Part shown: positions 1 to 34,994 of the stretch, piece after piece
Layout: every line of letters starts with the position of its first letter
How positions within the stretch are numbered: position 1 is the stretch's first letter
NCBI GenBank assembly: GCA_902810735.1
Contig: CADDYX010000007.1
Span: 1-34,994 of the forward strand
Length of the DNA stretch: 34,994 bases
Direction of reading: 5' to 3'
From: Verrucomicrobiota bacterium
Lineage (GTDB): Bacteria > Verrucomicrobiota > Verrucomicrobiia > Chthoniobacterales > UBA10450
The notes under the pieces: generated by a model
Databases searched by the model: none
What the model saw: only the letters and a program-made list of their open reading frames with translations
Told to the model about the DNA's origin: nothing
Made by a program: the position numbers and the translations under genes

Positions 1-972
1 GAATGAATCGCCGGTGCCGGTGTAATTGTAGAGCGTCGGCGCGAACTGGAAGTAGGTGGTGTTGCTCCAGTTCAACTTGGCGCCAACCTGCCAGCCGAGC
101 AGGAATGCATCGGTATTCGGCACACGCCTCGGCGCCGGGCCGATGGGGTTCTCAGGGTTCGAATCGTCGTAAACGAACTGCCCGAAATTCGCGAAGAGGT
201 CGATCGACATCCCGGTGTCGGATTTTCCGCTCGCGATCTGTTTCCCGTCTTTGCTGGATGATGCGATCGATTGATCACCGCCGAATTTGAAAGTGTGCTT
301 CCATTGTTCCGAGGCGCCTTCGGGGCTGATGTCCGCATCCCAGACCATCGACGTCGTAATGAATGGATTCGGCATCTTGCCGACCGTGAGGGTGATATCC
401 TGGAAGCCTTTGTAACCGGCGTAGGCCTGGCCGACGAACAGTGTGTCGCTACTCTTCCCGAACGGTCCCGAGTCGTCGCCGAAGGTGACGTTGGTTGAAC
501 GCGGGCTGCTGCCGGTTTCGAAACGCACACCAAAAAACCAGTCGTCGCTCAGCGTTCCCCGAAGTCCGAGCCGGAGACGGTAACGCTCACGCTGGCGTTC
601 GTAGGTGTCGTGGCGCGGATCGAGCGTGTTCGGCGCGCCCGTCTCGCCCCAGCGTGATTCGTAACGGACGCGGGCGTCACCGTACAGCTCGATCTCGGTG
701 ATCGGCGTCGACAGCTTCCACTTCGTCGCTGAATCGCGATGCTCCTCGATCTTCGTGTCGAGTTTCGCGGCGGCTACGGCAGGAGCTGGAGCGGCCGGAG
801 GCGCTTTTTCCTTCTTCAACTCGGAGCGGACCTCCTTCGCTTCTTCGGCGGTGATGATCTTCTTCTTCACGAGCAAATCGAGGAGCGCGCTTGTCTCGTC
901 GGCGTTGGCGACAACCGGGGTGGCGACCAAAACGAGCGCTGCCGTGCAAATGAGATGGAGGTTTTTAGACAT
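1..972 (-). CDS. Putative outer-membrane porin (C-terminus beyond window edge)
   Basis: Reading from the ATG at 972, 324 codons are open to the window edge, so the protein is partial. The N-terminus is a signal peptide (MSKNLHLICTAALVLVATPV, cut near VANA-DE). A short charged helical segment follows (LLDLLVKKKIITAEEAKEVR), then an Ala/Pro-rich linker. After that come alternating aromatic/charged strands such as ELYGDARVRYESRWG, WFFGVRFETGSS and DITLTVGKMPNPF, typical of a beta-barrel. This layout (short N-terminal helix, linker, barrel with repeated GK-P-NPF strands) is that of the 'putative porin' family common in Verrucomicrobiota and relatives; the family assignment is from memory. It would form a channel for small solutes in the outer membrane. 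No clear Shine-Dalgarno is visible. A hairpin at 1012-1031 separates it from the small gene upstream on the same strand. Confidence 0.8.
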   Translation of the reverse strand, partial: MSKNLHLICTAALVLVATPVVANADETSALLDLLVKKKIITAEEAKEVRSELKKEKAPPAAPAPAVAAAKLDTKIEEHRDSATKWKLSTPITEIELYGDARVRYESRWGETGAPNTLDPRHDTYERQRERYRLRLGLRGTLSDDWFFGVRFETGSSPRSTNVTFGDDSGPFGKSSDTLFVGQAYAGYKGFQDITLTVGKMPNPFITTSMVWDADISPEGASEQWKHTFKFGGDQSIASSSKDGKQIASGKSDTGMSIDLFANFGQFVYDDSNPENPIGPAPRRVPNTDAFLLGWQVGAKLNWSNTTYFQFAPTLYNYTGTGDSF

Positions 973-1011
973 AGGTGGGCATCTGCCTGCCCAGTCCTAT
1001 TCAAACACTCC

Positions 1012-1031
1012 CAGGAGCTGCAATGCTCCTG
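1012..1031 (-). terminator. Hairpin between the small DHp-like gene and the porin
   Basis: A perfect 7-bp inverted repeat, CAGGAGC/GCTCCTG with a 6-base loop, lies 34 bases past the stop codon of the 1065-1328 gene on the minus strand and 40 bases before the porin start. On the minus strand it is followed by GGAGTGTTTG, only a weak T-run, so it could be a leaky terminator or a leader structure of the porin. Confidence 0.35.
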
Positions 1032-1064
1032 TTCTTCGTCGCGTTCTTTTTCGCGACTCGGCCG

Positions 1065-1328
1065 TTAACCGCCAGTCGTGACTTCCGGCCGCGGGCCAGC
1101 TTTTTCGTTCAGCGCCGTCGTGAACTCCTGCAAACTGCTGACGATCTGCGGCGCTTTTTGCAACACGGTGGTGGCGAGCTTCTCTGCGTAATCCGGGCGG
1201 CGCTGCGACATTTCCGAGAGCGCCATCATGACGGCAAGCGCGTTGTTCACGCCGTGTTTGATCTCGCTGAACTTCTTCTGCAGCTCGTGCAATTCGGCTT
1301 GTGAAATAGTGCGCTCGGGCTCGCTCAT
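1065..1328 (-). CDS. Small protein resembling an isolated histidine-kinase DHp helix pair
   Basis: This 87-residue protein starts at the ATG at 1328. It is all-helical in appearance: a first helix (residues about 9-42) with the sequence FSEIKHGVNNALAVMMALSE, a turn at RRPD (43-46), and a second helix (about 47-75), then a Pro/Gly tail. The stretch K24-H25-G-V-N28-N29-A-L resembles the H-box of hybrid histidine kinases (AHDFNNLL type), with His25 in the phosphoacceptor position. No ATPase domain follows, and none is encoded next to it. It lies 69 bases from uvrA, divergent from it. It could be a dimerisation or phosphotransfer module acting in trans, or a regulator that only kept the fold. The function is inferred and uncertain; the gene itself looks real because the helical heptad pattern is clear and the codon use matches the neighbours. 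Confidence 0.6.
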   Translation of the reverse strand: MSEPERTISQAELHELQKKFSEIKHGVNNALAVMMALSEMSQRRPDYAEKLATTVLQKAPQIVSSLQEFTTALNEKAGPRPEVTTGG

Positions 1329-1397
1329 CAGGGGTGATTCGGGCTGGAGAAACCGGTCGGTTGTGCTTGACTGACAGGTTCTAGGTAAGTCGTTCCG

Positions 1398-4277
1398 ATG
1401 CCTGCGCAAGCGATAAAAATCAGTGGGGCGCGCCAGCACAATCTGAAGAACCTCGACGTCGAAATCCCGAGGGAAAAGCTGGTGGTCATCACCGGCCTCA
1501 GCGGCTCGGGAAAATCGTCGCTCGCCTTCGACACGCTCTATGCGGAAGGCCAGCGGCGTTACGTCGAAAGCTTGTCGGCTTACGCGCGGCAGTTCCTCGA
1601 CAAGATGGAAAAGCCGGACGTCGACTTTATCGAAGGTCTGTCGCCGGCGATCGCAATCGAGCAGCGCAGCGCCGGCGCGAATCCGCGGTCGACGATCGCC
1701 ACGACAACGGAGATTTACGATTACCTGCGCGTGCTTTTCTCCGCGATCGGGCAGCCGCACGATCCGCTCACAGGCGCGCCGATTCACCGACAAACCGCGC
1801 AGCAGATCGTGGATCAGATTCTCGCCTACGAACCGGACACAAAGATCGTGCTGCTTGCGCCGATCGTGCACAACGAAACCGGCGAGTTCCGCGATGTAAT
1901 CGAGAAGGTGAAGCGCGAAGGATTTGTGCGTGTTCGCGTCGATGGCATTATTCACGAGCTTGGCCAGCCCGAGCCAATTCGGCTGAAGAAAGGCGAGCGG
2001 CATACGATCGAAGCCGTCGTCGATCGGCTCGTGATTCGTGAAGGAATTCGCGCGCGGCTCAATGATTCGATCGAGACAGCATTGAAATGGGGCAATCAGC
2101 GCATCGTCGTGCTGCGGGAAACATCAGCCGGCAATTGGGAAGCGCAGCGTTACTCGACGAACTACGGCAACCCGGACACGAACTTCACGCTCGGCGAGCT
2201 GACGCCGCGGCACTTTTCATTCAACAGCCACCTCGGAGCGTGTCCGGCATGTCACGGTCTCGGCACCCAGCTCACCGTCGACGCGGAGCTGATGATTCCG
2301 GAGCCGGCGAAATCGCTTGCCGATGGCGCGATTCTGCCGTGGCGGCGCGGCACGAAACGGATGCAGGCCTACTACAACGGTTTGCAGACGGCGCTGGTGA
2401 AACATTTCGGCATCGACGAGGAGCAGCCGTTCGCGGATCTGCCCGAGAACTTCAAGCAGACGCTGTTCTTCGGCACGGGCGATCAGCCGATCGAGATGAG
2501 TTTTGGCTCAAACGGCAAGTCGGCGAAAACCGCGCGGCCGTTCGAAGGTCTCGTGCCGCAACTGCAGCGGCTCTATGACGAGACGGAGAGCGAATTCACG
2601 CGCAATCGCATCCGTGCGTTCATGACGCGTGAGCCGTGCAAAGTTTGCAAAGGCGCGCGGCTGAAGCCGGAAATTCTGGCAGTCACGATCAGCGACGCGA
2701 GCGGGCGCGAGCTCAACATTCACGAGTTCTGCGAACAGACGATCAGCGCGGCCGCGGATTACACGTCACGGCTGCAGCTGACCGCGCAGCAACAGGAGAT
2801 CGCGGGCGAAGTGATTCACGAGATCGCGTCGCGGCTGAACTTCCTCGTCGAAGTCGGTCTCGATTACCTGACGCTCAATCGCGAGAGCGGCACGCTGTCC
2901 GGTGGCGAAGCGCAGCGCATTCGCCTCGCGACGCAGATCGGCTCCGGTCTCGCCGGCGTGCTTTATGTGCTGGATGAGCCGAGCATCGGATTGCATCAGC
3001 GCGACAACGGACGGCTGCTCGGCACGTTGCGGCGGCTGCGCGATCTCGGGAACTCGGTGATTGTCGTCGAGCACGACGAGGAGACGATTCGCGCGGCTGA
3101 TCACATTCTCGATCTCGGGCCCGGCGCTGGCCCACGCGGCGGCGAGCTGGTTGCGCAAGGCACGATCGACGAGGTGCTGCGCGCAAAGAATTCCGCGACC
3201 GCTGATTACCTTTCCGGCCGCGCGCGCATCAACATTCCGCGGCAGCGCGCCCAGCCGCGCAAGAGCGCTTACGGCGAAGGTTGGCTGACGCTGAAAGGCG
3301 CGACGGAGAACAACCTGAACAACGTTACCGCGTCCATTCCGATCGGCTGTTTCACCTGCGTGACCGGCGTCTCGGGCAGCGGAAAATCAACGCTGGTCGA
3401 CGACACGCTGAGGCGCGCGCTGTTCCGGCATTTCTACAACTCAAAAGAGAAGCCGGGCGCGCATCGCGGCATCGATGGAATCGACCAGCTCGACAAAGCG
3501 ATCGTGATCGACCAGAGCGCGATCGGCCGGACGCCGCGATCGAATCCGATCACCTATACCGGTGCGTTCGCGCCGATTCGCGAGCTGTTCGCGCAACTGC
3601 CGGCGGCACGCGTGCGCGGCTACGATGCCGGCCGGTTCAGCTTCAATGTGAAAGGCGGCCGCTGCGAAAATTGCGAGGGCGGCGGCTTGATCAAGATCGA
3701 GATGCACTTTCTGCCGGACGTCTACGTCGAATGCGAAGTCTGCCACGGCCGGCGCTACAATCGTGAGACGCTCGAGATAACCTACAAGGGGAAAAACATC
3801 GCGGACGTGCTCGACATGACGGTCGATGAAGCGGCGCGATTCTTCCGGAACGTGCCGGCGATTTCCGACAAATTGATCGCGCTGCTCGACGTCGGTCTCG
3901 GTTATCTGCGGCTCGGGCAGGCAGGCACGACGTTGTCGGGCGGCGAAGCGCAACGCGTGAAGCTCGCGGCCGAACTTTCAAAAAAGGCGACTGGACGCAC
4001 GATTTACATTCTCGATGAGCCGACGACCGGCCTCCACTTCGCCGATATCGAAAAATTGCTGCATGTCTTGATGAAGCTGCGCGATGCGGGCAACACGCTG
4101 ATCGTGATTGAGCACAACCTCGAGATGATCAAATGCGCGGACTGGATCATCGACATGGGACCGGAAGGCGGCGAAGGCGGCGGGAAAATCGTCGCGGCTG
4201 GTCCGCCGGAGAAAATCGCTGAAGTGCCGCAAAGCCACACCGGCCGCTATCTGCGCGCGCTCGTGAAAAACGCATGA
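1398..4277 (+). CDS. uvrA: UvrABC excinuclease subunit A
   Basis: UvrA is the cytoplasmic damage-recognition ATPase of nucleotide excision repair; as a dimer it loads UvrB on lesions. All hallmarks of the family are present in 959 residues (the E. coli protein has 940). Walker A1 GLSGSGKSS is at 33-41. The first zinc module has C282-x2-C285 and C414-x2-C417. An ABC signature [12 protein letters not shown] is followed by Walker [14 protein letters not shown]. Walker A2 GVSGSGKST starts at 657. The second zinc module has C756-x2-C759 and C779-x2-C782, and the second signature [12 protein letters not shown] is followed by LDEPTTGLH. The start at 1398 fits the conserved beginning ([20 protein letters not shown]). 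Its stop overlaps the start of the next gene (ATGA), suggesting one transcript with the TPR protein. No clear SOS operator is seen upstream. Confidence 0.98.
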
Positions 4278-6727
4278 CGCGTTGTGTGTTGAACATCGCG
4301 GCGCTGTTCGTTGCGTTCGCGGTCGCTGCCGCCGACGACGCTCCATCGGTGCAACGCGCGGTCCAACCGCTGATCGATGGGGTGCCGCAGGTCGCGGTTG
4401 TCCGGTTGCGCGAGCTGTTAGCCGAAACACTGCCGGCCGATCAGCGGCGCACCGTGACCGTCAGGCTAACGGAAGCATTGCTGGCAAGCGGCGACGCCGA
4501 TGGGGCGCTGCGCGTTCTGCAAGATCCGGCGCTTGGAAATGCGAGCGACGTTGCGTTTGCCAGGGCGCAGGTGCTCGCGGCTTTGCACCGGCCGGAGGAA
4601 GCGCTGCCGTTGTACGAGCAAGTCGCGGCTGACGGCGCGTCGCCGTTGCGCGCCGATGCGCTGATGGGCAAAGCGGACGCGCTCCGTGCGCTCGGCCGCT
4701 CTGAAGATGCGTTGACGACGCTGCGGCAATTGCGCGCGTTTCCGGAGTGGAGCACTCGCGCGACATTCCGCGCAGCGGAACTGCTGATACAACAAAAAAA
4801 GACGGCGGCAGCGATCCCTCTGGTCAACGCGATGCCGACAAAAAACGCGGCGGAGCGCAAGCAGAAGCGGTTCCTCCGCGCGCAAATCGAGGCCAGCACA
4901 GGTCACAGCGATAAAGCGCTCGATTTGTTCGGCAGCATTCTAAAAAAGCCGGCAGGCGCCACACACGCGATGCTGCTCGGCGCGCTGTTCGCAATCGCCG
5001 ATCTGCATTTGCGCGCCCACACTGCGGATGCCGGAGACGACGTGCTGGTCGATTACATCGACCACCGCCCGGACGATTCGGATTTGCCGCGGGTGTTCGC
5101 GAAGCTCGACGAACTTTATCGTGATGAACGCAAACCCGGCCGGCGCGACCTTGTGCGTTGGGCGACTGATCCAGCGCAGCCGCGACGAGCGCTCGCACAA
5201 TGGGAACTCGCGCGTATCGATCTCCGCGCCGGACGGCGCGAAGATGCGTTGCATGGCTTCGCACAATTGCGCGAAAGCGGCGTCAAACTTCCGGAACTGG
5301 CCGAAGCCTACCTCGAATTTGCGCAGATCGCGCTGACCGATCGGCGATTCGCCGATGCGAACGCAATTTTAAATGAGGCACGGGCGCTACAACCGCCGCC
5401 GCCGTTACTGGATCGGATCAATTTGCTCCAGGGTCAGACGCAATATCGCGCCGATCAATGGCAGGAGGCGGCGCGCACGTTCGAGCACGCGGCACACGTC
5501 TCGCGGCAGATTGCGGTGCTGGGCTTTTTCAACGCTTCGCTCGCCTGGCTCCAATTGCGCGATCACACGCGTTTCATCGCGGACGCGACCGAGGTCGCAC
5601 GTGCCGGTGGCGACGAGAATACGCGTGGCGATCTGGCGCTCGAGCAGGGGCTGGCGCAGGCGGCACAAAGCGACGGGCACGCGGCCGAATCGCTGCAGAA
5701 TTTCGTGCGCGATTTCCCACACCATCCGCGCGTGTCGGAAGCGCTCGTCGCGCTGGCGGAAGTTGCCTTTCATGCGTCACCGCCGCGAATCCGCGACGCG
5801 CAGAGATTCCTTGCGCGCGCGACGGAGAGCCATCCGAACGCCGCGGCGGCGGAACGCGCCGACTACCTGCGAATCTGGATCGCGGACGCGGCGCCGGACC
5901 CGAACGCGCCGGGCGTGATTACGCTGGCAGACCAGTTTCTCAAAAAACATCGCGCCTCCCGGTTTGCGCCGGAAGTGCGAATGAAGCTCGCCGAGGCGTA
6001 CTTCCGCCGGCAGGACTTTGCCAACGCGCAAACGCAGTTCGAGCTGCTCGCGCAGCAGGAGCCCAACGGCCGGTTCGCGGAGAAGGCGCAGTTTTTTGCC
6101 GCGGAGTCGGCGCTGCAAAGCATGGGCGCGGAGTCAATCGATCGCGCGCTGGCATTGCTTGACCAGGTGGTGAAGCGGAATGGCGAATTGAAATGGGCTG
6201 CGCGAAACGAGCAGGCAACTCTGGAGCGCAAAGTTGGCAAAGCGCAGGAGGCACTCACGTTGTACGACGAAGTCCTGAGCGGCGATGCCAAAGCTGCCGA
6301 AAAGCGCGAGGCGCTCTGCGGCAAGGCGGACGTAACCTATGAGCTCGCGAGCGGCGATCCGCAGAAATATCGCGCCGCCATGGAACTCTATGAGCAGCTC
6401 GCGAATCAGGCGGATGCGCCCGCGCATTGGCGAAACCAGGCGCTCTTCAAAGCCGGAATGTGCCTCGAGAAGATGAAGGACGAGCCGCACGCGCTGGAAA
6501 CGTTCTATCGCGTGCTCGAACAGGAGAACCGACCCGACCAGCCGCGGGAATTTTTTTGGTTCTACAAAGCCGGTTTTAACGCCGCGCGCCTGCTGGAGGA
6601 GCAATCGCAATGGGCGCCGGCCGCAAATGTTTACCAGAAGCTTGCGCTCGCTGGCGGTGACCGGAGCGACGAAGCGAAAGCGCGTTTAAGCCGGCTGCGG
6701 CTCGAGCACTTTCTGTGGGAGCTCTGA
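4274..6727 (+). CDS. Exported tetratricopeptide-repeat protein
   Basis: The 817-residue protein begins with a signal peptide ([20 protein letters not shown], cut before DDAPS) and otherwise consists of helical repeats. TPR-like units with the W-LG-Y-A-P pattern recur through the whole length, for example ALLASGDADGALRVLQDPAL, AQVLAALHRPEEALPLYEQV, KLAEAYFRRQDFANAQTQFE and KVGKAQEALTLYDEVL. No catalytic motif is visible, so it is probably a periplasmic scaffold, in the manner of BamD/YbgF-like proteins. Its ATG overlaps the uvrA stop by 4 bases, which implies translational coupling. This pairing with a DNA-repair gene has no obvious functional logic and may only share a promoter. The last 42 bases overlap the convergent panE-like gene. 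No specific family name can be given. Confidence 0.85.
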   Translation: MTRCVLNIAALFVAFAVAAADDAPSVQRAVQPLIDGVPQVAVVRLRELLAETLPADQRRTVTVRLTEALLASGDADGALRVLQDPALGNASDVAFARAQVLAALHRPEEALPLYEQVAADGASPLRADALMGKADALRALGRSEDALTTLRQLRAFPEWSTRATFRAAELLIQQKKTAAAIPLVNAMPTKNAAERKQKRFLRAQIEASTGHSDKALDLFGSILKKPAGATHAMLLGALFAIADLHLRAHTADAGDDVLVDYIDHRPDDSDLPRVFAKLDELYRDERKPGRRDLVRWATDPAQPRRALAQWELARIDLRAGRREDALHGFAQLRESGVKLPELAEAYLEFAQIALTDRRFADANAILNEARALQPPPPLLDRINLLQGQTQYRADQWQEAARTFEHAAHVSRQIAVLGFFNASLAWLQLRDHTRFIADATEVARAGGDENTRGDLALEQGLAQAAQSDGHAAESLQNFVRDFPHHPRVSEALVALAEVAFHASPPRIRDAQRFLARATESHPNAAAAERADYLRIWIADAAPDPNAPGVITLADQFLKKHRASRFAPEVRMKLAEAYFRRQDFANAQTQFELLAQQEPNGRFAEKAQFFAAESALQSMGAESIDRALALLDQVVKRNGELKWAARNEQATLERKVGKAQEALTLYDEVLSGDAKAAEKREALCGKADVTYELASGDPQKYRAAMELYEQLANQADAPAHWRNQALFKAGMCLEKMKDEPHALETFYRVLEQENRPDQPREFFWFYKAGFNAARLLEEQSQWAPAANVYQKLALAGGDRSDEAKARLSRLRLEHFLWEL

Positions 6728-7612
6728 GGCCGCGCGTTGCTCGAGCGCTTTGATCAATGCGGTGAGCGCGGCATTCACCGGACACGCAATGCCATGTCGC
6801 GCTCCGAGCTGCGCCACTGCGCCGTTGAGGTAATCGATCTCCGTTCGCCGACCGCGGAGGAGGTCCTGCCGCATCGAGACAATGTTGTGCGAGCTGGCGA
6901 ATGTTTTCGTGATCGCCGGCAGGAAATCCGTCGTCAGATGCACACCCTCGGCCGCCGCAACAGTCACGCATTCGTTTATCACGAGCTGTTTTAGCGGATC
7001 GAGACGCGGATCGGCGATCGCGCCAACTTCGCCGCCGATGATTGTCGTGATCGGGTTAACGACGCAGTTGAAGACGAGCTTCGACCAGACATCGAACTCG
7101 ATGTCGGATGACAGCTCGCATCCCAATCCGGCGCGGTTGAACATGCTTGCGATCTGCCGGCTGCGGGCGTGCCGCTCGATCACCGTCTGACCGTGCGCCA
7201 TGTATTTGATGACACCCGGGCGTTCGAAGATTGCGCCCGCTTGCGTGATCCCGCGCAGCACGACGCCACGTCCGCGAAGCGCAGCGCGCACGAGCTTTTC
7301 CGTCCCGAGGCCATTCTGCAGCGACAGAACCGTCGTGTCCTCGCGCACAAGGTCCGCAATCGACTCCACCGCCGCAGAAGTGTCCGGCGCCTTTGTCGAA
7401 ACGAGCACCAGCGCGCCGGGGCCAATCTCCTCGATGCGCGTCGCGGCGCGAACCCGCACGATTCGCGCATCGATGCCTTCGATTCGCAGGCCGTTCGCAT
7501 TGATTGCGTCAACGTGCTCAGCGCGCCCGAGCAGCGTGACGTTGCTGGTCGCGGCGAGTGTCGCACCAAAAAGGCTGCCGATCGCGCCGGCTCCGAGGAC
7601 AATGACGTCCAT
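6686..7612 (-). CDS. panE: 2-dehydropantoate 2-reductase (ketopantoate reductase, PanE/ApbA family)
   Basis: This enzyme reduces ketopantoate to pantoate with NADPH in pantothenate/CoA synthesis. The 308-residue protein starts with the Rossmann NADP motif (MDVIVLGAGAIGSLFGA; G7-A-G9-A-I-G12), and continues with LVSTKAPDTSAAVESI and LSLQNGLGTEKLV, which are characteristic of the family. WSKLVFNCVVNPITTIIGG contains the conserved Lys and Asn of the active site, and the C-terminal helical domain carries the usual SMRQDLLRGRRTEIDYLNGAV. The ATG at 7612 is preferred over a GTG at 7630 because the Rossmann strand begins immediately after it. It lies 52 bases downstream of the TMTC-like gene on the same strand, and its 3' end overlaps the convergent TPR gene by 42 bases. 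Paralogues acting on other 2-keto acids exist, so pantoate as substrate is probable rather than proven. Confidence 0.9.
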   Translation of the reverse strand: MDVIVLGAGAIGSLFGATLAATSNVTLLGRAEHVDAINANGLRIEGIDARIVRVRAATRIEEIGPGALVLVSTKAPDTSAAVESIADLVREDTTVLSLQNGLGTEKLVRAALRGRGVVLRGITQAGAIFERPGVIKYMAHGQTVIERHARSRQIASMFNRAGLGCELSSDIEFDVWSKLVFNCVVNPITTIIGGEVGAIADPRLDPLKQLVINECVTVAAAEGVHLTTDFLPAITKTFASSHNIVSMRQDLLRGRRTEIDYLNGAVAQLGARHGIACPVNAALTALIKALEQRAASELPQKVLEPQPA

Positions 7613-7664
7613 TCGGCGCGACGATAACACGCCGTTGCGGCGAGGCGAAACGGCGCACGGACGC

Positions 7665-9797
7665 CTAATTGAGAATCGTATCCGATTGCGCGATCGCCTG
7701 CAGCTGCGTCACGTGCACGAGTGCTGCGCGTGCGTCGGCGGTGCGCCCCATGCGCGAGAGAATGTCGGAAAGCAGCAAGTGCTGGCGCGGGCCATCCGGT
7801 TGCCGGGCCACCGCCCGGCGCTGGATGGTGAGCGCGGCGTCGAGGCGATTTTGTTGGATATCGAGCTGCGCGATCAGGTTGAGCCCTTCGACGCCGTGCA
7901 CATCGAGACGCGCGGCATGGCGAAATTCGGCCTCCGCTTCGCTATAGCGTCCTAGCTCCGAGTAGAGCTTGCCGAGAGCGATTGCTGCGCGCGCATGCCA
8001 CCAGTTCGCCTGCGCGAATTCCTGCACCATCGGCAATGCGGCGGCAGGTCCGTTAAGTTTGCGCACTGCTTCAGACTCGAAGCTAATCAGGTCCCACGTT
8101 CCCGGATATTCCTGTCGCGCCTTGTCGGCGATTGCGATCGCGCCGGCGAGATCTTTCTCGCGCACGTGCATGTGCGCGACGTTCAAAGCGGCCACCCAGG
8201 TGCGCGGGTACTCGTTCCGCGTCCGCTCCGCGATGTCGCTCGCGATTGCGAAGTAGCGATTCCCTTCCTCTTTGCGGCCCTCACGATAAAGGACGTGCGC
8301 GAGCGCATTTACAGCCATCGGATAATCGGGATACGCCTTCACGACGCGGCGCAGCAGCGGCTCGGCAGATTTGTAATCGCCCTTGTTGGCAAGCGCGACG
8401 CCGAGATTCAGTGCGATCCGCGGTTTAGCCGCGCCGGTGGCGAGCGCCCGCCGATAAAAGGTTTCCGGGCTCAGCCAGTCAGCGCTCCGCACAAAGCTGC
8501 GCGCGGTCAGCGCGGCGGTCGCGAGACACGCCACCACTATCGCGCTCTTGCGCACGCGCAACGGCAGTTCCATCACGCATCCGGTGACGAAAATCAGCAG
8601 GCCGACGCTCGGCAGATATAGCCAGTGCTCAGCGACCGTCGCGTTGAGGTCCAGCAGATTTGAGATTGGCAGGAAGCTGACGACGAACCAGGCCGCACCG
8701 AACGCTCGAATCGAGCGCGCCCGTCCAGCTCGCCACGATCCGTAAGCCAGCCCAATGGCGACGAGCAGACCAAGCACCGACAGATACTCGACGCCGATCG
8801 ATTGCCGCCACCCAGCATTTCCGAACGCTGCCCCGGGCGCCTCCACGCTCCGCTCCATGTGCAAAACAGATGGCCAGACCATCAGCCGAGCATAGTCGCC
8901 CAGCGCGCGGAGCATTAGCACCACGCGAGTAACGGCCGGCGACCCGCCGTCACTCATCACGGCAGTGTGCTCAGTCGGCAAGTGACGGAGCGCCGCGTAA
9001 GTGCCGACCGTGACCAGCACGACGCCGAGCACAGCAAATTTGGCGCGCAGCCGAACGTCGCGCTCCAACGAAAAAAGATGAAGCAGAAAAAGAAGAACCC
9101 ACATGCACGCGCTCTCGCGCGAGCCGAGCGCGAGCAAAGTCAACGATGCGGCGCCGCAGTATGCGGCAGACCGCGCGAAGAGGCTGTTAACCCGGCGGCC
9201 GCGCAGGTAGAGCAGCCATGCCCCGCAAGCGAACACACATGCCAGACTGTCGGCCCGACCCGAAATGTAATCGACCGCGGCGCTGTGCACCGGATGTACG
9301 ACCCAGAGCAGCGCGATCAGGAATGCCGCACCCGACCAGTCGCGGCCGCTCGCCTGGTCAAAGCCGGCAGTCGCGGCCGAGCGGGCAGCGAGGTTCGCCA
9401 GCAGCCGGTGGAGCAATGCGTAGAGCAGCAATGCGCCGGAGACGTGCCAGAGAAGATTTGAAATGTGATAGCCCAACGGCTCCCCGCCCCAGACGATGTA
9501 ATCGAGGCAGTAGGAGATGTTTTGAACCGGGCGATAGTGCGTCGCGAACGAATCGAGAAACAGAAAGTGACGGAAGCACTCCAGGATCAGGAGCGGACTC
9601 CGGATCAGCGGATTGTCGCCAACGAGATAATCGTCGTCCCAGATCAGCTGCCCTTGCAGCGCCGGATAACGCGCGATTGCACCGCAAATCACCAGGATTG
9701 CGATCCGCAGCCAGGGCCGGCCCAAATACCACCGCAGCGACCGGGCCGCACTGGCGCCTTTTTCAGTTGATCGGTTATTCGCCGGTGTATCGCTCAT
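7665..9797 (-). CDS. TMTC-like polytopic membrane protein with C-terminal TPRs (probable glycosyltransferase)
   Basis: The 710-residue protein has about ten hydrophobic helices in the first 450 residues and TPR units from about 475 to the end (RIALNLGVALANKGDYKSAE, AIALGKLYSELGRYSEAEAE, HLLLSDILSRMGRTADARA). The first periplasmic loop carries an acidic motif IWDDDYLV (D54-D55-D56) followed by HYRPVQNISYCLDY and YHISNLLWHVSGALLLYALL. This is the pattern of the TMTC/PMT-like GT-C proteins, in which such acidic residues take part in transfer from a lipid-linked sugar. The role is therefore probably O-glycosylation of exported proteins at the inner membrane; donor and acceptor are unknown. It lies downstream of two pilin-like genes on the same strand, so pilin-type proteins are candidate acceptors, but this is inference. 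Confidence 0.75.
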   Translation of the reverse strand: MSDTPANNRSTEKGASAARSLRWYLGRPWLRIAILVICGAIARYPALQGQLIWDDDYLVGDNPLIRSPLLILECFRHFLFLDSFATHYRPVQNISYCLDYIVWGGEPLGYHISNLLWHVSGALLLYALLHRLLANLAARSAATAGFDQASGRDWSGAAFLIALLWVVHPVHSAAVDYISGRADSLACVFACGAWLLYLRGRRVNSLFARSAAYCGAASLTLLALGSRESACMWVLLFLLHLFSLERDVRLRAKFAVLGVVLVTVGTYAALRHLPTEHTAVMSDGGSPAVTRVVLMLRALGDYARLMVWPSVLHMERSVEAPGAAFGNAGWRQSIGVEYLSVLGLLVAIGLAYGSWRAGRARSIRAFGAAWFVVSFLPISNLLDLNATVAEHWLYLPSVGLLIFVTGCVMELPLRVRKSAIVVACLATAALTARSFVRSADWLSPETFYRRALATGAAKPRIALNLGVALANKGDYKSAEPLLRRVVKAYPDYPMAVNALAHVLYREGRKEEGNRYFAIASDIAERTRNEYPRTWVAALNVAHMHVREKDLAGAIAIADKARQEYPGTWDLISFESEAVRKLNGPAAALPMVQEFAQANWWHARAAIALGKLYSELGRYSEAEAEFRHAARLDVHGVEGLNLIAQLDIQQNRLDAALTIQRRAVARQPDGPRQHLLLSDILSRMGRTADARAALVHVTQLQAIAQSDTILN

Positions 9798-9841
9798 GCG
9801 TGAGGTTGAGTCCGCAGCGACCGCGACGCCTTAAATGCGCA

Positions 9842-9874
9842 AGAGCATCCTTCCCGTCGCGGAAAGGATGCTCT
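9842..9874 (-). terminator. Hairpin after the downstream pilin gene
   Basis: A perfect 11-bp inverted repeat (AGAGCATCCTT / AAGGATGCTCT, 11-base loop) begins 21 bases after the stop codon of the 9896-10294 gene on the minus strand. The stem is long and stable, but only a short T-run (CATTT) follows, so it may terminate inefficiently or protect the 3' end of an abundant pilin mRNA. It lies 45 bases before the start of the TMTC-like gene. Confidence 0.55.
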
Positions 9875-9895
9875 CCACATTGAGCGAGGCTCAGA

Positions 9896-10294
9896 TTAGT
9901 TGTAAGGCGACCAGAACGAGTCGTCGGTCACGTCGGAGAGCGCAGTTTTAGTGGACGCGGGCACTTTCGGCAGCGAGTCGACGGTCTGCACGCCGTAGTC
10001 GTTCCCGAACAAGTCGGTGCCGGTCGAGTAGAGAGTGGTGTCTTTCTTGAGGTAGTTCGTCCAATCCTGCACGTTCACGGTGGCGCCGCTCGCCTTGGCA
10101 TTCTCGATCGCGTACTGGTCGACGGCTGCGTCGATCAAACGCAGATCATTGATGATCTTCGATGCCTGCGAGCGCTTGCGCGCGCGCAAAAATCCTGGGA
10201 CGGCGATCGCTGCAAGCAGCGCGATGATCGCGACGACGATCATGATTTCAACCAGCGTAAAGCCGGCACGTTTATGATTTAACTTGTTCAACAT
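9896..10294 (-). CDS. Type IV pilin-like / pseudopilin protein, copy 1
   Basis: The 132-residue prepilin has a short basic leader ending in KRAG11 with cleavage before F12. The classic hydrophobic helix follows (FTLVEIMIVVAIIALLAAIAV, with Glu at mature position 5), then GFLRARKRSQASKIINDLRLID. The C-terminal part is small and globular (ends SDVTDDSFWSPYN). No Cys pair is present. This fits the short pilin or type II secretion pseudopilin family of Verrucomicrobiota and relatives; it would be processed by PilD, which is not in this window. The ATG at 10294 is preferred to a TTG at 10300. By eye it matches its neighbour at about 116 of 132 residues, so they are a recent tandem duplication. It has no sigma-54-like site of its own in the 134-base gap and probably depends on the upstream promoter or on a promoter not recognised. 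Confidence 0.93.
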   Translation of the reverse strand: MLNKLNHKRAGFTLVEIMIVVAIIALLAAIAVPGFLRARKRSQASKIINDLRLIDAAVDQYAIENAKASGATVNVQDWTNYLKKDTTLYSTGTDLFGNDYGVQTVDSLPKVPASTKTALSDVTDDSFWSPYN

Positions 10295-10382
10295 GGTCAA
10301 AGGAGACGGGTTCGTTTGGTTTGTTATGTAGTGCGAGCGGCGATTGGCAGGACTGTCGAGTCTTGCGTCTCACAACTCATTC

Positions 10383-10409
10383 CCTGCCACCGGCGACGCC
10401 GGTGACAGG
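10383..10409 (-). terminator. Hairpin between the two pilin-like genes
   Basis: CCTGCCACCGGC and GCCGGTGACAGG form a 12-bp stem with one mismatch around a 3-base loop. It begins 19 bases after the stop codon of the upstream pilin gene. On the minus strand it is followed by GGAATGAG, with no T-run, so it may be an attenuator or an mRNA-stabilising structure rather than a full terminator. Such a structure could set different levels for the two pilin copies. Confidence 0.45.
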
Positions 10410-10428
10410 CGAATGAATCGTCAGATTC

Positions 10429-10827
10429 TTAGTTGTACGGTGACCAGAACGTGTTGTCGGTCACGTCGGAGAGAGCGGTCTTCGTGGAAGCCGGCACTTT
10501 CGGAAGCGAGTCGACGGTCTGTGCGCCGTAGTCGTTGCCGAGGATGTCCTTACCCGTTGAGTAAAGGTTGGTGCCTTTCTTCAGGTAGTTCGTCCAGTCG
10601 GCGGTGTTGACGGTGGCGCCACTCGCCTTGTTGTTTTCGATCGCGTACTGGTCGACCGCGGAGTCGATCAGGCGAAGATCGTTGATGATGCGGCTCGCCT
10701 GGGAGCGTTTACGGGCACGGAGGAATCCGGGCACCGCGATCGCTGCCAACAACGCGATGATCGCAACCACGATCATGATTTCCACGAGGGTGAAGCCCCC
10801 GCGGCGTTTGTTGAGTTTGTTTAACAT
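10429..10827 (-). CDS. Type IV pilin-like / pseudopilin protein, copy 2
   Basis: Like its neighbour this is a 132-residue prepilin: leader MLNKLNKRRGG with cleavage between G11 and F12, mature Glu5, and a hydrophobic helix identical to that of copy 1. The two copies differ mostly in the leader and in the region 66-102 (for example NTADW against NVQDW, GKDILGN against GTDLFGN), and share the C-terminus SDVT..FWSPYN. It is the first gene of a minus-strand series (pilin 2, pilin 1, TMTC-like, panE-like), and a sigma-54-like promoter lies 74 bases upstream of the ATG. Such differences outside the conserved helix would change the exposed surface of the fibre. Whether it forms a pilus or a secretion pseudopilus cannot be told from the sequence. 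Confidence 0.93.
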   Translation of the reverse strand: MLNKLNKRRGGFTLVEIMIVVAIIALLAAIAVPGFLRARKRSQASRIINDLRLIDSAVDQYAIENNKASGATVNTADWTNYLKKGTNLYSTGKDILGNDYGAQTVDSLPKVPASTKTALSDVTDNTFWSPYN

Positions 10828-10900
10828 GTTGTCTGTTCCTAGTTATCTGTTGTTTGTTTGACTGCGTTCCGCGGTACTCGCGGAGGTGACCGTGTTTAAA

Positions 10901-10915
10901 GCAGTGTTGATGCCA
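10901..10915 (-). promoter_or_regulatory. Sigma-54-type promoter of the pilin genes
   Basis: On the minus strand TGGCATCAACACTGC has the -24 GG and -12 GC at the exact spacing of the RpoN consensus (TGGCAyr-N4-TTGC) and is followed by T. It deviates at the R of the -24 block and the first T of the -12 block. Transcription would begin near 10889, leaving a leader of about 62 bases. Pilin genes are known RpoN targets in several phyla, which supports the call. No enhancer site was identified. Confidence 0.5.
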
Positions 10916-11079
10916 CGCGCCCCTGTTTTTAAAATTTCTGGAATGCCGCGCGTTGGGACGGCGCTGTCCCCTGCGACCGGCCATGGATTTCGGTCAAGAG
11001 CTTGCGTCAGCCGAGGCCGACCGCTCTGGAACCAGGAACGCTCTCACCAAGGGAAGTCGCTCGGCACGACCAGCTTACG

Positions 11080-12900
11080 ATGACGGCTGACGACCGGGTC
11101 CCGTTCTGGCGCGGCTCATTGCAAGCCGGACACTACATTTTCGCGGCAGCACTTCTCGCGCGGCTCGTCTGCCTCGCGCGCCTCAGCGGCTCGCCTTACT
11201 TGCGGCCAACCGGGAGCGACATGCTGTTTTACCACGAATGGGCGCAGCGGATCATGCATGGGCAGCTCACCGACCATGTCGCATTCTACGCGCTGCCGCT
11301 GTATGCCTACTGGCTGGCCGCGGTTTATGCCCTCTGCGGCACCAGCGTTTTCGTTCCGCTGCTCGTTCAGGCGTTCGTCGACGCCGCGACGGCGGCCGTG
11401 ATTTACAAGCTGGCGGAGGTCACGTTCCCTGCCGAGCGCACTGCGGCGGGTGGCTGCAACGCCGTCGGCGCGATCGCGGCGCTCGCGTGGATTTTCTACG
11501 TGCCGGCACAGGCCTACGCCGCCGTTCTGATGCCGACATCATTCGCGGTCTTCGTCTTCTGGTTTGTCACCTGGCGTATCGCGAAAGCGAAAACGTGGAG
11601 CGGCCGATCATGTTTTGGCTTGTCGCTGCTCGTCGGGTTTGCCGCCATGGCAGTGGCGAACGTGCTGTTCGCGATTCCGCTGCTGATCTTCGCCGTTTGG
11701 CGGTCGGCAGCTAATCTGTCGAAACGTTGGAAGCTCGTCGGCTTGATTGTCCTCGGCGTGGTCACCGGCACCGCGCCATGCTGGATCCACAATTACCTCC
11801 TCGCACGCGACCCTGTGTTTCTCTCCGCACATGGCGGCGTCAATTTCTGGATCGGCAACAATGCTGGCGCAACGGGATATCCACATTTTCCCGGTTTGCG
11901 TGCTGGCCAATCGGAGATGCTCGACGATTCCATCGCGCAGGCGGAAGCCGCTGCTGGCCACGCGCTCAGGCGTTCGGAGGTGGGTTCCTACTGGAGTAGC
12001 CGGGCGCGCCGCGATATCCGCGCCCGTCCGGCACAGTGGCTGAGCCTGATCGGCCGCAAGGTCGCCAACTGGTGGAACGCCTTTGAATACGATGATGTCG
12101 GCGCGATCGGCACCCTCCGCGCGGCCGGTGTGCTTTTGCCCGGCGTTCATTTCGGTATTGTCGCCGCGCTGGCACTGCCCGGCGTGATTTTTGCCGTTCG
12201 GAATCCGCGGGCACGGATCTCCCTGTATGGCGTGCTGCTGCAGATGATCGCGGTTGTTGCTCTCTTTGTGACGGAACGTTACCGGACCGTCGCCGTGCCT
12301 GGTCTGCTGCTGTTCGCGGCATTTGGCGTCGTCTCATTTGTGCAAGAGCTCGCCGCGCGACGGCTGATCGGGGTGCTGATTTATGCTGCGTCGGCCGCGA
12401 TTGCCACCGCAACGGTCACGCTCCCGCGCGAAGACCCGTCGCTCTGGGCGGTATTAGCCTATAACGTCGGGACGCAAGCGCTCGCAGGAGGCGATCTCGG
12501 AACAGCCGATCGGCAATTGCAGCGCGCCGTCGCCTATGTTCCTCACAATGCGGAGACTCGTTTCGCGCTCGGCAATCTGCGCCTCGCCCAAGGCAATCGT
12601 GCAGCGGCGCGGCGATCTTACGTGGAGACGCTCGCGATTGATCCACACCACAAAGGCGCCTTGAGCAATCTGGCGGTCATTGCACTGGATGAAAACGATC
12701 CCGGCACGGCGGAAATGTATCTCGGTATTGCGCTTGCTCAGGCTCCCAAAGACGCGAAAAACCACTACCTGCTCGCGCGCGCGCTGCTCGGAAGAGGCGA
12801 CCGCGTCGGCGCGTTGTCGGAGTTGGATCGCGCGATCGCACTCGCACCGGGCCAACCCCAGTTCGCGGCGCTGCGCGCGCAAATCGCAGCTTTGCCATAA
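11080..12900 (+). CDS. GT39-like membrane glycosyltransferase with C-terminal TPRs
   Basis: The protein has 607 residues from the ATG at 11080; a TTG at 11002 would add 26 residues without hydrophobic or conserved character. About ten membrane helices occupy residues 15-465. The first loop contains GSD47MLFYHEWAQRI, the acidic site of PMT/ArnT-like GT-C enzymes that use polyprenyl-phosphate sugars. From about 475 three TPR-like units follow (AGGDLGTADRQLQRAV, RFALGNLRLAQGNRAAARRS, LLARALLGRGDRVGALSEL). It would act at the periplasmic face of the inner membrane, and the TPR tail may bind the acceptor or a partner. The stop is directly followed by the next GT-C gene (2 bases apart), so the two form an operon. 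Donor and acceptor cannot be named. Confidence 0.78.
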   Translation: MTADDRVPFWRGSLQAGHYIFAAALLARLVCLARLSGSPYLRPTGSDMLFYHEWAQRIMHGQLTDHVAFYALPLYAYWLAAVYALCGTSVFVPLLVQAFVDAATAAVIYKLAEVTFPAERTAAGGCNAVGAIAALAWIFYVPAQAYAAVLMPTSFAVFVFWFVTWRIAKAKTWSGRSCFGLSLLVGFAAMAVANVLFAIPLLIFAVWRSAANLSKRWKLVGLIVLGVVTGTAPCWIHNYLLARDPVFLSAHGGVNFWIGNNAGATGYPHFPGLRAGQSEMLDDSIAQAEAAAGHALRRSEVGSYWSSRARRDIRARPAQWLSLIGRKVANWWNAFEYDDVGAIGTLRAAGVLLPGVHFGIVAALALPGVIFAVRNPRARISLYGVLLQMIAVVALFVTERYRTVAVPGLLLFAAFGVVSFVQELAARRLIGVLIYAASAAIATATVTLPREDPSLWAVLAYNVGTQALAGGDLGTADRQLQRAVAYVPHNAETRFALGNLRLAQGNRAAARRSYVETLAIDPHHKGALSNLAVIALDENDPGTAEMYLGIALAQAPKDAKNHYLLARALLGRGDRVGALSELDRAIALAPGQPQFAALRAQIAALP

Positions 12901-12902
12901 CG

Positions 12903-14474
12903 ATGCTGACCGGCGCTATCCGCAAACATTGGACGCTTGGCGTGCTGCTGTTAATCGCGGCGGTCTGGCTCTGCCGCACGCCGTACAGTGCCGGCAATCT
13001 CGACGTTCAGCCGGACACAGTGGAATACACGATCGCGCCGCTCGAGCTCCTTGAGACGGGGCACTACGCGATCCCGATCGAGGATCGCATGCTGCCGCCG
13101 CGTTACCCGCCGTGGTTTTCAGTGATCGTGCTGCTCCCAAGCTACGTGCTGTTTGGCCATGACCCGGGGAACGCAATTTTACCGGTGACGGCGCTCGCGG
13201 TCTGCGGAGTCGGTTTTGCTTACGGAATCGGACGGCGGATTGGCGGCGAACCGAGCGGTCTCCTCGCCGGTCTCGCCGTCTTGCTGCTGCCCTCGTACAG
13301 CATGTGGGCGACGCAACCGATGAGTGATGTCCCGTGCGGTGCGTTGGTGCTCGCAACCTGTTTGGTTTATCTGCGGACGCGAACGACGCCGCGCGCGCGA
13401 CTATTTCTTTTCGCGGGCGTGTTAATCGCAGTCGCCGCGCTCTTCCGCCCCGTCTGTGCCGCGATGCTGCTGCCGTTGATGTACTCGGCGACGACCAAAG
13501 ATCGCGCGCGCGCGTGGATTCGCAGACTTGCAGCGCTGCTGCTGCCACTCGTCGCCGCACTGATCATGTCGTTAAGCTACAATGCCGCGCGATTCGGCTC
13601 CCCGTTCCGCAACGGCTACAACGTGTGGGTGCCCGTGCCAATGGATTACCCCTGGCTCGCCTTTTCGTTTCGCTACATTCCGGGCGCACTGCAGGTCGTC
13701 GCGAGCACAGCCTTTCCGATCCTGTTGCTCATTGCCGTGGTGAGTTGGCTTCTGTTGCGGCGCCGCCGTACGCCCGAGCTTGCGCAGGCGCGGCCGGTGT
13801 TGCGCGACACCGTCATCTTCGTCGCGCTGACGAGCGCGCCGATTTTCGTCTTTCACCTCCTCTATTTTTACCGCAGCGATCGCTTCCACATCCCGATGTT
13901 CGCGGGGACTGCGGTCATAATGGGATCGCTCCTCGGGCTGCTCGTCAGCCGCTTTACGCGCGTGCTGCGGCTCGCGCTGCCTGTCCTGCTCGTCGCCGCC
14001 ATTGCCGGGCGAATCGCCATCGGCGAGACGGTGCCGCATCGACGGCTCGCGGCAGAGCGGATTCGCAAATACACGCCGCCAAACGCGATCGTGATTTCCG
14101 CGATTGACCCGGTTTATCTGCAATACATGGCTGCGCGAGGCACTGAGCGTCGGATCGTGCCCCTCTCGCGCGATGTCGAGTATGCTTCGAAGCTCCTGGC
14201 CTGGAGAAAAATCGCCGACCCGCAGCCGCCGCCTCGGCACTGGCGTCAGACGCGATCGCCTGGGCTAATTCGTGGCGGTGCCGAAGAGGCGGTAAAATTC
14301 GTTGCCAGCGAGCAGCTCGAAACGATTGCTGCGGAAGTCGCACGCGGCACCCCGGTATTTCTCGACGCCACCTTTGCTGACACCGAGGACGCGCCCACAA
14401 TCGGCGTCTTGCGGCAACGCTTCGCACTCGTGCCACGCACGCGCGAGTTGTATCAGCTCGAGCTCAGGCGCTAA
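12903..14474 (+). CDS. GT39/ArnT-like membrane glycosyltransferase
   Basis: The 523-residue polytopic protein has a signal-anchor helix (VLLLIAAVWL), then a first periplasmic loop with acidic residues (LDVQPDTVEYTIAP; D34, D38, E41) and PRYPPWFSVIVLLPSYVLFG, the arrangement of GT-C enzymes of the PMT/ArnT type. About nine further helices follow, with a soluble C-terminal domain (residues about 385-523) beginning ERIRKYTPPNAIVISAIDP. This C-terminal domain is common in bacterial GT39 members. It starts 2 bases after the preceding GT-C gene, so they are co-transcribed. It ends 17 bases from a convergent GT2 gene. The most likely role is adding a sugar from a polyprenyl carrier to a surface glycan or protein. 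Confidence 0.78.
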   Translation: MLTGAIRKHWTLGVLLLIAAVWLCRTPYSAGNLDVQPDTVEYTIAPLELLETGHYAIPIEDRMLPPRYPPWFSVIVLLPSYVLFGHDPGNAILPVTALAVCGVGFAYGIGRRIGGEPSGLLAGLAVLLLPSYSMWATQPMSDVPCGALVLATCLVYLRTRTTPRARLFLFAGVLIAVAALFRPVCAAMLLPLMYSATTKDRARAWIRRLAALLLPLVAALIMSLSYNAARFGSPFRNGYNVWVPVPMDYPWLAFSFRYIPGALQVVASTAFPILLLIAVVSWLLLRRRRTPELAQARPVLRDTVIFVALTSAPIFVFHLLYFYRSDRFHIPMFAGTAVIMGSLLGLLVSRFTRVLRLALPVLLVAAIAGRIAIGETVPHRRLAAERIRKYTPPNAIVISAIDPVYLQYMAARGTERRIVPLSRDVEYASKLLAWRKIADPQPPPRHWRQTRSPGLIRGGAEEAVKFVASEQLETIAAEVARGTPVFLDATFADTEDAPTIGVLRQRFALVPRTRELYQLELRR

Positions 14475-14491
14475 CGAACGGACCAGGCCGG

Positions 14492-15262
14492 CTACGATCT
14501 CTGCGCCGGCACCGGTGTCGGAAAGATTTCGATTTCCGGCTCGCTGTCGCGCGCTGGGTCGAACAACGGAGCCTCACGGCGCCACAGGTTGTACTTCAAA
14601 ATGACGTAGAACGCGCGGACGCCGTCACGCCAGCCGATCTTTTTCCCCTCGGCGTAAGTGCGTCCGTAATATGAGATCCCCACCTCGTAAAAACGGCAAC
14701 GGCGTTGTGCCAGTTTGGCCGTGATTTCGGGCTCGAAACCGAAACGTTGCTCTTCAATCCGCAACCCATTAAGCGCTTCGCGGCGGAAAACCTTGTACCC
14801 GGTTTCCATGTCGGTTAAATTGATGTTCGTAAAAATATTCGACAGCAGCGTGAGCAGGCGATTTCCGACCATGTGCCAGAAATAAACGACACGGTGCGGA
14901 CGGCCGCCCATAAAGCGCGAGCCAAAAACCACATCCGCGTCGCCGTTCATGATCGGGCTCAGCAGCTCGGAATAATCGCGCGGGTCGTATTCCAGATCGG
15001 CGTCCTGAACCAGCACGATATCGCCGGTGGCGTGGCGAAAACCGGTCTCCATCGCGGCGCCTTTCCCGCGGTTCTTCTCGTGGTGCACCACCTTGACGTC
15101 GCCCGTCGCGAGCTGGTCGGCGATGCTGCCCGAGCCGTCGGTCGACGCATCATCGACGACGATGATCTCGCGCGGCTCAGCGACTGCGTTCTTCACTTTT
15201 TCCACGATTGCGCGCAGAGTGCGCCGCTCGTTGAAACACGGAATGATGATGGACACGGTCAT
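14492..15262 (-). CDS. Family 2 glycosyltransferase, dolichyl/polyprenyl-phosphate mannose synthase type
   Basis: The 256-residue protein is a single GT-A domain: MTVSIIIPCFNERRTL at the start, the nucleotide-binding EIIVVDDAST (D37-D38), then NRGKGAAMETGF and the metal-binding VQDAD (D87-A-D89), and VFGSRFMGG. It continues with TDMETGYKVFRREAL, characteristic of DPM1-like enzymes that charge polyprenyl phosphate with mannose or glucose. No membrane helices follow, so it is of the soluble type. It is the natural partner of the surrounding GT-C enzymes, which need polyprenyl-phosphate sugars as donors. It is divergent from the 15292 gene with only 29 bases between the starts, so the two promoters must overlap or lie within the genes. 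Confidence 0.9.
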   Translation of the reverse strand: MTVSIIIPCFNERRTLRAIVEKVKNAVAEPREIIVVDDASTDGSGSIADQLATGDVKVVHHEKNRGKGAAMETGFRHATGDIVLVQDADLEYDPRDYSELLSPIMNGDADVVFGSRFMGGRPHRVVYFWHMVGNRLLTLLSNIFTNINLTDMETGYKVFRREALNGLRIEEQRFGFEPEITAKLAQRRCRFYEVGISYYGRTYAEGKKIGWRDGVRAFYVILKYNLWRREAPLFDPARDSEPEIEIFPTPVPAQRS

Positions 15263-15291
15263 AGACCTGCCCTGCTAACGGAGCAGAGAAG

Positions 15292-16521
15292 ATGCCACCG
15301 AACATGGTTAAACTGGACGAGCGCTCCCAGACGCCCCGCGCCGAATTGCTCGTCATCGTCACCCTGATCGCCGCGACCGCGGCCAAGCTCTACCTGGCGG
15401 CTGTGACACTCGGCACAAATGACGTCGTCGCGTTCTATCAGTTCGCGAAGGCGCTCCGCGAACACGGCGTCATCTGGCTCTACACGCACACCGTGCTGTT
15501 CAATCATCCGGCGCTCGTCGCTTACTACCTGCGCTTCATTCTCTGGTTCGATCTCGACGTGATCCACGCGGGCGGCGCGTGCTTTCCTTTCCTTCTCCGG
15601 CTGCCTGGCATCGTCGCCGATGTCGGTGTCGTGCTCGCGCTTTTATGGGCGCGCTCGCGCACCACTGCTTCCGTGCCGCTTTCCGGCCTGCTGCTGCTCA
15701 GCCTCAGTCCAGTCTCGTTGATGGTGAGCGGATTTCACGGCAACACCGATTCCGTGATGACGTTACTTCTGGTTGGCGCGGCGCTGATGTTACTGGTTGA
15801 GCGGCCGATTCTGGCCGGCGTGCTGCTTGCGCTGGCCTGTCAGATTAAAATCATCCCGCTGTTATTTCTTCCCGTGCTTTTGCTGCACTTCGCGGCGCGG
15901 GAGCGCGTAGTGCCGTTTCTCCTCGCGTTTGCTCCCACCTCGCTTTGCGCCTCGGCCGAGCCGCTGATTCGCGCCCCTGCGGCATACTTTCGCGACGTGC
16001 TTAGCTACGGCGGATTCTGGGGAGCGTGGGGCTTTACTTCGCTGTTGCGAATGACAGGCCTCGCGCAATTCTCGCGCATCTCATACGTCGGCTTACCGAG
16101 CGCGCAGATGTTCGTGGCTGCTGCGTTGAAAGCGTTCGTGGCCGGCACAGCACTCGTGATCGCGTATCGTCGCCGCGGCGCGGCCGCTCACGTCGCCGTG
16201 CAGTCGATTGCGTGGATATTTCTTGTGTTCTTCGTCTTTTCGCCAGCGGTCGCGCCGCAGTACTTCGTCTGGTGCATGCCGTTTTTGCTGCTGTTCCTCC
16301 CGGTGCGCTGGTTCGGCGCCGCGGTTGCCGCGAGTTCGATTTTTCTCTTCGCGTTTTACCAGTACACGAGCGGCACATTTCCGTGGTACTACAGTCATGC
16401 GCGCCCCGGCCTCGCACCTATGTTGTCGGCATTCGCTCTGCTGCCGTGGGCTACGTTCGCCTTGATTCTCTGCTTCACGCTTCTGCAACGCCACCGTCGA
16501 CCTGCCACCATATGTCTGTAG
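15292..16521 (+). CDS. Polytopic mannosyltransferase-like protein (GT-C, GT87/ALG-like)
   Basis: The 409-residue protein has about ten membrane helices. The first loop has GTNDVVAFYQFAKALREHG (N43-D44). Later come LMVSGFHGNTDSVMTLLLVGA and the helix CQIKIIPLLFLPVLLLHF. The H-GN-DS and K-IP motifs are shared by GT-C proteins of the GT87 (polyprenol-linked mannosyltransferase) and ALG6/PIG types. It would use a lipid-linked sugar at the outer face of the inner membrane. The start at 15292 has a good Shine-Dalgarno (GGAG, 8 bases upstream); a second Met lies four codons later. Its stop overlaps the next GT gene by 10 bases, so the two are coupled. The specific sugar is unknown. Confidence 0.75.
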   Translation: MPPNMVKLDERSQTPRAELLVIVTLIAATAAKLYLAAVTLGTNDVVAFYQFAKALREHGVIWLYTHTVLFNHPALVAYYLRFILWFDLDVIHAGGACFPFLLRLPGIVADVGVVLALLWARSRTTASVPLSGLLLLSLSPVSLMVSGFHGNTDSVMTLLLVGAALMLLVERPILAGVLLALACQIKIIPLLFLPVLLLHFAARERVVPFLLAFAPTSLCASAEPLIRAPAAYFRDVLSYGGFWGAWGFTSLLRMTGLAQFSRISYVGLPSAQMFVAAALKAFVAGTALVIAYRRRGAAAHVAVQSIAWIFLVFFVFSPAVAPQYFVWCMPFLLLFLPVRWFGAAVAASSIFLFAFYQYTSGTFPWYYSHARPGLAPMLSAFALLPWATFALILCFTLLQRHRRPATICL

Positions 16522-17726
16522 CTCCGAATTCACGCGTGCGGTTTGCGTGGCTCGCGGCCTTCCTCCTCGTGTCTTTGGTCGGGATTGCCGTGCGCGTTTC
16601 TCCATCGGCCGGTTTTCGGGCAATTGGCTTCGATGAAGGTCTTTATGCGGAGTATGTGGACGCGCTGAGTCACTACGGAATCACCAGCTACCCGGATATC
16701 GCGCAACGTTACGTTATCACGCAGCAACACCTCCCGGGGGCCGTGCTTCCACCGACGCGGTTTCTCTACATTTTTGCCGGTTACGCCTGGCATAAAACGA
16801 CTGGAGCCGACGCGCTTCACGCTCTGCATCACGTTTCGACGCTTTTCGCCGTGTTGCTAATGTTCGCTGCCGCACTTTTCGCGTTGCGTCTCGGCGGCCC
16901 ACGGACCGGTCTCGGTGTGCTCGCGTTGATGGCGTGCGCTCCAACGCAAATCCATATGGCTCAGCACGCGCTGATCGACGGATTTTTCGCCTTTTGGGCC
17001 ACTCTCTGCCTGTGGCTGCTTTGGGAGAATCTGCGCCAGCCCGGTCAGTGGCGATTGCTTTTGGCCTACGGTGTTGCGCTAGCCCTCCTCGTCCTCACAA
17101 AGGAGAACGCCGCCTTTGTCTACCTCGGATTGCTTGCCGTAATCGGCACGAATCGCTTCGCACAGTTCGGCACCGCCACTCCAGCTCTGTTGCTGATGAC
17201 AGTTGCTGGCCCGCTCGCCGGTCTCGTCGTTCTCGTAGTGCTCGCCGGCGATCTTCCAACACTGATCGCGATCTACCGTCTTCTTGTCGCGAAAGCCTCG
17301 GTTCTCCCGTACGCGATCAAGACTGGTGATGGTCCATGGTATCGATACCTCGTCGATCTGCTGGTCATCAATCCGCTACTACTGCTGCTGGCAATCGGCG
17401 CGATTTTTCGTCTGCGCGAACCGGCAAAGGCCTCGCTCTATCTCCTCGTCTTTGTTGCGGCGAGCTATGTTCTGATGTGCAACGTGCGCTACGGTATGAA
17501 CCTTCGATATGCTAACATTTGGGACATGCCGTTGTGCTACCTTGCATTCAGTTGCGTCGACGACATCTCGCAGTCGTTGCGACGGTCGCGCCACGCGGCC
17601 ACAGTCGTCGTCATCGCTGTCGTGTGTCTGCTCGAGCTTCGGCAATACTACACGTTTTTCGTCCAGCATGATCTCTACGAGCTTATCACGGCGGCACTGC
17701 TGCGCGCCGTGCAAATCCTTAAGTAA
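16512..17726 (+). CDS. GT39-like membrane glycosyltransferase
   Basis: The reading frame is open far upstream, but the ATG at 16512 (protein of 404 residues) is chosen because it gives an N-terminal helix (FAWLAAFLLVSLVGIAVRV) right after a short basic segment. It also gives the usual 10-base overlap with the preceding gene. The first loop carries the acidic site FD41E42GLYAEYVDALSHYG, as in PMT/ArnT-like enzymes. Another seven to nine helices follow, with LVLTKENAAFVYLGLLAVIG in the position of the family's KE motif. It ends only 2 bases from a convergent membrane-protein gene. It lacks the C-terminal soluble domain seen in the 12903 paralogue. Confidence 0.77.
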   Translation: MSVAPNSRVRFAWLAAFLLVSLVGIAVRVSPSAGFRAIGFDEGLYAEYVDALSHYGITSYPDIAQRYVITQQHLPGAVLPPTRFLYIFAGYAWHKTTGADALHALHHVSTLFAVLLMFAAALFALRLGGPRTGLGVLALMACAPTQIHMAQHALIDGFFAFWATLCLWLLWENLRQPGQWRLLLAYGVALALLVLTKENAAFVYLGLLAVIGTNRFAQFGTATPALLLMTVAGPLAGLVVLVVLAGDLPTLIAIYRLLVAKASVLPYAIKTGDGPWYRYLVDLLVINPLLLLLAIGAIFRLREPAKASLYLLVFVAASYVLMCNVRYGMNLRYANIWDMPLCYLAFSCVDDISQSLRRSRHAATVVVIAVVCLLELRQYYTFFVQHDLYELITAALLRAVQILK

Positions 17727-17728
17727 AG

Positions 17729-19666
17729 CTACAGGGACGTAGTCGAGCTCACGCCATAAACCCACAGCTCATTCTGCGGAAACGCGCAAACCAGCTCGAT
17801 TCCTTCCCTCTCCGGATGACTGAATCGCTTCGGAAAAACGAAGTAGCGGACGTTGTATTTTTCCATCACGGGATTGCGCGGGTGAATGCTGACGAGGCTG
17901 ACCGGAAACCCGAGGTAGCGGAAACCAACCGAAGCGCGGTCGCGCCTGAAAGCGAACTGCGAAATCGAATAGCGGTTGTAAACGGTGGCATTCTGGCCGC
18001 TCGGGTCCATTAACTTATAGAAATCGAGGTTCGGTACGGTCTTGGCGCCGCTCACTACATCGGCGCCCATCGACAATAGCAGCTGTGAGGCATCGGTCGT
18101 GTCGTATGCGACCCAGCGCGCTTTCGGATCTCGTCGAATCAGTTGCTCTACTGCCGTCCGCGGACTTGATTTTGTCAAACCATCGAGGCCCGTCGCAATC
18201 GGATTGACCAGCGCGTTGCTCGCCGCAAGCAAACCGAGAAAGGCCGCGCCGAATACCCGCATCGGCAAGAATACGAGCGCGGCGATCACACCGGCGTTTA
18301 ACGCGAAGAAAGCCGCGACTACCAATGCGCGAAGAAATCGAGGGTTCGCCGAGCTGGCCTCGCACAGGTAGAGCAGAACCAACCCGGCACAAAAAACGCC
18401 GCCAACGAAGATCGCCGGGCGCGACATCTTCGATTTTTGATCTTTGAGAAACGGAAGCATCATCGCGACGAACACGACATTGGCCACTCCGATCCCGAGC
18501 AACGCGCGTGTCCCGGTGCATGCGCTAAGAAGCGTAATGCCGCATAGCCACTGCGGCAGCGGGCAAACGGCGTACACACTTAAGAATACGATGACCGCGA
18601 CGCATGCCCATGCCACAGCATGCTTGCGCCGATTCCGGATCATTGCCGGCGCAGTCATCGCGAACAACGGCATCCACAGCGGGAAAAAATTAGCTACCTC
18701 GTTTACCTGGTCGAAGCCTTCCGGATAGCGCGTACTCGAATTGAAGAAGTTCACCACGCTCGAGAACAGTTTCATCGAATTGAGTTCGCCGCCGTGCGAC
18801 TGACGCCGTCCAGGATAGCTCGTGTTCGCAAGGATTCGCAGGGTTGGCGCGCATTCATAGAAGAATGGCACCAGCACGGCAGCAGCTATCAACGCCGCTG
18901 CACAGAAACAGAGAACGTTTGCCGCTGCGATGGAGCGCGAGCCCGCCGCGTCGTAGCTGTAAGCGGATGCGCAAACGATTGCAATGCCGAGGTATGCCAA
19001 AGGAATTTGAAACGGCGGATACAAACAAAGCACAAAGCTAACAATGCTCCCGGAGAGTGCCGCGGCTGCCGCCGCACGTTGCGGCGCGCGAGCAGCGCGG
19101 AGCAACGAGATGGCGGCGACGACCGCGATAGCCCACGAGGCAAGCATCTCGGGCAGCATTGGCGGACACGAAAACCACCACTGCACATAGCTTGAAAAAA
19201 AGAGAAACAGGCTGCCAAACAAGCTGATTCCACTTTTGGCTGTTAACGTCCAGAGCAGCAGAAAGGTCGCGGCGATCAGGCCAAAGACCTTCATGTTCCA
19301 GTACCACGCATAGCCATATTCGAGGTTGAATACGAAAAAGCCATATAGCTGCGGGCGAAACAGCATCGTGTAATGCCGCACTGGCAGGCTGTAGAGGAAC
19401 GGCGCCTTGCCGGCTCCCAGGCCGGGGTTCTCGCTCGGAAACCCGAGCTTTGTCTGCGCGATCAGCGCCGGTGTCCAAACGAGCCACTCGTCGGAGCGAA
19501 CTTCCTGAGGTACGCCTACGAGGGCGTGCGCCGGATTAGCTGCATCCTTGAGCTCGTCTTTCCAGATCAGGCTGGAAGATCCGTTGAGACGGCATCCGAC
19601 GCCGACGAGAAAGAGCAATGCACATGCTGATAACACCGCTTTGCCGAGCCGGTCGAGCGGTTGCAT
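17729..19666 (-). CDS. Large polytopic membrane protein of the surface-glycan region, family not recognised
   Basis: The 645-residue protein has about twelve hydrophobic segments. Its first loop (residues about 30-110) contains SSLIWKDELKDAANP and VRSDEWLVWTPALIAQ, and a later loop has FFSSYVQWWFSCPPMLPE. The order signal anchor, long first loop with acidic and aromatic residues, many helices, and a soluble C-terminal domain (about 480-645, e.g. RDPKARWVAYDTTDASQLLLS) is like that of GT-C or YfhO-type membrane proteins. No diagnostic motif is certain. It lies 27 bases downstream of the GT2-methyltransferase fusion on the same strand, so it is probably in its operon and part of the same glycan pathway. 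Confidence 0.6.
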   Translation of the reverse strand: MQPLDRLGKAVLSACALLFLVGVGCRLNGSSSLIWKDELKDAANPAHALVGVPQEVRSDEWLVWTPALIAQTKLGFPSENPGLGAGKAPFLYSLPVRHYTMLFRPQLYGFFVFNLEYGYAWYWNMKVFGLIAATFLLLWTLTAKSGISLFGSLFLFFSSYVQWWFSCPPMLPEMLASWAIAVVAAISLLRAARAPQRAAAAAALSGSIVSFVLCLYPPFQIPLAYLGIAIVCASAYSYDAAGSRSIAAANVLCFCAAALIAAAVLVPFFYECAPTLRILANTSYPGRRQSHGGELNSMKLFSSVVNFFNSSTRYPEGFDQVNEVANFFPLWMPLFAMTAPAMIRNRRKHAVAWACVAVIVFLSVYAVCPLPQWLCGITLLSACTGTRALLGIGVANVVFVAMMLPFLKDQKSKMSRPAIFVGGVFCAGLVLLYLCEASSANPRFLRALVVAAFFALNAGVIAALVFLPMRVFGAAFLGLLAASNALVNPIATGLDGLTKSSPRTAVEQLIRRDPKARWVAYDTTDASQLLLSMGADVVSGAKTVPNLDFYKLMDPSGQNATVYNRYSISQFAFRRDRASVGFRYLGFPVSLVSIHPRNPVMEKYNVRYFVFPKRFSHPEREGIELVCAFPQNELWVYGVSSTTSL

Positions 19667-19693
19667 AGAGGCCGATCGAACGCGGCGGAGGAG

Positions 19694-21262
19694 CTAGCGA
19701 GCTGCTGCCGCAACTGAAGGTTGCGCAAGTGCAACGCTGCGACGCTGCGCGCTTACCTCAAACGTCTCAGACAAAAGATTGTTTATCGTCGGGTATGCTT
19801 CTGCCCGGACAAAAATCTGGTAGGCGAAAAGTCCGCGGCTCAACTTGATCAGCAGCTCGTTCAGCCGCACCAGGCCGCGCGAGAGAACGTTGTTACCGAG
19901 CGCCTTCGGAAATGGTGCTGGAATACCGCGAAGTTCCCGGACCTTGTAGCCGGACTGCTGGAGCAGCTCGGTTAACGACCTGAAGGTAAAAAGGCGGGTA
20001 TGGGTCGCGTCCAGAATGCCTTTCTTCCCGTAGTTGAACTGTCCGGCCAGGAGCATCAAGCGGGTGACGATAAATCCAATGTTCGCCGTGGTGATTATCA
20101 CCTCCGGTCGCTTGCAATCTGCGGCAAAGCGCAGCTCATCCATGAACGTTTCGGGCTCCTTCAGATGCTCGATGATGTCGAGCATCATAATCTGGTCGAA
20201 CTGCGAAACGGTCACCGGGAATTCCTTACGGTCGAGGTTCCAGCGAATGAAGCTCACTCCATCGGGCGCTGACGAGCTGGCCGGCACGAACTGATCCATT
20301 CCGGTGACCTTGCAGCCTTTTGCGACGAACTCGCGCGCTACCAGGCCCTGCCCGCAGCCGATGTCCAACACGTGCGCGCCGCGGTTTGCCGCCGCAATCG
20401 CGGCAGTGTGCGAGGAGTTGAAACCGAGCTTCAGGTCGTATTTTTCTTCGGGCCGATGAACATCAAATTTGCGGTCGAAGAGCAGGTTCATCTCGTGGAG
20501 CCGCGCGCGTAACATTGCCCTGAAAACATCGCGCGCGTATTTCAACCCGTTCACATGGCAGATTTCGTCGCCGTAATACGTCGGGATCGGCAGTTCGACT
20601 ATCCGCAGGTTGCGCATCACAAGCTGAATGATGATCTCGGTGTCGAAATGGAAGTCGTTCGTATTTCTCTCGAACGGAATCTGCGACAGAGCGCGCGTCG
20701 AGTAGAGGCGGTAGCCCGAGTGGAACTCGGAGAGTGCGGTGCGGAGCATCGCGTTCTGGAATCGCGTCAGAATCTTGTTGCCGACCCATTTGTAGAGCGG
20801 CATTCCTCCTGCGCGTGCGGCGCGCGGATCGAGCATGCGCGAGCCGAACACGGCGTCGGCTTGGTCGCGAATAAATGGCTGAAGCAACTCGGGAAGCTTC
20901 TCCGGCGCATACTGCCCGTCGCCATGCACCAGCGCGACAACATCGAATCCGTTGTCGATCGCGTAGCGGTAGCCGAGCTTTTGGTTCCCGCCGTATCCCT
21001 GGTTCGCAGGCGTGCGAAGCACCGTCAGTTTAAACGGGCAACTCGCCTGCTGATACCGAATGCCCGCCTCGAAGGTCGCGTCCGGAGATGAATCGTCGAT
21101 GATCAGCACCTCGACAGCGGTCGACCGCAGGCACGCCGGTATCCGGCTGAGGACCTTCTCGACCGTCTTCTCGGCGTTGTAAGCGACGATGAAAATCAGG
21201 AGGCGCTTGCCACCGAGACTGACCGTCGCTGCATCGTCGCGTTCCAGCTCAACGAGGCGCAT
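19694..21262 (-). CDS. Fusion of a family 2 glycosyltransferase and a SAM-dependent methyltransferase
   Basis: Two domains are clear in 522 residues. Residues about 18-265 are a DPM1-like GT2: RLLIFIVAYNAEKTVEKVL, VLIIDDSSPD (D56-D57), NQGYGGNQKLGYRYA, the LVHGDGQY metal site around 113-117, VFGSRML, and FHSGYRLYSTRAL. Residues about 290-470 are a class I methyltransferase: motif I HVLDIGCGQGLVAREF (299-306), VTGMDQF, QIMMLDIIEHL and a UbiG/MetW-like tail (THTRLFTFRSLTELLQQSGY). The fusion suggests that one protein both makes a polyprenyl-phosphate sugar or extends a glycan and methylates the product or a related lipid. It starts at the ATG at 21262, and the 17729 membrane protein follows after 27 bases. 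Confidence 0.88.
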   Translation of the reverse strand: MRLVELERDDAATVSLGGKRLLIFIVAYNAEKTVEKVLSRIPACLRSTAVEVLIIDDSSPDATFEAGIRYQQASCPFKLTVLRTPANQGYGGNQKLGYRYAIDNGFDVVALVHGDGQYAPEKLPELLQPFIRDQADAVFGSRMLDPRAARAGGMPLYKWVGNKILTRFQNAMLRTALSEFHSGYRLYSTRALSQIPFERNTNDFHFDTEIIIQLVMRNLRIVELPIPTYYGDEICHVNGLKYARDVFRAMLRARLHEMNLLFDRKFDVHRPEEKYDLKLGFNSSHTAAIAAANRGAHVLDIGCGQGLVAREFVAKGCKVTGMDQFVPASSSAPDGVSFIRWNLDRKEFPVTVSQFDQIMMLDIIEHLKEPETFMDELRFAADCKRPEVIITTANIGFIVTRLMLLAGQFNYGKKGILDATHTRLFTFRSLTELLQQSGYKVRELRGIPAPFPKALGNNVLSRGLVRLNELLIKLSRGLFAYQIFVRAEAYPTINNLLSETFEVSAQRRSVALAQPSVAAAAR

Positions 21263-21407
21263 GGCCTCATAAGAAGCTAGAATTGCGCCACCGTAGCCGC
21301 CAATCGGTCATCCACCTTGCGATGGAGCAGCGGGTACGTTCCGGATCAGCCAGTTCTCGGAATCTCCCACGGAATGCTGCCCGGCGGCGGGCAAAACACT
21401 GGTCTCG

Positions 21408-23213
21408 TTATTTCCCGTTCAGCGCGAAATCGCGCTTGCCGAGCACGTCGTTCGCAGTCGCGAGCAGCGCGCGATCATCGTTGTCGGTTATTCCGGCGAG
21501 GTTCTGGCGAATGTTCCGGAACGAGCGGCGAAGGAAAAGGTCGGCGGCGCGATGTTGCGGCGACGGCGTTCCGCCGTTGCGAAGACCTGATTGCAGCTCC
21601 GAATCCCACCGGCTCAACACAGCGGTGGAGGCGAACATCTCCATCGCGCAATTCGCGATCCGCTCCTGGATCAGCTGCATGTCGAGAATCGGTTCGCGGT
21701 ACTGCACGAGGGCGCGGTTCACTGCGACATTGAAGCGCCAGATCAACCGGCCGAGCTGGCTGGCGAAACCGCGCAGTTCGGTACTTTTCACCGGCACATT
21801 CGGTACGCGGACGGCCGAGCCGAGGCGGTTCATGCCAGCGGTGAATGCCTTCCCGAGACCGCGCGAAGGCTTCATCATCGTGTCGTAGAGTTCCTTAAAT
21901 TCCATGCCCGGTCCGCGCATCCCGACCAGCGCGATGAACGACGTGAGGACCTCGTTCGACCCTTCGCCGATTTGGTTGATTCGCGCGTCGCGGAGCATCC
22001 GTTCGAGTGGCAGATCGGTAAAATACGCCGCGCCGCCGTGGATCTGGAACGCATCGTTGACCGCGTCCCAGAGCCGTTCGGTCGTAAACACTTTCAGCAT
22101 TGCCGTTTCCACCATGTAATCCTCGAGCCCGCGGTCGATGAGCGACGCCGTCACCGTCGTCATTGCTTCCATCGCGTAAACGTCGGCTGCCATCCGCGCG
22201 ATCTTCTTCTTCACCAGATCGAGATCGCCGAGCGTCTTGTTAAACTGGCGCCGCGTGTTCGCGTGGTGGATCGCCAGATCGAGGCAATGCTTTGCCGCGC
22301 CGGTGCAGCAGGCGCCGAACGTCGTCCGGCCAAAGTCGAGCACCGTCAGCGCGACGCGCAATCCTTTCCCAAGCGGCCCGAGGATGTTCTCCTTCGGCAC
22401 GCGCACGTTCTTGAGTGCGAAGCGCCCGGTCGCGGTGCCGCGAATGCCGACCTTCGACATGCGCGGCTCGATCATTTCAAAGCCCTCCATCTCGGGCGTA
22501 ACAAGGAACGCGGTGATCGCATCCTTGCCCGGTTTGCCGGGCACCGGCGTGCGCGCCATCACCGTGAGCACCTGCGCGATCGAGGCGTTCGTGATGTAGC
22601 GTTTCTGGCCATTCAGCACGTAGGCTGAGCCGTCGTCGGTCGGCGTCGCCGTCATCTGAACGTTGGCCGCGTCCGAGCCGGCGCTTTCCTCAGTAAGCGC
22701 GAACGCTGCCAGTTGCTTTCCGGAGACGAGCGGCGGCAGCCAGCGCGCCTTTTGCTCGCGCGTGCCGAACAACAGCAGCGCGCGAATGCCGATGGAGTGG
22801 TGCGCGTTCGTAAACACCGAAACCGACGCGTCCCGGCTTCCGATTTCCTCCAGCACCTTGCAGTACTGCATCTGCGAAAAACCGCGTCCGCCAAACTCGA
22901 GCGGCGCAGTCATCCCGAGTACGCCGGTCCGGGCAAGACCGGAGACGACGTTCGGCGGAATGTCGGCCTCGCGATCGATCTGATCGGAATCCAGCTCGCG
23001 GTCGAGCATTGCGCGGACTTCCGTCAGCGCCGTATCGAGCTCCGTCTGCTGCGCTGCGGCGAACTTCGGATACGGCATTGCCCAATCGGCAACGAACCGG
23101 CCGAGAAACAGGCCCTTCGCAAATCCGAGTTCCTCTTTCGCTCCAGTGAAGAGCAGCTCCTCCGCCTGCTGCATCTCCTTCTCGCGCTGAAGTTCCGCTT
23201 CGGTTTTGGCCAT
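21408..23213 (-). CDS. Acyl-CoA dehydrogenase (VLCAD/ACAD9-like, long C-terminal extension)
   Basis: This flavoenzyme introduces the alpha-beta double bond into acyl-CoA in the first step of beta-oxidation. The 601-residue protein shows the family hallmarks: MTAPLEFGGRGFSQMQY, the flavin/substrate motif FALTEESAGSDAANV (171-185), GQKRYITNAS, FAREL-type substitutions around FGRTTFGACCTG, and FQIHGGAAY (391 region). The C-terminal catalytic motif QIGEGSNEVL has Glu417 as the likely base, at the position used by VLCAD-type enzymes. After the roughly 430-residue core comes an extension of about 170 residues, as in VLCAD/ACAD9, so a long-chain substrate is likely. The ATG at 23213 (MAKTEAELQ) is preferred to an ATG five codons upstream. 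No other fatty-acid gene is adjacent. Confidence 0.92.
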   Translation of the reverse strand: MAKTEAELQREKEMQQAEELLFTGAKEELGFAKGLFLGRFVADWAMPYPKFAAAQQTELDTALTEVRAMLDRELDSDQIDREADIPPNVVSGLARTGVLGMTAPLEFGGRGFSQMQYCKVLEEIGSRDASVSVFTNAHHSIGIRALLLFGTREQKARWLPPLVSGKQLAAFALTEESAGSDAANVQMTATPTDDGSAYVLNGQKRYITNASIAQVLTVMARTPVPGKPGKDAITAFLVTPEMEGFEMIEPRMSKVGIRGTATGRFALKNVRVPKENILGPLGKGLRVALTVLDFGRTTFGACCTGAAKHCLDLAIHHANTRRQFNKTLGDLDLVKKKIARMAADVYAMEAMTTVTASLIDRGLEDYMVETAMLKVFTTERLWDAVNDAFQIHGGAAYFTDLPLERMLRDARINQIGEGSNEVLTSFIALVGMRGPGMEFKELYDTMMKPSRGLGKAFTAGMNRLGSAVRVPNVPVKSTELRGFASQLGRLIWRFNVAVNRALVQYREPILDMQLIQERIANCAMEMFASTAVLSRWDSELQSGLRNGGTPSPQHRAADLFLRRSFRNIRQNLAGITDNDDRALLATANDVLGKRDFALNGK

Positions 23214-23375
23214 AAAATGAAATCGCATCCGCTACCGAGTGGCAGCGGTGCCGAACTGTATCTCGTGAATGCCGCGTGTCTACCAGTGCTGTCGCACAGA
23301 GGACGCTGACGTACCGGAGAGGGCTACCGCGCCTGTTCGACTACGGATTCGCAGAGATTTACGCAGAGGCCACTC

Positions 23376-24215
23376 TCAAGTGCGGCTCTGCGCGTTCTTT
23401 TCTTTGTCACCCACGATCTGCGCATGCGCCAGTACCGCGACCAGCGCGACTCCGCCGACCGTGTTGCCGATCAACGTCGGAAGCGCGTAACCGCCGAACA
23501 CCTCCGCCCAGCTCCGCAACCCCGCAATACCGAGATAAAACACCTCCACCGCGCCGGCGATGATGTGCGGGAAATGACCGAGTCCTACCAGGTAGGTGAT
23601 GAACACGATCACCCAGATGCGTGCTGATTCCGCCGCCGGCAGCAGCCACACCATCAGCGCGATCAACCAGCCGGCGAAAACCGCGCGCAGCATCGTGATG
23701 GCAAACGGCTGCGACATCGCTTCACCGGCAATCTTGTTGAGCGTATCGTGCATTGCCGGATCGACCGCGCTCGTCTTTGCAAGCACGAAGGCGAAGGCGA
23801 AGGCGCCGGCGGCGTTCGCGAGCAGAACAATTGTCCAAAGTCGAAGCACCGCGCGCAGCACGCGGCCGCTTTTTTGCAGTAGCAATGGCAGGATGCCGGT
23901 GAGCGTATTCTCGGTGAAGAGCTGCTGCCGACCGAGGATGACGATGAGAAAACCGACCGCATAGCCGAGTTTTGTGATTAGCGGCTGCCATGCAGTATCC
24001 GGCAGATGATGGCGCAGCAGCATTTGACTGAGAAGCGAGAAGCCCATCGACATTCCCGCAGCCAGCCCGGACCAGGCGAGCGACGACGTCTTCCGCTCGA
24101 GCTCGTGCCGCCCCTCGATGCGGATCGCTTCGTAGACGACGTGCGCGGATGGCGCGCTTTTCTCCTCCGCTTCGGCGCGAACTTTTCGCGGTGTGGGCTC
24201 TTGAGGCATGCTCAT
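23376..24215 (-). CDS. Formate/nitrite-transporter family channel (YfdC-like)
   Basis: The 279-residue protein has a charged cytoplasmic N-terminus (about 45 residues) and six membrane helices in the FNT order. AGMSMGFSLLSQML begins helix 1. GRQQLFTENTLTGILPLLLQK is the conserved re-entrant loop of the YfdC subgroup. NAAGAFAFAFVLA, VFAGWLIALMVWLLP, VGLGHFPHIIAGAVEVFYL and LPTLIGNTVGGVALVAVL follow, with His in the helix 5 motif. FNT pentamers conduct small monovalent anions (formate, nitrite, hydrosulfide). The substrate of YfdC-like members is not established. It begins 18 bases downstream of the MscS gene, so the two are co-transcribed. A second Met two codons later is an equally possible start. 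Confidence 0.88.
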   Translation of the reverse strand: MSMPQEPTPRKVRAEAEEKSAPSAHVVYEAIRIEGRHELERKTSSLAWSGLAAGMSMGFSLLSQMLLRHHLPDTAWQPLITKLGYAVGFLIVILGRQQLFTENTLTGILPLLLQKSGRVLRAVLRLWTIVLLANAAGAFAFAFVLAKTSAVDPAMHDTLNKIAGEAMSQPFAITMLRAVFAGWLIALMVWLLPAAESARIWVIVFITYLVGLGHFPHIIAGAVEVFYLGIAGLRSWAEVFGGYALPTLIGNTVGGVALVAVLAHAQIVGDKEKNAQSRT

Positions 24216-24233
24216 GCTGGTGCGGCGCGCGGC

Positions 24234-25181
24234 TCAACCGGCGACCTGGCTTACCCGCAGGGTCGGGACGCCGACCACCTCAAACGTCGCGGACGCGATG
24301 CCGATCTTCGCCTCGTCAAAGGCGGCGAGGATATCGCGGCTGACGGCATCTTTTACATCGCGAATCCCGTGCGTCTCGTAGATGAACCGGACGGTCAGCT
24401 CAAGCCAGTTGTCAGTGATGCGGTAATAAACCTTCGGCTCCAGTTCGAATGATTGAATGTGGTAACGCTCGTGCAGGATCCGCGTTGTCTCTGCGTTCAC
24501 TTTGTCCGCGGTGCAGGCATGGCGCCGGGTGGATTCGAGCAGAATTTCTTCCGCCCGTTTGCGATCGGCCTGGTACGTGATCGGAATGGAAATCTCGTCC
24601 CAGATGTAGGGGAAGTCCTGCGTGTAGTTGTAAACCGGCTCGTCGAAAATCTGGCTGTTGCTGACGGTCACGATCCGGCCGGTGAATTGGCGGCTCCGCA
24701 CCCACATCGCCGGCGGTGCGCCTTGGACCGGCGGCGGCTGTCCCATTTCCATGATCGTCGTCTGCATGAAGCCGAGGGCGATTACATCGCCGCGCACTCC
24801 GCCCATTACGATCCGGTCGCCAATGCTGAAATTTTTGCCGCGCAGGATAACGAAATAACCGGCGAAGGCGGTGATGACCTTCTGCAGCGCGAATGCCACA
24901 CCCGCGGTAACCAGACCGACTGCCGTGCCGAGCCGCGTCGGATCGTCGAACCAGACCGATAAGATGGCGATCACCGCGACGAGCGAAGTGGCGAGGCTGA
25001 TTGCCTGATGCGTCCAGAAACGGACGCGGTTCACCGGATCGCTCGTTCGCGCCGTGCGCTGCACCACCGCATGCAGGACGCGGCGAATGATCATCACCGT
25101 CAAAATGATGATGACGGTGAAGAGCAGCTTGCGCCCGTTTTCCGGCGTCAGTCCGATAAATTTGATGCCGAAAAGTTCCAT
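24234..25181 (-). CDS. MscS-family mechanosensitive ion channel
   Basis: The 315-residue protein has three hydrophobic helices and a soluble C-terminal domain. The pore helix is in GTAVGLVTAGVAFALQKVITAFAGYFVILRG-type sequence (about residues 84-114), with the Gly/Ala packing and the FALQ element of MscS TM3. NFSIGDRIVMGGVRGDVIALGF, the beta domain after the pore, follows directly. It opens under membrane tension and releases solutes in hypo-osmotic shock. The ATG at 25181 (MELFGIKFIGLTPENG) is chosen because an upstream in-frame start would add a basic, non-conserved segment. It contains an insertion in the beta domain (GQPPPVQGAPPAMWVRSRQF), as seen in some larger subfamilies. The FNT gene follows on the same strand. 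Confidence 0.9.
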   Translation of the reverse strand: MELFGIKFIGLTPENGRKLLFTVIIILTVMIIRRVLHAVVQRTARTSDPVNRVRFWTHQAISLATSLVAVIAILSVWFDDPTRLGTAVGLVTAGVAFALQKVITAFAGYFVILRGKNFSIGDRIVMGGVRGDVIALGFMQTTIMEMGQPPPVQGAPPAMWVRSRQFTGRIVTVSNSQIFDEPVYNYTQDFPYIWDEISIPITYQADRKRAEEILLESTRRHACTADKVNAETTRILHERYHIQSFELEPKVYYRITDNWLELTVRFIYETHGIRDVKDAVSRDILAAFDEAKIGIASATFEVVGVPTLRVSQVAG

Positions 25182-25390
25182 CAGGTCGTGAAAATCGCCG
25201 CTCGGTGCGCGCGATCGACAGTTGCGCAACAAAGCACCGCCACGATTCGACGCGCGACCACGATCTGCGCCGGCGGAAGCAACGCCGATTGCGCGGCAAC
25301 TGACGCTATCGCGGCGTTCATCACCGAATCAATCGCCGATCGCCTCATCTTCACGGGTGCGGAATTTTCTCCGGCACTGCGCAAAACCGT

Positions 25391-25408
25391 CGCCGCTTTT
25401 TGGCGGCG
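25391..25408 (-). terminator. Short GC hairpin after the DUF421 gene
   Basis: CGCCGC and GCGGCG form a perfect 6-bp stem with a 6-base loop, 30 bases beyond the stop codon of the DUF421 gene on the minus strand. No T-run follows on that strand. The gap 25182-25438 holds nothing else that I recognise. Confidence 0.25.
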
Positions 25409-25438
25409 GTGTGTTGAGCAATTTGTGCGGCTACTGCG

Positions 25439-25954
25439 TCACTCGAATCCGCGCACGTCCTGCAGAGTCGATGTGCCGCCGCGTTCGCCGAGTTCCTTCA
25501 CGACCGTAAAACTGCCGTCGGTCTCGAGCACGACAGCGGCCGCGTCTTCGACTTTAGCGAGACCGGCCGAGCGCAGCGCGGAGTAGATCTCGTTTTCGAC
25601 GACGCGCTCGCGGTGCATCGCATCGTGCAGCACCCGACCGTCGCGTAGTAGCAGCACCGGCTTCGATTTTGCGATGCGCGCGATGAACGGGAAGCGCATC
25701 GATAACCACGTGACGGTGAACTGCATCCCGAGCAATACGGCGAACGCGACCAGCCCCTGCAGCAGCGAGACGTCCTTCGACAGCAGGCAATTCGCAAGCG
25801 TCGAGCCGATCGCAACGCTAATCGCCCAGTCGAATGCATTCCATTTCGACAACGAACGGTTGCCAAACCAGCGCAACAGCACGAGCAGGCCGCCGTAGCA
25901 GAGCACACCGACCACGACTGTTTTGCCGAGCATCGGCCAGCTGTTGAAAAACAT
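25439..25954 (-). CDS. DUF421 / YetF-like membrane protein
   Basis: The 171-residue protein has three hydrophobic segments near the N-terminus (VVGVLCYGGLLVLLRWFG, DWAISVAIGSTLANCLLS and GLVAFAVLLGMQFTVTWLS). The cytoplasmic part contains KPVLLLRDGRVLHDAMHRERVVENEIYSALRSAG and AAVVLETDGSFTVVKE. This matches the DUF421 (YetF/YdfR) family: GNRSLSKWNAFDW in the first loop, and LLRDGR and E-I..LR..G in the soluble part. The biochemical role of the family is poorly known; members occur in stress and spore-related settings in Firmicutes and widely elsewhere. It is on the same strand as MscS and FNT but 257 bases upstream of MscS. Confidence 0.85.
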   Translation of the reverse strand: MFFNSWPMLGKTVVVGVLCYGGLLVLLRWFGNRSLSKWNAFDWAISVAIGSTLANCLLSKDVSLLQGLVAFAVLLGMQFTVTWLSMRFPFIARIAKSKPVLLLRDGRVLHDAMHRERVVENEIYSALRSAGLAKVEDAAAVVLETDGSFTVVKELGERGGTSTLQDVRGFE

Positions 25955-26037
25955 CTCAGCACGTAATCGTGCCGGCGTTCGCGGCTACGCGCGTCGGGTT
26001 GGGACAGCGCGCGCGATGGAACTCAAAATGGCCGGAC

Positions 26038-26451
26038 CTACGCGCTCGAGGCGTTGCGCTTCAGCTTCGTCAGCATAATCGCGCAGTAGATATCCGCGAT
26101 GATAACCGGCGTGACCGCGAGCAACGCCACGGCAATTCCCATCCAGCGGAACGGATCGCGCATGTATCCCCAACCGAGTGTGCCGCCATCGAGCGCATCA
26201 CCGATCACGCGCAACCAGATGCCGATCGTCGGATCTCTCGAGACGAGAGTCACAAGCCCGGTGAGCACCTCGCGCGCACCATAGGCGCGCAGCAGCCATT
26301 CGAATCGGCTGAGTCCCAGGTGTATCGCGAGTGCGTCTGCCCAGATCAGCTCGACCAGGCCGAGGAAGACGCTGAAGTAACCGAGCACGCGCGCCAGCTT
26401 GTAAATGCCGGATGAGACGGCGGGATGAGAACCACTCGGCAAGGCGTTCAT
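26038..26451 (-). CDS. Small four-helix membrane protein
   Basis: The 137-residue protein contains about four hydrophobic helices: LARVLGYFSVFLGLVELI, LRAYGAREVLTGLVTLVS, GIWLRVIGDALDGGTLGWG and MGIAVALLAVTPVIIADIYC. The pattern R-LG-FS--LGL-EL, then RAYG-RE---G---L, then R--GDALD is shared with membrane segments that in other bacteria are fused to or encoded near SRPBCC (cyclase/dehydrase-like) proteins, and with small DUF4267-like proteins. I recall this resemblance but cannot test it here. No enzymatic motif is visible. It is divergent from xoxF with 165 bases between the starts; this gap contains a 14-bp palindrome (26511-26524, CGGCGC-TT-GCGCCG) that could be an operator. Confidence 0.7.
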   Translation of the reverse strand: MNALPSGSHPAVSSGIYKLARVLGYFSVFLGLVELIWADALAIHLGLSRFEWLLRAYGAREVLTGLVTLVSRDPTIGIWLRVIGDALDGGTLGWGYMRDPFRWMGIAVALLAVTPVIIADIYCAIMLTKLKRNASSA

Positions 26452-26616
26452 ACTCGCTCATGAGATCGCGACCCGATCGGAAGTTGGCCGCACCGCGCCA
26501 GCCGTTGATTCGGCGCTTGCGCCGGCGTGATTTGCTGCCGTCGGCGTGGCATTGAGCGCAATTTTCTGAAATTTTTCGACACGCAGCGGCAAGTCTGGCA
26601 CCGTTTTTGTGAGTAG

Positions 26617-28398
26617 ATGCTGAATTTGCGGCTCCGCTTATGCGGTGTTGGATTCGCAGCCGCGGCCACGCTGGCAACGGCTCACGCGCAATCGCCATCT
26701 CCGGCTCCAGCTGATGATGGTCAGTGGACGATGCCCGGCCGCAATTACCAGGCCACGCGCTACAGCGGCCTCGACCAGATCAACACAGGGAACGCGAAAG
26801 ACCTGAAGGTCGCGTGGACGTTCTCGACCGGTGTGAATCGCGGGCACGAAGCGGCGCCACTCGTGGTCGGCGACACGATGTATGTCGTCACGCCGTTCCC
26901 AAACATTCTCTACGCGCTCGACCTGAAGAACGGCGGCGCGGCGAAGTGGAAATACCAGCCGGAGCCTGCGTCAGCGGCGCAGGGCGTGGCGTGCTGCGAC
27001 CTGGTGAACCGCGGGTGCGTGTTTTCGAACGGGAAAATCATTTTCAACACGTTGGACGATCACACGATCGCGGTGGACGCGAACACGGGGAAAGAGATTT
27101 GGAAGACCAAACTCGGCGACATTAACCACGGCGAGACGATCACGATGGCGCCGCTCGTCGTGAAGGACAAAGTTTACGTCGGCAACAGCGGCGGCGAACT
27201 CGGCGTGCGCGGCTGGTTGACGTGCCTCGATTCAAACAGCGGAAAAACTCTGTGGCGCGCGTGGAGCACCGGATCGGACGCGGATTGTCTGATCGGTCCT
27301 GACTTCAAACCGTTCTATAAAAAGGATCAGGGGAAAGAGCTCGGCGTCAGCACGTGGCCGCCGAATCGCTGGCAGATCGGCGGCGGCACCGTATGGGGCT
27401 GGGTGACATACGATCCGGAGTCGAACCTCATCTACTACGGCACGGGGAATCCCGGCGTTTGGAATCCGGAGCTGCGGCCCGGCGACAATAAATGGGCGTG
27501 CAGCATCTTCGCGCGCGATGCCGACACTGGCGCGGCGAAGTGGGCTTACCAGATGAACCCGCACGACGAGTTCGACCACGACGGCATCAACGAAAATCTC
27601 GTGCTCGATCTGCCGATCAATGGCCAGACGCGCAAGGTGCTGCTCGCCGCGCAACGCAACGGCTACGTCTACATGTGGGACCGCACCACCGGCGAAGTCT
27701 TGTCGGCGACGCCGTTCATCCGCATCACCTCGAGCTTTGGCGTTGATCTCAAAACGGGCGAGCTCCACACGAATCCTGAAAAGAAGCCGATGACCGGAAA
27801 GACGGTGCGCGACGTTGCTCCGGCCGCGCCCGGCGCAAAAGATTGGCAGCCGTGCGCATGGTCGCCGCGAACCAATTTGCTCTACATCCCGCACCAGAAT
27901 CTCGCGATGGATTATCAAGGCACGGAAGCGAGTTACATCGAAGGAACTCCCTACCTCGGCGTGAACGTAAAGATGTACGCGAACGGCAACGCCAACCGGG
28001 GCGAGTTCTGCGCGTGGGACCCGTTCCAGAAAAAGAAAGTGTGGGCGATCCAGGAAGATTTGCCGGTCTGGAGCGGCACGGTCGTGACGGCCGGCGACAT
28101 CACGTTTTACGGCACGATGGACGGCTGGTTTAAATGCGTGAACGCCAAAACCGGCGACGTGCTTTGGCAGTTCAAATGCGGCAGCGGCATCATCGGCCAG
28201 CCGGTCACTTACAAAGGACCTGACGGCAAACAATACGTTGCCGTGCTCGCCGGTGTTGGCGGCTGGCCGGGTGCGATCGTGGCCGCCGATCTCGACCCGC
28301 GCGATCCGACCGGTGCGCTCGGTTTTGTGAACGCGATGACCGATCTGCCGCAGAAAACGACCAAGGGCGGCATGCTCTATGTTTTCGCGCTGCCGTAA
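26617..28398 (+). CDS. xoxF: XoxF-type lanthanide-dependent PQQ methanol/alcohol dehydrogenase
   Basis: This periplasmic quinoprotein oxidises methanol (or other short alcohols) to the aldehyde and passes electrons to a cytochrome c. In 593 residues there is a signal peptide (cut after TAHA, residue 24) and an eight-bladed propeller. The vicinal disulfide is C126-C127 (GVACCDLV). Metal ligands are E194 (GGELGVRG), N278 (GTGNPG) and D320, with the second aspartate D322 in DEFD320-H-D322GIN. That D-x-D is the mark of lanthanide-binding enzymes and is lacking in Ca-dependent MxaF. W260 (GGGTVWGW) stacks on PQQ and R347 (QRNG) contacts it. The C-terminal FYGTMDGWFK, GSGIIGQPVTYKGPDGKQYV and GGWPGA are XoxF-typical. 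It leads an array that continues with XoxJ-like and XoxG-like proteins. The exact alcohol range is inferred. Confidence 0.93.
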   Translation: MLNLRLRLCGVGFAAAATLATAHAQSPSPAPADDGQWTMPGRNYQATRYSGLDQINTGNAKDLKVAWTFSTGVNRGHEAAPLVVGDTMYVVTPFPNILYALDLKNGGAAKWKYQPEPASAAQGVACCDLVNRGCVFSNGKIIFNTLDDHTIAVDANTGKEIWKTKLGDINHGETITMAPLVVKDKVYVGNSGGELGVRGWLTCLDSNSGKTLWRAWSTGSDADCLIGPDFKPFYKKDQGKELGVSTWPPNRWQIGGGTVWGWVTYDPESNLIYYGTGNPGVWNPELRPGDNKWACSIFARDADTGAAKWAYQMNPHDEFDHDGINENLVLDLPINGQTRKVLLAAQRNGYVYMWDRTTGEVLSATPFIRITSSFGVDLKTGELHTNPEKKPMTGKTVRDVAPAAPGAKDWQPCAWSPRTNLLYIPHQNLAMDYQGTEASYIEGTPYLGVNVKMYANGNANRGEFCAWDPFQKKKVWAIQEDLPVWSGTVVTAGDITFYGTMDGWFKCVNAKTGDVLWQFKCGSGIIGQPVTYKGPDGKQYVAVLAGVGGWPGAIVAADLDPRDPTGALGFVNAMTDLPQKTTKGGMLYVFALP

Positions 28399-29320
28399 CG
28401 CCGGTGCTGTAGCATCCGCTGTCCTCAGCGGAATTCCGTTCAGCTCGAATGCGCTGAGGACAGCGCACTCTACAGCGGTCATTCTCATTTCCTGCGTCGC
28501 AAGCGCCGCATTCGCGCAGCAGGATTGTTGCGTCGGGCTTCAAGAGCCCGCGCCGGCAAACGCGAAGCGCATCCTGCGGATCACTTCCGATCCGAACAAT
28601 CTGCCGTTCTCAAACGAGAAGCGCGAAGGATTCGAAAACAAAATCGCGGAGCTGGTCGCGAAGGAGCTCGGCGCCGAAATCCAATACTCGTGGCGAGCGC
28701 AACGCCGCGGATTTTTTCGCGAGACGCTCAAGGAGAATCGCGCCGATCTCGTGCTCGGCGTGCCGGCGCATTTCGACATGGCGCTGACGACCCAGCCTTA
28801 CTATCGCTCGAGCTACGCGTTCGTTTATCGCAAGGACCGCAACCTGCACATCGGCTCGCTCGACGACCCCCAACTGCGGAAGCTCAAGATCGGTGTCGAG
28901 ATGATCGGAAACGACGGCCGCAACACGCCGCCCGCGCACGCGCTCGGCGATCGCGGAATCATCGACAACGTCGTCGGCTACACCGTTTACGGAGATTACT
29001 CGCAGGCGAATCCGCCGGCGCGCGTGATCGATGCCGTGGCGCGCGGCGACATCGACGTGGCGATCGCGTGGGGACCGCTGGCCGGTTATTTCGCGAAACG
29101 CGCGGGCGTGCCGCTCGAAGTGGTGCCGGTCACGCCCGCGGCCGATCCGAATTTGCCGTTCACGTTCGCGATCGCGATGGGCGTCCGCAAAGGCGACAAG
29201 CAGTTGCAGAACGAACTGAACGCGGCCCTGGCGCGCAAACGCGCGGAGATCGACAAAATTCTCGACGAATACGGCGTGCCGCGTGTTCCAGATCCACCGA
29301 AGCAGGTCGCGACGAAATGA
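28379..29320 (+). CDS. xoxJ: XoxJ-like periplasmic binding protein with a REP-derived leader
   Basis: The 313-residue protein has the two-lobed periplasmic solute-binding fold of quinoprotein-dehydrogenase-associated proteins (XoxJ/MxaJ type): RILRITSDPNNLPFSNEKREGFENKIA, ADLVLGVPAHFDMALTTQPYY, KIGVEMIGNDGRNTPPAHALG and DIDVAIAWGPLAGYF. XoxJ is thought to help load or activate XoxF. The signal peptide is VILISCVASAAFA, cut before QQD, but it is preceded by 33 residues. The only in-frame ATG/GTG/TTG is the ATG at 28379, inside the xoxF 3' end, so residues 10-33 are translated from a REP element (28406-28476). An unusually long N-region of this kind is odd for a Sec signal. The stop overlaps the cytochrome gene (ATGA). 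Confidence 0.85.
   Translation: MFSRCRNAGAVASAVLSGIPFSSNALRTAHSTAVILISCVASAAFAQQDCCVGLQEPAPANAKRILRITSDPNNLPFSNEKREGFENKIAELVAKELGAEIQYSWRAQRRGFFRETLKENRADLVLGVPAHFDMALTTQPYYRSSYAFVYRKDRNLHIGSLDDPQLRKLKIGVEMIGNDGRNTPPAHALGDRGIIDNVVGYTVYGDYSQANPPARVIDAVARGDIDVAIAWGPLAGYFAKRAGVPLEVVPVTPAADPNLPFTFAIAMGVRKGDKQLQNELNAALARKRAEIDKILDEYGVPRVPDPPKQVATK
28406..28476. repeat. REP doublet 1 (BIME-like), between xoxF and the XoxJ signal peptide
   Basis: A 71-bp imperfect inverted repeat beginning GCTGTAGC and ending CTACAGC. The left half carries the inner hairpin TCCGCTGTCCTCAGCGGA (type a). The right half, read in reverse, carries GCGCTGTCCTCAGCGC (type b). It begins 7 bases after the xoxF stop and is read through in frame by the xoxJ reading frame. 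It has the same a-then-b order as doublet 2. Confidence 0.93.
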
Positions 29321-29871
29321 AAACGCGCGTTCTCATGACGATTTGCTGTGCAGCTGCGCTGGTCAGCTGCAAACGTGAAGAGCGCGGATTCCGTGTCGCG
29401 CCGCCTTCAGCGGAGAAAATTGAAACGAAGTCGCTCAGCGACCTGCATCCGGCCGGCAGCTCCGTCGCGCCGCCGACGAAGAATGACTATCGGGAGAACG
29501 CTTACGCAGTCAGCGAAGGCGAGAAGTTGTTCGCCGCTTACAACTGCGTCGGCTGTCACGCGCACGGAGGCGGCGGAATGGGCCCGGCGTTGATGGACAA
29601 CAAGTGGATCTACGGCAGCCAGCCGCAGCAGATTTTCTCGACGATCGTCGAAGGCCGGCCAAACGGCATGCCGTCGTTCCGCGGCAAAATTCCTGATTTT
29701 CAGGTGTGGGAGCTCGTTGCCTATGTGCGGAGCATGAGCGGCCTCGGCACGAGCGGCGCATCGCCCAATCGCAGCGACGAAATGAAAGGCCCGACGCCGC
29801 CGAGCTCGATGCCAAAACAAACGCCGCAGAATTCGTCGCTGCCAAAGTCGGCGGAGAGGCCGCCGCCGTGA
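29317..29871 (+). CDS. xoxG: XoxG-like lipoprotein cytochrome c, probable electron acceptor of XoxF
   Basis: The 184-residue protein starts at the ATG overlapping the xoxJ stop (ATGA). It has a lipoprotein signal (MKTRVLMTICCAAALVSC; lipobox L15-V-S-C18), a linker of about 40 residues, and one class I cytochrome c domain with heme motif C77-V-G-C80-H81. A later Met (GRPNGMPSF) is the likely sixth ligand, followed by the usual C-terminal helix VWELVAYVRSMSGL. A Pro/Ser-rich tail ends the protein. The position after xoxF-xoxJ is that of the dedicated cytochrome of lanthanide dehydrogenases. The lipid anchor would hold it at the membrane next to the cytochrome oxidase encoded immediately after it. 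The name rests on context as well as on the domain; closeness to characterised XoxG was not tested. Confidence 0.8.
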   Translation: MKTRVLMTICCAAALVSCKREERGFRVAPPSAEKIETKSLSDLHPAGSSVAPPTKNDYRENAYAVSEGEKLFAAYNCVGCHAHGGGGMGPALMDNKWIYGSQPQQIFSTIVEGRPNGMPSFRGKIPDFQVWELVAYVRSMSGLGTSGASPNRSDEMKGPTPPSSMPKQTPQNSSLPKSAERPPP

Positions 29872-29972
29872 GCGCTCACCGCTGCTGTAGCGTCCGCTGT
29901 CCTCAGCGGATCCCTCGGATACGGCGATCGCACAATGCGCTGAGGACAGCGCACTCTACAGCAGTCGAATGA
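29868..29972 (+). other. Open frame crossing REP doublet 2 and ending on the coxB start codon
   Basis: A GTG at 29868 overlaps the xoxG stop codon (GTGA). It opens 34 codons that cross the whole of doublet 2 and stop at a TGA (29970-29972) overlapping the coxB ATG (ATGA). The product would begin with V/M-SAHRCCSVRCPQR. It is reported as a possible coupling frame or as a relic of the former xoxG/coxB junction, not as a functional protein. Confidence 0.45.
29884..29962. repeat. REP doublet 2 (BIME-like), between the cytochrome gene and coxB
   Basis: A 79-bp head-to-head pair: the left half GCTGTAGCG with inner hairpin TCCGCTGTCCTCAGCGGA (type a), a central spacer of about 25 bases, and a right half which in reverse reads GCTGTAGAG then GCGCTGTCCTCAGCGC (type b). 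It starts 12 bases after the xoxG-like stop and ends 6 bases before the coxB ATG, so coxB has no room for a Shine-Dalgarno outside the repeat. Confidence 0.95.
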
Positions 29973-30955
29973 CGGCGCTCTTGGCGATCAGCGAAATTCA
30001 ATCGGCACTCGCGCCGGCCGGTACGCAGGCGATGCGCATTTCGCAGCTTTGGTGGGTGTATCTCACCGTCCTGAGCGCGATTTTTGTGCTCGTCGCGATC
30101 GCGTTGTTTATCGCGCTGTCGCGACGACACGCAGTCGCGGAATTACCGGCGCCGCCATTCGCGCCAGGCGAGGCGAGCGAACGGCGCACGTCCACAGCTG
30201 TCACGCTGTGCGTGATCGCAACGGTCATCATTCTGTTCGTCCTGCTGTTCTGGGATTTCTTCACCGGTCGCGCGATCTACGCGCTCACATCAGACAAGGA
30301 ATTCCTGCACATCAAAGTCATCGGCCATCAATGGTGGTGGGAAGTGCAGTATCAGGATCCGACGCCGAGCAACGTCATGACAACCGCGAACGAGTTGCAC
30401 GTGCCGCTCGGCAAAACAGTGAAGCTAGAGCTGCAATCCAACGATGTGATCCACAGCTTTTGGGTACCGGCGATGCACGGCAAAAAGGATCTGATCCCGG
30501 GTCACCCGACGGTGCAGTACTTCCGCGCCGACAAGGAAGGAACGTTCCGCGGCCAATGCGCCGAATTTTGCGGACATCAGCACGCGCACATGCGGCTCGA
30601 GTTCGTCGCCGAGTCGCCGGACAAATACGAAGCGTGGCTGGCGGCCGCGCGGCAGAATGCGCCGAACCCGACAACTGCAATGCAGCAGCGCGGCCTGCAG
30701 GTGTTCATGTCGAACCAATGCATCATGTGCCACACGATTGAAGGCACGGCCGCGCGCGCGTCGCTCGGACCTGATCTCACCCACCTCGCGAGCCGCAGCT
30801 TCATCGCCGCCGGCGCGGTGCCGAACACGCGCGGTTATCTCGCCGGATGGATCGCAAATCCGCAGAACATCAAACCCGGTGTGCGCATGCCGCCGAATCC
30901 ACTCTCGAGCGACGACCTGAACGCGCTCGTCGATTACCTGGAGAGCTTGAAATGA
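29969..30955 (+). CDS. coxB: Cytochrome c oxidase subunit II with fused cytochrome c domain (caa3 type)
   Basis: The 328-residue protein has two membrane helices (about 27-50 and 76-98), then the cupredoxin domain. H162, C197, E199, C201, H205 and M208 (CAEFCGHQHAHM) make the binuclear CuA site, and QWWWEVQY (121-128) is the aromatic entry. A class I cytochrome c domain follows with C251-IM-C254-H255 and M307 as ligand. It takes electrons from cytochrome c in the periplasm and feeds subunit I. In relatives the conserved 'SALDPAG' segment (here SALAPAG, 12-18) is usually preceded by a lipoprotein or signal sequence; here only 11 residues precede it, the first 8 of them not obviously a signal. 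The REP doublet ends 6 bases upstream, so the original N-terminus or start may have been altered. Confidence 0.95.
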   Translation: MTALLAISEIQSALAPAGTQAMRISQLWWVYLTVLSAIFVLVAIALFIALSRRHAVAELPAPPFAPGEASERRTSTAVTLCVIATVIILFVLLFWDFFTGRAIYALTSDKEFLHIKVIGHQWWWEVQYQDPTPSNVMTTANELHVPLGKTVKLELQSNDVIHSFWVPAMHGKKDLIPGHPTVQYFRADKEGTFRGQCAEFCGHQHAHMRLEFVAESPDKYEAWLAAARQNAPNPTTAMQQRGLQVFMSNQCIMCHTIEGTAARASLGPDLTHLASRSFIAAGAVPNTRGYLAGWIANPQNIKPGVRMPPNPLSSDDLNALVDYLESLK

Positions 30956-30964
30956 AAACCGGCG
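30940..30964 (+). other. Relic of the ancestral coxA translation start
   Basis: GGAG (30940-30943), 8 bases, then ATGAAAACCGGCG (30952-30964) lies across the coxB stop codon as an ATGA overlap. The true coxA start shows GGAG, 8 bases, GTGAAAGCCGGCG (31656-31680). The element length is identical and 11 of the last 13 bases match, while the 8-base spacer does not align without a gap. This looks like the original, coupled coxA start, separated from its gene by the RAYT/REP insertion. Confidence 0.55.
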
Positions 30965-30976
30965 TTCACTCACCGT

Positions 30977-31040
30977 GCTGTAGCGTGCGTTGTCCTCAGC
31001 GCAGTTGCGCGGAGTCCGCTGAGACAGCGGACGCTACAGC
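30977..31040. repeat. REP doublet 3 (BIME-like), left flank of the RAYT gene
   Basis: A 64-bp head-to-head pair starting 21 bases after the coxB stop. The order is opposite to doublets 1 and 2. The left half is type b (GCTGTAGCGTGCGTTGTC then CTCAGCGCA), and the right half is type a in reverse (TCCGCTGAGACAGCGGACGC), with one base missing in the TCCT loop. This is the most degenerate of the four copies. Confidence 0.93.
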
Positions 31041-31059
31041 ATCGGTCGGCAGCACAGCG

Positions 31060-31566
31060 TCACGCGCGATCGATTACGACGATTTCGCCTGCGTACGGCC
31101 AATCGTCGGCTTGTCTCACAACCCCCGCGCGCACGGGATTGTCGCGCACGTAGTTCCATTTCTCTCGATAGCTCTCGTCGCTCCGCAGCAAGTGGTCGTG
31201 AAATCCAGGTTGCCAGAACGAGCGCAGCTTCTGGCCAGCCATGGCACCCGCGCACTGAGCGGCAGCTCTGAGCGGCACGTCCAAATGCCGCTTCAGACCT
31301 TTAACCCAGTCGCTCAGCCTGACACGGCTTCCGACGCCGAGTCTGACAAACAAATGGACGTGGTCGGGCATGATGACGTAGCGGCCGACCGCCATTTCGA
31401 ACTCAGACGCGCGCCGGCAATACTCAACGAAAGCACGGTGCACTTCATCAGTGGCAAGGAATCGCTGCCGCTGAAACGTATTGAAGGTCACGAAGAAGAG
31501 CGGCGCGTTGAAACGCTGAAAAATCAGCCCGAGCCGCGGCGGTTTACCCTTAACTTTCCGCTGCAC
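31060..31566 (-). CDS. REP-associated tyrosine transposase (RAYT, Y1_Tnp/IS200-like)
   Basis: The 168-residue protein, counted from a GTG at 31566, has the Y1 transposase fold. H69-V-H71 is in MPDHVHLFVRLG, the HUH metal site. Further on come LKRHL, SFWQPGFHDHLLRSDESY and Y139 in KWNYVRDNPVRAGVV, the catalytic tyrosine helix typical of RAYTs and distinct from the insertion-sequence IS200 group. It would nick single-stranded REP hairpins. The frame continues upstream through doublet 4 without a good start, so the GTG right after the repeat is chosen. It is flanked by REP doublets on both sides, as is usual for this family, and lies antisense to the cox genes. It appears intact. The exact start is uncertain by a few codons. 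Confidence 0.9.
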   Translation of the reverse strand: MQRKVKGKPPRLGLIFQRFNAPLFFVTFNTFQRQRFLATDEVHRAFVEYCRRASEFEMAVGRYVIMPDHVHLFVRLGVGSRVRLSDWVKGLKRHLDVPLRAAAQCAGAMAGQKLRSFWQPGFHDHLLRSDESYREKWNYVRDNPVRAGVVRQADDWPYAGEIVVIDRA

Positions 31567-31573
31567 GACGACC

Positions 31574-31641
31574 GTTGTAGCGTGCGCTGTCCTCAGCGCA
31601 TATCGGATTTTCGTTCCGCTGAGGACAGCGGACGCTACAGC
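31574..31641. repeat. REP doublet 4 (BIME-like), right flank of the RAYT gene
   Basis: A 68-bp head-to-head pair in b-then-a order: the left half GTTGTAGCGTGCGCTGTCCT followed by CAGCGCA, and the right half in reverse GCTGTAGCG with the hairpin TCCGCTGTCCTCAGCGGA. It lies 8 bases upstream of the RAYT start and 14 bases before the coxA Shine-Dalgarno. With doublet 3 it brackets the transposase. Confidence 0.95.
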
Positions 31642-31655
31642 ACGTCTCGCGCGAC

Positions 31656-31660
31656 GGAGG
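31656..31660 (+). promoter_or_regulatory. Shine-Dalgarno that fixes the GTG start of coxA
   Basis: GGAGG ends 7 bases before GTG (31668) and lies just after REP doublet 4. It supports the GTG as start, as no ATG lies near and the first conserved part of subunit I begins about 30 residues later. Confidence 0.75.
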
Positions 31661-31667
31661 TTCGATC

Positions 31668-33656
31668 GTGAAAGCCGGCGCTGTTGCGCGCGAGGCGGTG
31701 ATTTCGGCCGAGGAAGATCAGCGCGTCCATCGCGAGCTCGATCTGACGTGGCGACGGCGGCCGGGACTGCTCGGCTGGCTCGAGACGACAAACCACAAGG
31801 ACATTGCGATCCGTTACATCATCACCGCGTTCATTTTTTTCCTGCTCGCCGGAATTCTCGCCGCATTGATGCGCATCCAGCTCGCCTTTCCCGAAAACCA
31901 CTTCATCGGGCCCGATCTCTACAATCAATTCTTCACCGTCCACGGCACGACGATGATGTTCCTGTTCGCGGTGCCGATGATGGAAGCGATCGGCCTTTAC
32001 TTCGTGCCGCTGATGGTCGGCACGCGCAACGTGTCCTTCCCGCGGCTGAACGCGTTCGGTTACTACGTCTATCTTGCCGGCGGCATTCTGCTCTACGCGG
32101 GCTTGTTCCTGAACATCGGGCCGGACACCGGCTGGTTCTCGTACGTGCCGCTCGCCGGCCCGCAGTTTTCGCCGGGCAAACGCGTGGATTTCTGGGCGCA
32201 AATGATCACGCTGACGGAAATCGCGGCGCTGGTCGGCGCGGTGGAAATCATCACGACGGTTTTCAAACAGCGCGCCGTCGGCATGTCGCTCAATCGCATC
32301 CCGCTCTTCGTCTGGGCGATGGTGGTGCAGTCGTTCATGGTGATCTTCGCGATGCCCGCGGTGATGCTCGCGAGCAGCTATCTCGCGGCGGATCGCCTGG
32401 CGCACGTCAATACACACTTCTTCAATCCCGCGGAAGGCGGCGACGCGCTGCTCTACCAGCACATCTTCTGGTTCTTCGGACACCCCGAAGTCTACATCAT
32501 CTTCATTCCCGCGACGGGATTCGTCTCGACAATTATCCCGACGTTCGCGCGCCGCAAAATTTTTGGCTACACGCCGCTCGTTCTCGCGCTGATCACGACC
32601 GCGTTCATCGGCTTCGGGCTGTGGGTGCACCACATGTTTGCCACGCCAGTGCCGGACCTCGGCCAAAGCTTTTTTACCGCGGCGAGCATGATCATCGCGA
32701 TTCCGAGCGGCATCCAAATCTTCTGCTGGATCGCGACGCTCTGGGGCGGCAAACCGTGGCTGAAAACGCCGCTGCTCTGGGTCGGCGGCTTCGTGCTGAT
32801 TTTTGTCCTCGGCGGACTGAGCGGCATCATGCTCGCCTCGGTGCCGATCGATCTGCAGGTGCACGACACCTATTTCGTCGTTGCGCATTTCCATTACGTG
32901 CTGATCGGCGGCGCGGTCTTTCCGCTCTTTGGCGCGTTCTATTATTGGTTCCCAAAATGGACCGGCCGCATGCTGAGCGAGTCGTTAGGCCAGCTGAATT
33001 TCTGGCTCTTCTTTATCGGATTTAACCTGACGTTTTTCCCGATGCATACGCTCGGTCTGCACGGCATGACGCGCCGCATTTACACCTACGTGCCGGAGAC
33101 TGGCTGGGGCCAGATGAACCTGCTCGCGTCAATCGGCGCCGGCGTCATTGGCCTCAGCGTGCTGACGTTCATCACGAACGTGTTGATCAGCCGAAAACGC
33201 GGCGCGCTCGCCGGTGATAATCCATGGGGCGCGTCGACGCTTGAATGGGCAACGCTCTCGCCGCCGCCGAGCTACAACTTCCTTTACCTGCCGACGGTGC
33301 ACGGCCGCGACGCATTGTGGGACCAGGCCGTGATCTCGCCTGTAATCACCGGCCTCAGCACGGAAAAGCGCGAGGTCTTGAACACGACAATGCTCGAAGC
33401 CGCGCCGGATCATCGCTACGAGATGGTCGGCGATTCGATTTATCCGCTGCTGCTCGCGCTCGCCGTCGGCCTGACGTTTACGTGCGGCATCTTCAACGCG
33501 TGGGCATTCCCGATCGGCGCGTTGTTCGCGTTGCTCGCGCTGATCCCGTGGTTCTGGAGCGGCACGGAAACGAAGAAGCAACAGACCGACAAAGCCGACA
33601 AACCGCAGAGCGCGCTCGATCTGCCGCCGTCCTTTGCGCCGTCGGAAATCACATGA
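31668..33656 (+). CDS. coxA: Cytochrome c oxidase subunit I (A-type heme-copper oxidase)
   Basis: The 662-residue protein is the catalytic, twelve-helix core of the terminal oxidase that reduces O2 to water and pumps protons. H92 (FTVHGTTMMF) and H409 would ligate the low-spin heme, and H407 (VVAHFHYVL) the heme a3. CuB is held by H272, H321 and H322 (WVHHMFATP). E274 and Y276 in WFFGHPEVYIIFIP give the A-family proton path and the His-Tyr crosslink. The Pro-rich segment TLEWATLSPPPSYNF is typical of the caa3-like branch. The C-terminus has two extra helices and a charged tail. It begins with GTG at 31668 after GGAGG. Its stop overlaps coxC (ATGA). The RAYT composite separates it from coxB, with which it was probably once coupled. 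Confidence 0.97.
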   Translation: MKAGAVAREAVISAEEDQRVHRELDLTWRRRPGLLGWLETTNHKDIAIRYIITAFIFFLLAGILAALMRIQLAFPENHFIGPDLYNQFFTVHGTTMMFLFAVPMMEAIGLYFVPLMVGTRNVSFPRLNAFGYYVYLAGGILLYAGLFLNIGPDTGWFSYVPLAGPQFSPGKRVDFWAQMITLTEIAALVGAVEIITTVFKQRAVGMSLNRIPLFVWAMVVQSFMVIFAMPAVMLASSYLAADRLAHVNTHFFNPAEGGDALLYQHIFWFFGHPEVYIIFIPATGFVSTIIPTFARRKIFGYTPLVLALITTAFIGFGLWVHHMFATPVPDLGQSFFTAASMIIAIPSGIQIFCWIATLWGGKPWLKTPLLWVGGFVLIFVLGGLSGIMLASVPIDLQVHDTYFVVAHFHYVLIGGAVFPLFGAFYYWFPKWTGRMLSESLGQLNFWLFFIGFNLTFFPMHTLGLHGMTRRIYTYVPETGWGQMNLLASIGAGVIGLSVLTFITNVLISRKRGALAGDNPWGASTLEWATLSPPPSYNFLYLPTVHGRDALWDQAVISPVITGLSTEKREVLNTTMLEAAPDHRYEMVGDSIYPLLLALAVGLTFTCGIFNAWAFPIGALFALLALIPWFWSGTETKKQQTDKADKPQSALDLPPSFAPSEIT

Positions 33657-34294
33657 GCGAAACGCGCAGCACCATCGATGTGTCGGAGCTCGCGCCGAGC
33701 GCGCTCGATCATCGCTCGCCGATCTGGATCGGTAACGCGCTGCTGCTCGCGATCGAGACGACGATGTTCGCGATCCTGGTCGCGACCTACATGTACTTCC
33801 GCGGCAATTTTCACGATTGGCCGCCACCGCAGGTCAATTACCAGCCGATCAATCTCCATCCATCGCCGGATCTCGTCTGGGGTTTTCTGAACTTCATCGT
33901 GATTCTCGGCGCCGCGTTTTTCATGCTGCTCGCCGACCGCGCGTCCCTGCGCTTCGACAAACCAAGCGTGCTGCGCTGGACCGGCTGCACGGTCGCATTC
34001 GGGCTGCTCGCGATCGTGTTGCGGTTCCGCGAATTCCACGGCACGCAATTCCGCTGGGACGATAACGCCTACGCCTCAATCGTGTGGGCAATTCTCGTCA
34101 TGCATCTGCTGCACCTCCTCGTCGGCGTGTGCGAGGACAGCCTGATGCTCGCGTACATTTCCAAGTACGGGCTCGATGACAAACACGCACGCGATGTGCG
34201 CGTGACGGCAGTCTACTGGTACTGGATTGGGCTGATTTGGATACCGCTCTTCGCGATTATCTACTTCGGGCCGTATTTGCTGAAAATGCGATGA
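33653..34294 (+). CDS. coxC: Cytochrome c oxidase subunit III
   Basis: The 213-residue protein starts at the ATG that overlaps the coxA stop (ATGA). It has five hydrophobic helices: WIGNALLLAIETTMFAILVATYMYF, FLNFIVILGAAFFMLLADRA, RWTGCTVAFGLLAIVLRF, SIVWAILVMHLLHLLVGVCE and VYWYWIGLIWIPLFAIIYFG. The ET-MF motif in the first helix and the HLLH---G--ED segment with a conserved His/Glu pair are family signatures. Subunit III stabilises the core and helps proton uptake and O2 delivery. The short length (bacterial forms range from five to seven helices) fits caa3-type oxidases. The next gene overlaps by 4 bases. Confidence 0.92.
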   Translation: MSETRSTIDVSELAPSALDHRSPIWIGNALLLAIETTMFAILVATYMYFRGNFHDWPPPQVNYQPINLHPSPDLVWGFLNFIVILGAAFFMLLADRASLRFDKPSVLRWTGCTVAFGLLAIVLRFREFHGTQFRWDDNAYASIVWAILVMHLLHLLVGVCEDSLMLAYISKYGLDDKHARDVRVTAVYWYWIGLIWIPLFAIIYFGPYLLKMR

Positions 34295-34725
34295 GTGAGT
34301 CGTTGCATTCCGACAAACCGGGCGACGAGGCTGCGCGGATGCGCAGCGAAGGTTATCTCGATTCGGAATCGCGCATCGAAGAAAGCTCCGCGCGCGAGAA
34401 CCTGATTCTTTGGATTGGGATTCTCGGTCCAGCGATTATCTGGCTGATTCAATTCCAGGCGAACTACACGCTGGTTTCGTGGGTCTGCGCGACGCATCAT
34501 CTGTGGTTGCTGCACACGATCGCGATTGTGTTTCTCGCGCTGTGCGCTTTGGCAGGTCTGAGCGCGTGGATGCACTGGCCCGGCGCACGCAGTGAACACG
34601 AAAGCGCCGGAGCCGGGCGCCGGCGTTTCATGGCTGCAGTCGGCGTGATGTCCGGCGCGCTATTCTTCCTTCTGATCAGCGCGCAGGAGATCGCGAACTT
34701 CGTCATCCATCCATGCGTCGAGTAG
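34291..34725 (+). CDS. Small membrane protein of the cox operon
   Basis: The 144-residue protein starts at the ATG that overlaps the coxC stop (ATGA). A charged N-terminus of about 35 residues precedes three hydrophobic helices (LILWIGILGPAIIWLIQF, LWLLHTIAIVFLALCALAGLSA and FMAAVGVMSGALFFLLISA), and the C-terminus ends in NFVIHPCVE with a single Cys. No family name is recalled with confidence; proteins of this kind lie between subunit III and CtaG in several caa3-type clusters. Tight overlaps on both sides (4 and 13 bases) point to a role in oxidase assembly or as an accessory subunit. Confidence 0.75.
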   Translation: MSESLHSDKPGDEAARMRSEGYLDSESRIEESSARENLILWIGILGPAIIWLIQFQANYTLVSWVCATHHLWLLHTIAIVFLALCALAGLSAWMHWPGARSEHESAGAGRRRFMAAVGVMSGALFFLLISAQEIANFVIHPCVE

Positions 34726-34994
34726 CTCGACTCGCAACGCTGCTCACGGTCGCGTCGAGTTCTTCCGCGCTCGCGCATGGCTCAGGTCCGCAGAATTTCC
34801 ACGAACTCGCGCGCACCTGGCCGGCAGAACCGGGCGTGCTGATTCCACTCGCGTTGTCGGCATTGCTCTACGCGATCGGCATCGCGCGGTTGCGCCGCGT
34901 TTCGCCACGCGCGCTCGGCGGAATTGAGATCACCTGTTTCGCTGCCGGCTGGCTGACGTTGTTCGTCGCGCTCGCGTCGCCGTTGCATCCGTGG
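34713..34994 (+). CDS. ctaG: CtaG-like cytochrome c oxidase assembly protein (C-terminus beyond window edge)
   Basis: Ninety-four codons are open to the window edge, starting at an ATG that overlaps the preceding stop by 13 bases. A signal or anchor (MRRVARLATLLTVASSSALA) is followed by HELARTWPAEPGVLIPLALSALLYAIGIARL and LGGIEITCFAAGWLTLFVALASPLH. The order W-x-Y-x-G--R, then F--GW--L--AL-SPL is the start of the caa3-type CtaG family, which helps insert copper in subunit I. This family differs from the Cox11-type CtaG. It fits the caa3 operon order. Confidence 0.82.
   Translation, partial: MRRVARLATLLTVASSSSALAHGSGPQNFHELARTWPAEPGVLIPLALSALLYAIGIARLRRVSPRALGGIEITCFAAGWLTLFVALASPLHPW

Follow-up and report, generated by a model that had tools for sequence, protein, structure and literature searches.

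In the verrucomicrobial DNA analysed here, a stretch of 34,994 nt referred to as the window, the gene for the periplasmic binding protein XoxJ starts within the 3' end of xoxF, and its open frame runs on through a REP doublet. It is probable that xoxJ is read from its old ATG at 28379 and that the inserted REP is translated in frame as an extension of the signal-peptide n-region. This reading draws on features taken directly from sequence, namely the start codon and open frame, the repeat and transposase, the start class conserved among relatives and the recurrence of repeats at the junction.

The xoxF/xoxJ junction and its REP doublet

The window is contig C7 of a 3.01 Mb genome assembled in 310 contigs; its tetranucleotide composition fits that genome, the last 9 kb slightly less well (mean r 0.66 vs 0.75 among the genome's own contigs). 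The xoxF gene (26617-28398, plus strand) encodes a PQQ-dependent methanol-dehydrogenase-type protein (TIGR03075, 633.7 bits, cut-off 480). At 27560-27600 its product carries the sequence PHDEFDHDGIN, which includes the extra Asp of lanthanide-type methanol dehydrogenases. The xoxJ gene (28379-29320, plus strand; TIGR03871, 310.5 bits, cut-off 212) encodes a domain that is intact and full length against its profile, and the closest solved structure is that of XoxJ in 6ONP.

A start at ATG 28379 gives an overlap of 20 nt with xoxF. The open frame of xoxJ begins at 28340 and, as the original prediction had claimed, contains no other ATG, GTG or TTG ahead of the mature domain; the only near-cognate codons in frame there are ATT 28433, CTG 28454, ATT 28481 and ATT 28487. 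Within xoxF codons, a Shine-Dalgarno-like sequence, AAGGGCGG, is located at 28363-28370 (plus strand); the match is poor, weaker than the GGAG of relatives.

The doublet, of the GTAG type, occupies 28406-28476 (plus strand; 71 nt) inside the xoxJ frame. Its two arms (28406-28430 and 28452-28476) are 25 nt each, 88% complementary and separated by 21 nt, and GTAG stands next to a short palindromic stem, GCTGTAG being followed by CCGCTGTCCTCAGCGG (28406-28432). The strand folds far better than its shuffles (z -5.2 as DNA, -5.4 as RNA). The whole insert between the flanks measures 78 nt, a multiple of three, and is stop-free; frame and translation place the doublet at residues 10-33 of the XoxJ precursor, in agreement with the original prediction. 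Behind it lies the hydrophobic region of XoxJ itself, VILISCVASAAFA (28478-28516, plus strand), with a likely cleavage site AFA/QQ assigned by eye on the translation. The composite leader, MFSRCR...LRTAHSTA-VILISCVASAAFA-QQ, resembles a Sec signal peptide, with a basic n-region, an uncharged h-region and small residues at -3 and -1, on visual inspection and under a crude hydropathy rule that missed one element-free homologue (L029). Removal of the element would leave the leader MFSRCRNA-ILISCVASAAFAQQ, which looks like an ordinary signal peptide; the window REP would only lengthen the n-region.

REP units are arranged as inverted dimers at four sites in the window. Besides the doublet in xoxJ, one is situated between a cytochrome c gene and coxB (29879-29966), one between coxB and a transposase gene (30972-31046) and one between the transposase gene and coxA (31569-31646). 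Since 13 of the 24 frames across these four doublets lack a stop, an open frame through a doublet is unremarkable on its own. The transposase gene (31060-31551, minus strand, coordinates assuming a GTG start) encodes a REP-associated tyrosine transposase, RAYT (NF047646, 103.7 bits, cut-off 80; PF01797, 29, cut-off 23), and is bracketed by doublets on both sides; together, RAYT and the flanking doublets (30972-31646) lie between coxB and coxA of a cytochrome oxidase operon. The REP core is matched eight times in the window against 0.72 expected, one of the matches (10962) being a two-mismatch hit away from the doublets, and six of seven core matches in the window's own genome fall in the window. 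Among 83 genomes of the same bacterial family, the exact core was found in 34, with up to 34 copies per genome, and the reversed core, used as a control, in none. The source of the REP is probably the RAYT encoded 2.6 kb downstream, by way of a presumed transposition.

Other repeats were noted in passing. Direct repeats 261 and 132 nt long, spaced by 533 nt and 82% and 75% identical, occur in the window at 9896-10828. On contig C26 of G000, near 759, a degenerate REP core lies in frame within a 782-codon frame (LTGKAVVSAPADVPLRTAASAV) that is pheT-like by eye. On contig C16 of G000, at 8203-8278, a different short inverted repeat (GGGAAGCTG type) flanks the start of what is, by eye, a CtaA/Cox15-like gene, its second arm lying within the coding region; no additional copy was found in 421 kb.

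Starts and repeats at the junction in other bacteria

XoxJ was present in only one of 58 genomes searched as relatives, the window's own, and because the other 57 lack it the comparison uses more distant bacteria, among which there is no close element-free relative. The nearest named homologue, from Verrucomicrobia bacterium AV119 (L020), is 62% identical. The set comprises 30 loci in which xoxF immediately precedes xoxJ (27 distinct loci plus the window, L002 and L026); XoxJ matches that lacked an adjacent xoxF, were partial or scored below the family cut-off were dropped (L003-L007, L015-L019, L021, L022, L027, L028, L030-L032, L036, L066, L075-L092 and L095-L101). In 18 of the 30 loci the xoxJ start lies within xoxF or coincides with the xoxF stop, and in the other 12 (L008-L014, L033-L035, L065, L068) it apparently lies at least 20 nt after the stop. 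The xoxF-end starts of the 18 overlapping junctions are all ATG or GTG: 11 are internal ATG codons at -17 to -26 of the xoxF stop, six are ATGA and one is GTGA. A GGAG placed as a Shine-Dalgarno sequence lies in the xoxF codons of 9 of the 11 internal-start loci.

Six of these 11 loci (L002, L024, L029, L072, L073, L074) carry no element, and their leaders measure 22-53 residues to the conserved motif, compared with 65 in the window. The comparison of XoxJ N-termini proposed in the original prediction thus finds internal starts both with and without an element, and at least L024, at 53 residues, combines the same type of start with a long leader of unrelated sequence, the case that the original prediction had named as its own refutation. 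Since element-free relatives have the same internal start class, the start at the xoxF end is, on this comparison, ancestral and older than any insertion, so that neither a shifted start nor a rare start codon is required. An upstream shift caused by the insertion, one horn of the dilemma posed in the original prediction, is rejected on account of the same six relatives. What stands of that prediction is the REP in the leader itself, which is inside the open frame and so in the precursor if translation starts at 28379.

A repeat or palindrome lies 3' of the xoxF stop in 8 of the 18 overlapping junctions, each of which preserves an uninterrupted, in-phase xoxJ frame reaching back to its start at the end of xoxF. 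Besides the REP doublet of the window, the elements at these junctions are a palindrome, CCACGAATAAACACGA, in Acidobacteria 5-1 (L026, genome G414), a looser pattern of which was matched 12 times in the genome; a GGCAGAAGGC palindrome (L064, G700), whose pattern was matched 235 times in G700; a repeat (L069, G767) with matches in 5 of 20 sampled stretches; a tandem repeat (L071, G683) with matches in 5 of 14 stretches; a palindrome in L020 (G413) and its relative L093 (G992); and a palindrome after the xoxF stop of L063 (G611, minus strand). No other copy of the L063 palindrome was found in 116 kb of G611, nor a second copy of the L020 palindrome in 52 kb of G413; a repeat similar to the latter has exact matches in 12 of 147 genomes of its order, neither G413 nor G992 being one of the 12. 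At L063, the XoxJ reading frame runs without a stop for 174 codons from its start in xoxF, across the palindromic DNA. Three loci (L026, L069 and L063) have an in-frame ATG or GTG within or after the insert, yet the frame back to xoxF is kept; from the stop to the motif, mononucleotide shuffles stayed open at frequencies of 0.006, 0.026 and 0.002, respectively. Unrelated repeats would appear, from these junctions, to have been captured repeatedly by the XoxJ leader in other bacteria.

A strict inverted-repeat cut-off was passed by 4 of the 18 xoxF/xoxJ junctions and by 48 of 678 other junctions (Fisher p 0.039), a background that is high because the 678 were drawn from element-carrying genomes, and by 1 of 18 junctions after xoxJ (p 0.34 vs xoxF/xoxJ). 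An insertion hotspot at the xoxF/xoxJ junction is weakly supported.

Further repeats were observed outside this set of eight. In L009-L014, from genomes that are presumably Methylacidimicrobium-like, a GGGCGGAC/GTCCGCCC hairpin is situated in the first codons of a long frame containing xoxJ; its fold is modest in L010 (z -2.3). In L023, tandem units of the GCGATGGTG type upstream of 4034 encode part of the hydrophobic stretch of XoxJ (PAMVPAMVSAMV).

We propose that the xoxJ start lay within the end of xoxF before any insertion and that a REP doublet, probably mobilised by RAYT, was inserted a few bases past the xoxF stop; REPs usually stand just after stop codons (PMC3733652). Because the xoxJ start lies upstream of the insertion point, the element would be read in frame as extra n-region residues. 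Export should persist, since XoxJ keeps its own h-region and cleavage site, and long signal-peptide n-regions are tolerated. The overlap would act as a trap that turns DNA landing past the xoxF stop into XoxJ leader, and a palindrome with a purine-rich first arm could supply both the basic n-region and the hydrophobic h-region alone. We infer the RAYT-driven insertion, the translation of the element, and the export and cleavage of the product.

The alternative that survives best, although we rate it as rather unlikely, is that the hairpin is kept for the RNA, guarding the xoxF mRNA against 3' decay or reducing xoxJ expression, with translation as a by-product. The malE-malF REP is reportedly a precedent for such a role, and the RNA folds at the junction are strong, with z values of -8.1 in L020, -10.9 in L026 and -11.9 in L064 beside the -5.4 of the window. 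The usual position of REPs just past stop codons (PMC3733652) fits it as well. However, 10 of the 18 junctions have no recognised repeat or palindrome, the tandem repeat of L071 does not fold (z +2.3), and in L093 the fold is mostly lost (z -2.6) while the leader is kept; an RNA role is, moreover, compatible with translation and does not exclude it.

Translation from the CTG at 28454 within the repeat, or from an ATT, is much less probable. The original prediction had named this CTG as a rare start codon that might be needed; it shares the xoxJ frame, and the resulting signal peptide, LRTAHSTAVILISCVASAAFA, would be of usual length and contain a single Arg, with the first arm left untranslated. 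Yet it has no Shine-Dalgarno-like sequence before it and sits in a hairpin arm, a start codon (ATG or GTG) lies at the end of xoxF in every one of the 18 overlapping junctions, and openness and frame are maintained even where internal ATG or GTG codons exist. Least probable of all is a misassembled junction or a gene in decay. Although the draft is fragmented and repeats are prone to misassembly, the XoxJ domain is full length, the frame is exact across the doublet, the loops differ among the doublets at the four sites and the composition resembles the rest of the genome.

Palindromes as candidate signal peptides

In G700 and in the G413/G992 pair, the palindrome itself is predicted to encode a basic n-region and a hydrophobic h-region. 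The first arm in L020 translates as MNSPRRTRGSRR and the second as LFVLVVFVLFVV; the leader of L064 reads MKKAEGRRQKAEVRSGAWRVRHILSHFCLLPSAFCLLLFSC. Between L093 and L020 the leader aligns without gaps at 57% protein identity, compared with 79% for the mature part, and the palindrome score is 9 in L093 against 14 in L020, with the basic and hydrophobic parts retained. As 11 of 37 second codon positions differ, the leader is not strongly conserved; it looks as though the inserted palindrome has been retained for its peptide, though two sequences prove little.

A census of 388 kb sampled from G700 gave 29 candidate frames, 17 of which were listed; many resemble shadow frames, and only named genes are relied on. 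A sulfatase with TPR repeats (L105, 16145) has a similar leader, MKTENAERRTQNAERRNWSHTHSSFFALRSAFCVLLCLALVSC, as does a YfhO-like membrane protein (minus strand, L114); in each case the gene begins where a long upstream frame ends, and the next start codon is at least 80 codons away. Less certain are L115, where translation could also start at residue 6 or 17 and Pfam gives no match, and L106, a peptidase M23 with alternative starts at residues 5-33. In the second L105 case (13899), the palindrome supplies the n-region only.

Simulation ruled out palindromy alone as a general maker of signal peptides: the signal-like share of open frames was 0.0077 for unbiased palindromes and 0.0132 for random sequence at GC 0.45, and 0.0033 and 0.0069 at GC 0.60. 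Purine-rich DNA tends to encode basic or polar residues and pyrimidine-rich DNA hydrophobic ones, and for this reason purine-first inserts are much more frequently signal-like than inserts of the opposite order (simulated palindromes: 0.056 vs 0.0006 at GC 0.45; 0.0115 vs 0.0007 at GC 0.60). Non-palindromic purine-first sequence scored higher still (0.103 at GC 0.45, 0.029 at GC 0.60). Since the order of a palindrome is the same on both strands, a purine-first family is purine-first in either orientation. The first arm of the window REP is 45% purine and not of this type; under the crude hydropathy rule, the elements of G000, G414 and G767 are signal-like in none of their three frames and so only extend the n-region.

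We tentatively hypothesize, as a possibility that may well prove wrong, that dispersed purine-first palindromes are ready-made signal peptides on either strand, with the first arm giving a basic n-region and the pyrimidine-rich second arm a hydrophobic h-region, and that their insertion at an overlapping start could replace an export leader in one step, with XoxJ as the clearest case and several genes in G700 as others. It is a similarly speculative part of this proposal that the h-region of the second arm is sometimes followed by a lipobox-like cysteine.

Significance and relation to known systems

The proposed reading accounts for the odd xoxJ start and presents short mobile repeats turning into protein. 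It suggests a concrete route to new or substituted export signals in bacteria, through insertions where adjacent genes overlap, and it carries a warning for annotation: leaders should not be trimmed on the assumption that a repeat is non-coding. A literature search, with most subscription journals outside its scope, returned no description of repeats in XoxJ leaders or of purine-first palindromes as signal peptides. The overlap start that is older than the insertion, the recurrent capture of repeats by the XoxJ leader and the candidate role of purine-first palindromes as whole signal peptides appear to be new, while translated REPs and a MITE serving as part of a signal peptide are already published.

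As described in PMC3733652, GTAG REP/RAYT REPtrons share with the window the GTAG beside a palindromic stem, the inverted dimers, the REP-flanked transposase and the position just past stop codons, and they include a verrucomicrobium with the species epithet terrae. The same paper doubts many N-terminal REP translations, where a downstream start is possible; XoxJ differs from such cases in having no downstream ATG, GTG or TTG and a start class common to element-free relatives. PARCEL, the palindromic amphipathic coding repeats of PMC2996958, likewise tie palindromic coding DNA to membrane proteins; they form tandem 25-residue protein domains and not leaders. The xoxJ frame, open through the element, amounts to an in-frame insertion in a conserved protein gene and resembles in this the Rickettsia palindromic elements, as represented in PMC2229807. 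It differs in its non-Rickettsia host, its presumably cleavable leader and its assignment to GTAG REPs. Another parallel is the published MITE, likewise small, palindromic and mobile, which is translated in frame within a signal peptide, in that case of a putative exported protein. XoxJ, in contrast, is a conserved protein of a known system, in which unrelated repeats occur in several phyla and the overlapping start would be the cause.

Follow-up and report, generated by a model that had tools for sequence, protein, structure and literature searches.

The window analysed here, a stretch of 34,994 nucleotides that forms contig 7 of a 3.01-Mb genome (96% complete), carries a same-strand gene array whose products were recognised by Pfam: a PQQ alcohol dehydrogenase (xoxF-like, 26617-28398), a solute-binding protein (xoxJ-like, 28379-29320), a cytochrome c (xoxG-like, 29317-29871), cytochrome oxidase subunit II (coxB, 29969-30955) and cytochrome oxidase subunit I (coxA, 31668-33656). 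The xox names follow gene order and homology. A gene for a REP-associated tyrosine transposase (RAYT) is placed between coxB and coxA, on the minus strand (31060-31575, with a GTG start near 31566). Elsewhere in the window, two neighbouring direct copies of about 400 nt at 9896-10828, which match at 82% and 75% over two stretches, probably reflect a tandem gene duplication.

An earlier note on this DNA had described four REP doublets in the array, each made of one type a and one type b half, and we found all four between 28406 and 31641. As that note had stated, doublets 1 and 2 run a-b on the plus strand and doublets 3 and 4 run b-a; the halves stand head to head, with GTAG at the outer ends of every doublet. 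Doublet 1 (28406-28476, plus strand; a half 28409-28432 on the plus and b half 28450-28473 on the minus strand) falls in the gap that separates xoxF from the xoxJ-like gene, and doublet 2 (29884-29962, plus; a half 29887-29910, plus; b half 29936-29959, minus) in the interval that runs from the xoxG-like cytochrome gene to coxB. Doublet 3 (30977-31040, minus; b half 30980-31003, plus; a half 31015-31037, minus) separates coxB from the 3' end of the RAYT gene, and doublet 4 (31574-31641, minus; b half 31577-31600, plus; a half 31615-31638, minus) sits immediately upstream of where the RAYT gene starts, and coxA comes next. Neither pattern nor hairpin scans found a doublet in the other 31 kb of the window. 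The suggested restriction to the xox-cox array thus holds within the window but not for the genome, in which contigs C21, C26, C56 and C109 carry four further doublets. The xoxJ-like ORF reads through doublet 1 in its 5' part, where the doublet is open in frame and precedes a signal-peptide-like segment.

Each half consists of GTAG, two bases and a 7-bp hairpin with the loop TCCT (once TCT), the short hairpin after GTAG that marks GTAG-class REPs. The a stem, TCCGCTG/CAGCGGA, was as first described. The b stem, described as GCGCTG/CAGCGC, is likewise a full 7 bp (TGCGCTG/CAGCGCA), and the b half of doublet 3 departs from it, reading TGCGTTG/CAGCGCA with one T-G wobble. The sole difference between the types is the second stem base pair, C:G in a and G:C in b. 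Searching with the pattern GTAGNGTNCGCTGTCCTCAGCGNA and up to 3 mismatches gave 7 matches in the window, all within the array, where shuffled sequences led us to expect 0.00; the one half missed by this pattern, type a of doublet 3 with its 3-nt loop TCT, was detected by the hairpin scans.

Mixed doublets predominate in the genome and its relatives

Four mixed doublets alone are weak evidence for a pairing rule, because 1 in 16 such sets would be expected if the types were free to combine. The counts from the genome and the family are what make the constant a/b pairing strong evidence. By pattern searches, the genome of the window holds 8 doublets on 5 contigs, dispersed copies but a low number for a REP family, and all 8 are a/b, some halves outside the window being mutated. 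All 14 of its near-perfect halves stand in mixed head-to-head pairs and none is single, so that these elements, two inverted REPs around a linker with doublets exceeding singlets, have the structure of REPINs or BIMEs.

Exact patterns applied to 83 genomes of the family identified 145 a/b doublets (in 31 genomes of 8 genera), 2 a/a and 0 b/b, the excess of mixed over same-type pairs that the earlier note had predicted. Both a/a doublets lie on one contig of one genome (G026:C94, 46582-50785), 4 kb apart; we rejected them as true homodimers, since their loops differ (TCT and TCCC). A second hairpin family, GCGCGTG/GCGGCTG, gave 29 mixed doublets and none of either same type in the same 83 genomes. 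When the discriminating base pair was left free in a scan of public species genomes, the matches listed included 123 doublets, of which 110 were a/b, 2 a/a and 1 b/b, while 10 had one half mismatched or altered. The three same-type doublets differ in loop, and there was no perfect homodimer among the matches listed. Records with a/b doublets, again among the matches listed, were mostly Chthoniobacterales, Verrucomicrobia or Udaeobacter MAGs.

Single halves were assessed in a sample of relatives picked by single halves and drawn mostly from one genus, g4. Its 57 near-perfect halves comprised 32 in head-to-head mixed pairs, 10 in tail-to-tail mixed pairs, 2 in mixed pairs of ambiguous arrangement, none in same-type pairs and at most 13 single, an upper bound because two of these (L165 and L175) have a partner by another hairpin scan. 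Two apparent head-to-tail pairs (L149 and L176) were artefacts of reading palindromes and are really head-to-head. Of the two kinds of exception that would have spoken against the prediction, same-type pairs are therefore not frequent, but single halves are fairly so in g4, where most are concentrated and which is another genus than that of the window. Their occurrence agrees with the published view, in the available text of PMC3116915, that singlet REPs are remnants and that the doublet is the replicating unit. Further repeated palindromes occur near doublets in genus g4 (L160, L165 and L171; genomes G050 and G047), for example GTAGGGGCGATTG...CAATCGCC and GTAGGGCAGGCA...TGCCTGC.

The doublets have a fixed polarity relative to the RAYT gene

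The product of the RAYT gene carries the HVH and Tyr-x-x-x-NPV motifs, the HUH and Tyr motifs of a RAYT-type Y1 transposase. It matched Y1_Tnp (PF01797) at 3.2e-06, above the cut-off, and NF047646, the family of REP-associated tyrosine transposases, at 9.1e-30 (103.5 bits, cut-off 80). Its single match among solved structures was E. coli TnpArep (4er8, 1.3e-10), spanning the HVH and Tyr-NPV stretches. It is not an IS200/IS605 transposase by NF033573, with 22.3 bits lying far under the cut-off of 55.

We noted that all 12 a/b doublets flanking a RAYT gene place a on the RAYT sense strand and b on the opposite strand, at 7 RAYT loci with none reversed, and halves at other loci of the same RAYT clade match this polarity. 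A constant order was also found in RAYT clades with other hairpin pairs: CGCTTCGC/CGTCGCCC, GCGCGTG/GCGGCTG, and, based on few doublets, ACCGGCC/ACGGCCC and GCAGGCG/GCAGCCG. In the RAYT tree the a/b loci are monophyletic (100/99) and three other pair types are each confined to one clade, consistent with a REPtron, in which each RAYT clade has its own REP type. Among the remaining RAYT lineages of the family are some with same-type doublets (GGCGCTTC, GCGGCCG), some with only lone inverted hairpins, and some whose doublets are weakly different and show no fixed order (GGYGYTTG). The same polarity rule applies at the E. coli K-12 rayT locus, where, with types assigned from stem sequence, Y REPs lie on the rayT strand (3/3) and Z2 REPs on the opposite strand (3/3). 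One relative (G103, L058 1980-3360) carries a tandem array of doublet, broken RAYT, doublet, intact RAYT and doublet remnant.

The discriminating base pair persists at orthologous sites

We compared doublets at orthologous sites, 27 pairs whose flanks are less than 98% identical; the pairs share loci and so are not independent, and the search pattern required the remaining stem to be intact. The linker differs in 26/27 pairs, and the free foot base and the loop each differ in 20/54. Discriminating positions differ in only 6/108, traced to three mutated doublets and never amounting to a type switch, and polarity is equal in 27/27. At one orthologous site (L041 vs L122) the flanks are about 91% identical and the hairpins intact, but the 25-nt linkers have almost nothing in common, as if linkers were exchanged or evolved much more rapidly than the flanks. 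Five of the 10 half-changed doublets from the type-neutral scan, among the matches listed, show the C/G-type change expected from arm-to-arm correction. A route to same-type pairs is therefore open, yet it is hardly ever completed.

Insertion of a whole doublet and possible movement of RAYT cassettes

The proposal that the doublet, rather than the single hairpin, is the unit gains support both from the pair counts and from a whole inserted doublet. In a relative (G007, L068 2134-2196), an in-frame a/b doublet with its linker adds about 25 residues to xoxF, and the xoxF of the window is without it. This insertion is indirect evidence that the doublet moves as a unit, as REPINs and BIMEs do. The xoxF-xoxG and xoxG-coxB gaps of G007 hold no doublets. 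The xoxG-coxB gap holds one in another relative (G115, L278 ~1420-1500, b-a with a decayed b half) and in the window, in opposite polarity, which suggests separate insertions.

Where a/b RAYT cassettes are compared, DNA similarity stops at the far ends of the doublets on either side (as in L185 1412-2080 vs L189), and the cassettes occur in at least seven distinct gene contexts, judged from neighbouring ORF translations identified by eye. In G037, coxA comes directly after coxB, and no RAYT gene lies between them. We infer from these sequence comparisons that the whole cassette has probably moved together; the alternatives are rearrangement, or insertion after horizontal transfer. At the empty sites in xoxF and between coxB and coxA, the relatives are too diverged to place exact insertion boundaries. 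Linkers resemble one another more often than by chance (31 similar pairs vs 1.8 in shuffles, score >=0.2), but as a shared core they are weak evidence for recent copying of the whole unit, because the highest-scoring pairs come largely from orthologous sites.

Discussion

The doublets are heterodimeric REPINs or BIMEs, a type of element already known, and have a cognate RAYT. Their closest parallel is E. coli BIME-2 (Y, Z2) with TnpA_REP (rayT), which likewise has two types of GTAG hairpin in inverted pairs, the RAYT gene between them and one type per strand at the rayT locus. E. coli REPs differ in being longer and bulged, Y and Z are told apart by loop length as well as by several positions, and downstream of rayT their order begins with Z2 and alternates. 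The window stems are perfect 7-bp palindromes, and the doublets are thus not Y/Z BIMEs in the E. coli sense. The heterodimers described by Di Nocera et al. 2013 (PMC3733652), such as P. aeruginosa GTAG-24 with its different stems, share the head-to-head arrangement, variable linker and GTAG tag but have other sequences in other organisms, Opitutus terrae being the sole Verrucomicrobium in the available text. In Pseudomonas fluorescens SBW25 (PMC3116915, available text), two inverted REPs are also the replicating unit, but the pairs form within the GI, GII or GIII types rather than between two types. Mixed Y/Z BIMEs have been described (available text of PMC8266576 and PMC6006769). In the portions of these papers at hand we found no account of the strand on which each type lies relative to the RAYT in different clades, nor of a single-base-pair distinction with such counts, and the accessible text of PMC3733652 does not describe a polarity fixed relative to the RAYT.

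We propose that these elements, a hairpin, linker and b hairpin, spread as one unit through the RAYT encoded between doublets 3 and 4, and that their asymmetry is maintained by selection against cross-pairing; we give this account as a whole a probability of about 0.6. By analogy with E. coli TnpA_REP (PMC8266576, available text), the RAYT would act on these hairpins by binding single-stranded DNA at GTAG and the hairpin behind it. With the halves facing each other, type a alone would be presented on one strand in the direction that the enzyme can recognise, and type b alone on the other. Flipping C:G to G:C should leave each hairpin about equally stable, and would set C against C and G against G when the halves cross-pair. 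These clashes would favour two small hairpins over one long hairpin that is prone to nucleases and hides the RAYT site, and selection would maintain the difference.

Folding 117 natural doublets with DNA parameters, alongside a/a or b/b versions made in silico, is consistent with reduced cross-pairing. The long hairpin was predicted in 117/117 same-type versions, with an advantage of 17.7 kcal/mol over two small ones; in natural doublets the mean advantage fell to 5.3 kcal/mol, and 42/117 were predicted to form no long hairpin. Reduced cross-pairing is the best-supported and most likely reason for the asymmetry, although 75/117 natural doublets are still predicted to fold into the long hairpin. 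Nor is asymmetry a general need, because other RAYT lineages have same-type doublets or single inverted hairpins, and copying of an already mixed ancestor with slow mutation could yield much of the same count.

Recognition of asymmetric ends is the main rival. A RAYT dimer might read a as the left and b as the right end, as in IS200/IS605, with only a/b a competent substrate and the flip serving as an identity mark. The fixed polarity in the a/b clade and in clades with other pairs, the confinement of Y and Z2 to opposite strands at rayT, the restriction of each main pair type to one RAYT clade and the conserved discriminating pair all accord with it. That polarity fits equally well, however, with a RAYT cassette passed on by descent while selection opposes cross-pairing, and RAYT clades with same-type pairs exist. 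TnpA_REP, moreover, recognises REP and ignores inverted REP on one strand (PMC8266576, available text), so that a single enzyme would not have to treat the two types as left and right ends, and we consider end recognition rather unlikely.

Inertia ranks third and is still less likely: one ancestral mixed doublet would have been copied many times, same-type pairs staying rare without selection because a change from a to b takes two transversions by way of a mismatched stem. Doublets are probably copied whole, and 10 of the 123 doublets among the matches listed have a half-changed pair, five of them of the C/G type. Those same doublets show that the path is open yet hardly ever completed, the discriminating pair persists where linkers, loops and foot bases turn over, and the mixed rule recurs with different base pairs in separate RAYT clades. 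It is more improbable again that the host keeps the doublets as RNA hairpins that stabilise or attenuate the xox-cox operon mRNA, with mobility secondary. All four do occupy intercistronic gaps of the same-strand array, and comparable roles are discussed for other REPs (available text of PMC3733652). Against this, doublets in same-direction contexts of other genomes show no orientation bias relative to host genes (18 vs 26, by a crude ORF caller), G007 lacks them in two of these gaps and has one inside xoxF, and pairing and polarity track the RAYT rather than the operon.

A bolder extension of the polarity rule, which we hold possible though doubtful, is that a left/right code is tied to the RAYT in every two-type REPtron from Verrucomicrobia to E. 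coli, one type being confined to the sense strand and the other to the opposite strand, and that the [a-b]-RAYT-[a-b] cassette is itself a transposing unit whose ends are the doublets. This would run against the view of RAYT genes as immobile; published work states that there is no evidence for mobility of tnpA_REP (PMC8266576, available text).

Many REP families prefer heterodimers over homodimers, a preference that PMC3733652, in its available text, called unexplained in 2013, suggesting protection from SbcCD. It is now directly testable, because here a single base pair separates the halves and the evidence extends over large counts, sites shared by orthology and several clades of RAYT. The polarity on the RAYT side, common to the E. 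coli locus, is a simple rule that can be checked in other genomes. Soil Verrucomicrobia carry short two-hairpin mobile elements whose facing halves nearly always differ by a single flipped base pair and whose types are fixed in orientation to the RAYT thought to move them, much like the Y and Z elements of E. coli.
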